Source of the DNA: Ascidia mentula
Lineage: Eukaryota; Chordata; Ascidiacea; Phlebobranchia; Ascidiidae
NCBI GenBank assembly: GCA_947561715.1
Contig: OX387203.1
Location: 3,038,001 to 3,102,000 of the forward strand
Direction of reading: 5' to 3'
DNA: 64,000 bases
Positions 1-64,000 of this stretch are shown here, piece by piece (position 1 is the stretch's first letter; every line of letters begins with the position of its first letter). The notes below the pieces were generated by a model. The model saw only the letters and a program-made list of their open reading frames with translations, had not been told where the DNA came from and searched no databases. Made by a program: the position numbers and the translations under genes.

Positions 1-3000
1 TTCGATGAATTTTTTATTTCACTGTCCTTTGTTTCAATTTTCTCTTCCATATCAACATCTTGTGTTGATTGGTTGACAGTTTTGTCAGCTGTTGCTTCTC
101 CAGCCTCCTTGTCTTGATGATCACCCAACGTTTCTTCAACATTCAGCATGGTAACTTCATCTTGTATTGACTCCATCGCCGCAATCTCTTTACCAATATT
201 GCTGGCAAGTTGATCCTCGTCCTGCTCAGCATCTACCACAGAGAGATCAGTCGTCTCATTCTTTTCCTCAACTTTGTCAGTATTTTCAGCAACAGGTGGT
301 TCAGTGGTTTCAGACTTATCTATTTCCTCACTTTCATCTTTGTGAACAGCTTCTTCCTTTTGAATTAAATCACCGACTTCCCCCATTTTTTCTTCCGCCT
401 CCACATCTTCGACCACCTCCTCTTCGATAATTTCGTGCTCCACCATATTTATGTTTTCAAGTTTTTCTTCTGTGTCTTCCTTTTCACTTTCACTCGGCGA
501 GCTGAAGTTCGACACAAGGAGATTAGAAGTGTTGTATTCCTTTTTCTCTTCAATATCGCTGTCCGAGTAACTGTCGGAGGAGTTGTGTTTGCCCTTTTCC
601 AGTTTTGACTCACTGTTCATATCCTTTTTGGCCGCAGCATCACCTGACTTTGATTGGTCTTTTGCATCATCATTCTCCAGTTTATTCCCATTTCTCTCAT
701 GGCCTGGTCTAGAACGATTTCTCTCCCTACGTGACGTAGTTTCTCTGTCAGATCTTCGTTCGTCTCCATTACGAGACCGGTCAATACCATTGTGGTGAGC
801 CTTATCCCTACTGTACCTACGACCATCGCCCGACCTACGTTCCCCAGAGCGGCACCGCTCTTTGTCATTTCTGCCCCTTCGGTCAGTTTTACTCTCCTCT
901 TTGTCATCTTTGGAGGTAGTAAATCGGTCTTGCAAAGTGTCCCTGCGAGCGCCACTCTCTGTGCGTTCTCTAGGTTTTCTAGCTTCTCTATCTTGTTTAT
1001 CATTGTTATTTGACCTGTCATCGTCCGCTGGCAAAGAATCTTGTTTCCAGCGACCTGAAGTTTCATCTTCATCACCCGATGATCGCTTTCTTTCCTCCAT
1101 GCGACGTTGTCCGCGCTCCGCTTCCCTCCAGTGGGGAGGTGTTTCACTGCCCGTACGTTCTTGCCTCGACCATGAGTTGTACCGACCACGGTTACGCGGG
1201 CTACGTGACCTCGAACGAGATCGTGGTGGCGTACGGTATCGCTACACAAAATAAAAATTAAAAAAAAGTTAGCATGTCTGTCTACAAATTGTAAAACAAT
1301 CCCCGATTTAAAAAAAAATGATTTGTATTTTATGAATGGGCATTTGCCGGGTTACTTCATTACACATGCTACTGGATGTCACATACCAGAGCACCTCTTC
1401 CCTTGATTTTTCGTCCTGATCGGGAGGTCCATTGCCTGGATTTCCTATCCTCCGAGGCTGGAGTTGCATCAGAAGCATTTCTACACAAAGTTTAACACTT
1501 TAATACAGAAGTGGTTACATTGATTATAAACAAATACTATTTGTGAAATACTTTTTAGAACAACCTAATTTATCACTTGGACATAATAGTTTAATAGACA
1601 TACTCTTTAGGTGTCCCGCGTTGCAGAAATTTATTCTCCGGTATATCTGGAACTTCTTCTGGGGTGATAGAACTAAACGGTGTAGGTTCCTCTCCCTCTT
1701 CTTCCTCCTTTTCCTCGGCAGATCTGATAAAAGATAGCGTTACCCAACTGTGTTTGGCAAAATTGTTAAGATGCAGTTACTCCATCTCTTTCTTATGTTT
1801 CTTTTTGTGCTTTTTCTTCTCCTTCTTGTGCTTATGCTTCTTCTTTTTCTTTTTTGCCTTTTCATCATCAGACTCTGACTCCGCGGCTGATGATTGGGAA
1901 CCATCGGTCGATACTGATCCCTTTTGCTTTTCTACAAAAAATCAAAATTCAATTAATTTCCCCAAATCATGGCCTTTATTCAAAAGCTATGTTGAATATA
2001 GCTTAAATAATGCAACATGGCTTGAGGGAAAATTTAAACTTCATCTGTGAGTCAAGCTTCTACTAAAAAAAGCAAATGACAAAATCAACATACTTTCTTT
2101 CTTTTGCTTTGAAGCAAGCACCAATTCTCCACAGTGAGTAATTTTACACTCTTTTAGAGGTTTGCTGTTAACATCAGTCTTTTGAGACTCGACCTGTTTC
2201 ACTACTGCCTCCCCGTTCACCACACGACCGAACACAACATGTTTCCTTCACAACAGAACAAAAATTGTGGGGCAAAAAAGGGACAAATTTGTCTACTACC
2301 AACAATAAATCAGCTTAACCCCAAAGCAGTTTTTGTATACGTACTCAATTTGGCACTTAACAAGAAGCACAAAATTAACTCACCCATCCAAATGTGGAGA
2401 AGGTTGAGTGGTTCTGCAAGACAATGGTAAAATGTTTATGACTGGAAAACAGCAAAAACTATGTGAACATGTGCATCTACTTACATAAAAAACTGTGATC
2501 CATTTGTGTTTTTTCCACGGTTTGCCATTGACAGCATGAAGGGTTTGTCGTGAGTTACTTTGAAACATTCATCTGAAAAAAATAGATATTCCAATTGCAA
2601 AAATTTACAACAAACATTATAACAATGCCAAATAGGTTTAAGGTCTGTTTTTGCAATTGTTGAAATATAAACCAACATAAAAGCACTCAACAAATTCACC
2701 CACCATCAAAGTATCCACCATATATGCTCTCTCCTCCCCGTCCATTTCCTAGATGCAGAAGTTACGAAAGAAAAGAAGTCAAAAAAATCGTTCATGGTGA
2801 GACTGTGTTGGCACACATTCCTTATGAAGGTTTAAAAAATATGACATCCAAGTTCAGTATAACAGACTTAAACTACTTTTAGACATATTTAAAGTAAGAT
2901 AACACAGCATATTATTTGTGTTTATCTGACACTTACCGATTTCTCATAAAATATTCCTGAATTAAAAATCATGAAAAAAACAAATTTAAGGCAAGCATCC

Positions 3001-3773
3001 ATAGCAGAACAGACCAAACATTTGTGTATGGTGCAAATGTTATATAAACGTGGTAACTTAAGGAAAACACACACAAAATTTACTACTTTTCAGACATAGA
3101 CATATATATATATACCTTCTGAGAAGTCACCACCCTGCAACATGAAATCGTGAATAACTCTGTGAAAGGCGACACCCTTATAATGCAAAGGCTTTCCAGT
3201 GGTGGCACCAGTTCCCTTTTCTCCTGCAAAACAACATATAGGATTCCAGATTCGGAAGTTTATATATAATTTGTAGGATGTATTCTTTTGAAGTTGACTG
3301 TCGATTGTCTGGACAAATTGACGTTTTTCATATGTTAATGCATTAGCTAGTTATTTTTTGCATGGATTGCTGACAAAATTGTGAAATCACATCATTTTTC
3401 AAATCAGGCACATATGAAGGGTTTTGCAAAATATGTATTTTGGCAGTTTTGTCATAAAGGTTTGTTTCATTTCAAACATTTATCATGTACAAACTGCAGA
3501 GTAGAAAAGACACACTATTATTAATAAACAAAAAGTAGTATTTAAATAGACTAAATATACAATACCTGTGCAAAGGCATCTGAAGTTTTCACATGTTTTG
3601 GGGCATTTGTCAGCGAACAGTTCAAATACAATCCTCCCAGCTTTGCAAAAACAAGCGTTATTTTCTGAGTTTTGTGCAAAATAACATACAGTTTCAAATT
3701 GTGTAGCACACTTACCAGATTTTCCATCAATCTCGATGTCAAAGAACGTCCTTGGATTGTGTTTTGCCTTCAT
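1..3773 (-). CDS. ppig: PPIG-type nuclear cyclophilin (peptidyl-prolyl isomerase with RS tail), 3' end outside window
   Basis: Eleven exons on the minus strand: 3773-3716, 3640-3566, 3223-3116, 2748-2704, 2572-2485, 2413-2384, 2245-2094, 1931-1781, 1723-1604, 1480-1387 and 1241 to the left edge. All junctions are GT-AG and in phase, giving about 720 residues. The first ~170 residues are a cyclophilin domain, a prolyl cis-trans isomerase, with the active-site blocks [15 protein letters not shown] and NGSQFFIT. The usual Trp is His (SPHLDGKHVVFG), as in PPIG and NKTR, which bind cyclosporin weakly. A Lys-rich linker, a PDIPENKFL block and [14 protein letters not shown] plus SETPPHWR follow; this order is specific to PPIG/NKTR. 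The rest is an Arg/Ser/Asp-rich and then Glu-rich tail, consistent with nuclear speckle and splicing-factor association. The start is the first ATG in exon 1 ([16 protein letters not shown]); an upstream in-frame TTG was not used. Confidence 0.92.
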
Positions 3774-4260
3774 ATTGTTGGTCAAACTTCAAAAGATAGA
3801 CCCATATGACGCAACACTGATAAAATTAAAACGACACAGCTACAGAAAAAAATTCTGAGCTAAACTGTAACAACTGATTCTACCACAAATAAAAATGGAC
3901 GAGTCTTGTTAATCTGCATAAATTCGGAGATCAAAAGCGACAAATTCAGCAAATGCGAAACATTCAATATGGCCGCAGACTTTCAAAGTTTCACACATTT
4001 TCAAGCGGATTTTTCATCTGCCTCATGCGCCAAGTTCCAACTTTAACGTATACTCGAATCTCTTTTGAATATTTCTGAGCGATTTTGTTTTGCGATTCTC
4101 TTACAAATAAATATGCAATTTGTCTATCAACCCGTATTTCATTGTTATATTAAATATATTTTCTCCAATGGCAACTAAATTTATAAAAGTAACACGCTTT
4201 AAATTGAGTGTAAATTGTTTTAATTACAACACAGATTACAGGAATCGTTGTGTTTTATGC

Positions 4261-4428
4261 TCAACGTTTTTGTCTGACAGTCTCGATCGATGCTTCAACT
4301 GAAATGTTGGCAGTTTGTAATGCTTCCTTCATGCTTACGCCCTTGAATCTAACTTTAGTGGATTTGCTTGTTCGACATTCGGTTGTTTTGCGAAAAAAGT
4401 AACAGAAAAGAAACAACAAAACTGTCAT
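4261..4428 (-). CDS. unassigned 55-residue ORF with one hydrophobic N-terminal segment
   Basis: An ATG-started frame of 55 codons on the minus strand opens with a hydrophobic stretch (MTVLLFLFCYFF) and then becomes basic and polar, ending SIETVRQKR. It could be a short single-pass membrane protein or an alternative 3' exon of the neighbouring death-domain gene. No good in-phase splice acceptor was found that would decide this, and no family was recognised. It may be chance. Confidence 0.2.
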   Translation of the reverse strand: MTVLLFLFCYFFRKTTECRTSKSTKVRFKGVSMKEALQTANISVEASIETVRQKR

Positions 4429-4580
4429 AATCAACAAACATTTGATACACGCAAGGATAACGCAAGAGAAAACAAAATGAACAGTGCTTATAAAATATAT
4501 CCATACATCTATGGACACATTGATAACAAAATGCGCTTGAATCGCTAACTCCGGGTGTTATTAATCTCTATATGAAGTGT

Positions 4581-5954
4581 TCACATGGCTTGGGCAAACT
4601 TGGGACTCAGATAATGCACCGGTTCACAAGAAGTCGGATTAAGGTCGTTGATCGTTGTTCCGACAGACGAGGGTGCTGTTTTCGGGCGAACTTTGTTGAT
4701 TCGCACCATCATAGGAAAAGTGGACGGCAATTCCACGCGCTTTAGATCTTGCTCAGACCACTGAGCGCAGTGTATTTTCTGCCAACAAATTTATATACTG
4801 TGGTTATTACCACATTCTGTAAGTGCAAATTCAAAATACGCACTTTGTCGCTGCTTATGTGATTGAAATTTATGTTTGATGAAAAGGTATTGTTAAACTT
4901 TTGCAAAGTACTGTATAATTAAGCTATTGCTGTTATCAGGTATAACGTGAACATGGTGGAACATGTGCATCAAATGCAAATCCAAATGCTGAATCTATAT
5001 TACTCTGCAGTGCACACCTGGCCGAGGTCTTTTCTTCCACATATCTCCAAAGCAGCAATAAAACTTCGTAACCGTCTATTGTTGTATTGATTACGTTGCA
5101 ACCACAGTGTAAGCATCTACAAATAGGTAAATAGTGTCAATGATGTATGGATTGCATTGCACGAGGGTTTGCACGCCATGACCGGACAACGATTACGAAT
5201 GTAGTGTAGCACCTTATGTACTTTCTGCTGATGAGATGGACATCGTCTGTCGAACGAAGCAATATCGCCGCGACTCAGGCCCAAGTTGTACGCCAGCAGT
5301 CCCCATTCATAGCCGATAAAACCGCTCAGATACAACATCACTTGGTCGTTTAAAATGTCGATTTCCTTTACCTAAATAGAGGAAATACTTCTAAAAACTA
5401 GAAGCTCAAGTAACCATAAGTGTTTTGTCATTGAAGTCGTTTTTAAGATGTACACACATTTTGACTATTGGCCGGTATAAATTCAAAATTTAAAACAACA
5501 AACTTTTTCCATCGCTGTTTTTCTTTTTTCTTCCTCTTCACGTTCTGTTTTCCTTTTAAGTGCTGCCTCTTCTTCCTTACGACGACGTTTCTTCAGTTTC
5601 TTCTTTTTACCTTTTCTTGAATCTACACACAAATATACGCATTTCCTTAGATAAGATCCGAACGCAAATAATATATGTAAGTGCCAATCTTAATAAAGAT
5701 ACCCAGCTACCTACATGTCAATGCATAATCAATAACGGACCTACGCAACAGAGGTTAAAGCGGGTCATCAGTTTGAAGTTACACTTTACTGTACTCAAAA
5801 CAAGCACCCCAGACTTCAATTACCAGCACTCAGCTTTTTAGGCAACAGCTGAAATACGCACACAGAAAACTGTTTCACTTTGAACACAACAACCAATATA
5901 TGCGTATTACCTGTTGATCGGAGATCAGCCAAGCCAATTATTCCAGGGCAGTCG
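4581..5954 (-). CDS. death-domain-fold protein with Lys/Arg/Glu-rich N-terminal region; 5' end not resolved
   Basis: Five in-phase exons: 5954-5911 (5'-most found), 5622-5504, 5371-5213, 5116-5018 and 4778-4581 (TGA). Together they give about 205 residues. Exon 2 is highly charged (RKGKKKKLKKRRRKEEE), like a nuclear-localising or nucleic-acid-binding segment. Exons 3 and 4 form a death domain: a YLSGFIGYEWGLLAYNLGLS segment, then DI, CPSHQQKVHKMLTLWL, and FIAALEICGRKDLGQV. This is the usual EW..LA..LGLS / Q....L..W / L..AL...GR.DL pattern of the fold. The last exon (KIHCAQWSEQDLKRVELP..) matches no domain known to me. Death domains mediate homotypic assembly in innate immune and apoptotic signalling; the partner here is unknown. 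The first exon carrying the start codon was not identified. The 3' end of exon 4 was placed at 5018 because only that donor keeps frame with the last exon. Confidence 0.7.
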
Positions 5955-6785
5955 CTGCGTTACAACAAAGTCAAACTCGGATATTTCTTCATAATCAGCG
6001 ACCCAAGACATCCAGTCAATAGAAACATATCGCAAACAAAGACGCATCGATTCGACGCGCCGGCGCAACAAACAATAAACCCGTAATACATATCGTGATA
6101 CATAATGTCGACTGAGGGCTCAAATTCTGTTTGTTATTTTCCGTCTATGTTCTGCTGACGTAGCACGTGTGCCTATTCAGGCATTGTGGCGTTTTTATAT
6201 TTGGAAATACACGTTACTTTTTGATTTAGCAATTTGGCAATGAGAAGCTCAGAGCTTAAGTTTATACCACAGTGTCCAACATTTTCAAACAAGCGCAGCG
6301 ATGTGATTCATCTTCAAGCGCGTTTTCCCATCCTTGATGGCCGTTCTCGACACACATACACGACATACACGCAGTGAGTCAGTTATACTGGGACACCAAG
6401 AAGATGCACAATCAATGCTAAACCATAATTGCACGCATAGACCACCTAATAAATTTGCCAATGTAGTCCAAGGTATGAGGGCAATTGTACACTTCACACG
6501 TGCACATATGACGCACATCATTGGCACACTTATCACACAGTTCTGCTGATATAAAACCACGACACAATTTTGTAAACCACATAGGTAGCATTGTCGACTC
6601 AGAACGTAAATATACAAAAAGGTCAAATGTGGGTGTTTTATTTGGCCCAAGTTATCTGCGTAGTTTTCTTTACTTTTGTGGGGTCACTATATTTTCACTT
6701 CTTTTTACGCGTAGTTCTGTTATTAGTGGCACAGAAAAAGGCCTCGATGTCAAGAATTGAGAATTAAAACTATACGATCTTTTCT
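5955..6785. promoter_or_regulatory. head-to-head intergenic interval between death-domain gene and GNAT gene
   Basis: About 830 bases separate the 5'-most found exon of the minus-strand death-domain gene from the ATG of the plus-strand acetyltransferase. Start exons or UTRs of both genes and their promoters should lie here. No clear core promoter motif could be assigned by eye, and short open frames present on both strands show no coding features. Confidence 0.35.
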
Positions 6786-7626
6786 ATGACAATGCTTATC
6801 GAAAGCAAGTTGCTGATGTACGGGAAAGCAGCCAACCGTATCATCACAGTGGGACAAAGTCTATCAAAGGTTAGCAATTGCGAGCATTTGTCAGTCTTCA
6901 ATCAACGAAATTGATAATAACTATTGTAAATTTACAGTTTTTTATTTTATTCTCCAGTGCTCGCCCAAAGGGGTGCGAGGCAGATTTCAGCTAACGCCGC
7001 TAGATGTTGACAAAGATCGCCAGGAGCTTTTGAATCTCTTGATCGGTGCTTACAGGAAAAACTGGCCTTTAATTCATTTGCTACCCGAGGTGCCAAAGGA
7101 TTTTAATCAATTTCTCACAAGAAAGATTGATTACAACTTGAAACACGGACCAGGGTTATCTTTTGGCATTCGGGATCTATCGACTCACAAGCTAGCAGGT
7201 GCACTTTTGGGGTGCACAAGTGTGAAAAACAGCTCCAAATCCGAAGTGTTCGGTTACACTGAAAACATGCAGCATGTCATCAGGTTTTTGGAACACAACG
7301 AAGGCGATTTATTCTCTGATTTAAAAACAGATTCTGTTGCCAAAATGGGTGTGAGGGCTGTCGATCCCGCATACGGAAATCTGGGCCTCATGGGAAGACT
7401 GGTAGATGCTTTTACAGCTGCCGCAGCCAATACAGGCGTTAAAAATGTCATTGGAATGTCTCTCTCCGAATTCACAAACCGACTTCACGCAAGAGCGGGT
7501 CACAAGTTACTGCGTAAAGTGGAGTATTCTTCATACATTGATGGTGTCACGGGTCTAAAGCCTTTCACGCGTTTAGTTCCTCCACATACACACGCAATAT
7601 TGTATTTATTGAATAATCCGAAGTAA
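6786..7626 (+). CDS. GNAT-fold N-acetyltransferase, arylalkylamine (dopamine) acetyltransferase-like
   Basis: Two exons, 6786-6869 and 6958-7626, joined at AAG|gttagc ... ctccag|TGC in phase 0, give a 250-residue protein, the normal size for single-domain GNAT enzymes. The middle part has the acetyl-CoA-binding pattern VRAVDPAYGNLGLMGRLVDA, followed by a helix. After it comes the GMSLSEFTNRLHARAGHKLL segment seen in metazoan arylalkylamine N-acetyltransferase-like proteins, in which the C-terminal part ends in a strand near the substrate site. The expected reaction is transfer of acetyl from acetyl-CoA to an amine; the substrate cannot be read from sequence. The start at 6786 is the first ATG, with a second at 6792, and follows no acceptor. 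The N-terminal 25 residues are weakly amphipathic but show no clear signal peptide. No AATAAA was found close to the stop. Confidence 0.75.
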
Positions 7627-10600
7627 CAAAATTAGCTTTACTGTCTGTTTAAATTATCACTGTGTTATTAATTGATTTTAATACAATATATACCCGGAGA
7701 CAGCAGGTTTTCGTGACACGTAGGCAGATTATATTCGAAAGGGTGGGGGTGCAGCCGGTGTCTCTGACCAGGGCACTTAAATATCAAAAGGGGGCCCATG
7801 GATATTTGTTGGCTTTCTGTAAGGGCTGGGTTTCAACTTTGATTTCATGTGATTCCCAAAACGTCCTACCATCGGGACAACTTTTTCTCTATATATACAG
7901 TAGGTACTCGGCCTTTTCGACAAAGAAATCCCCATGTTTCATAGGTCTTGTGTGTATATAATGTGTTAAAAAGGTTGTGGAATGCTGATTACCAGATATG
8001 GCACTAGTGTTAACTTCAACATAATGTGCTGTAAATGTGGCCACGCTACAAACGTTGAAGGCCGCATCTCTCAATTAAATCCCAAAAATTGAGTTTTAGA
8101 AGTCATTTGTTATTGTGCACCTGGTTACAGTTTCTCTTCTTTGCCAAAAACAATCGCCGGGTCTGATGACTCATGAAGGGGGACTACTATTGCTGATCAG
8201 AAAAAAAATTGATTGCAGCTGCATTAAGACAGCACATTGGGGGGTTTTGCAAAGGCTAACTGCTAAATTGTCAGTCCTAGGGGGTGTACAAACAGCCCCG
8301 GTGGGGCCCCAAGACAATTACAAGACATCTAATTCTTCATGAATTGTGTAGAGGAGGGTTGGTGGCTTCACTTAATCGCAAATGGAGGTAACTTTCTCTG
8401 ATTCATTTTTTCACAAAACAAACCTACACTTTTTTCTGCTTTTTTGACCAAAATAATGGCCAACAGAGGGTCAAAATGCCCCCGGGGGAGCAGTTTTAAG
8501 TAGTTATTTTGATTATAAATTTGGCCACAATTCCTTGCCAAGGGTCCGCACTAACAGAAAATCACAAATTGAACATACTTTCTCTGATTCATTTTTGCAC
8601 AAAATCAACCTCAATATTTGGGTAGTTTTTCAGCTACATGTACAACAGCACCCTCTACCAATTTACTGCCTGACTAATAGCCCTGAAAAACAAACTAAAA
8701 CTGCCCCAAACACGCTGAAAATCGCCCTGGCAACAGCCTGTTCATCTGCGCTCATTCAACCAAAACACTGGCGCCCATGCATGACCCATTGCATTGTTAC
8801 ACATAATTTTACTCTGTTACGCAGGAAAGAGTTCGAGAAGGGCAATTCCCAACCGGGAAAGTCTTTTCCATAGAAATACAGAGATGCGGCCTGAAGGACT
8901 TAAAAAATTTTCTTTGAAAGTACAACTGTTTCGTTGAAATTAAAACTCGTCAACACGTTCTGATTTTGTGAACTTAACTACAACCACTACCTTTGCAATG
9001 ACCTTTCCAATACAAAAATCGCAACTCGGGAGACCAAAAAATTAAGACTCGAACGCAAATTTTTCATGGAATGCCGAGAAAACAGCAGTTAGATTCCCGC
9101 CGAATCACCGTTAAAAGTCGAGAAAAAGTTACCGGCGGCAAGGGTTAGTAAAAGGATGAGCGCGTGTGACGTCATCTTTCTCCGGACAAAATGCGAGGCA
9201 ATTTTTGTACAGCATTGCGAGCAAAAAGGTTTCACCAAGAAAAGTTTCTTATGAAAACAACAGGATGCGAAAAAGAGAGTACAACGCAGGACGAAGGGTT
9301 CGGACACCATTGAAAACCATACAATGCAAGGAATCACTAAAAAAACATTATTAATGATCAGTTGACACTGTAATTAAGGGCTAGAATACAACGAACCCTT
9401 TATATGCTGGGATCCCAGGCTAATGGGAGCTATTTAAAGAGTTAGTCGCTACAACGAAAATAGAAAAGTTAAAGCGAGGTTTTATTTGCTTAAAGAGTAA
9501 GAAGACGGGCTAGAACGTACCTGGGTTTTGTACTAAGAGGCTTTTGTTGCATATTACAGTGAGTTATGTTTACTATATACTAGCGGTACTATGTTGGCGT
9601 ACTATACGATAAAATGCAAATTTTGGTTGTCCACATTGTACGTGGCTATTCCTCTGTCGGAAAAAATACAATATTTGACTTTCCACACTAACTTTCACTC
9701 GAAATTTCACAAAAAGTGGTCACAATTACATCCAATACACTGATAATGACAAGGCAGCGGTAAAACGTCCTTAAAAACAACCGTAGAAACTTATCAAGGT
9801 AGAAAATAGGATTGTTTGGATGAAAGAAAAGTGTCACGGGGTTAGTTATTACGTTGGGATGGACGCGGTCACACAAACAACTTAAAACGATAAAACACAA
9901 CTAAAAATGCGACGAAAAGCATAAAAATAACACAGACGATTGTCAACAAAATGGAAAAGGCCGCACGGACTGCATTCAGATGCGTGTACACAATAAACTG
10001 CGAACGGTAAATAAGTGGAAAGGTTACTGCCATATAGTTTTAGCCATACAATCATGCTATACGTAAACTTCACCTTATCACCTTATCTGCCTATTGCAAA
10101 ATCGCTTCTATTCGGAAAGAATTGTAACACTGAGCTTGTCTAGAATCCCTGTAAAGGTACTGCAGTGGGGGAAATTGAACATTACAGTTCACAAAGGGTG
10201 TACCGGAGGCTTTAGTACGTACCGACTAACATAGACGTTTGGGATTATTGCAGGTTGGTCTCTATAGTACGTATCAGTGGATAAAATAGGACGCAATTGC
10301 GGGGCGTCTTGCTTTTAAGGCGAAAAGTTACACACAAGTACGTTTCAAAAGGCGACAATTCCAGAAGAGAATTGTAATGGGCATGTGCTGATTAAAACAC
10401 CTACGTAGCAGTTCAACGCAAGACGTCAATAGGGTGTTATTGAGTTGATCGAGCGTAACAGACGCGTGGTACCGTTAGATGGAGCCAGAGCGCACAATGG
10501 CCGAGAAACAGTGATTTGTGTCATGAAATATGTTTTTTTGTTATACCGGGATAAGTCTTAACACCGAGGTCACATCAAAAGTCCTCAGCACGTCAAAATA

Positions 10601-10757
10601 CGCGTGCGAACATAAAGTACATAGAAATCATAATTACAACGATAAAAAAGCAGCAAAATTGGCCCGAAACCGTTACGTGCAGACCAGCGCCCGCTTGTCG
10701 AAGAGAACGCATTCAAATCGGCATTTAAACCAAACACAAGGTGGCGCGCGCACGTGC
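7627..10757. other. intergenic stretch without recognised gene
   Basis: About 3.1 kb between the GNAT stop and the STAT stop. Open frames of 60-120 codons occur on both strands but lack splice sites in phase, conserved blocks or codon character. It should hold the 3' UTRs of both flanking genes. The only structure seen is a short diverged direct repeat near 8.4-8.6 kb. Confidence 0.6.
8391..8630. repeat. diverged direct repeat, spacing about 186 bp
   Basis: The phrase ACTTTCTCTGATTCATTTTT, followed by a CACAAAA..AACCT-like continuation, begins at 8391 and again at 8577. Each copy is about 45-50 bp. The intervening sequence is AT-rich. This could be a partial tandem duplication; the family is not recognised. 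Confidence 0.6.
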
Positions 10758-13700
10758 CTAGAGCTGTCTGCTCAAAAGTTCGTTAACGTCAATGCTGCAT
10801 TGTGGGAAACATTCGAGACTTTCGTCGTACTCCATACCGCCTGTGACGTCATTCCCCTGTTGAGAGTAGTTGTTGACATTGGCTGAGAGTTCGGAGCTAC
10901 AAAAGGCGTTACTGTTGACATAAGTATTGGAAAGGTTCAGCCACAATAGAAATCGCAAGTATCTGTGGGCTTAGGTTATTGCGTTAATCAGAATTGTTCT
11001 TCTGACACTCAAGTTTCTAAAGGAGTTGCGTGACGGTACAAGCGGTGCCAATGTTATCCATCCCCTTTTTTCTTGTGTTTTTCTTGCGTTTTTAGTGTTT
11101 ATGTGCTCGATGCATTATTGTTGCCATAACCTTGAGAAGCCTCGACGGATGGCAGACGAAATGTCGGTTTCAAATAAACACTTTAGAAACTTAAGTGCCA
11201 GAAGAACAGTTCTGATTAATTAGTATGCCTGGTGGCAAACATATTTGGGTCATTGAAGTCGAAATCACATTTTTGACTTGGTTACACGATGCTCACGTGT
11301 ACACGGCAAGCGTAATGCAATAACTCTTTCCTATTTATAGATTAACCCGGAATGACATAGTAACTGGATGGTATGGCAGAGACCGAAACTGTGTCCGAGC
11401 CCTGCCCGAATCACTTCGGTAACTCTCGGTCACGTCCAACTTGACAAAGACAAAAAATAGCCGGTATCGCCCTTAAAGCGCTATAAATGTAAGCTATATA
11501 TGAATATGAGGCGGAAAACAACATAGGAATTAGCAAAACATAAATAATTATGCCGTGCGGAGAGCCGGTACAGCTGGGCTAATTACAAACCCAAGCATAA
11601 ACATTCCTAACTTCGTGCCCATTTACCCGTATTTTTTTTATCAGCCTAGGGTATACGAAAGGTTAGCAAAAACACCAAATAATCAATAACTATATAAATG
11701 AACAAACGAGTACAATTGCACACTTACACATCATATTGCAAGCTGTTGTGGTGAGTAACAGGCGTTGGACTGTGAATGGAGAGGGGACCGTCGTACGTGC
11801 TTCCTGCTGGGGTATTTGGAGCACTATCTCCCATTAGACTGATGTTCAGGTGGCTGCTGAATAAACAGGGAGGTTAGTTTGCAAAAATGGGCGCATTTTG
11901 TTCCGGGGATCCACAAAATAATTGTGTTTGACACAGTTGTATTCTGCACCGTTGCATAAAATACATTGATTTTTTTCTATTGGCGACAACCAGAACAGAA
12001 TAAGTCCCTACTTTTACTGAGTTTCGTCTGGTGTTTTAGTAAATACAAATACCACAACTTGTCAGTATATGATTATTTGCGGCGGTAAGGGTTTTTTTGT
12101 TCTCAATGACCAATAGTCACTATGGTAACACTATGGCGTTATATTGCGTCATCTTCCGCCAAAAAGAGCGGCCGACATTAACTGTTGGTGAAATTATAAC
12201 CAATGAATCAAAGAGTTGCACAAAGCGCACGATTTCGACCCATAGGCCTAGTTCATAGTCGTACAGTTGCCTGTTTTCAGGAGATAAAAAATATTAAAGG
12301 CAAAACGGCAAAAAAAAACAATTTCTGTTAATTAACCCATGTCTAACAAGACTGTAGCCCAAAGGTGAAAAAGAAACACCAGTCACAGTGACAATGCAAA
12401 ACCACCTTTCCATTTATGGATTACCCGGGAATGACGGAGTAACTCAATGGTAAGACAGCAGCCAAAACCGTGTCCAAGACCTTTCCAAATCACTGCAATT
12501 ATTCTCGGTCACGTTTGACCTTACGCAGAAAACAAAATGCCGGTATCGCTCCCAAAGCGCAATACTTATACGAATTTATACGATATACCAGTGTAAATGG
12601 TTCGCGACGGCATTCCAGATGGCACGCGAGCACCCTCCGTAGCTCGAATTTAAAAAATCGAAAGTGATTTCAAAATGTTTGTTACTTCATCTCCTAGGTA
12701 ATTTTGTAACACTCAACTAGGTGGTACGCGTTGAAATTGTTTTACCTTCGAGTGGTACGCAACAACAAAAAGTTTGGGAATCACTGCCGTATACGAAGAA
12801 ACAGAAAAAAATGCGCGTTTCAGGTGGTCACGTGCATTGTGCAACAACAATTGTGCAAGCTGTGAATATTTTCTCTTAAACTGTAGAAAATGGAAACAAA
12901 GTGGATTGGATACAAAATAGAGCTGACTCAGGATTTGTTTTTTTAGAAAATCTATGTGGCCTCCGGGCGTCGCTAGTGTAAGGATGCCCTGAACAACACA
13001 ATATTAACGATGGCCGCCAGGAAGAATACAAATATTTGCCGAAACAAACAGTTTGATTTCTTGAAACAGCAACGTTGGTGAAAGACATGTTGACTTTTGA
13101 GACTTGCTTTTGCTATATCTACTGTGTTCGTTTCTGTTTGAATTAATTGTGTCACAGTTTCAAATTTCACTCACTTTTAGAGGGGTTACGAGTTTAAATC
13201 TGATAAAGCAAATTTTTGAACAGCAAATATAATATTTGTGGAAAAAAGCCATAATATTGGAGAGCTGCAGACAGGGTGTATACACGCACTGTTTCGACCT
13301 GTAAGGTCTCATCAGTGCAGCTGTTGATGTGGCACTGTGCTAGCTTTCACACTAGCAGGCACACTAATTTCCACTTTGTTTACACAAGCTGTCTGCAGCT
13401 TTTCAAAATATAATATTGTTGTCGGGATATCTTAAATACGCTTGACTTCTTATATTTTTTTCGTTTTTTTTTAATCATAAATGAAAACTAGGGTGCAAAT
13501 CATCAACCAATTCCAAATTAAAGCAATAAAACTTGCTATAAAAAACTGCCACGCAAGCAAACACAACATACACGTTTTTGCCCAGCTGCACTGTTACAAA
13601 AACGTGAGACGTTTTGTAATTTTAACAAAAAGAAACGATTTTAGCCCGGAAATACCGAACTATATCTGTCCCACTGTCATTGATCCATTGTTCCAACGTC

Positions 13701-16700
13701 ACTAGTTAATATATGGTTGTCATATTTCAACGTTTGATGAACACGTTTTGGCGCAATCAAGTCTGCCTCTGTTATTTCAAGCCACTGGTCACACCAATCT
13801 GCGTCATGTGATTAATAACGCCGTTTTCGATAAAAACAAGCAATTTTGGCCAAATGTGAACAGAAGTTTTTCAAAAAATAGGTTCGATTGTCTGTTGGTG
13901 GTGCCAACTTTTGAACATTTTCAACTTACTTTGGTCGCATGTTGATCGTCTGCATCAGCTCAGTGCGCACGTATCCGTCTCCTTGTGCTGTAACAATAAA
14001 AATTATGATGTCATAAAGCAAGTAACAATCGCTCAGTTCAGATATATTTGAAAAAAGGCAAGGCAGAACAGTGAAATGTTTACGCCCATTATGACAACCA
14101 ATAAGCTGAATGATTGTAGAATATGCAATAAAACGTTTTTGCAATTTGAAAATTTCAATGGTCTTCTGGGCCCTGGTGGGCTGCACCGACTGCACCTCCC
14201 TCGGGGGTCCTAATACCATCACAGACAACAACGGCTTGATGCAATTTGAAACCGAATGTTGTCAGTTATATTTTTAACACCATATTCAAAAACATCCGCA
14301 TCTGGGAGTTCTTCCCAACAGATAAGGCCGTCCTTACAGATGTGTTCCTGCCTTTTGCGACAACACAAAATGGCCTGGTTCCTCTATACGACAATGCTTG
14401 TACATGTATTTTGTTCAAAATAGAAATATGTATATTATGTACATTTGACCTTTTACTCTCCATGACGTATTTCGTAAATATGTTAGTTTGGAAAAGGGTC
14501 ATTTGCGCCGGCAATTAACGTAATACAAAGCCTACATATTCATGGTCATTTGGGTTAAAAACTATCATGCGACGATTGGTTTAAATGAAGCACGCTCAGT
14601 ATGCCTTGTTTCAGTCGTAATACACACGAGTCGCCCAAAACTGGCTAACTTTAGCACCAATGTATAGGATGCTGCACCTAAAACCACTCAAGATAAAAAA
14701 AGCTTCAAATACCTAAAATACCCGTCCGAAAAGGTAAATTTGCAACTGTGTCCGACACGAAAGCATTTACGAACCATAAATAACCTGATAACCATTCTGA
14801 CAATCTCCCTTCACTACTTACGGGTACTACTGATGGTCTTGCTGTAATATTGGCCGAAGACTTCGTCTTTAGTTTGAGTGGTGTCGTCAATCTTGCATAT
14901 AAACATTAGCTGGTCGAGGTCCTTGATGCGATCGGCCAAAGATCGAATCCCGTAATCCCGTAGTGTTTGTGGCTGAAGATTCCAAACCCTTGCGATTCCT
15001 GCCGTAAGATAATGGGTATTTAGTTACACAGTAGCTCTCCTGTTAGGGCGTCATAGCGCTTTAAGACATTGGTAACATACGTCAATTGTATGTGACGTAG
15101 CAATGTACAAGCGGGTAGCACCACTATTCCACTAACAATCATGTTACTTTCACTGTTAATAATGATGTTAATCCTTGCGAACTTGTGGAATTTCATTACA
15201 TATATATGGTAATATAATATAATAGCAATCGGAAGGCCACATATTTATAGCTTTGTAATATACGTTGCCTTCTGTAAGTTAAAGGTGCCACAAAAACCTT
15301 CAGCACAGCAACAACGTGGCAGCAATTGGCCTCTTGTCTATTGCAAGTAACAGCAATCTACTCCACGCTAAAGTACTTTAATTTGCCATCGTACTATTTT
15401 ACTCATCACAGCAAATAGGAAATTCCTAGCAATACCTTTGTCTGATTCTGCAACCCAAGCGATTGTCAGACCTCCGATCTCAGAGTCTGAATATCGCAGA
15501 AGGAAAGTAGAGCAGGGTTTGGAGAGGAGTTTGTCCTGGGATTCAGCCTTGCCTATGAATCCGATGATCGCCCTGTGTACCACAGAAGTATGCGATAAAC
15601 CAGGACAATAGTTGGTGGAAATTTTTTAGCAAAATTAAAATTATGGTTCAATTGCTTATTATTGAAAAATCGCGATCTTAACCACAGACTGCAGATTCTG
15701 GCCTAGCGATCACTGTACCTTCCGTAATGGCAATATGCACACAAACAACTAACTTTAAAACATAATCATTTCTTGAAGATTTCTTGAAGAAGGGCGAAAT
15801 ACGTTTTCCACAATAGAAAAAATGGATTTGTAGATTGCCTTTTTAGAAATACATTGACATATATGCATTTATTAACTGTGTACATATAACCTGTACTCCT
15901 TGCATCATAATACACACACCCCCCAAACCCATATTATATCCCAGCATACCCGTCGTTCCAGTGTTGTTGCAGATGCTTGCTCTTCGTAAGTTCCATCACA
16001 CCATTAAACCATTGCCAGAACGTGAAGTTGCGATTGGGCAACGGTTCTCTGTTAAACTGGGCCCATGAAATGTGCTTGTCCGAGTTAGGTGGGATATTTT
16101 GCCCTGCACAGAAAAAAAAGTGAAAGGATTTTTCTAGAATTCAGACAAGGTTTTCTTTATCGAAATCACACATAAATTTTGAACAATGAAAAGCAAGACA
16201 GATATGTTGATCCCTGGCCAACAAGGTTAAATTATAGTTAAGCATGTGAGTGAGCGGTTTCGGTATTTATACAACCATAGATTGGAGCAAAACGTACGGA
16301 AGACTTTGTAGGCGAGGTACTGTTTGGCTTGCGGCGTTAGTCCCTTACTGCTGTGACACTCATGCTTCCACTTGCAGTCGAGGGTGTCAATCAATTTGCA
16401 CCAGGGGACTTTGTCTGGGATGTGAAATGGGACGCGACCCTGGATGTAGGGATTTGATTAATAAACAAACTTGTGGCGAGTATTTTTAATACTGTAGATT
16501 ACATAATGAAATTAGGTGCTTTTGTTGTGTGTATCACTCATGTGTAGGTAAAATATTATTGAATTGACATGCACGGATTGCTACACACAATTACACGAAC
16601 GACAGTCGCTCAATTACCGAATCGACATACACAGATACAGAGCCATTGTAGCCACACACATCAAACATGTATGAATATTGGTCTTAAATGAACAAAGGCA

Positions 16701-19700
16701 AATTCCTGCTTTATCTAATAAGGTTCCTGAACAAATCTTTTAGACTGACTACATATCGGTCAACGCGGTTCCTATGGCAACCACTAATGGTCACATGACT
16801 CAAGGCACTACATCACATAACATCACACACATCTCTCATGCAAATTACCACACAGCTACGCACGACATATACGGATACAAAAAGCTACGCAGGCAAATTA
16901 CTCGGCAGATGATCCGATTGGCTTAAAGCGGTTCACGTGGAGGCAGCCGTCGACCAATTAGCGGCCGGCGACGACCACGCACAACCAGGGGTACCTTATT
17001 GGAAAAGGCGTTGTCCCAGAGGACTGTACCACGCGCGTTGCACTCTTGGCTAACATTAACAATCACCACGACGGGCAGAGAGGTAGTATAAGGCTGTGGA
17101 ATGAATATATACACGTGTTAGAGGATCATTTCCTTAGTTACACCGACCTGTTCGGCAAAGGCGTTATCCCACAGAATGCTGGCTGCAGCATTAGCCTCCT
17201 GGTTTCCGTGGACAATCACCACTACGGGTAGAGATAGGGTCTGCATTTTGCAACGGAATAAGCAGTTTATATTGTGATCTGTCGCCTGTATTATAGCATT
17301 ACAGTGGTATATCGGGTATAGATGCGTAAATGTACATAAAATTTATATCATTGAGGCCAAGGGACGTATTCAGAACCAAAATGATAAAATAGTTCATTTG
17401 GGTTAAGCTGGCAAAAGTATTAGAGAACCTGATTGTTCGCGTGGGTTTGTCAGTTAAATGGGGTAATTTCTGGCATATAGAAGCAGTGGTGGGATTCAAA
17501 AAGTCGTATTTTTTAGCCGGTTCTGTTACAAAAATCCATTGACAGTAACCAGTAATGCCAACCGGTTCGCTGATCTCATAAAATGTCGTAAGACGGTACT
17601 ATAGAACCGGTGCGAACCGGCTGAATCCCACCACTGTATAGAAGTATACACAAACCCTTGTACGAATAGTTTTGGAGTACACAGTGTGCCAATTACTATC
17701 ATACGCGACTGTTAAAAATGTCAGATTGAAACCGAAATTAATTAAAAACAAACATATTTGAACCGGCCGTTACACAACGGTCAGTAAGCATTGAAAAATA
17801 ACCTCTCTATCAGCGGTGCAACTGTAACAGAACTGTCAGAAATAGTAAAAAAAAAAGTTTTTGCTGTTAATAAAAACAAGATAACATACCCGAACTTGGA
17901 AGACGAGTTCATTTCCACCGACACTGAATCGCGATTGGAATAAAATGGTGAATTTCTCCTCGGTCACAGACTCTGCCCCTCTCTTGTCTGATCGCTTGAT
18001 GCGACGAAGGGACTACAGGAAATAAAAATGATAAATTACTTTACGGTTATTTAAAAATTACGGTTCAAAAGTAATGAAGAGATTACAAAGTACCATTTTA
18101 AGGAATTGCATTGTTTTTTCGGTGCCATTTTTATTTCCAAAGTCACGTTACAAACAAATTAAAACCTAATTAAATCTGGGAGCAATCAATGCTCAAAAAT
18201 ATGACACCAGATAGATTCTGCAGCATCCTACTTAAACGTAAAAACGTAATTCTGATACAACGAGAGTATTAAGGGTTTTGTCGCACTACCAAACATTTTC
18301 CAGTCTAAACAACGTCACACAAATAACCATTGTTACGTAACAAACGGCAAGGGAATGAAAACAGTCAGAGATCCGGCAAGAGCGGATGAGCGGGCGCAAT
18401 TTATACTCGGGATCGTCGAACATTTTCACGGAAATGGGACGAAACATAGCGAGACAATAAGGGAAATATCGCGTTTCGCTGTACTGCATAGTGGGGTGGA
18501 AAAATTCCGCATAAAACTGTTCAACATGGATCTCCACACACTTTCAAAGCATTGTTCCATACGGGAAGTTGGACCATAGTAGGTTTTGGGTCGTTGTTAG
18601 TTTGTCGTAATTATAACTGGAAGTTTGGGCGCCTTTAAATATCCCCAATGGACGCTGCATCGATTTGCTACTTTAATGATGAGTTTCGTCATCAAAGCGC
18701 ATAGCCTTGCGACTGGAGGGGTATTACCATCACCAAGCGGGAATTTTCAAACGCTGTTCTGCACTTGGTTTTGTCAAGAGTACAACGCATTATTTTTGCA
18801 ACCATTTAAGCATTAGCTATCCAACGCTTTTGTGGCGTCTCTCTAAAAGTGCAATCTGAACCCAAGATACGCAATGTTAAGTAAAAGTCTGGATATGTAC
18901 ACTTGATTTCAATCCTACTGTTCGCTCTTGTTTTATGTTTGTTGTTTCTAGAATACTGATGATGCCATATAGGCAAAATATGTATATTCTCTATAAAGTG
19001 GTATATTAGATGATTAACCAATAATCTAAGCCTGTCCAACACAATAATCACAGTTTACCCTTAAAAAAGCATGTTGACACAAAATGGAAACAATGCCACC
19101 CAGCAGTTACAAGTTCTCGAAAAACAGGGAAGGGTATTTGACCTCTCAATGAACTGGACAGGATGCGGTCTCCGATGTCATTGCTCAGACGCAGGACTGC
19201 TCGTAGTATTTCTGTCCCAAAGTGCGTATGTGACTCCATAGCGGCCGAGGAAAATGTCGGCGGAAATGGTATTACGACTAGTCACAGTGGCCAGACGCAA
19301 TACATTTGGCGAGGCTATTAGCAACACGCGAATAGACAACGTAGTGGTGATTCCGCTTCACGGGACAAGGCGTTTTACGTGGAAAGCCGTCGGAGGAGAG
19401 TTTATGTCTCACGACTATTGGCCTCGCCAACGAGGCTTGTTATAGGGCAAAAAAGGCAAATCGTTGAAGGTTATGGTATTATGTATGCTATAGGATAATG
19501 CACTTGTAACAACGGCCAATTTTTATTGTGACGCAGTATCAGCACGACTTGAGTACTCTTGACTTTGATGACGTTCGGTTTCCAATATTTTTAGCAACGT
19601 TTTTCTCCAGTTTTTGTTATGCAAGCGTTGTGTCTTCCGCAAATAAACACGTTTTTTCCTAACGTTGGTCATAATATTGGAAATTTCGAAAACAAATTCT

Positions 19701-22700
19701 TCAAACAGATGCGCCGAAAATGATTATGCAGTGAGCTGTATACAGTTCACAGTCATTCGACACTCCTATATACTTCAATGCTTTGTCCGTTTTATGAAGA
19801 AAAGTAAAAGTAACACTTCAATTCGGCAACACCACACCTAACAGGGCAAGCCAAGGAACGTTTTAAAATCTACGCTCTATGAGTGCCAAATCGTTAGTAA
19901 GCAGCGTGTATTGTTGCGAGTTAATGAGCGGAATAACTTCCTTTCGAATAACCGAAAACCGCACGTACCACAGCTATCACGTACACGAGACTGAAAGCGG
20001 ACTGGAATACTCTGTGCATGGTAGAAGGCACGTGACACATGTATGCTTTTTATGGTAGGTTCATGAATACGTTTTATACATTGGTTTCCAAAACATTCCA
20101 AAAAATTAAGGTACAGTCACAATTAATTACAAATCATTGTTTCAGTTACAAACGAAAAACTAACAACAATATCTTGCGGCTTGCCATCACGACTTGTTAT
20201 GCACATTCAGTATAAGTAATAGTAATTACTTTCACGTCAACAATAAACGTAAGAATAGTGTTTGCTTTGAAGTTACTAAATATCAGTATTCCAAAGCAGT
20301 GTTTCCCCAAACTTTTTTGTCCTTGGAACATGCAACGTTATTTAAGGTGGCATGGAACCCCCAACACGCCACAACCGTATAGTACAGATTTTTGAACTTT
20401 ATTTGTCGAATAAACTTAGGTAACTCAACAGCAAATGTTTTTTTGTTGCTTAAAACTATCTAATAGCTCATGTGGAAACCTCTGGAAATTTTTATGGGCC
20501 TCAAGGTTCCGGGAAACCGATTTAGAAACACTCTGGACAAAACCTAAAGCCTTAATTTGAATAATTGACATAACGTTGAACCCCAGCTAAAGTGGGTTTA
20601 CATCAATTTGAATGCGCAAGACTGATGTCTTCCTGCGGTGACGCATAGGGTTTGTCCGCGCAAATGGAAAAATGTGAAATGACCGGTATTTTGGGGCGTA
20701 TCCGTTGGACACGGAGTCCGACGACAAGACCACGACATGTGACGTAACAATTAGGGGCTTTGTGACGCAAAGACCGACGTGGGCGACCACTTCCGGATAC
20801 AACCAGAGGGAAGGTTGGGAATTGATGTGTTAAAGTTTTAAGGGTGACTTGGGCACGAAATTTGTCCAGTTCAATCGAAGATAGTATCATTAACTTCAAC
20901 TTGTTGGTATATTAGGTCGATATTTGTATATGCAGCTACAGCTAAATTTGAAATGGCTTCTTATTAAATAAGGTACAAATTTACCATTAACTTGGAACAA
21001 ACGCATAGAAGCGCGAGGAAATGCATTTATTACTGCATGTTTCTGAATGACCAAGCATGAAATAACACAAAATCAGCGACTTCCGTTCAGGTTCAAGCCA
21101 ACGTTATCGTCGGGATTTTTTTGTGAACAAAATGCGCAAAAAAATGGATTGCGGCATACGCTACCGCAAGCTTAATAGATAAAATCAGATGGTAATCTCA
21201 CCATATTGCGAAAGTTGACACTGAGGATTCCAGATTGTGGGTGATATTCCATCACACTTTCCGGATTAAGAATCTCACCGCTCATTTCGCTTATGCTGCA
21301 GAACAATTGAGAATGGAGTAATTCTTTCAAAGGTCTCGGCCTTTGGTGTTTACCAAGAGCGCTGTTAGGCCCAATATTACGTTCAGGGTGTGACCAGTGT
21401 ACCTAATGGGGCGCGTACATGTATATAGCATAGCGCACATTGATCAATATGTTTAAGGTTGGAGTCAAGATTTCAACAATATTTAAAGGTTTGGGGTAAA
21501 AGCTTGTGCAAATTAATCTTGAACAATTTTAGGGCAGAAAGCTTCATAGTGTGTGGTATACCAGCAGTGATACGGGGCCAACAGTGTTCAAATAAGCATA
21601 TAACATCAAACTGACCAAAGTCTCAAAGCTCATATACAATAGTTAGGGGTACTTTGCATACAAAGAAATTTGCAAAAAACGATCGGGAAATAGCATATCA
21701 TCAGTCAAGTATAATTATTTTCCATGCTTTATGGACTAACACATTAGGTTGAACACAATACCTTCGGCCTGAGTCGTTTTTAAGCAGAGCCTTGGCCTGG
21801 TTCTCACTTATAATGCTTGCCTTCACCATGGGAGGGTTCATATGTACGTTCAGTTTGCCACCAACCAAGAGACGGATGGTAGCGCCGAAACGCGTTTGGG
21901 TCTTGAGCACTTGTGGAGGTTGTTTCTCAATGATAAAGGTGCTGTGGAAATAGGTTGAGTATTTTACAAAGTGGAAAATGTCATGTATCGTTCAAAAAGG
22001 GTACTATCGCATGCAACAAGGCGTTTGACAATCTGATTTCAATGCTGAACCACATTATCTAAAACCGCATTATTTAACCAAAACATTTCGCGTCAGAAGG
22101 GGTATAAAATAGGAAAATTTGAACCAATTTTTATAATGGAGAATAACTGAATAAAAATTAGTCAAAATGGCCACAACTGTACGCTTTGTTTGTGAAAAGC
22201 AAAACGCTGCAATAAAACACAACTGGTACATCCAGCCATGCAAAATGGACATCCTGTACCTGGTTACGAGGGTTGACAATAATGCAGTGATGGTGGCATT
22301 CAGCTCCGGTAGAATATCTCGTCCAGGGTAAGCTATAGGCAGTTGCTGTCTCTGCAACTCAACCCGTTTTATCTGCTGACGGTTTTGCCATATGATTTCG
22401 GCCAGCTTTTCACACCTAAAAGTGAACGTAAAACGAACGGTTAGGATGAGAAATGTCATTTAGACCACAGAATTCAGCCTATACGTTTGCTAGGCGGTAC
22501 CGACGCATCTATCCTATCTTGTCAGGTATCTAAAATTGCTAACAAAGAGTGTTTGGTGATCAGCGTCAGTACTCCGATCTTAGATTTTAAAATCTCAAAG
22601 AAATGATAATTTCGCCATAATGGCAACGTCAGTTTTTGTGCTATAAAAAAGAATAAAAACAAGCAAAAGTTCTACGTTCAAATTCCACACACCATTGCTG

Positions 22701-25700
22701 AAGCTGATCCAGGTTGCTTTCCTGTGATACGCCATTGTATGCAAGTGCTTGGGATCTCTTCCATTTGATCAACTCTTCGTCGAGAATCTGGTTCTGGAGT
22801 TGGCTGAGTAGAGCGAACGTTTCCTCGTGACGTTGGGCCAAGTTCTACATGGACAGAATTTTTATGTAAACTTTACAGTTATCAGTTGCACAAAAATATG
22901 GAAAAAGAGTGCGAATTGAAAAAGAGCGAAGTATCAACGCCATTTTATAACAATAGGAATATGCATGTTGGAACATTTTTTCAAGGATGCGCTTCGAGTA
23001 AAGGACGTATATTACAATGTAGAAAATTACAAAGCAAAATCCATACTATACAACATGTCTGTATAGCTCTTGAAATTGGATTTTTGTTTACAATCTTCCA
23101 ATGTTTTTCTTGAGCATTAACCATACAATTTTGTTTTAAAACACCGACTTGTACCAAATTCAAAGCGTTCCTAAAATACAAAAAATTGTTTGGAAACACA
23201 GAACTTTTCATACTCACGGGACGCAGTTGCTGCAACTTCTCCGCTTCAGCCTTCAGCAGTTCATTAATCTCTTGTTGTTTGCGAGTCAGCTGAGGTTCAA
23301 GCTTAATGCGGGTTTGATCTGTGGGACTGCGCTGAAGGATTTGCTGAAGATCGGCTGCGGAAGGAAAGGCGATGACGAGTTTATTACAGGGAGGAGAAAT
23401 TTTACGATATTTCAACGGCAACGAAACTTTTGAGTTACATCCAGTCGGGCTTCTTAACATGTTTTAAGGATTTTTTTGGTTTAGCTTTGATTACATTTCG
23501 TGTGTAAATCGGATTTCGTGGTAGAGAATTTCGCTTTCTGAACCTGGATTTTTTTTAGTTCATGTGTTTTACTTAATTTCAGCACCACCAGTGCGTAACA
23601 CAATCGAGTCAACATGTTTGCAGGACAAAAATCAATCACCACGTAGGTCTCTACACAAAAAGTTGATTATATTTTCCTAGGAAATTTATTTGGTTATTCT
23701 GCACATGACAAAATATCCAAGTTTCCCTCAATGAAATGTTATTCGCTAACTAAATTGATACATAATTTGTACCAGTTTTCATTTAATGACATGGAAATAG
23801 TCCATAACCACACAAAAAGGTAATACACACCTACACACGTAATTTGTTATACTGAATAACTACATTTTTGCGACAACAAAGTTTTTTACTGACCAAAAAA
23901 CAACAAAAAATGGAATAATCAACAAAAATCTAGTCTTACATTGTATGCGAATGCTGTCCTGATAATTAATGACGAAGTATTCCTGTTTGGATTGCAATTT
24001 CCGCAACTCATTTTCCGTATCCCTTGTCATCGTGGCAAGACGTTCAAGTTCTCTATTGATGTGCATTACTTTCGCCGACTGCTGGTCGTTACGCATGTGC
24101 ACTCCACCGTCCACCATCTAAACACGACACTCTGATTGGACGGGGTGGTCACGTGAATATAAATACCGCCTTCTGGTTGGCGGGCGGTAATCACGAGGGC
24201 TACAGGTACACGACAAGTGTAAAATGTGTATGGAATTGTAATGCAAAGATCTCTGTTCTAAAAATACGTTGCACACATATGGATGAAGCTATCTCAGTTC
24301 AAATAGATGGTGAAAAATCAAGCTAAATGTACAGGAATTTACACGAATAATGAATGACAAAGCAATCATGCTGAAACAAATATGTATCTGTTGCTTTTTT
24401 TTCCTTTTTTAAAAACAGAGATTTGCCACCTAGAGTCGCATTCACAAGCAAAGCGGAGTTGAAACAGGTTCGTGTTCGTGGGAATAATAATAGGAGGTTG
24501 CCACCCACTCAGGTAGACTTGTAGTTGCGGTTTGGGTCGACGACCAATACGCGATAAGGGTCTAAATGCTGCGAAACCCGCAATGTGTAAATGATAAAAA
24601 CAGACTGCATTCACAGCACGGAAAAAAGTAATCGTAATAATCCGAAGGGAAAAATGTCATTTAGACAACAGGAATCAGCCTGTTCCTGCTAGGTGGTATC
24701 GACGGATCTGTCTTGTCAGATATCTAAAATAACTCACAAAGAATGATTGACGATCAACGTCAGTGTGATCTTTTATTTCAAATCTCACAGAAATAATAAT
24801 TTCGCCATAATGGCAACGTCAGTTTCTGTGCTTGATGTAGTAATAAAGTGTGCGTTATATTTTGATAGGGGTTTGAAATAGCTTTGTTTGAGTACAAAAT
24901 GACTTTAGGATTTTGGATTCCGAGTTCATGGAATCTCAAATTAGCAAAGTTTCCAGGCTTCCAATTATTTTCAATACGAGACCAAAAACTTCTTCATATT
25001 GTAAACAAAATATTACAGAAAAAAAAGTTTTAAGACAAATTAAGCCAAGTTAACAGTAAACTTTCTAATGCAACTAGGCGGTGGGTGCAATCTTATCGTA
25101 AGAAGGGGTGCTCGCCTGCAATACCCAAAACAACAGCTGTGGGAAGGAGTACTACGTTGTTTATCACAGCTCTTATCGCGTTTACCTTTGGCACAGTGGC
25201 AATGCTAGACTCCGTGTGCAAAAATTTGGCAAACAAGTTGGAGGTTAAACTCAATGCATCCCGAAATATTTCATTGGACGTTGAAAAACTTGTGTTTTTC
25301 GACTAATTTAACATCACCGAAAATCTGCTCTTAACAGACTTAGTTTCGATCAGTTAAATTTTTTTTCTGCCTCACGGAAGAAGCAAACAAAATATTAGCT
25401 AAACAACCCTTAGTATTGACCATAAGGTTACGCGAAACCGACTCGTTGATATACGCGACATGTGAAAATACTGCTAAAGAAAGTACGTTATCTAGTCCAA
25501 AAGTGCCGCAACAACGAACAAATTGGGCATCTGGGCGCCACGGAAGTTGTGCGGAGCATATGACACATAGATAAAACAGTTAATCCACTAACATTGTAAT
25601 ACGAGTAAAAATCGCCGTCTTAATTATATTGCTTTGAGTAAAGTGGCATTTTGGGCCATACTGGTTCGCTTCAAACCAAGGCGGAAGTCTTACGTAGGTT

Positions 25701-27304
25701 ACAGCCTTTAGGTAAAAAGTCGCATATGGGGAACTGCATTAACCTCTGCTGAATGCATTCAGTTCAGAGTTACTATATAGCAACCTGTTGTGTAATCCTG
25801 TCCTACTATGAGTATACCTGGCCACATGACCATAGTCAATATTACCCAGTGTAAAAATGTAACTTAACAGTTACAACACTAACCCACCATCAATAGCGAT
25901 TGATTGGTACCAAAACCACCAATATACCTTGCCCTTCTACTAAAACTTACTGTTGATTCATGGAACTAGTAATAAGAAAAACATTTGTTGCTTAACATCA
26001 AGTAGTTGCTAAACAATACAAGCCATTCAGAAAGTAAAAAGAGACTTGCAAGATTAACACACAAAAGTATATGCTTGCTTGTGCACTGCTTTTATAAGAG
26101 ACTGACTGTTAAACAACTTTATTCGCACGAGCTTTCGCGAGATTGATCTCGCTTCATCAGGTGCAGCAAATAACGTGTCAAATAAATTTTTCTTGTCAAA
26201 TTTTTTTCTTCCTTGTTTTTAGCGCTGTTACCGCATTTTATATGAGACTTGCAAGATTAACACACAAAAGTATGAACATCTAGGAAGATTGGGACTTACA
26301 GCATTGGCCTGCTGGACGAGTCTGTATTCAATGGAAAGGATTTTTTTGACTGTTCTGACCAACTCCAGTGGGGCAGGTCCATAAACATTCTATAAATTAA
26401 AAAAACAGTTTGTTAAAATAACTGCCCTTTTCATTTTTCTACAGTAGTATTCAAATTTCACGGTTTGCAAACTCTACATATTTTTATCAATTCTGTTGAG
26501 GCAATAAGAGAAGACATTACTTGTTATGAATTCTGCAAAACTTTTAAAAATACAGTATTTTTTAGATTTATACAGCGAGTTTAACAACACAGGCATGAAC
26601 ACTAGGAACAGACAAATTGCATTTCATGAAAATTTGGTGCTTGCGGAACAATTTATCTTGTGTACCTTAAAATGGGAAGCAATCTCGCTGAAGTGCAGCC
26701 TTTGAAGGAAATCTTTTCCCTCTGTCAGCTGATCACACTGTTTCTGTATTTCTCCGAGAAATAAATCCAGGATGTATTTTGCATGGGGTTCATCGTTGGG
26801 AATATTATCAGGATCCAATTGATCCCTAAACCACAAGCAAAACATATCATATTTTGGAGTCAAAAAAAAAAACTGAAATCCATAGCTATAAAATTGCATT
26901 TAACAGAGTTAATTTAAAGACAAGTAGAAGAGTGGTAAGAAGAGGTTTAAAAATTGTACTTCCAGTCAGCAACAATGCAATGACAATAAAGTATAATCTA
27001 ATTATTGAATATTAAAGAGTCCAGGGTTGATAGACATTTTTTTAACATTGGTAAAAAAACATAAAAACTTAATCTAGATGCGAGTAAGTGTAATTTGTGT
27101 ACTTAATAAGAAACCTTGTCCATACAAATAGCTTCCCTAGTTCATAAAATCAGATAAAAATACTCCTGATTCTTACCATGACTGACGCTCAATGATGTCA
27201 GCAAAGTAATGACGGAACTCGATGGGAAAATTGGGCCCATACAGGTTCTGTATTTGCCTCAAAGAGTCCCCCTCCAACTCTCTTACTTTAGCCCACAGAG
27301 ACAT
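10758..27304 (-). CDS. stat5: STAT transcription factor, STAT5/6 type, complete
   Basis: Eighteen exons, all phase-consistent: 27304-27177, 26825-26666, 26389-26300, 24117-23940, 23354-23218, 22844-22693, 22415-22260, 21941-21762, 21295-21202, 18012-17890, 17240-17148, 16439-16298, 16103-15950, 15572-15436, 14998-14822, 13987-13930, 11856-11728, 10896-10758. They encode 808 residues; human STAT5B has 787. In order: the N-terminal domain ([19 protein letters not shown]), four-helix coiled coil, DNA-binding domain ([37 protein letters not shown]), linker ([20 protein letters not shown]), SH2 domain with phosphotyrosine-binding Arg ([13 protein letters not shown]), the DGYV tyrosine phosphorylated by JAK kinases, and a Ser/Pro/acidic C-terminal tail. 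Phosphorylation gives SH2-mediated dimers that enter the nucleus and bind GAS sites. The best match throughout is STAT5 rather than STAT1-4. An extra in-frame exon at 16995-17093 is listed separately. The acceptor 46 bases before the ATG implies a 5' UTR intron or spliced-leader addition. Confidence 0.95.
11311..11505. repeat. dispersed repeat, copy 1 (partner at 12391-12585)
   Basis: About 195 bp in the last STAT intron, roughly 70-75 percent identical by eye to 12391-12585. Shared phrases include CGGAATGAC / GGGAATGAC, TCTCGGTCACGT and GCCGGTATCGC. No coding content was seen. The family is unrecognised. Confidence 0.6.
12391..12585. repeat. dispersed repeat, copy 2, interrupted at its right end by a hAT MITE
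   Basis: Second copy of the repeat at 11311-11505, lying in the preceding STAT intron. The right end runs into the MITE at 12589-12787, and sequence resembling the continuation of copy 1 resumes after it. The MITE therefore seems to have inserted into this repeat. Confidence 0.55.
12589..12787. mobile_element. hAT-type MITE, same subfamily as 40189-40391
   Basis: Starts CAGTG and ends TTTGGGAATCACTG. The internal sequence (CTCGAATTTAAAAAATCG, GTAACACTCAACTA, GTTTTACCTTC) closely matches the copy in CCDC15. The flanking 8-mers CGATATAC and CCGTATAC agree at 6 of 8 positions, as expected for an aged hAT target duplication. There is no transposase. Confidence 0.75.
13263..13322 (-). ncRNA. type I hammerhead ribozyme, apparently intact
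   Basis: Read on the minus strand: stem I AGCTGCA, core CTGATGA, stem II GACCT-TAC-AGGTC, core GAAA, stem III ACAG...CTGT closing a 14-base loop that contains the self-complementary GTGTATACAC, then C as the cleavage nucleotide (GUC), then TGCAGCT pairing perfectly with the first strand. All invariant hammerhead core positions are present and each stem pairs without mismatch. In vivo self-cleavage is inferred, not shown. Confidence 0.8.
13263..13400 (-). mobile_element. 138-bp repeat with inverted ends carrying a hammerhead ribozyme
   Basis: The ends are AGCTGCAGACAG (13263-13274) and CTGTCTGCAGCT (13389-13400), perfect inverted repeats of 12 bp. On the minus strand the 3' half is a hammerhead ribozyme, listed separately. 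The 5' half shares AAAGTGGAA and a following stem-forming segment with the copy near 57.9 kb. There is no open frame. It lies in the STAT intron between the exons at 13930 and 11856. Confidence 0.65.
15661..15745. repeat. dispersed repeat fragment (partner at 56282-56368)
   Basis: About 85 bp in a STAT intron sharing ATTGAAAAAT, CCTAGCGATCACTGTA, TTCCGTAATGGCAAT and GCACACAAA with a NuMA intron segment at 56282-56368. There is no coding content and the family is unrecognised. Confidence 0.7.
16995..17093 (-). other. stat5: STAT exon 11, copy B: duplicated, probably mutually exclusive exon
   Basis: This 99-base segment is phase 0 at both ends and encodes 33 residues including [12 protein letters not shown] and VLWDNAF. 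It aligns with copy A over its whole length. Many differences from copy A fall at third codon positions, while VVVIV and LWDNAF are unchanged, which suggests selection on the protein. It has its own acceptor (attccacag) and a weak donor (AAG|GTACCC). Only 54 bases separate it from copy A. The copy A His is replaced by Asn, as in the NVSQ loop of STAT1. Use of copy B instead of A would give an 810-residue protein. Confidence 0.75.
17148..17240 (-). other. stat5: STAT exon 11, copy A (STAT5/6-type DNA-contact segment)
   Basis: This 93-base exon is phase 0 at both ends and encodes 31 residues including [12 protein letters not shown] and ILWDNAF. The VVV strand and the loop after it belong to the STAT DNA-binding domain. 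The loop has His in VHGNQ, as in STAT5 and STAT6. The acceptor is atgcag and the donor CAG|GTCGGT, which is weak. Confidence 0.9.
17484..17636. mobile_element. intact-looking hAT-type MITE with perfect ends
   Basis: 153 bp bounded by perfect 15-bp inverted repeats CAGTGGTGGGATTCA / TGAATCCCACCACTG. A perfect 8-bp target duplication TATAGAAG lies at 17476-17483 and 17637-17644. It sits in the STAT intron between the exons at 17890 and 17240 and has no transposase. The exact target duplication suggests a fairly recent insertion. Confidence 0.92.
20297..20537. mobile_element. probable degenerate hAT-type MITE
   Basis: Begins CAGTGTTTCCCCAAAC and ends near GGGAAACCGATTTAGAAACACTCTG, giving imperfect inverted ends of the CAGTGTTTCCC type in a STAT intron. 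The target duplication is not clear. This call rests on end similarity alone. Confidence 0.4.
22451..22642. repeat. dispersed repeat in STAT intron, copy 1
   Basis: About 190 bp, similar over its whole length to 24652-24832. Shared phrases are AAATGTCATTTAGA, TTTCGCCATAATGGCAACG and TCAGTTT. There is no coding content. Confidence 0.8.
24652..24832. repeat. dispersed repeat in STAT intron, copy 2
   Basis: Second copy of the repeat at 22451-22642, in the same orientation, about 80 percent identical by eye, with small gaps. It lies in the STAT intron between the exons at 26300 and 24117. Confidence 0.8.
26041..26273. mobile_element. 173-bp insertion flanked by an exact 30-bp direct repeat
   Basis: The same 30 bases (beginning GAGACTTGCAAGATT, ending AAAAGTAT) occur at 26041-26070 and 26244-26273. 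The 173-bp segment between them holds, on the minus strand, CTGATGA, a strong hairpin GCGAGA/TCTCGC and GAAAG, resembling part of a hammerhead core, but no proper stem III can be drawn. The direct repeat looks like a long target-site duplication. It lies in the STAT intron just upstream of the exon at 24117. Confidence 0.6.
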
Positions 27305-27807
27305 GCTGTTCACGCCTTGTATTCCAGATGGGGTTAAGGAAAGGATGTTATCTAAAAATGCACATATAGAGGATATATTTTGCGCTTTAAGAAATTTGTT
27401 GTTACTGAAATTACTACCACAAGCATGGAAACACTTCAATGCAGCTTGTGAAATAGATTATATATAAGAGGTGAAAATGGTGACAGTTATTGCAACAGAA
27501 TGGGGAATTACAAAGAATACTGTAAAAAGTAATAAGTGTTTTTGGTTCTAGTTAAACCATTAGGACGTGAAAACAAAAACTGTTGAGTTTCAACAGGGAA
27601 AAAATTACCATCATTACATTGCCACATCATATGTACCCATTGTTGTACATTTTTATATTTCCAAAAATATTTGAAACAGGTAATCAAATAAAACCTAAGT
27701 AATATATAACACTATATAGTATTCATAGCAGGTAGGAAACATGTCAAAACCGATTAGTAATACTTCCATCTTGACTAAAATTGTAACAATAGTGTTAGCT
27801 AAGGGTT

Positions 27808-27824
27808 CACACACACACACACAC
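27808..27824. repeat. (CA)n microsatellite
   Basis: A run of eight and a half CA units with no interruption. Confidence 0.95.
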
Positions 27825-30800
27825 CTCCTCCAAAGGCTTCCTGTCTTTCTTGTTTAATGTTCATATTCATATTGCCATAGTAATAGCCATTGTGTGGCAT
27901 AGGCATAGAATTCTGACACTGCAGCATAATTAATGCTGACAGGAGTCCTACTGCTGCCTAAATGTGTTGGCCAAGTGCTTAAAAGTGCTATTTAGCTGTA
28001 CACAAATCTGCAAAAGCAGCATGTTAAGTATAATAAAAATGTAATCTTAGGTTAGTACAACAAAATTCCAATGGAACCTTAAAACAATTGGCTCCAACCT
28101 GACAGTTTTCTTGGTTGCAAAGCTGACACAATTTGTGCAACAAATTAACAAAAATTGCAACTTGATAATTATCATGCAATGGCTGCCGCTATACAACCAC
28201 AATTAGGGTGTCAAACAATAACAAAAATACAATCTTATATTCTCCAAAAAAACAGCAATTTAAGCAAATTTACTTCTATACAACAAAAGGATCTCAAACA
28301 ATATTAAGTTCTCTGCCTGCAAGAAGACAAGATAATTCTGCGCGGCCTTGGCGAGGTTACACAGGTTCGTTGTGCCCTTTCGGCAAAGCCACGGTGCTTT
28401 GCGGTGTACCCACAACTGTACGTAAATGCGGTTGATGTTTACGCTTAATTGAGGACCATAATGAGCTACAACGGAGAGTCGCAAGCACGGTTAAATAGTG
28501 GCGTTGCTGTTGTCGGCGCTTTTTGTTAATTTTAATTAATACGCGCTTACAGGTTTGGGAGAAGCGATTCGCTCGATACAGCCTATATGGAATGTCGTTA
28601 TTGATACGAGAATATGAACGATAAGGAGCTATTCTACGCAATGTTGTTTAACGCTTATTGTTTTTCCGGTGCTTTTAATGTATTCTTACATATTATTGAC
28701 AAAGTACATGGTGTTGACTTTGCATGTGCCTTAAACCTTATTAAACGGTTTCAAAAATGTATGGTAGCTCGTGAATACACGTCTCACTACGTAACACGTA
28801 AAATCTAAGTAAATCATTGGCGAAAAACTCAACAAAACAAGCACCACATGTCCTTTCAATAAACTTTATGTCAACGTCTGTTGCGCAAAACTAGGTTTTA
28901 CATAAGAAGCCAATCCAAACATTGGACGCCACTCAAGTACCGATAAATATACCTGCAAAAATTCCCACCATTACTAAATACTATTTGATACTCTCAGTTT
29001 GTGGCATGCAACAACGCGCCAAATAATGACGTAAGTCAATTGACTTGTTGTCTGAAGCCTTTTACTTCGCTTTCCAAGCTCTTACACTTTCCCGTTTTCG
29101 ACGATTTGTCGGCCGCCAATTTTCGAGGAAAAGGATTAACTGTGGTTGTCCCAAGTTGTTTTGAACAAGTTTTCGGCACATGGCTGACGTCACTATATGT
29201 TGAAACCAGTTCAAAATTTCTTCTTGCTTGCTTGAATTAAAAACGCTATTTACCAAACGATGGCTTTGTACAAACAATGTTTAATATATGGTTCTTTGTC
29301 GTATTTTTCGACTGCCTTGTTCCACTATTCGTAAGTTTTATAATGACGTATGCAAAATTGTCACCCAACGTTCGCTATTGCACAAAATTACGAACATAAA
29401 ATTTGCACCAACAAGCATCAATATACTGCAACAACACCATGCAGTCGTTACAGGCCATTAACAATATGTGCAGACTGAACACTGCTTGCTGTTAACTGCC
29501 AATGTAGCTAACAGTGGCGAAAGGCGACAATCCAGTTGTATCCTATAATAATAGGCAGTTTCCGTTCGTACCAGAGGCACGCAGTGCAGTTTTTCGGCCG
29601 ACCAAAATACTAAGCAAGTGCCACGGTGCCTTGTTGGCTGGTTGCGCAGTGTTAAGCAGCGGTGAACGAACCACTTCTGCCTGACCACAGTAACTGCACG
29701 TCCTACTTTATTTAACTCTGCGCTAACGCAGGTCAGATTTTTGGGTACTAAAAATAAATGAACAATCGGTCACCAAAAAAACTTAAGACAAGACCCACAA
29801 ATTTCCCTTTGATTTGCATTTTTACACTTTTCACTATAGGAATCGAATCGTTTTCTGAGTAATCCAAACAGCAAAGGACTAAGTCTTCCATGTGATTTAA
29901 ACGTACAGGGACAGCAACATACGGCAAGTTTAGACAAAAACAAGGATAAAAAACGTACGGTCAGTTTCTTGTGCACAAAATGCGTGGTTTTAAACGCTTT
30001 CACACAAAACGCTTGTGGCAGATAGGACGGCGAAAGTGCGTTATGGAGCTCCGGACTCATTGCGCCCACATTTACAGCAACATGATGAACGACTGTACAA
30101 AAATGAATCTGTTATAGTCTTGAACAAAGTATACAAAACCAATGGCGCTTATGCCGACTTTATTTACACAAATTCGATCTACATTCAACCGTCAACTATC
30201 GAGCCTCTGAAAATAACATGTTATCAACGTTCTTATTATCAACGCAAACTAACTAAAAAACGAGCTAATAGACGATCGCAACCTGACCATACACCGAACC
30301 TTTTTTCAAAACAGTTGTATCGTTCTCGTCGTGGCATACTTTACGCACAGGAGAGCGGCATTCGTAATACGAGTTCGCCTGGGTGCGAAAAAAAGTAATT
30401 ATTTTTGCGAGGAGAAGGCTTGCCTGTCAGTTGGGTCGGTGCAAAACGCTCGCCGCTCGTATTTCAACCTATGACAAATGGCTAAAGTTGGGTGGGGACA
30501 AGGCGGGCTGAAGCTGGAGCTTTGCAACTTGGAAGGCGGCATTTGCTGGCGGTCGCTGGGCCACAAAGTCGCGATTTTAAGCAAAAAAGTCGCGATTTAA
30601 GCAAGTTGATACGTTGTGTGTTAAATGTTACGGCTACATTTTTCGAAATAACAAGTTGCACTTTTCTTTCAGCCTAAACAGGTACGCATACCGCATACGT
30701 ACATAACACATAAGCTTGATATATATCTGAATATACGTCTGAGGTAAATCCTGACAAAACTCTCTCATTCTGGAATCACATACCATGCGGCAATCGCCTT

Positions 30801-32180
30801 ATTTGTTAACTGGATCGCAAGAAACCAACTAACCACACACCTTTCCTCGTTGATACAACACGCGCTGAACAGTTGGCACGGAAAAGAATCATGACTAAGA
30901 TTCCACTGGCCTGACTCCGACTGCCAAAAACTCCAACGGAGCACTTCGGGCGCAGAGCCAACAGCCCTGCTGTGCCACCAGCATAATGAAGAAGGCCAAA
31001 GGAAACAGCATGTGACACTCAGCTTTCGCAAAATGGCTACTGCTTGTTGGTCTCAGCGTTGGTTTTAAAAAAAACGCACTGGATAGTTCTAAAGACTTGT
31101 ATGCTACAAGATTTGCACGGTCTTGGGTTGATTGAGTCACGCTGTACCTCAAAACAGTCACGGAGTAGTTTCACGCGCGTTCTGACGTGAAAACGATACA
31201 TGTCTTGCATGCACAAGCTGCCAAAGACTTCGCCTGTATCCCCGAAATACCCTGGCAAGCTCATCCGCTTGCAGGTAAAGGAACTGCACTTTTGTCGTTT
31301 TTCAGACGTACTGACAAAAACTACACACTCTGCTGTATCATCTCATTAGCTTCGAAACGCATTAGAAATCTGGAAAAACATTGCACAAAAAGTTATTTCT
31401 TCAGCTTACGGAGAGAAATCTTATACTTTCCGATCTAAGTAACAATTTCCAATGTAACAGCAACACTGACAACATTGTTAACTAAGCTATACTGACATAT
31501 AGATACTGTAACGTGGCCTTTTATTTCTACTGGCAAGGCACCGTACTGCGTGAACGAACGCAACCACCGGCAAGTAAATGGGACGTCGCCGGGAATTGAC
31601 ACTCAAATGCGGGCAAACAACGGTCTTTTTCCGCGGGCCGCGCTTTTTCGCCGAAATGCGCGACAAATGCGATGAACAATCGTGTATCAACAAATGCAGC
31701 GGACGAAACAAAAAAAAAACGTTTCCAGCATCAAACGCGCCTAAGAGTGAGATCGGTTTTCATCGCGACTTTCTTTAAAACCCTGCACAGACTTGACACA
31801 CAGGTCACGTCGCGGTGCTACTATTCCTGTTCGTGAGATTACGATATTGGCAACAAAAAGCTTTCGAAACCACAGTGCTTGGTGTTGAAACTAGTCAAAA
31901 GTAGTAACATGAATAACAACACTAAACATACTTGCAGTACAATGAAAGATAGGTTCTTCCTATAAGTTTCTGGGTAATGCACTGAGCAGTAAATGAAGGA
32001 AATTACGTCTAGTGCCAAATCGAAAGTAATATGTTTCACTTGTTTATTGCAAGCAAATAAATCCCCTTTTTCTAATTTTACTGGCAGGTTGCATTCAAAG
32101 AAAAACTGGCCTAACTGCGACACTGTTTTAACGAACCAGGTGTAGCTTGACCATGGCAGTAGTAAGTGAAAAATACTACT

Positions 32181-32412
32181 ACACCGGGTCACAAACTTTT
32201 TTCCAAACTTGACCCACATATAAGTATGTGTAAAACAGAAATCTGTGCGAATTTTAATGATTAGGCGTGAACAAGTCCACCGCCTGTTATTTTTGTTTAT
32301 AAATTTAACTTGAAATACTACACGAAATCGTAGCGTTAATATTCACACAGATTTCTATGTTACATGGGCTTATATGTGGATCAAGTTTGGAAAAAACCTT
32401 GCGACCCGGTGT
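32181..32412. repeat. imperfect inverted repeat, 72-bp arms, 88-bp spacer
   Basis: Arms 32181-32252 and 32341-32412 pair at about 85 percent of positions; both contain CCGGGTC, TTTTTTCCAAACTTGA, CCACATATAAG and AGAAATCTGTG in opposite orientation. No target duplication was found outside the arms. It may be a foldback element or two opposed copies of one repeat. Confidence 0.75.
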
Positions 32413-33625
32413 AAAATTATCTTCCGTATTAAGTAAGGGCAAAAGTAACCACAAGGGGGAATCACCGTTGATTAAACATAACAGGTCGACACTCTGTGCA
32501 GATTTGTTTTTGGTTGGTTTACTGCTTCTGCACAGCATAAGACAACATAAAGCACAGTTCAGATAATCTCAAACGTACTGTCAGCATTAGCGGTGGGAAT
32601 AAAGTGCAACTCATTTTCATCTTTTGCACGACCTTTAAGACACAAAACAGCAAGGCATAGACAAATTACATGAATAAGAGAGAATCGAAATTTGCATACA
32701 AGGCGATGCATAGGAAGTGCAGTCTGATAAGGCGATAGTTTGGCGTGCAACTGTAGGTTATTAATTGCCATTGGTGACCGCGTATGCAAATTTGTTTCTA
32801 GGATCTCGCAATTATGTCAATTGTGTGACTTCGAATGAACGCAGGCACCAATTTTCACATACAATTCGTGGAAAATAAATGTGAATTTGTCCTGTGTCAA
32901 AAACACTTTCAGATTACTCGCAAAAAACACTTTAACGGCCCTCCTGGTCGCTACATTGCTCGCAAGCCACAGGTTCTATACCTGATGGCCCATATTCTTC
33001 CACAACTAAATATTAACTCATCTATGATTAAGTGGGAGACCCACAATCTTTCCATATATTTAAAGCACCCCGGTGACCCTGCATATGGTAAAAAGTCAAC
33101 ACTGGAGTCAAACATCTAGCGCTCCTTTCGTATAACTGAGCAAGTCCGCACTGCTTTGCAAGTTCATAGACCTAAAATCTTTTTTTCTGTAAAGCTCCGG
33201 AACATGAATTTTTAACAAAAGAAATCTCTTCACTGATAATACAATGGTCATTTATATACTGCTCTATGTATGATGAGCAGTACATACTTTACTAGTCCCA
33301 AACCTTGTATATGGGCCATAAGTTTATTGCCTTATAACCTGCTACATCAACCCAAGCAAAATAATATGAGGTGATTTCGATCCATTGTAACCATTTTATT
33401 GTCTTCCGACTATTGTGCATCCCTTCAACAGCAAATGAATTAACTGAATCACTCCATACAAACACCATTTAACGACCGCTTAAACCACAAAAAGACAATG
33501 GTGCATGGGTTAGTCATTCTGTTCACAAGCTCCAACTAGGTTTCAAATTGCGGAAACCGCGGCATTCCGGACAAACTGACTAAGGTTAACAAGACTACAT
33601 GGCGCCAGGGTTGCGGGATACTCAC

Positions 33626-33734
33626 CTTCTGAGCCGGCGTTCAGGAGTCAGTCTGCATCACGCACTCGTGTTCAAGGGAAAACAGAAGTCCGTTGTGAAT
33701 ACTTTTCAGGGCTTGCGTCTGTTCGAGGCGAAAT
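33626..33734 (-). other. exon-like segment with good splice sites, gene unknown
   Basis: 109 bases bounded on the minus strand by attttgtgtag| and AGAAG|GTGAGT. One frame is open for 30 residues, from FRLEQTQALKS to a TGA, but no start exon could be tied to it. A minus-strand ATG exon candidate lies at 36600-36568 (MVTTNQAVKYP|gtaatt) without proof of joining. It may be a 5' UTR exon of STAT or part of an unrecognised short transcript. Confidence 0.3.
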
Positions 33735-36697
33735 CTACACAAAATGCGTGAGATTTAGATCAGGTTGTGCGCAAACTTTCTGACTCATGTGCCAGAAACT
33801 ATCAAAAATTTGTTAGGCGAGTCAATGGTCAAGTGAGTAAAAAGCGGATAAAGCACAAAATTATTTACAACAAATAACGTTTAAAAGTTGCAATCAACGA
33901 GCAAAAAATTATAAGTACACAAAACCGTAGTACAAACTGTTCTAAGCAACACTGATTATGGCAACTCCTGAAGGGTCATGTTAAAAAGCCAAATGAGATT
34001 TGCTCATGTCTGGTTTGGCTGGATGAGAAAAACAGTAATGGTTTTAGGCAACCTTAAAGAAGCAATGGCTATGGTGACTAATGTAAAGTACATGCGATGG
34101 TCTGCTCCAGGAAATGTACAGCGGAGAAAACCACGCATACTCGTGTGCAAGATATTTTTAGCCTGAACCAATCCCAATTACTCGCGTCAGTTACAGGAAA
34201 ATTCATGGCCAACTTTCGCCACGTGTTTTCCGACAATTATCACCTCAGGGTTCATTGGGTCGATATTTGCATGTAAACATTTAGGCTGATCAAGGCGTTT
34301 TTTGCACACGATTTGTCAATGCTTTTTAATCGTGTGGTTTTCGCGTTAGATTAATTGGCGGCATTTGGCTATCGGAAGACTCCATACCGCCCACTTGCGG
34401 CCTTGTAAAATTTGGCCAAAAAATAAAAGACTTTGCTCAGCTTGGATATTGTTTGCAAAAAATTTAATGGTTGTAAAGATGGTATGACTTGCTGTATTAA
34501 GTTTATTTAGAGTAAGACTTACACTTTTTGTGGGTTGCGTGTTTAACACTCTGTCCCGTATAACCAACAACCTACATTTGATGAGAAATAAGCAGATTTG
34601 TATTTCGGAGACACTGCTATTGATTATACCAAAATCAGCAAAAAATGGAAGAAATAAGCGATACGACAACCCGGGTTATAGAATGTATGTCAACTTCACA
34701 ACATAGAAGGAATCTCATCCCACGCGACAACGCCTCTTTTTACACTTCAAAGCTTATGCTTCGTGATAACGATAATAACGCCACTTGTGGGTGACACAGA
34801 TGGAAACTTCACGTTTAAAATCACAATGTACAAAGACCTGGTGTCTAAACGCATTTTGCGCAAACTGTCATAACGATATCACAACCAAACGCATCGTCAA
34901 TTCCGCAACATGAAAAATCGATTTCAGATCGTACGACGCGCCGTGCAAACAAACCATAATATGTGACGATCGTATGACGCGCATAAATGTGTGCGCTTCT
35001 TATATAACTTGGTTCACAAACGCGAGGTGTGTTTTCTCGCCTATTTGGAATACGTCACAAGGCATTGAAAATGTTGTTTCGATGGTATGCAGCTGATTGT
35101 ATGTGCAACACTTTAGCAGATTGTGTAACCCTTTACAAAACGTAATACTTTTTTGTAATACCCAAGCAAATGCACATTCAGAATTTCTTTTTGGCAATCG
35201 CGACGACAAGCAACGATTGTAGAGTTCCCCAAACATGTGATATCCAGAAGTCAGCTAAAAACACCATATATTACAACATACAACCAATAAAACCAATTGA
35301 TTCAATCTTAAACTTCTGAAAGTTTCAAATTATTGACTTCCTATCGAAATACATTGGTGTCACTGGTAGTAATAACAATGCTCAGCAGAGGGATATATTT
35401 TGGCAAAATTGGGGATTCAGTCTAACCATCAAGGTTGTTGTTATAGCTCATACTTTCCAGCAGTGTAAAATGACCATACAGCGGGTGAAAAATAAGAGGA
35501 CAATTTACAGCCCACAAAAAAGTGCAGTATTTCAAAACTGTGGGCTGTTAAAGGTTGTTTGAACATAACCGACGAGCAAAATATTGCCAAACGCAGTAAT
35601 CAGGTAGTTTGCTGCGGCGACAAGCCGAACAAACACAACCCGACGTTGTTACACAGGCAATGCAAACATAACTCACAGCCCCAGGGCTTAATAGCCATCA
35701 TTGCGGGCTCGGGGAATGGATCAAGTTGTTGGCGGCAGTCGCGGATCCGCCGGTTTACGCGAAATCAGGCTGCGATACCTGAAAACCCGTACACCACTCC
35801 TGTTATGCAAGCCGCAGCGAAAATACCGTTGCGACAAGGTAGAATGTAAAGTTTACAGACCCAGTGATGCGTTCGAGTATATAATGCACGTAATGCGTTT
35901 GGGACTGTTTTTGGTGGAAGCACGCGTAAACATAAATGTTAATATACACAGGGCTATGTTGCGTGTGCAATGATATGCGGTCAAGGCTTACACTAAGGAG
36001 AATCTTACCGCACACTGACATGCAGTCAACAAACGTACTTTTCAATGGAAGAACCGTTGGTGAAATGAAGCCATGAGAACAGTTTCTACAGAAATATTAC
36101 AACCGCTGCACATACGAAACTGTATTGCATGAAAACATGAACGCAAACCTAAAAAACACTTTGACTTCCTTCCATGACAAACATAACTTCGACATTACGT
36201 GGAACAAGTAACGTTATCTACTGCAACAATATGCCTCGTCATCGTATCTGCAAGACGCTTTATTATCTTTAAAACCGCGCAGCATAAGCCAGCCTAGCTT
36301 TAATAATTCCCACTATCTCAGGATTTCCTAGTTCCATTCCAACAGTCCTTATCTTTCCCGAGAATTGGCGTAACGGTCGTTGATATTCCACCATTTACAA
36401 ACTTCACGTTGTGGCTGAATACCACAGGTTAACTAAATCACAAACCGTCCGTTATGTACAGCCTGGAAAATCGGACAGTTTTGGGACATCTCGTTAAACA
36501 AGCTCCAACCGAGAAATCAACAGAATTTTGAACGTTTAAAGATGACAAAAACGTAAACAAAAATTACCGGATACTTTACAGCTTGATTTGTTGTCACCAT
36601 TTTGGAAATACGATGTCAAAATGTGAAAAAAATCGTTTCAAGCGTGATGGATTATGCATTGTGTAGTCAATTCAGTTTTTATGTAGATATCTGGTTG

Positions 36698-36745
36698 GTT
36701 GCATTATGGTTGAGTTGGATTATGGTTGCATTATGGTTGCAAATT
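36698..36745. repeat. short imperfect tandem of TTATGGTTG
   Basis: Three to four spaced copies of a unit like GCATTATGGTTG in about 48 bp. No other function was seen. Confidence 0.6.
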
Positions 36746-38577
36746 TTAACCTTTTATATTACAAATGCCAGAAAATTATTGCAAACTTCACCGGTTACAG
36801 AAATGCAAGATCGTTCGCGTTTCTGTAAACAGCACTGAGTATATTCAAACTTTACGTTGTCAATTAATGCACCAGAAACAGCATCTGACTTCACGCAGCA
36901 ACAGGGCAGGCGTAAGTATTTTACGAGTGAACTTTATGGAGGTTGTAAAGCGGACAAGGCGCTTCAGGTCAGTGTCACGCATCGCCCAAAGCCCTGCACT
37001 CAACACCTAGTCTGGCGACAGAATTTATGATCTACTCCAAGTCGACGAAGCAGAATTCGCGACGACAAACATAGAAAGTCGTTCTGTGAAAATCTGACCG
37101 CCGTGCGCTGTGCTTATGATGACGCCAATCGTGATCATTTCACGCTGGGCTGACCTGTTACGTCATAATACCCTTTCATGAGTCGTGATTGGAGATTTGG
37201 GCGATTCGAGAAAGCGGAGTATTTTTAGTAAAACGCGACGTTCCTGGAGTGGACAATGAGGGGTCACTTATTAAAAAGCTAGACAGCATCTGTAATTGAA
37301 ACACTTCTTGCTGCTAATTACTAGTGGTCTTTATATTTTCTAAATCACAAACAAATCACCTTGCCACAGCAAACACTTGCTGACAAAGCAAAAGCACCTG
37401 AACTCAACCTGTGGCCTTGTTGAAGTGAAACACATAACAACCCACACCTAGGCTGAATGAAGCAATACAGATTAAGTTAAAAATGTCATAAAAACCAAAT
37501 TGTGTGGAAATGCACAGGTTTTAGTGAAAGGCTTTACTATAACAGCACATATATGCACAAAAATACTTATGCACAAGAGCACAAGCATATCAGTTAATGA
37601 AACTACAAGTCATAGGTTTAGTGTTTCAGTAAATGCACACGAGACACCACCAGACATATATACCACTTACACAACCATTGACAAGATAACAATAAATATA
37701 TTAACACAACCAAAAGTTACTCGACTAAACAAGACATGACAAAATAAACCTCTGCGACAAATGTGATGGAACAACAGTTAAACATTTTTGATAAAATAAC
37801 AAAATGCTTGATGTACAGTACTGACTCTATGTTGAAACTGCATGTCTCACAATACAACCACATTGTCCAGTTCAAATTGAATGTGATAAAACTACATCAA
37901 CGTGACATAGTTATGTATAAAATGTCTTTAAACTTTAGGTAATTTACATAGACTTAGATGTGCTAGCTGACAAAAGACGCCCACAATTTGCTAAATTACT
38001 ACATGATGAGCAATTGAGCACTAATCATTGTTGTAAATGCCTTAGTTATAGTTTGTGAGCAAGATACGCAGATTTGGTTGATTGATAATGCATAAACCTA
38101 AAAGCAAAACACATAACTTACCAAAACAAAAGGTAAAAAATCTTCTAGTTGTTCTTACACTTAGCTCCAAGATATTCACAAAAAGTAAATTGTCACGCTC
38201 CACTGAGCTGACATGCATGTTTACTCATAGAAATCGTGCCGATAGTTTGCGCGAAACCATGTTTTGATGCAATTAAAACCCTGAGTTACCCCATTAGAGT
38301 ACTGATTATTGAATTGTGAATGTTAATTCACATAACTTTACCTTTATTTCATGCGACATTTACCTAGAACTAAATATTTGAAACATCGCAGTTTCGGTTT
38401 AAATTGCTACGCCCGCCAAAGTTGCATAGATTCCCGGAAAGGATCAGCAAACCTTTTCCTAGAAACCGCCATTTTCGCATCCATATACTTCTGGCCTGAT
38501 GGTTATAACTGTATAGATTCTATAGATTAACGTCTTGCTGAATACACCAACTCAACTACTGCTGTGCAATGATAAGA

Positions 38578-38583
38578 TTTATT
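38578..38583 (-). terminator. poly(A) signal of the CCDC15-like gene
   Basis: AATAAA on the minus strand, about 70 bases after the TGA at 38652. Confidence 0.6.
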
Positions 38584-38651
38584 TCTTCATCTAAAAATAC
38601 AACTCTGTGCGCAAAAAATCACTACTACACATAATTTAACGATAAAATATA

Positions 38652-41600
38652 TCATAATTTTCCCACAGAAAGGCTTGAGGAGGTCTGGGACCTTGCACTG
38701 TTGGAACGCCTTGCAGAAAATGGTGTCGGGCCGCTGTTGCCAATGAGGGAAACGGAAAGAGCACTTCGTTGGAGTGCATCTTTGTGGAAAGGGCCCATAT
38801 TCCGTTCCACAGCTTGCAACACAGCCTCCAGTGCTTTCGCATAAGCTTTCATGCAAAATGTTTCAGTAAATATCACAGATAAAAGGAGGCTTTGTTGCAT
38901 ATTAACTACTGCCCTAAAAATAAATAGCGCGAACCTTCGTGGTTTCTGTAGAACAAACAGTTGTTGGCGCAGGTTTCAGGGTCCGTTTCCCAGAAGGTCG
39001 AGGCGCACATGCACAAAGCTGGGAGCTCCATCTTGTTCTGCTCCACGCGCTCACGCAACTGTGACTTCATCGCCCGAACAAACCTACTCAGGTAATAATT
39101 TTTCAGTTTAAATGCAAAGTTTTCTAGAATGCCAGAGCAAAGTACAAACCTTCTTCAAGAGCAATGCATTAATTTAACAACAAAAGGATTGCTTGCATTA
39201 CAGAAAGCATGATCACACTTCCGCGTTTTACAACAAAAGCCACAAGAATAATAAAGCATTTGCCAAGAGGGTTTTTATAACATAAGCCTCTGTTGACATT
39301 GGTACGAAAGGGTGACAAAAAGGGTGAAATTATTGAATCACAGCGTTGCAGAATAATGCTCCGGAAAATATTACCAACCAATTTTCGAAATACAGTTCTG
39401 TGAGTTTGCCTGCCAGCGTATAAGACTTAAACAAACAGCCATCGCTTTGATGATTTTAACTAAGGTTTTTCAACGTAACTCATTTGTCTGATACAAACCT
39501 CTGTTCCTGTTTTACTTTGCGTTGCTGACTTTCCTGAACTTTCGCTCGTTGTCGCTCTTCTTTCTTCGCTTGGTGGCGCAGTTGCTCGTCTGCAATGCGC
39601 ACAGCTTCCACTTGCTCGCGCGATTTTTGTTCGATTTCGGTACGTTCGCGTTCTTTTCCTTCTCGCAACCTACGTATACCAAAGGGGTAAGCAATCACAT
39701 TCACACATGATGTTAGGTTCCACAAAGTTAAAAAAAGAGTAGTGCAGTACATGATTTCGTGGTTTTGTCGAAGTTACACCAATAAATTAAATGAACTTTA
39801 CAGCAGTACAGACTCACACAAGCATTTTTGCAGAAACTGTTATTATTACTATAACTTTGTCGATGCATTCCTGTATACCACAAGGCAAAGTTATGGTACA
39901 CAGAAACCAAAATTCAATTATAATTTGGGCGTGTACCTGTTGACGCGCTGCTGATGTCCTTTCATTCTTGCTTGCTCCCTGGTTCTCTCTCGCTCAGCGT
40001 CAGCAAAAACACGACGTGATAACCACCTTGCTCGTTGATTAGCTCTCCGCTCATCCAGTTCCACTGCACCGGGGTGGAGTACAGGCGGCTTGGCAATTTC
40101 CTCTGCGATATATTTTGCTTGGTTCGTTGTATTGCTTGGACATATTGTTGGTTGAACACAAACTACGTAAGTTTTTGTGCCATCAGAACAGTGTTTCCCA
40201 ACCGATGGTACGCGAACACCTTTCTATAGTTTGCAGATATAGTTCGAATTTAAAAAATCGTAAGTAATCTCAAAAGGTTTATTACTTCATTCCCTAGGTT
40301 ACTTCGTAACACTCAACTACATGGTACGTGTTGAAATTAAATTGTTTTACCTCCAAGTGGTACGCAACTACTAAAAGGTTGGGAATCACTGCATAAGAAT
40401 GCGAGTTTTATTAAACATTGATAAGGTTATTATGTAAGCTTTTCAACATCAAATACAAACATTTAAAAGTATTTATTTATCTGTACAAAAAGACATTAGG
40501 ATGGTCAAATACCTAAACAAGTTCTTCTGCCAGCCATTTTTCTTTGCACAATGGCATTCTCTGATATTCTCAACGGTACATCACCACCAGCTGCTGATTT
40601 GCTTACATGTCCAGCAAGTCTGCTTGCATCCTTGCAAATCACCTCTTCACTGAAATACATTGTACCACTGTATCAGAATAGACACAAATCACACATTTCA
40701 CTTGTATTTATGTTGCAAAATTGCTTCATAAAAATATGATACTACCTTTGCCATGTTTTTGAATCAACATTGAAGTGAACCACGCTTGGAATTTTTGACG
40801 TTACATGAGCAGGGGGCAAACTCAGTTCATTGTCACCAGCCCCATCTAGTGGTGTATCCTTTCCATGACTACCATTTTTGTCTAAAGTACTTGATGGACC
40901 TTAACACAGAGACATATATATTTTCATTAGTCCAATGAAACATAACTGGGTTTTTGAGAACTCCATTTAACCCTATGCTAGGAATAAAGCCATTTCAGGC
41001 AAAATTTACCAAATATTCTAATAAAAATCACATACATACCAAGGACGATTGCTTCTTGTACCGAGTGAAGGGCAACATGGTCAGGGGCACTGACGGCTGA
41101 TACAGTTTGTACAGTGTCAGGATCTGAGGAATATTCATTTCGACCTTCTTCATCCTGTGTTTCTTCGCAAAGAATTCTAGCAGCTGATTTCTGAAAATTA
41201 TGAAACTATGTATAAATGCTGTTTAACTTCAACCAAAAAATGTTGTTACTGCCAGACATGGTAAATTCACAGAATCTGACCTTCAGGCATAATTAAAATG
41301 GGCATCGTAGTAACCCCACCTAACCTAAATTTTAAGCTACACAGAATTTTTACTGGTTTGTTACTAAATAGTGGAAGAACTAAATAGACATTACAGAAAT
41401 CACATACATCTCTTGTCGACCCAGTTCCCCATACACCACCAGGTAATGCTTTCTCAGTAGGAATTTGCCCTGGGGGAGCAACAAGATTTTTTGCAAGACG
41501 GTTTCGTGCATCTTTGGCCAAACGCTCACAATCTTGCGACCGAGCATCCAGCATTGCTGTGCTCTACATAACAGGAGAGTCATGGACAGATAGTGTCAGC

Positions 41601-42840
41601 ATTAAATCTCACAAAAAACACCTTACTTTGATTTGTTCTTGGGACTCAACATTCCCCAAATCCACAGCTGAGATTTTTCCTGAGCAGTCGATTGTAATAG
41701 GGTTTACATTATAGGAACATCTGTTTTTCTTGGGTGTTGACTTCTCAGCAGCGGAAGCACTTCTGTAAAGCATGTCTATCTCATGCTCCATCTGTGTAAC
41801 AGAGATTAACGGTTTTTGCAAAATGTATCGACCACTGTTTATTTCAGTAGTTCTCAACTAATGTGAACTTATATGGTTGTAGGTGATTGGCACCAAAATA
41901 TACAATAAGTAGATGTTTTGTATTCACTGCTTGTTTTAAACTTATTGACAAGTTGTCATATAAAAAAATGATAAAAAAGTATAACACAAATGAGAAAACG
42001 CAACAATTTAATTCTTACCAATGTATTTAAATACTATTGAGAAACAAGGATTCTGTTTAAACTAAAAGTGGGAAATAAGATAAAAAAAAAGGTTGGGAAA
42101 CACTGGTGTAAGTTTAAAAATACCTGTCTCGTTTCAACATCAGCGATGTTGTTTCTATGGAGGTAAGCAGCTCTGGAGACTCTGTGTTTCACATCCCTCT
42201 GAAACTTTCTCAAACGGTCGAATCGATCCTTGTTTGCAGCAATTATTCTCTCTTCCTCCAACTCTGCATTGTACTGTAACAAACATTTCAGATTATAAAA
42301 AGTATGTTACATGCAAACCAAATGACAAAACTATGGATAACTTTGTGATTTATTGGACAGGCACTTTATTGAAGATGTTTAAAATGGTATATTCTCATAA
42401 GTAGAGTGTGTGTATACTGCATTGGAAACAATGTGAAAGCGTATATACACAATTTTTATATAATCGACAGGCCAGATTGGAAAGTTTGTTTTTTGCATTA
42501 CTTGCGTGGACGATCGCAACGTTTTTCCGTAAGTTAATGCATTAGGTCATTAATATTGCGCAGATTATCGGTAAATTTTTGCAAAAGTGCGCGGAGGATA
42601 TATCCACGACATTTTTTCCAGTCTGGTCGACAGGCAGGCAACTATTAAACTGGTAAAAGTAAAATTCTAACTGCATGCACGATAAAAAGGTTTACACTAA
42701 CACCATATATAGAAGTAAAGACTTACAGATGCTTCATTTCTATCGGCATGTGGTTGAATTTCGATCCAAACTCCATCAGGCACAACTGGTTCAGGTCTTG
42801 TACCGATTACGTTCAGATTAACGAGGGGCAATCTTTTCAT
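38652..42840 (-). CDS. ccdc15: CCDC15-like coiled-coil protein, complete
   Basis: Eleven phase-matched exons: 42840-42727, 42273-42124, 41791-41627, 41563-41408, 41190-41040, 40899-40746, 40649-40513, 40162-39937, 39669-39499, 39086-38935, 38845-38652, giving 589 residues. The N-terminus (PEPVVPDGVWIE) and next block (LRKFQRDVKHRV) resemble the start of vertebrate CCDC15. A low-complexity middle is followed by long charged helices (LREGKERERTEIEQKSREQ) and a C-terminal Cys-containing block, ALCMCASTFWETDPETCANN followed by CLFYRNHEAYAKAL, which I take as the family signature. Vertebrate CCDC15 is a poorly studied centrosomal coiled-coil protein; a similar role here is inference. The ATG lies 5 bases after a tttttgcag acceptor, so the mRNA either has a 5' UTR intron or receives a spliced leader. 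Confidence 0.75.
40189..40391. mobile_element. hAT-type MITE filling most of a CCDC15 intron
   Basis: Inverted ends CAGTGTTTCCCAACC and GGTTGGGAATCACTG. The 8-bp flanks CATCAGAA (40181-40188) and CATAAGAA (40392-40399) differ at one base. It occupies 203 of 350 bases of the intron 40163-40512 and ends 26 bases before the acceptor of the exon at 40162. It is the same subfamily as 12589-12787. Confidence 0.88.
41846..42108. mobile_element. degenerate hAT-type MITE
   Basis: Begins CAGTAGTTCTCAACTA and ends GGTTGGGAAACACTG, inverted ends of the common hAT kind, in the CCDC15 intron between the exons at 42124 and 41791. The flanking 8-mers agree only partly. No coding sequence. Confidence 0.55.
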
Positions 42841-43408
42841 AGTGCCTGCAAAAACAACTTATAGACAGCTGGCGATTGCAGCGTGTTCCTTATGCGCCTG
42901 TATAAACAGTAAATCACAATTAGCATGACTGAAAAAGGATTGTTATGAAACTGACAGTTTCGAAAATCTTCAAACGAGAATCAGTTACGCTCCGACGACC
43001 ACAAGGGAAAATAAAAAATCTTACGCTTGAGTAGCCCTAGCAAAAGTTTAATTTCAGATATACTGTATGTTAAGTTATTATGCCTACTGTGGCCAACCCG
43101 AAGGTTAACTAAACACTCAGTTGAACAACAGCATACAGATTTTCTTTGCAAAATTGACAACAGCCAATTTATCGCTGCAATGCTGCAAAGTCTAATTGTG
43201 ACGTCATACTCAGCCAGCCAATCGCGAAGCGCTAACGCATGACTGGCCTTGGCGCATATCTTTGAACAAGTTCTCCAAAGACGCTTTTACATTGATGTTT
43301 TTCCAGGAAAGTATGTTTTCATCACATGTAGCCGGTTAAAGTACACCTTTGTATTGTTACATATAATATTTTATAGTGTTTGAGGTGTGACAGCAAAGTA
43401 CGCAAATA
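42841..43408. promoter_or_regulatory. bidirectional promoter interval between CCDC15 and NuMA genes
   Basis: Only 568 bases separate the divergent ATG codons of the two genes. Both promoters and both 5' UTRs must lie here unless transcripts start inside a gene. No TATA box or shared element could be fixed by eye. One 71-codon plus-strand frame within it shows no domain character. Confidence 0.6.
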
Positions 43409-46400
43409 ATGGATGAGAACGACGACGAAAAGGTAAACATTTTCCTCAGAGAGCAGCAAATTAAAAGGAATATTCTTAATATTTCTGCTGTACTTGTTAG
43501 TGTTTGATGAGATGTGATCATCTTACAATGAGCATATCTGCCTCGCCCGCGCATAATTATGCTTTGCAGCCTGTAGATCAACTAACACCACTTTCAAGGA
43601 TCTTGCAAGGGCAAAAAGTACATATTTTTTTTCTGTCAAAAGTTGCTATTTGCCAAAATTTAGTTATTATTTTGTGTGTATAGGTGGAGGATATATGTCA
43701 AACAGAATCACCAGGAATGTCACCAGCTCCTGGGACCCCAATCATAAATTACAAGGTTTTGTTTTGCTCCAATCATTATAGGAATCTTTTAGGATTAAAA
43801 TTTTTCCTTACTTTTACCAAAACTAAATCATCTATTTAAATTTGAATAAGACATATAAATAAATTCCTGGTAGATTGGGTAATGACTTCTTAGACCTGAA
43901 GACTGTCCAACAGGTGCAGTAAATTAACAAGATGTTTTGCTGTTTTCACTATTCCAGTTAAAAATTAGAGAGTTGGAACAGAAGGTTGAAATGGTGAAAA
44001 AAGACAAACACTCCCTCGAAAATACATTAATATCTGAACAGCAGGCAAGAGAAAATCTGGAAAATGTAAATACTGACCTGGAGCACAGGATCAAAATCAA
44101 CAGTAAGTTATTTAGGTGGGTGTATAATAAAAAAAATATTCATCAACATATTAACAGATCAAAAATTAACCCGCAACAAGAAAGAAATTGATGAACTAAG
44201 GCAGGAAAATGACAAAATGTGGGCTCTTACTGAAGAAAGAGATGATTTGCTTTGCAAAAATGCTGTGTAAGTTTGTATTCACAAACTTGCTTGTCTTGTG
44301 TTTTACTGCAATGATTATCGTCCAGGTTTCGACAACGTCTTACAAAGCTAACAGAACTTGAAGAAGAAGTTTCTGTTCTACAAAGAAGTGTACAGGATTT
44401 GACAGAGAGAAACAATGAACTTGAAAGAGAGGTCAAACTTGTTGTCATCTTTGTAGTTGTACAGTATATTGGTATAATATATTCAGTGCTGATAATCTCA
44501 GTTTGGCTTGTAAAATGTTGGTATTTCTGCTTGCAACAATATTATATGTTATTAGACTGGTAGCTTTAGCTCTTTTTAAATTTAAATTTTTTTTCATGAA
44601 TAAACAAAAACGGAAATTAGAACTGGAACTGTGTTTATGTGTAGGCCTCTACACTTAAGTCCTGCAAAGCTGACTCTCGGCAGTTAAATGCACAAATAGC
44701 GGAACAACAGGCTGCCATCGATGAATTCCAAATGACATGCTCCATGCAGGTAAGCACAAATATTTACACAGATACATTGTAATGGATGCAGAAGCTTTTA
44801 ACCTTGTGCACTGTGCAGCCTAAGCCCTTTTCATACAGCTTTATTGAAAGAACTAGGGCTATAAATTCTGTTATATTTAAATTTGTAAAAATGTTGATCA
44901 ATGTTTACAGATATGTCATGTAACATTGTTGTTTTTTTCAGGACCAAGAGCTAAAAAGATTGCTTGACATGGAGAGCAAGCACAAACAGGAGTACGGGAT
45001 GCTAAAAGAGCTATTTGATGCCCAAAAACTTGAAATAAATGCAAGTGGGACAGGTAAGACTCGGATTTACATGCGAAACAACAAGTGTTTATCTTGTTCT
45101 GGGGCAAGACATCTCTATAATTGTTTGCTTTAGGAACGCCAGATGTATCGTTCTTTCAAGGTGAAACCATGAATGTTGTCACTCAGATTGAGGTAAAATG
45201 CCGACCTTGATACTACTTTTCTGTGTGTTTAAGTGCTAATGTTGCCACTGTAAAAATACCACTGTGGAATTCACTAAACCCTACCAAAGGCTAAAAATTT
45301 TACAGAGTATGAAAGTTAAGCTAATACGCTGACCATTATTAAGCAAATGTTCCGAATGTGTTTTTGCTTTTACAGTAAGGGCCATTTTCATCACTAGTAC
45401 AAGTGAACTCTTATTTATCAGTGAATATCTTGTAAGGTTTGCAACATTGTGTTTTGCAGATGCAGGAACTCAAAGAGAAATTGGATGAAGTGCAGGGAAC
45501 CTGGATGGATCCACAGAAATTCAGCAATTTAAAAACAAAACTTGAGTACAGTGACAAAGAATTAAGTGCTGAAAAGGTATGTAAGCAAAATTATTAGCTG
45601 GTTACATTTGACTTGACGTTTTATGATGCAAAGAATCTCAAATCAACAGGTCAAACTGTTAAGTAACTAAATCAGACTGTGATCATGTACTGTAATAAAC
45701 ATTGCAGTGAATACCCAAACTTTGCTATTGCATGTATTACAAATTTAAGTTTGATTTCTGTTAGAATTTTGTGCACTTGGATATTGTTGATTTTGTGCAG
45801 GAACGCTACAAGAATCTTTTCAGCGATTATGAGAAAAGACTGAATGCCATTAACTCCCTTGAAATCGAAAACTTCAAACTTCATGAAACCATTGCTGCGA
45901 CCAACGACCAGCTAGCAACAGTCCAGTTGGATTTTCAGAAAATTAGTAAAAATACTGACTCTGTGATTAAACAACATGAAGAAGTCAGCTCTGAAATTGA
46001 GTTAATGACTCATAAAAATACTGCTCTTGCCACAGAAAATAAAGACTTGATTGAACAAAAGGCTCTCCTTGAAAAGTTTATAGGTGAGGGTAAATGTGTG
46101 TAGCATTACAAGTGTCTTGTGCTTTCAGCTAACTGATGCTTATTGGTACTGTGTGAAGCAGATAGTTAAACACTTGCCATTTGGCTCACAGTGTGCAATA
46201 TAACTACAGCACTGTTTAACATATTGGCTCATAACTGATTGTTACTGTGTACCTTATGATCTGGCTGTTGGTAGACAAAACATTTGCTCTTCATGTCTTA
46301 CAGTTTCTCTCAAACCAAATGACCTGAACTGAAGAGTTATAGTAGTGATGCTAAATATATGTTAAAATTTTCAACATTATTTATTCAATGTTATAGACAA

Positions 46401-49400
46401 CTACAACATTGCATTCAAGAATGGCATATCATCTTTGAATGCAGTTCTACCAAGTGCAGTTTGCAGATCCCCGTTCCAGGTAATGCATTTCTGTAACATT
46501 CACAAGCAGTAAAATAACCTACATAAACAAATAATTTGCCTGTTTTTAGAGTCCTTCTGCATTAAAGCCATCTGCAGTGTCGATTAACAACTTTCAACCA
46601 AAACTCATGGAAGCTATAGGAAATGTGCAATCCTACATTGAAAGTGTCAAGGTAATAACAAAGTAAATTTCCCCAAATCTGTTATATTATGGTTATGCTT
46701 GCTTCAAACTTTTCTCTAAATTGCATGTGGAATTTCTTGTTTTGTTTTTCTGTGACAGCATGCTTGCAAATGTATTTAGTGTGTATTTTATATAGACTGA
46801 GTTCGTAGTGGCTGTATAATATATTCTTGACAAATATTGTTGAATGGTAAATTTACCTAAAAATCTATTGTGTGCAGATGGCCAGTTCCAAGTCGTGCAA
46901 AGAGAACCTGGAGTTGACTCGCCATTTGGAAAGTCTTCAAGAAGAAAAGAAAAATCTGACGTTGACTCTCAAAAACTTCAATCTTATGTTAAACAACACA
47001 AAAGAAGAACTGGAAAACCAAAAAAATACCTGCAATGTATTGCAGTCAGATATTGGTAAAAGCATACCTCACACATAACTATATTTACACATCAGATTAA
47101 AACGCATTGACAATTCAGCCTATCAGGTTTTAAGGGTAGCTGGGCAACTGAAACTGTCAGTAGCCAGCCATACATAGACATGTCCACATTATGGTGACAC
47201 AGTTGCCATCAATTCTACAGCATATCAATAATGACACTTTTGCCTCTGCAAAATTACAATCAATGTGCATCTGTTCCCTTTTTAGGTACATTTTCCCATA
47301 TTGAACTAGGATTTATGAATTATTTTTACCTTCTATTGGCAACACCTAACCGTAGATTTATTCACAATCCTCATATCAACATCCTAACCATTAGGTACAT
47401 GGTAAGGAACATTATATTTACCCATAGTACATTTGAAATTGCAGACTCTCTAAGGCAAGAACATTCAACCCACAAATCACATGCGTCAACAGAGAAAGAA
47501 CAGCTTAAATCTAAACTACAAGAGCATGAATCTGAAATTGCTGCATATCAAAGTCAAGTACGTATTTGTACACACCTAGAGACCTAGGTTGATTTAAAAT
47601 CAATGTACACTTTTGGCTTTTGTTCAGATGCAAGATTTGCAGAAAAAAGTTGAAGAGCACTTTGCAACAATACAGGCAATGCATGTATCTTGGGTAACTC
47701 CGGAAAATGCAAACAAAATGAAAAATGAAATCAACCAACTCAAGGTAATTCCTGGTAGTAAGATACAAAAGCAAAACTTACCATGTTCCATCAACAATTT
47801 AAATTTAGTAATCTTGAAATACATGTGCATTGTTTTTATAGGAAGAATGCAGGGATATGGAAAATGTAAAAGACGGAAAGAATTCTGTATTGTGTGAAAA
47901 AATCACCACCCTTTCCTCTGAAAATGACAGTTTGCTCATTAAGATCAAAGACATGAAATCTGAAAAAGGTTTAATATTTTGCCTTACAAGACTAAAAATA
48001 CCAGTTTAATCTTTTTAATGCACTGACATTGGTCAGGTTTACTAAAAAAATTACCCAGAAACCTGTTTTTTTTCCTAGAAACAGTTGAACAAAGGCATGC
48101 AGATGAATGTCTGGAAGTGGAACGTAAACTCCTAGAAGTTCAGTATTCAAATTCACAGGTGAAATATTTCTTATGAGTGGCAATGCTTCGTGTTTTGGTA
48201 TTTAAATGTTGCCCTTGCTGTAAAACGGTAAACTTAAAATGCTTTCTACTAAAAGTATCAAGTTAAACTAAAACAACCAACGTTGATTTTATTTGATTGC
48301 AGGAGCTTACAAGTCAACTGCAAGCAAGAGAATCAGAATGGAAAGAGAGTATGGAATCATTGATGACACAGGTTCAAGAACTTGAAAATTCAGACAGGGA
48401 CAAATGCATACAGATTGAACAGCAGCTAAAACAAATAGGTTTGTATTAAATAAAAACTATATGTTAACAGTTGTACCAAAATTGAACAAATTCTAGTAAT
48501 AAAGCTCTAGGCTAAATTTTGGACAAAATACAACTTACTATGTCTTTAAATTCACTAAAATTTCTTCCATCAACATCAGCAAGAGTAAAAATAAAAGCTT
48601 TAGGCTAAATTTTGGACAAAATACAACTTACTATGTCTTTAAGTTCACTAAGATTTCTTCCATAAACATTAGCAAGAGAAAAAATAATATCATGATGAAT
48701 ATGTAACAGAGGCTCTTGAAGACCAGGACAAAGATGATAACATCATGATTGTGTCTCTGAAATCTGAGAATGTCGATCTTGTTAAGCATAAAGAAGTTAT
48801 GACAGACAAGAATGCGGAACTGGTAATTTTGCTTAAAAGAAAACTTTGTACCTGGAGTATCAAATTTGGGCCCCCAGGCCAAATGCATCCCTCCATGCCC
48901 CATTTTAAACCAGCTGTTAATTACACGATTGTAATTAAGACAAAGTAAATAACAATTTTATAGTAACCATCTTAAGGTGATCAAGTTATCCTCCACTATG
49001 ATATCATAAAGTCTCAGAGTTGTAAATAAAACATAAATAAAAATAGTCTATCATAATTTGCAATTTGAAAATCTTCTATACTATCTGCATGGGTAAATAT
49101 AAACCACAGCACTAAATGTGTTTAACTGCTTTACACCTAAAAAGCCTTTCAAACAATCATAGATTAAAAGAAAGCTTTGTTTAAATTATTTTTTTTCCCA
49201 ACAGGTTGTTACCAATACCACATTGGCTACCAAAATAGAGGAAATTAACAGGACCCTAAAAACCAAAGACCAGGACTTGGACAACCTTAAACAGGTATAG
49301 CACTGAAAAAAAGTTTGGAACGTGAATGTAATTAGCACTACATGAGTAATTACCCAAAAATTATGATAATGTCTATGCAATACTATATGCCAAAAAACGT

Positions 49401-52400
49401 TTATTAAATTTAGTTTGAAATATTTTTGTGCATAGGAATATTCAGTGAAAGAATTGGAACTTCAGAATGATCTGCAAGATATGAAAAGCAAGTTTAATGA
49501 ACTGCTACAAACTCTCCAGGAAAGCGAAATAAGAAACTCATCAATTCCGCAAAATGGTTTGTACAATTTTTACAACCTATAAAATAATGTGGTTAAGGAA
49601 TATGACATTGTTACACTGTAGATTGCAGAAAATAAACCACTTTTTGTCAAATTTCATGATAGAATTAGAAAATTTCAGTAAACACAAAAAACATATTTGT
49701 GTATAAAATGCCTAACAAACTGTGTGGAGTAAATAGTATAATATTGCTACACTGTATAGGAAATAATATATCTTTCTAATACTTTGAATACTCTTTTTAA
49801 TGTACAATACCTAACATACAACATGCAATTTTTTTCACGCAAAAATTATGTAACCTTATACGATTATTCCAGAAGCTTCTATGGAAGAAGATGGCCTAAA
49901 ACACAACACACAAATACCTTCTGAAACCGAAAATATTTTAAGGGTAACTACACTTAAATATCTCGGAACTACATACAGACGGCCACTGTTGCAAATATTA
50001 AGGTTTCATCAGTGGCCATCTGTATGCAGCTGACAGAATTAATAATATTGGCTCTTGCTTTTATGTACACTTGAATATGCTTGTCTGTTGTGAACCTTTT
50101 AATCGTGATATACTTTCAGACGACTGTGGAAAACTTGCAAAAGCAGTTGCAAGAAGCCGAAAGCCGCGTTTTACAGGTGACGAATTGCTGTCAATATACA
50201 TTTTAAAAAAATCATAAAACTATGCAGCAACAAGTGTGTGGCCATGGTTGTTTTTAACTTTTTGGCCACAGATAAAACAAATTTGGGAACCGATGGTGTT
50301 AACTAATACACAAGACACTAAGACAGTTACATAGGCTTGATTTTAAAATCTCGCTCCGACATGTCGGGAAAAAGTGGCTGATCCAGCTAGGCTGCAATGC
50401 CTGGGCTGCGAAGCCTGTAAACCTAATGATCTCGATACGATAGCTGTGATAGCCAAATAAGGACCTGCGCAGTGGGGTAATCATGCGATTACATGGAATA
50501 TTACTATATATATGACAGTAAAGCAATTACTAGAGTAATTATGCTGAACGTTTATAATTTTTCAACACAGCAACAAACTCGCGAAGAAGAAATCATTGAA
50601 ATGAATGCAGACAGGATAGAGGAACTCAAACAAACCATAACCAACCTCGAAAATGAACTCCAAGTCACTAAAATCTCAACACTTGAGGCACAAAACGCGA
50701 CTGAAACCGAGCTATTGCGCATGCGCACAAGACACGAGACGGTACAGACGACCTTGGAGGAACTCAAGGAGCAAAATGAGGGAGCGAGGCGGGAGATTGC
50801 TAGTCGGGATCATGAGATAGAGATATGTAAACTGAGATACTCTGAGGCTGAGGAACAATTGGTTAAATCAAAGGTGGATCATGGTTTGTCTGCGGAGGGG
50901 TTCAAGGCACAGATTGAAACGCTGCGTACTGGGAAAGATGACCTAAAGAGAAAGGTTGGCATAGTTTTGTAATAACTGTATCCCATAAAATATGGTGTAC
51001 AAGGTGTATGTAAAGCAAAGATGGCCTATAACGCAAGCTAAAGAAAATGATTTGCAACAAACAAATCATTATCATGTACGCAATTGCGTTCCAATTTCTT
51101 AACTTTTCCTAGCGGCGTATCCCAACCTTAAGACTTTTACATGTTTACCAAAGCAATGAAAATAGTGGAAATCCGCTATGTACCAAGGCGGGTTTTAACT
51201 AACCACGTCAGGGTTGTAATCTTTCATTCAGCTCAACTAACGTAATGTCACATGCCAAGATGCCACTATAGCCTAATGGCCTGAAATTATGTTTTTTTTA
51301 GTCTGTATCACTATAAATGTTCTCCGGAACATGGTGTTGCGTATTTGAATTATATCTTTACTTGACCGAAATCGACGTTCACCGAATGGTATACCACAAA
51401 GTAGATATCACTGTGCCCGTTAGTTTAAAAGTTAGTCCAGTGCCACAATTGCCGCACTGATGAGACCCCATAAGTCGAAACATTGTGCACAACTGTATGT
51501 ATATATAAATATACTAAATATATCCTTTTTTATGCATAGGTTGAAGCGCTTGAAAGCAAAACCACCCTATACGAGGCCCAGATTAAGAAATCTGACGCCA
51601 ACCTCGTGCAACAGAAAGTCGAATACGAGAGCAGGTAATACTCAACACAAGCTATACTGTCACCTCAAATTCTTTGTCTGGCCGTTTGGTAGCCAAGATC
51701 CTTCATATTGTCACACCAAACTGCACTGATGAGACCTCGCAGGTCGAAACAGTGGCCATTTGTTTGTAGCGTATACAATTTATAGTGTTCAAAAATCGCC
51801 AGAATTTCAAGTACTTTTAGCCAAGGTCGGGATGTAGATGTAAACGCTTGTGGTTTTTAACCTTACCTGATGATTTTGACTGCATCCGAAATGCATGGTT
51901 CGTAATGTGTTTATTTTTCAGGATAATAACGCTCGAAAACAAAATAAAACAACTCGAATTTGAACTTGGCGAATCCAGGGACCTCTCCACTACCATTAAC
52001 AGCTGTGATATGAATGGGGTAACATATGCATTAGAATATCATCCTTTACCGACGATTTTGTTGTAATTGACTGAAAGCTTTGCTGTATTGCTGTCCCACA
52101 GGCGTTTTCCCATACTTTGGCTGTGAGACCATATTCTGTTTTTAATATAATCCTATAATTTGTAGCTAACTTTGCGCGGACGTTTTTCGCGCAAAATTGT
52201 TTGATTTTGCCGTAAAAGTTTATTTTTCAATTTGTGTTGTTTGTAGAATGGCACAATTTTGACTCCCAACAAACTGCTTCGTTCACTCAGTGAAGATTGC
52301 CTCTCTACTCCTACCAATAAAATGATGAATCAGAACAACGATTCCCTCAACGATTCCTTGGTAAAGATACACATTTTCATTGTAATCTTTGTGTTACTCG

Positions 52401-55400
52401 TGTGTTTTCCTGCGATGTTTGTAGGGATTATCATTCATACCTACGTATTATATGATCTTTATTTAACGGTAAATGGGAAATTTATGTGCTGTATTTTTGT
52501 CCGTATTTGTGTTTTTATACTGTTAAGTTCATGCATTTACGCATTTACCCGCCGTAACTAAAAGTTTTTGATAAAACACAAACTGGTCAGGTTGTACATT
52601 CAACGGTTTTTTATTTACGTATATAATGCATATATACGTTTGCTATAGTCAATATCTCCCAACACACAATAAGATTTTATCACATGATACAGGAGTTCAT
52701 CAAACCAATGCCGTTGGCGAATCGACAACAACGCGCAGTCCCAAGTCGTGAGTTCTTTAACCAACAAATTTCCAATAGTTACCAATGTCATTGCCGCCCT
52801 GAAAACACCATTTTTTTTTCACAGTGAATTCTACCATGTCGCTGGACACCCCCAGTAATTCTTCGTTGAGTCGAAGCTGCATGAGCGTGGAAAGTAGCTT
52901 GCTTGGACCACCGAACAACAACCAACAACGGGAACAGCCTCCCCACGCTTTCAGTAAGTGTTTTTTTTTAGATTGTCCATTGGGTGAAATTCTGGCACTG
53001 GTTTTCCAGCTTTTGTTAACTAGTCAGATCAAGGGTACCTCCATTCGAACCCTTTTTGTTTTCAGGGGAAAATATTTGGTCGCGAAATATTCGTTTGAGT
53101 CTTACCTGTGGGTGTTTATTGTCTATTAGCTCCTTAGAAACTGTAAGATTTCCAACTATAGGCTACTACTCTCGGAGTACAACCGCACATTGCAAGTGTA
53201 AATGTTTGGTCATCGGTCTGAGTCCACCAAACAAGAAAATCCCGTTTAAACCACATATACCACGTAGTGGAAACGTCGGGATTCGTGTACGTGATACCGT
53301 GGGTTCGAATCCCGACCTTACCAACATAAACTTGTGTTTTCGCAGGCACAGGGGATCTGAGCCATGATTCTTGGCAAGTGTTTGCATCGCCTTCGCATGC
53401 CAGCAACTTTGAACTTTCCAGTCGCAGGATGACGATGGGACCGAATAACTTCGTGCACAGACAAGCAGGAAGACCAAGTCTGCTTGGTGAGTTTGTTCAC
53501 TCGAATGCAGTGTTTCCAAAACTTTTTGGCGATGAAAATGCCCAGCAGTGTTTCCCAAAACGTTTTAGCGCCAGAATATTCTGGCACTAAACGACCCAGC
53601 AATCCACAACAGTCACGGTTTCCAAATACGCGCTATGATTTAAGTAGGATCTTAGAAACCACTGATTGGAATCATTACCACTCTTGCTTAGTAGATTTTT
53701 AATGGAATAATTTAACAATCATCTGTGGGTTTTTACTCTGAAAAGTTGTGGAAATTTTGTTCAGTGAACCTTTCGCAGAAAAACATCCTCCAACGTTACT
53801 AGTAGGAATCCTAATATGAAGGATTTATGGCATGAGTAAGATAGTGGCTTGTAGATGCAAGTGTGCTCACAATTTTCTGTGGAAAATGAGTTTTATTTGA
53901 TGCGCTGGTAAGTCCACCTTTCTGCTTTCTGCTCGTTGCACAGGAACTTTGTCCCAAATTAAAACAACTACGGTCTAGCGCACAACGACATGCACAATAC
54001 CAAACTTTCATCGGCCAAAATTGCAAACTCTGCAGCCAAGCAACGCATCCAGGTCCGCGCAATCAATCATTGTATTACAGGCTTTTCTCGGCGCACTTCC
54101 TTCGAAAACGAGAAGGCTCTTTGGGAGGAGATTTCTATTTTGCAAAGCCAGCGTGCCAGGGACAAGAGTATGATAAACTCATTCGGCACGTCTGTGTTGT
54201 CATTGTCATTTCTGTCTTTTTTCTTCGTGCAGGGCATGCGGGCTGGCAGTGTTTGCGCCACCGCATGACAAGACACATTTCACGGCATAGCATGGACGCA
54301 TTGCCACTATGTCGCATTATTTCTATGGTTTTCTTGGCCATGCAAGAGCTCTTTATTCGCCGCGTCACTCTTGCGCCTCCAGTGTTGCGCCCAGAGTGTC
54401 GCAAGTTCGAAAACACATTGAACTGTAGGGAAAAATACGCACGGCGGTTGCCATTGTCAGCAGAAACAACATTGTTATAATCGCGCTAAATATTCGCATA
54501 GTTCGGATGTTTTCAGATGTCAAACATTCTTTCTACTAACACCAAAAGTATATTCACTGTCAGTCAATTACATCAGTTGGTCATAGTTTCTTGTTGCCCA
54601 ATTAGGAGTCAGGCTGAACAAACCTGTTATACTGAACCCTGCCCCAACGCACATCTACCATCCAAAACAAAAAAGTCACGATAACGTAAATTTTAATGAG
54701 AATAACATGTAGTCGTAAAACTATTGCATTAGATAACGACGTGGTTCTCGACATGTTCAATAAAGGTAACTCGCTGCCAACGCCTAACAAGAGTATGCAG
54801 GAATTTTCAATGGAATTTAACGCTTTTTTCGAATATTTTCTCCATCTAACCTCTAACCCTTCAATAACTTCTCAACTTTTGCTACTCGCGGTCTTATTGG
54901 AGATCTCCATGTCACGGAATGTACGCGCAGCAACAGACGGCATCATATGCCTCTCTTTTTGCTTTATATATCTTTATACTAACTTATCATTGCTATGCCT
55001 TTGAAAAGTGACTGCATGTTTTGCTATGGAAGCTCGAAGTTACTAATCCACAGCAAGGCTGATAACCTGCATGGCTAGCGCTGTTATAAATACAGAATAT
55101 GTGCAACGGTATCTTCCCCTTTTACGTACAATTGTGACATATATTGCTTGTATTGACTGCTTGGGTACACTTCAACAAGCTTGATAAGTGTTTTGCAACA
55201 ATACACCCCTAAACCCATCGTTTAAAAAAACATAGATGGAGAATAAAATACGTTTTGACACGCCGGGTTACAAAAATCTCTAAATCGTTTTTGTGTCGAC
55301 GTGTGCAGGACTTCCAGTTCTTGAGGAGCCGAACGATCCAAACTACTCGTGTTCGCTCAAGCGAATCGCCGAGTTGCAGGATAGAAATTCTAGACAACCG

Positions 55401-58383
55401 TCTCATTTAAAGTCGTCTTATCCAATAGAAACCCAGGTAATTAACAGATTATAATGCCAACTTCGTTCCTTTTCAAAAACGAACGTAACCGTTCTCCCGT
55501 CAAAACATTTGGATGCTGAACACCCTACTTGAGACATATTCATAACTCAGCAAGACATTATTAGTTTCTTAAAGTATGCATTCAACGAAGCACATACTGT
55601 TACAATTTACCGCGTACTTTAAACATCAGCCGTTTTTTCATATTTCACGTCAACTCCTAGCGCATGTGTATTTTCAACGGAACCACAAAACGATTCCATG
55701 TTTATTAATAGAGTTTCAAGAACAACGACAACCCCGCGAGCGTGAGTCGTCTTACCCCTGTACTACACGGCGTGTTTTGCACCTAACGTTTTCTCAGTTT
55801 TCACGTAGTTGTGTGCGGACATTTGTGTGTTTAAAATTTGACACGGCGTGTTCGCACTCTGGGCGTGGTCGGTTTGACATAAACATTTCCGAAACAGCTT
55901 CAAAAACATGTTTGAAATCTCCCATTTCTCTTGCAGGGGAAAACCCCAAGCAAGTGTGACGAAACAATCCGTATCGGAAAAGCCAATGAGACGATGAAGC
56001 GAGTGGACGAGGTCAAAGAAAGCGGGCATTCGAAAGAGAAAATGTTCATCAGTGAGTTGTTGTTTAACTTCAAAACGTTGCCTGTCTGCTTTTGTGCTTT
56101 CAGTATGATTTATAGTGTGTTTCTATTACCTTTTGAGAGCTTACAGAGTGTTTCCTTGTATAAATTCATATCACTAATTTTAGGCTCTTGCGCTCCACGA
56201 ACGAAGGTATTATATTTTTTCCGCCGTTGGCATTTGCAGTTGTTCAAATAGAGGCGTTTCGTAATCGCGATTTCTTCAAATATTGAAAAATAATTGAGAT
56301 CCATAGCTTGCAGGTGCTAGCCTAGCGATCACTGTATACTTTCCGTAATGGCAATTTGCACACAAAGCACTGGTTGATCCCGTTGTCAAAAGCTAGTGCT
56401 TTGTGTAAATCACAATTTATCCGTTTGTGTGTTTACCGCATATGCAGGGCCCTTGCGCTTACTGATGTGTCATATATTGTAGTTCGGTCACTGCCTGGTT
56501 ATCGTTCGTCATCGTCGTTGCAAGCTAAACGCGACCAGCAGAGGGCGCCATCAGCAATGCACGGGACTAAACGGAAACAAGTTCCGACACTGGAACCAGA
56601 CATGAGATGGGACATAACTTCACCAAAGGTAGAAAACAGTGGTTTCATAAACATTACTGCAGAGGTGGCCAACATGTTCTTATTCAAATGGTGTGTGGAT
56701 TGCACGCCTGTATATATATGCACCTTATGATGTTTCCTTAGTTGCCATATCCCTAAATACACACCTTGAAGGCTTAATTTTTTTAATATTTTTAATATAC
56801 ACCCCATCTACAACATCTGTTGTGCAAGTTTTAGTTTTGATACGGGAATATGTGCTGAGCCAAAGAAATTTCCATGACGTTTTACCACCGCTATGTAACT
56901 TATATTTAACAGAGTCGGAGAGAGACGATTGCGGGTCCGTTCGCCACAGCTTCGTCTATCAACAAATTCACCGCCAAACACACCAACGAAAACCGGGTAG
57001 GTGAAACCGGCATTGGGCCTGATTTATCTCACATAGATAAAATTGTTTCAACACTAAAGAATAATGATATTGGTTGACTATATATGTTTTGCCACCGTCA
57101 CTCGTATAATAACTCAGCCAGTGTTTCACAACAGACAATAATGAGCTAATCTTATGTAACCAAAATATTAGGAAAACCCATAGCGCTTTCTATTACCCAA
57201 CCTGTTACACTCGTTTTGGTTACAAGGTTTACACGTAAAACTTACATATTTACACACGAATGGACAGAACAAAGCGCAAAAAACGTCAGATAACTCCTAT
57301 TGGCGGCTGAATTGCGTAGCAGCCATTTAAAATAATATGTTTTTTTTTTAGAGAGTAACCCGCCAGAGCATGGCGTTTGAGATAACAAACACACCGCCTG
57401 TCAATATAGGAAGCAGAAGACGTCGCCCTCGAAAGTCACCGCCAGCCCATTCCACACTTGCAGGTAAAATGACTATCTCGTGTACGTTCAAACATGTTGA
57501 GTTTCTGTGACTTGAAATTGCGATCAACATATATGCATTTATTCTGTGTTTTTTTCGCGCTATTGAGCGACCAGAGCCTTAATTGTCCCCGTCGGCCGGG
57601 CTGTGTTCAACTTGAAATTATACGCAGCTCACGCTAAGCAAAAAAAATTTGTGGCAGCCCTGCCTAGGAACATCTTATACGTGCCTTTAATGCTTGACAG
57701 CAAACTTTTACTACCGAAAGTAATTTGTATTACGACTGCCACAAATGATCAACTTTTACTCAGACAAACCCATGCTTTTAAATACGCTTGGAACCATTAC
57801 TATGAGTTCTGTGAGCTGAGTACAGATTGTTTCCCCCTAGTTTGGTACCCATCGGATGACGGTGATTATATAGTCACCACAAAGTGGAAGTCTTTGTCTG
57901 GCCGTTTGGCCGGCAAGATCGTCCTTAGTCACATCAAGCTGCACTGATGAAACATTAGGTCGAAACAGTGGTCCTCTGTATGCAGCTCACATAAACCCAT
58001 ACTTACCCTCATTTTTCCAGCTTCAAGCAAACCGAGCAAAAAAACGCCTGAAAAACTCGTTACTACCCGACAACGAGCGAAGGAATCCGGCAAGCGAACA
58101 CCCAGTCTGGTAAGATTTCGCGTTTAAAAAAAATTAATTTCAACGTGCAACACAATAAATTCAAAGCTCTTCTGTCAAAAAAACGTTTCAGTCGTACTTT
58201 TCCTGATGAAGGTCGGTTGCATAACGAGTGAAACGTCGACCATGTAAATTATTTTGCCAGAAGAACTTTGAATTTATTGAATATAATGCCTGTCGGCGTT
58301 AGCAACAAAATGTCAACATGTAACTTTCAACACAGATGGACCGCATGAGAAAACCGCTGGGTCGTCTTAATCCAAAGAAATGA
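43409..58383 (+). CDS. numa1: NuMA (nuclear mitotic apparatus) homologue lacking an N-terminal hook domain
   Basis: Thirty-eight phase-matched exons; total 4344 bases, 1447 residues. First exons: 43409-43432, 43684-43755, 43958-44102, 44158-44266, 44326-44431, 44645-44749, 44942-45053, 45134-45192, 45460-45576, 45801-46083. Last exons: 55309-55436, 55937-56051, 56483-56628, 56913-56996, 57352-57463, 58021-58109, 58336-58383. The first ~1,000 residues are continuous heptad-rich coiled coil. The C-terminal part carries NuMA-specific blocks: KRIAELQDRNSRQPSHLK, RKQVPTLEP, RQSMAFEITNTP and basic KPSKKTPEK/GRLNPKK tails, matching human RIAELQ.RN..PPHLK, RKRVSLEP and RQSMAFSILNTP. NuMA binds LGN and dynein at the cell cortex and focuses spindle poles. 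Human NuMA begins with a ~150-residue hook domain that contacts dynein; here the first exons (MSPAPGTPIINYK) align just after it. Remaining exon positions are in the next feature. Confidence 0.9.
48501..48686. repeat. tandem duplication, two units of 93 bp
   Basis: AAAGCTCTAGGCTAAATTTT at 48501 recurs as AAAGCTTTAGGCTAAATTTT at 48594, and the two 93-bp units match at about 90 percent. It lies in a NuMA intron just before the exon at 48710, so the acceptor tract follows the second unit. Confidence 0.9.
49969..50029. repeat. hairpin made of inverted ends of the hammerhead repeat family
   Basis: Arms 49969-49988 and 50010-50029 (ending GGCCACTG and starting CAGTGGCC) pair over 20 bp with two mismatches around a 21-base loop. 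The arms match the end sequence AGCTGCATACAGATGG-CCACTG seen in other family members. The minus strand has CTGATGA but GCAA in place of GAAA, so it is a decayed or rearranged copy. Confidence 0.65.
51450..51504 (+). ncRNA. hammerhead ribozyme copy, weakened stems
   Basis: Core CTGATGA (51457-51463) and GAAA (51477-51480) are present. Stem II is only GAC/GTC. Stem III is ACA/TGT enclosing the palindrome TTGTGCACAA, with A as cleavage nucleotide; stem I pairs poorly. It lies in the NuMA intron 50955-51539. Confidence 0.5.
51719..51771 (+). ncRNA. type I hammerhead ribozyme, nearly intact
   Basis: Core CTGATGA (51726-51732) and GAAA (51746-51749). Stem II GACCT/AGGTC with loop CGC is perfect. 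Stem III ACA/TGT is short, U is at the cleavage position, and stem I is ACTGCA against TGTAGC with one G-U and one mismatch. The upstream 50 bases (TTTGTCTGGCCGTTTGG) are shared with the copy at 57937. It lies in the NuMA intron 51635-51921. Confidence 0.6.
53250..53325 (+). repeat. tRNA-like segment, possible SINE head
   Basis: GGTTCGAATCC at 53302-53312 is a perfect internal B box. TACCACGTAGTGG about 45 bases upstream resembles an A box. The T-arm pairs over four bases, but acceptor and anticodon stems are not convincing. It lies in the NuMA intron 52954-53345, immediately before an exon, and no poly(A) tail follows. Confidence 0.45.
53508..53590. repeat. two short direct copies of a hAT-end-like motif
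   Basis: GCAGTGTTTCCAAAACTTTT and GCAGTGTTTCCCAAAACG occur about 37 bases apart in a NuMA intron. They resemble hAT terminal repeats, but no partner end or target duplication was found. Confidence 0.4.
56282..56368. repeat. dispersed repeat fragment (partner at 15661-15745)
   Basis: Same family as the STAT-intron copy, with CCTAGCGATCACTGTA and TTCCGTAATGGCAAT. It lies in the NuMA intron 56052-56482. Confidence 0.7.
57937..57987 (+). ncRNA. type I hammerhead ribozyme with damaged stem II
   Basis: Stem I AGCTGCA/TGCAGCT is perfect. The core CTGATGA and GAAA are intact. Stem III ACAG/CTGT is perfect around loop TGGTCCT, with A at the cleavage site (GUA). Stem II (AACATTAGGTC) pairs poorly, so activity is doubtful. 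Upstream sequence from AAAGTGGAAG at 57881 is shared with the other copies. It lies in the NuMA intron 57464-58020. Confidence 0.65.
58154..58278. mobile_element. 125-bp foldback element with 21-bp inverted ends
   Basis: Ends 58154-58174 and 58258-58278 (AATAAATTCAAAG...TCTTCTG and its complement) match at 20 of 21 positions. Between them lies CCTGATGAAGGTCGG...GAAACGTCGACC, which resembles a hammerhead core without proper stems. It lies in the last NuMA intron. Confidence 0.6.
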
Positions 58384-60024
58384 AAACCCTATAAAACAAC
58401 TCATCATCACCATTTCCAATGCTAATATTAACCATCCGTAAATCAGTTCAAGGTGTGTTAGGTTAACCAGTACTGTCCGATATTCTGATATAAAGACGAA
58501 ACTTGTGGCATTTACTGTCGCCAACAACGCTGCCAATGTGTATGAAGACGAAACTGCCGATGTGTAGCTTTAAAAAAACTGCCAATGAATGCGTTGAAAT
58601 CTTTTCCTTCGGCTGTATCTCCACCGAAACAAAAAGCAAAACTTTTTGAGAGGTACTATTGTGTGTGTTGGTATTACGCGTCTTGGGATTGGAACTTTCC
58701 GTGTGATTCGGCTTTTTGTCAGTGTGTTTTTAACGTCAGCACCATCTATATATAGGCTTATTTTACTTGTACTCTGCGTTTACCGATCAACACAATGTTC
58801 TGGCTTGCGTCTTATTATCTGTTCACATATTTCATATCGTTGTTGTGATTGCATCTATAGTTTCTGTAAATAAACGCTTTGCAACCCTTTCTTCGAACAA
58901 TATTAGGTTAGGAGTCTAGGAGTTTAAAATAGGTCCATTGTTTTTGTGTGGAGTGAATTTCCTTTTCTTTTAAAAAAAATTGAGTGGCCTATTTGTTAGC
59001 GACAACGCTTCAGTAGAGGTTAAACACACCCACGACCTGGAATTGCGGGACCAATTAGAAGAAAGAATATCTTTATTTCTTGTGCTTTTAAGCGCGGTGT
59101 TTGATTTGGTTACATCCCCAAACATACTTTTTCCTGGGTCCACACACTGGTTGAGGAACACTGTTATCTAAACAACGGTATCGCCGAGAAGATCGTTTAT
59201 TCAGTACTGTGCGACTTTTCGTGTACGAAATGTACTCAGCCAGTGCCCCGAGAATCACTTTTTTTACATTTAGTACTTTAGGGAACGAATCAATCTACGA
59301 ACGATGAGAGAAATAAGGAACGAACGGAAACGAACAATAAATATCTGGAACATGTAAGTTAACAAATGCCGGGCGTTCCGGAGATTCCCAAACCAAAGCG
59401 CTTTTGCTCCAAGGGACAAAGAAGCAAACATGCGAACACTAGGTGGCGCATGGGATTTGTTTTCTCCTGCCACCAAAATAGTGGCGGGAAAAAAACGTAC
59501 AAAACCCATGAGCACGCGGTCGACTGTGGATTAAGTGCAATTATCGTATACCAGGTCTTGGAACGCGAGAAAGAAACAGTTGAAATTAACAAATAAACGT
59601 ATGTGGATGTTATACTCCTCGACATACAAGGTCTAATAGTAATAAAACTTGGATACGACCACGAATCAATGCAGCTTGCATGAAACGCGTCTGTAAGATT
59701 TCTATGTTTTGTTGTGGTTCACTAAAGTTCATTTTGCTTGTCGCTACTTTCATACTACAAGCTTGGGCACGCAAACAAATTTCAGGTCTAAATTTGAACT
59801 AAATCGATTGGATATTGCGCGGCATGCGCAACTGAAAATCCTTAACGGCCGAAAGCAAGGCAAGGTAAACGCACAGAAATGTTCCACGCCAAAGTAAAAT
59901 CATCACTGGCAATACAGGCGCTGAAAGTACGAGTATCAGTATTTGTATCTCAAATAATAATTTGCTTTCTGGACAAAATCGCGCGTTGGGAAAAGTCACA
60001 TGAAAAGCCCTGTCGTTAGTTTGT
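58384..60024. other. convergent 3' intergenic region
   Basis: About 1.6 kb between the NuMA and DGK stop codons. It holds the 3' UTRs of both. Small open frames on both strands show no conserved features. Confidence 0.6.
58869..58874 (+). terminator. likely poly(A) signal of the NuMA homologue
   Basis: AATAAA about 485 bases after the TGA. No earlier AATAAA was seen on the plus strand in this 3' UTR. Confidence 0.55.
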
Positions 60025-63000
60025 TCAGTTGTCGTCGTCCACCATGTTTTTCTTCAGACAGGAAAACACTGAGGGTTGTCCACCAGATGACGCCATCATC
60101 ATAGGTACTTGGTTCTTGTGCGTCACGTGGATCTACACAAGTGACGTCAACATTTAACTACGCTTTAAGCATTACGATCAAACCAAAATGCCAAACGAGT
60201 TTGCCAATAATGCTTGTGAACCTTTTTAGATAGGACAAAATGTTCTGTTCGCATTCCTAGCAATGCCACAGTTTCAAAAATAGAAAATCGTTGCTGTTAA
60301 CATGTTGTGTAGCAGTTTTGTGAAGCTTTGCAAAAGTAATTTGTTGATATTCTGATTGTATTACTCAAGGTCGCTTGAGTATAGTTATCTATAAAGCGAA
60401 AATAGTTTATATTACCGTGCATGGAACTTGCATCCACGGTTCACCGTCCACTTGCATCGGAAAAGACTTCTGCGTCCTGAATACAAAGTTACAGTCAGAG
60501 ACTCAAGGTCGCGTTCACGCAGCAAAATAAAATAATCCAAGATGTATGGTGTGTTTGTATGAGTGACAAAGCGGGTTAAAAAGTACATTTCAATCCTCTA
60601 GAATGCTAGTAGCGAGTGACCCACTAGACAAAAACATTAACTTCCATAATGTTAAGAGATTTAAACATGTTTTCGTCTAGCTTTGCTCATCAGTTACAGA
60701 ATTTGCTGACCTCAGCATAATTTATGACGGCGCCTACTCACGTGATTTTTATGTCACTCCCTTGTGCCAATCTCTTTCCAGCTTTAAGACCTGAGATTAT
60801 TTGGCCGACGTCCATCGCCCCTTCCAACCCCACCACCTCCAACTTCTTGTCTCCCATTTCTACAGAAAGGAAGGTTTTAGTGAATGTGATAAGCGACTAG
60901 AATAGTACATATATGCTGCTATTCCTGCTGCCAGGTATCGTAATTTTTGAGAACTGTTTTTCTAGCGTAAAGTTACGAGATTTTTATTATAACCGACGTT
61001 TCGTTTACCATCTGGTGAGACTTCTTAAGGGTTATATGGCAACACGTTATCATGTACATAAACGCCAAAACGCAAGAAAAAAGGTAAATATAAAAAATCC
61101 CTTAACTTTATGCCCGAGGAACAGTTCTCAAACAAAAGAATACTACAGTTGTATGAATTTGGCAATATTGGCCTTGTTACCCAGGCGTAAAAGAGGCGTG
61201 TAGTTTAGTAAGCAAACATTCAAAACTTCTTATATGGTGAGCTGCAGACAGATGGCCACTGCTTCGACCTAATACAGGTCTCAACAATACAGCCGAAGCA
61301 AAATTTCTTAAATTTTGAAAATGTTATTTCATTTACACCAACCGTCACTGCGTGACATTGAACTGGCGAAAAAAATCGCACAAAAATCACCTTGAACTGC
61401 ATAGCGAAGGTCACCACTCGTGTCCTTCCCTCTTCCCTTCTTTTTGGATGGTCCCCACAGGTTTGTGCCCCCATAAACGCTGGGGATGTTTAGAATGGCA
61501 ATGCCCTGGCAGCGATTGCGTGAGAGTTCCAGCTTCACGCCATCAACCTATAAGGAAATGGTTTAAGCTCTCTTGAACGGAATAATAAGTAGCATATAGC
61601 TCTGAGCTTGGTCAGAAAAATGATCGTATAATATTCCGGTGGTCACGGGATTAAGGGCTTTTCCGGTCAATAACGATAGCCAGCAATTACAGGTTCCGTA
61701 CGTTTAGGCGATGTTTAAGGGCCCGCAACAGTTACCTATGCGGAGTAAAATCTGCATATACGCGTCTTAGTGCGAAATGTTAAACTCGAACGCTGGTTAA
61801 AGATGTACAAAGTATTTATAATGTAATGCTATACTGTTAGGTTTTTGGTGTTGACGATATAAAAATATAGGAAACGCTGTGCATTGTTTAGACTAAATTT
61901 ATGAGAGCAAACTACACACACTGTTGTGGATAGGGTCAGAGGGCAGTTCTCAAATTATCGGCCTAAAATACAGTTGGAATGTAACGATTTCCCTTCTTCC
62001 GTGCCCAGTGAGCCATTTATGTGCACAATATAACGTCGAACCCAATAGATGCAGGGTCACGACTGGTAATCACTGTACACGCACCAGAGAGCGGAAAGAT
62101 TGGATGTGCGACGCCAAATGCGCTTGTGAGTGGAATAGCATCGATTTGCGTTCTGAAATCGATATATCGAATCGAGCGCTTTTCTCTGACCGATCGTAGT
62201 TTAATCTGGTCCTTGTCCTGGTTTAATTGACAGGTGATGGAGAAGCGTTACTTATTAAAGCGTGGATTTATACGCGAACGAAATCGGGGGCAGCAGTACA
62301 AAATCTCGCGCACTCCTTAATAAAACGCCCTTTTATTTGCCCTTTTTTGCATCGACTAATGTGTTTGTGGAATGACACGTTTACGCTTTTGTCGAGCGAA
62401 AGCATTGGAATCAACGACAAACAGGATTTACGTCAAACGTTTCTTGCGTCCCAACCCGCAAATATGCGTCAGAGATTAATTTGGCCTTTGCGATTGCGGT
62501 AGTTCAAAACGTCTGCGCGGTAAGCATTCTGTAAGAATGCAAAAAATGTACTTGGAAGAAGTAAGACTCAGCAATGTCGTCAATATTTGTTGTTTGTAAC
62601 GAAAATAGAAATGTTGCTTTTCATAACCATGAAACAATCATCGCGAAGCTAAAACCTTTTTATGTGCCCACTGGATGTATATATTCCAATAAGCATTGTA
62701 CCACACAATACTTGAATATACCAAGTCCAAGCTTTCTGTTCACATTATTGATCATTTGGCATTAGGACCAGGGCCGGCCCTTGGCACATTAGGCCAAATC
62801 GTGCCCGGGCTTGTGGGGGGGTCTCACAATTGACCATGTAGACCCCCATGAAACAAAACAAAGGTAAACTCGAATTAAGACTCATTTTTGGATGAAATGC
62901 AGAACCAGCATTCTGTTTCCTAATCGGGTTCCACTTTTTTTAGGACCGGCCCTGCTTGGGACAAGTTTTTTCCTAAACTTACCACAACTTCCAAGTTGTC

Positions 63001-63863
63001 ATGGAGCTTTTTGCATGAGGCTGCAAATGTTTCGTGAGTCCCAAATGCCGAGTACCATAGTTTGTTCTTCATTCTGCTGTTAAACTTCTCCGGGTGTTTT
63101 TCGCGCATCACGTGGAACTTCCGGCAGATCATGGCATCCTGTCGAAAAGAAGATTCATGGAAATCTTGATATTATTTTTACGTGTGGTAATAGTCATTCA
63201 GTTTATTTCCGCGAATTGAAATAAAATAAAGTAATGTACATATTTTGTGTACAGCGGGTGATGCTGACTATAGGACACAAAAATCCTTGATCAACCTAGA
63301 CCAGCGGTGGACAAACTTAGCGAATCACGGGCAAAACAATTGTCAACAATTTCACATTGGGGATAATGGCCAAGCCATTGTGAGTAAAGAAGTGTACAAA
63401 TAGTGTTTACATTGCTGTTTTTTTTACAAACTAATATACATAAGCTAACAAGAGTTCCGAAAACGCACGGAAATGCACTAAAATTGAATACAACTGCAGT
63501 ACGAATAGTGTTCTTGAGCAACACTCATTTATGCCAAAGTTCGGCGGGCAAGAATAAATGACCCAACGGAACATATTTGGCCCTTGGGTCAGATTTTAAT
63601 TTGCCCACATCTGTAATAGACTGTATAAGTTTCTGCTCTGGTTCAAAATTATTCATTGCGTGTATTGTATGTTCTGCAGATCATAATATTAATACTTACC
63701 ACTCCGATTGAGAAATAATTGTTCATGATGGATAGGGGTACGGGATCTCCCTTCTGGGTAAGTCCCTCCTTTGCTTCAACACGTAGGTTCCATCTGTCCA
63801 TATTCACCAGATCGCTGGTTACAAGTTGTTGTAGGACTTTCATCATGCTTGCGCCCTCGTATC
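60025..63863 (-). CDS. type I diacylglycerol kinase (DGKA/B/G-like), C-terminal part; 5' end beyond window
   Basis: Six phase-matched exons: 63863-63700, 63138-62983, 61547-61391, 60859-60742, 60476-60416 and 60132-60025 (TGA), about 254 residues. The first exon starts mid-codon after an acceptor, so earlier exons lie past the right edge. Visible parts are the end of the catalytic domain ([19 protein letters not shown]) and the accessory domain ([74 protein letters not shown]). These blocks are typical of vertebrate DGK beta/gamma/alpha. The enzyme phosphorylates diacylglycerol to phosphatidic acid with ATP, ending diacylglycerol signalling. Type I members carry N-terminal EF-hands and C1 domains, which would be outside this window. 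The short C-terminal tail ([13 protein letters not shown]) differs from human members. Confidence 0.93.
61240..61295 (-). repeat. decayed hammerhead-repeat copy
   Basis: On the minus strand stem II (GACCT/AGGTC) and the 3' end CTGTCTGCAG-CT are kept, but the core reads TTGTTGA and GAAG, so it should be inactive. It lies in a DGK intron. The end AGCTGCAGACAGATGG-CCACTG shows the family terminus clearly. Confidence 0.65.
62769..62954. mobile_element. hAT-type MITE next to a DGK exon
   Basis: Ends CAGGGCCGGCCC and GACCGGCCCTG. The 8-mers ATTAGGAC and CTTGGGAC agree at 6 of 8. It starts 28 bases past the 3' end of the exon 63138-62983, on the intron side. No transposase. Confidence 0.75.
63302..63612. 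mobile_element. hAT-type MITE or short deletion derivative
   Basis: Begins CCAGCGGTGGACAAAC and ends TTTGCCCACATCTG. The inverted ends match with a few differences, and flanks agree at TAGAC. It lies in the DGK intron 63139-63699. No coding sequence. Confidence 0.6.
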
Positions 63864-64000
63864 CTACAACATGAAAAGGAAACCGATTTAATATGGAGCA
63901 AAGGGTTTCTTTCAGTTTAGTGGACAGATTAGCTTAAGTTTTACACAATAGCGTCTCGAATGTTTCTAATGTACTGCACAGAACCTAGTGGCCGATACTA

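Follow-up and report, generated by a model that had tools for sequence, protein, structure and literature searches.

The 64,000-nt stretch of the Ascidia mentula genome analysed here (the window) carries on its minus strand the domains of a STAT gene, with Pfam matches to STAT_int, STAT_alpha, STAT_bind, STAT_linker and SH2 (one of the two STAT_int matches lying below its cut-off) that begin at 27173-27457 and end with the SH2 portion at 15368-15625. An open reading frame at 14814-15023 has no Pfam match and resembles the end of the SH2 region by eye. About 2 kb beyond the last recognised STAT domain, and about 1.4 kb beyond that reading frame, there is a short insertion between target-site duplications, which contains a type I hammerhead ribozyme motif on the same strand as STAT (Table 1). 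An earlier note on this DNA had placed the hammerhead in a STAT intron; this location is unproven, no further STAT exon having been recognised beyond 15368, and the insertion may be intronic, in the STAT 3′ UTR or intergenic.

Table 1. The insertion and the parts of its hammerhead motif (window positions; unit positions refer to the 291-nt repeat described in the text)
Feature	Position	Strand	Details
Left target-site duplication AAATATAATATT	13225..13236		identical 12-mer either side of insert
Whole retrozyme insertion	13237..13405		two arms head to head, 169 nt
Main arm, unit ~150 to 292	13237..13379	-	5′-truncated, intact hammerhead; 96% identity over 138 nt
Type I hammerhead motif	13263..13322	-	stems I/II/III of 7/5/4 bp, intact core, GUC triplet
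Hammerhead stem I	13322-13316/13269-13263	-	7 bp
Hammerhead core CTGATGA	13315-13309	-
Hammerhead stem II	13308-13304/13300-13296	-	5 bp
Hammerhead core GAA	13295-13293	-
Hammerhead stem III	13292-13289/13274-13271	-	4 bp
Self-complementary decamer GTGTATACAC	13276..13285	-	in stem III loop
Hammerhead C17	13270	-	predicted cut between 13270 and 13269
Inverted short arm, unit ~243 to 270	13378..13405	+	84% over 32 nt; inverted repeat
Right target-site duplication AAATATAATATT	13406..13417		identical 12-mer

Read on the minus strand from 13322 to 13263, the motif is AGCTGCA-CTGATGA-GACCT/TAC/AGGTC-GAA-ACAG/loop/CTGT-C, followed by the predicted cut and TGCAGCT. It displays the CUGANGA...GAA core, the A15.1-U16.1 pair, an H17 that is not G and three stems with stem I open, and thus both the geometry and the strand that the earlier note gave for a complete hammerhead in the exact order are borne out, as is the self-complementary decamer of the stem III loop, in place of which most other copies of the family have GTGTAC. 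The note's view that a chance match is very unlikely also stands: a descriptor comprising the core, stems of at least 5/4/3 bp and a UH preceding the cut has no match in 300 simulated 64-kb windows (first-order Markov, both strands) versus two in the real window, the second being a diverged relative of this hammerhead at ~51,722 (+). Without the stem requirement the motif is not uncommon, with three occurrences in the window against 0.75 expected. The covariance-model check that had been proposed was run against Rfam 15 and yielded no match reaching the gathering score; the best sub-threshold matches are RAGATH-1-hammerhead (29.2 bits, cut-off 56.3; E 0.0095 for 701 nt and 0.87 for the whole window) and Hammerhead_3 (24.8 bits, cut-off 48.5; E 0.0073 for 701 nt and 0.67 for the whole window), and the type I hammerhead model is absent among the matches listed. 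Other copies of the family attain scores equal to that of the window copy, likewise below gathering, and the weak score accordingly reflects the family and not the decay of this copy. The minimum-free-energy fold of the motif RNA is the hammerhead in two fold computations, with energies that are ordinary against shuffles (z -1.56 and -0.23, respectively), and in the centroid fold the core is masked by a strong rival hairpin, GCACUG...CAGUGC. These two hexamers flank the hammerhead core (13289-13322, minus strand) and can pair family-wide, with a second CAGUGC further upstream in the unit; such pairing might switch the ribozyme off in circular RNA.

The window copy belongs to a 291-nt repeat (GC 47.8%) that occurs in tandem and is dispersed in the 195.8-Mb genome (79 contigs). 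Genome searches found at least 49 places matching the 171 nt around the motif and at least 103 matching the 291-nt unit, and the 34-nt ribozyme core and a 22-nt 3′ stretch of the unit have 394 and 141 exact occurrences, respectively, versus none for the reversed-pattern control of either. Hence, the hammerhead is not a feature of STAT, as had been proposed, and not a conserved single-copy intronic ribozyme confined to one locus, but one copy of a multi-copy dispersed element. The unit has no long ORF (the longest M-started one in a trimer is 70 aa), and its tandem arrays reach eight units in one direction followed by five in the opposite one at a single site (L039). No LTR-like layout was seen among the examined sites, and a 29-nt core has no exact counterpart in viral contigs. 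Self-pairing of the unit RNA is strong (z -2.84), and when this RNA is folded as a circle, the hammerhead fold lies only 1.4 kcal/mol above the best one. Across seven older copies, picked for being the more diverged ones, 12 of 459 letters differ in the hammerhead minus its loop versus 59 of 813 in the rest of the unit (Fisher p 0.0003), and 24 of 610 differ when the loop is included (p 0.008); judging from these substitutions, the element seems to retain its ribozyme as it multiplies.

To describe the insertion scar we used 55 fetched sites and the window (56 in all), five of which are duplicates by their flanks (L062, L063 and L064 of L058; L069 and L070 of L068), leaving 51 independent sites. 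An exact word of at least 8 nt is common to both outer flanks at 41 of the 56 sites (38/51 independent) versus 10.5% of 3080 mismatched flank pairs, and one of at least 10 nt at 33/56 versus 1.6% of mismatched pairs; at least three of the 41 calls are spurious, the word in L044, L050 and L059 being the element's own letters. The element is thus flanked by target-site duplications longer than 4 nt. Twenty-three of the 51 independent sites, including the window, are head-to-head pairs, with the 3′ ends always outward and the 5′ ends always inward, and the remaining 28 run in a single direction. Consistently, close opposite-strand neighbours among 91 of 100 listed core sites are in the -+ order ten times and never in the +- order.

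The two outer ends of a pair differ in kind. In 20 of the 23 pairs, one lies at unit 286-305 (the long, or tail, type) and the other at 251-277 (the short type), the short end falling at 265-277 in 19 of these 20; the exceptions are L068 (53/301), L071 (90/275) and L075 (52/273). All these positions are alignment-derived and are displaced by a few nt at sites where duplication and element look alike. Single-direction sites have 22 long ends, five short and one elsewhere, a tally that places L061 among the long ends (285), although inspection by eye shows a pair whose very small second arm has a short end. Were the ends chosen independently, 20 discordant pairs out of 20 would have a probability of ~7e-11, a figure that uses 21 long and five short single ends and omits the three unclassifiable pairs. 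The window copy obeys the same rule with outer ends at unit ~292 and ~270: the main arm ends in the long type (its alignment stops at unit 286 and the last letters before the duplication were assigned by reading the sequence), and the short arm, head to head with it, ends in the short type.

Where the two arms of a pair meet, their 5′ ends have no fixed relation in unit position and the junctions contain short overlaps or fillers, the pattern that end joining would produce. Snap-back self-priming as the source of pairs is disfavoured because the arms stop at unrelated unit positions (e.g., 81/44, 70/141 and 150/243). Rare variants are shared by arms within a site in 6 of 82 cases versus 6 of 1263 for arms of different sites, and so the two arms of a pair may derive from one RNA, as far as such variants can indicate. 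The 5′ ends located by pattern searches have no clear or significant enrichment at the ribozyme cut (two sites at U259 versus one each at U260 and U262), and they accordingly provide no cleavage footprint; two 33-nt insertions (L115, L116) and one longer copy (L060) start exactly at the predicted cut, a number too small to make a footprint. A seeming surplus of 5′ ends around U1 was disregarded, the query used in the search being biased towards full units.

A comparable scar is found in the Penelope-like elements (PLEs) of this genome, which are marked by 121 GIY-YIG matches. Neighbouring matches less than 7 kb apart are arranged -+ 17 times, ++ five times, -- once and +- never. In all three PLE pairs that we opened, one arm ends ~37-62 nt further than the other, and the flanking duplications measure 12, 13 and 16 nt (the last with one mismatch). 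With EN+ PLEs of other animals, namely the A. vaga Penelope (PMC3846280) and the anole Poseidon (PMC11167929), the retrozyme shares head-to-head and tandem copies, duplications, a hammerhead and a tail at just one of the inverted ends; in A. vaga Penelope, the inverted pseudo-LTRs (pLTRs), mostly head to head, bear the tail on one of them and lie between 8-10 nt duplications (PMC3846280). A head-to-head form with a tail at one end only, between duplications, is what 20 of our 23 pairs have. Unlike PLEs, the retrozyme has neither a reverse transcriptase nor an endonuclease, its unit being too short for an ORF that encodes RT and GIY-YIG domains, and a 4-bp stem III is present in its hammerhead, in contrast to the minimal PLE hammerheads, which are reported to lack helix III (PMC7761336).

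In other respects, the family resembles the metazoan non-LTR retrozymes (PMC7229834): it combines a type I hammerhead, a unit within their 150-450 nt range, tandem copies, a GC content below 50%, no long ORF, duplications of more than 4 nt and a strongly self-paired RNA, and among animal retrozymes its ribozyme is unremarkable. For those retrozymes, circular RNA and cleavage have been demonstrated (PMC7229834); for the present family, both are predicted. The head-to-head pairs and the two-site 3′ end of the present family have no description in the accessible text of PMC7229834, in which the words 'inverted', 'opposite' and 'head-to-head' are absent, and no description of this scar in retrozymes was found in the open-access journal papers searched.

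We posit that the 291-nt repeat is the unit of an animal retrozyme, a non-autonomous retrotransposon moved by PLE machinery, of which the window copy is one old, short insertion product; we assign this explanation as a whole a probability of roughly 0.78. It builds on the repeat family, its tandem units, duplications and head-to-head form, the two 3′ start zones with the one-each rule and the likeness to PLEs, from which we infer ribozyme cleavage, circular RNA and a PLE protein as the worker. The retrozyme repeat would be transcribed and its RNA cut by the hammerhead into units able to be circularised. The PLE reverse transcriptase/GIY-YIG endonuclease would then bind this RNA, make a staggered break of ~12 nt and use the two broken strands as primers for DNA synthesis, which on each would start at one of two sites close to the unit 3′ end. 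The two cDNAs, spanning one or more units, would be joined at random 5′ ends, resulting in head-to-head copies between target-site duplications.

PLEs have been named strong candidate movers of animal retrozymes on other grounds (Cervera & de la Pena 2020, PMC7229834), and in papers from 2020 and 2024 co-occurrence, shared hammerheads and tandem copies led to the view that PLEs (or LINEs) probably move them. The likeness in scar adds structural support for PLEs as retrozyme movers and hints at the moving enzyme. For a purified anole PLE, cleavage and extension of both strands have been reported (PMC11167929), with reverse transcription starting at two adjacent internal sites, and the tail signature that arises from these two sites is called unique to PLEs; both marks are present in this retrozyme. 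The same study gives the start site of the anole PLE as alike on both strands and its ribozyme as dispensable for insertion in vitro, and hence the one-each rule is neither predicted nor explained by that system. Extending the argument to animal retrozymes at large, we lean towards the view that they are integrated by PLEs with both strands of one break primed on the retrozyme RNA in fixed roles, one strand at the distal 3′ site and the other at a proximal site ~25 nt upstream.

The alternative that survives best has the retrozyme moved by a LINE, its head-to-head copies being the outcome of ordinary twin priming. 5′ inversion is known for LINE-1, and variable duplications of ~12 nt together with 5′ truncation would also suit LINEs. 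However, twin priming starts the inverted arm at random internal places, whereas here 19 of 20 second arms are at 265-277 and the first arms at 286-305, and the PLEs of this genome have the same form, which makes a LINE a rather unlikely mover. It is also unlikely that the unit is the pLTR of an autonomous PLE rather than a separate retrozyme, even though PLE pLTRs carry hammerheads and occur both in tandem and inverted, and a CTGANGA...GAAA motif (counted as motif only, without a stem check) is found in 17 of 20 PLE 3′ flanks, 148-511 nt past the domain. Against this, the unit contains no ORF, pure tandem arrays of it exist, all 56 retrozyme sites are more than 15 kb from any listed PLE and no unit was seen in the 20 PLE 3′ flanks examined out of 121. 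The single match in these 20 flanks is a decayed hammerhead relative (44 nt at 75%), which is also present beside a near-identical copy of that PLE. Several of the PLE-flank motifs end in GAAAGCT, and in these a stem III is possible only between two molecules.

The earlier suggestion that the hammerhead works in the STAT pre-mRNA, cutting an intron or the 3′ region and hence regulating STAT, draws on its presence on the STAT strand with core and stems intact; set against its hundreds of copies elsewhere in the genome, its placement in a complete insertion with duplications and a position inside STAT that is unproven, we consider it very improbable, and the STAT gene is probably a bystander of the insertion. 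A chance motif, or a repeat of DNA-transposon type (MITE or satellite) that involves no RNA step, is scarcely credible: the inverted ends of the window copy are MITE-like and first resembled terminal inverted repeats, but other copies show that they are the outer 3′ ends of a head-to-head pair, a by-product of the joining that single-direction copies do not have, and this reading also conflicts with the variable 5′ truncation, the variable duplication length and the empty simulated windows.

With retrozyme movement by PLE machinery as the favoured explanation, the hundreds of short copies bearing a PLE-type mark mean that one purified PLE protein and a 300-nt RNA would suffice for a direct test of what moves the element. 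If true, this would be the first retrozyme family with this scar documented and a compact natural substrate for studies of PLE integration. The different start sites of the two arms also constrain the mechanism of that integration.

The window has further relatives of both kinds of element. Two diverged hammerhead relatives at 51371-51485 (+) and 51721-51770 (+), 269 nt apart with the direct repeat GCACTGATGAGACC..., appear from their sequence to be a tandem of another retrozyme family, and the one at 51721-51770 still matches the stem descriptor with 5/5/4 bp. A third diverged relative at 57893-57990 (+), which over 101 nt is 75% identical to sequence lying ~500 nt beyond a PLE reading frame (L117, L096), is on similar grounds assigned to a putative further retrozyme family. 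PLE 3′ fragments are found at 10984-11243 (head to head; 10984-11019 on the minus strand and 11029-11243 on the plus strand), at 60912-61081 and, between STAT exons, at 26041-26273, again head to head (26068-26186 minus, 26201-26248 plus), the last with a minimal hammerhead-like motif and a 30-nt direct repeat at 26041-26070 and 26244-26273. Cellulose-synthase-like exons, which score 108 and 88 bits against a cut-off of 699, are no more than a hint of a tunicate host. An imperfect hairpin at 49956-50042, which attains 27.6 bits against mir-2012 (cut-off 90) and 23.2 bits on the other strand, is probably an unrelated inverted repeat.
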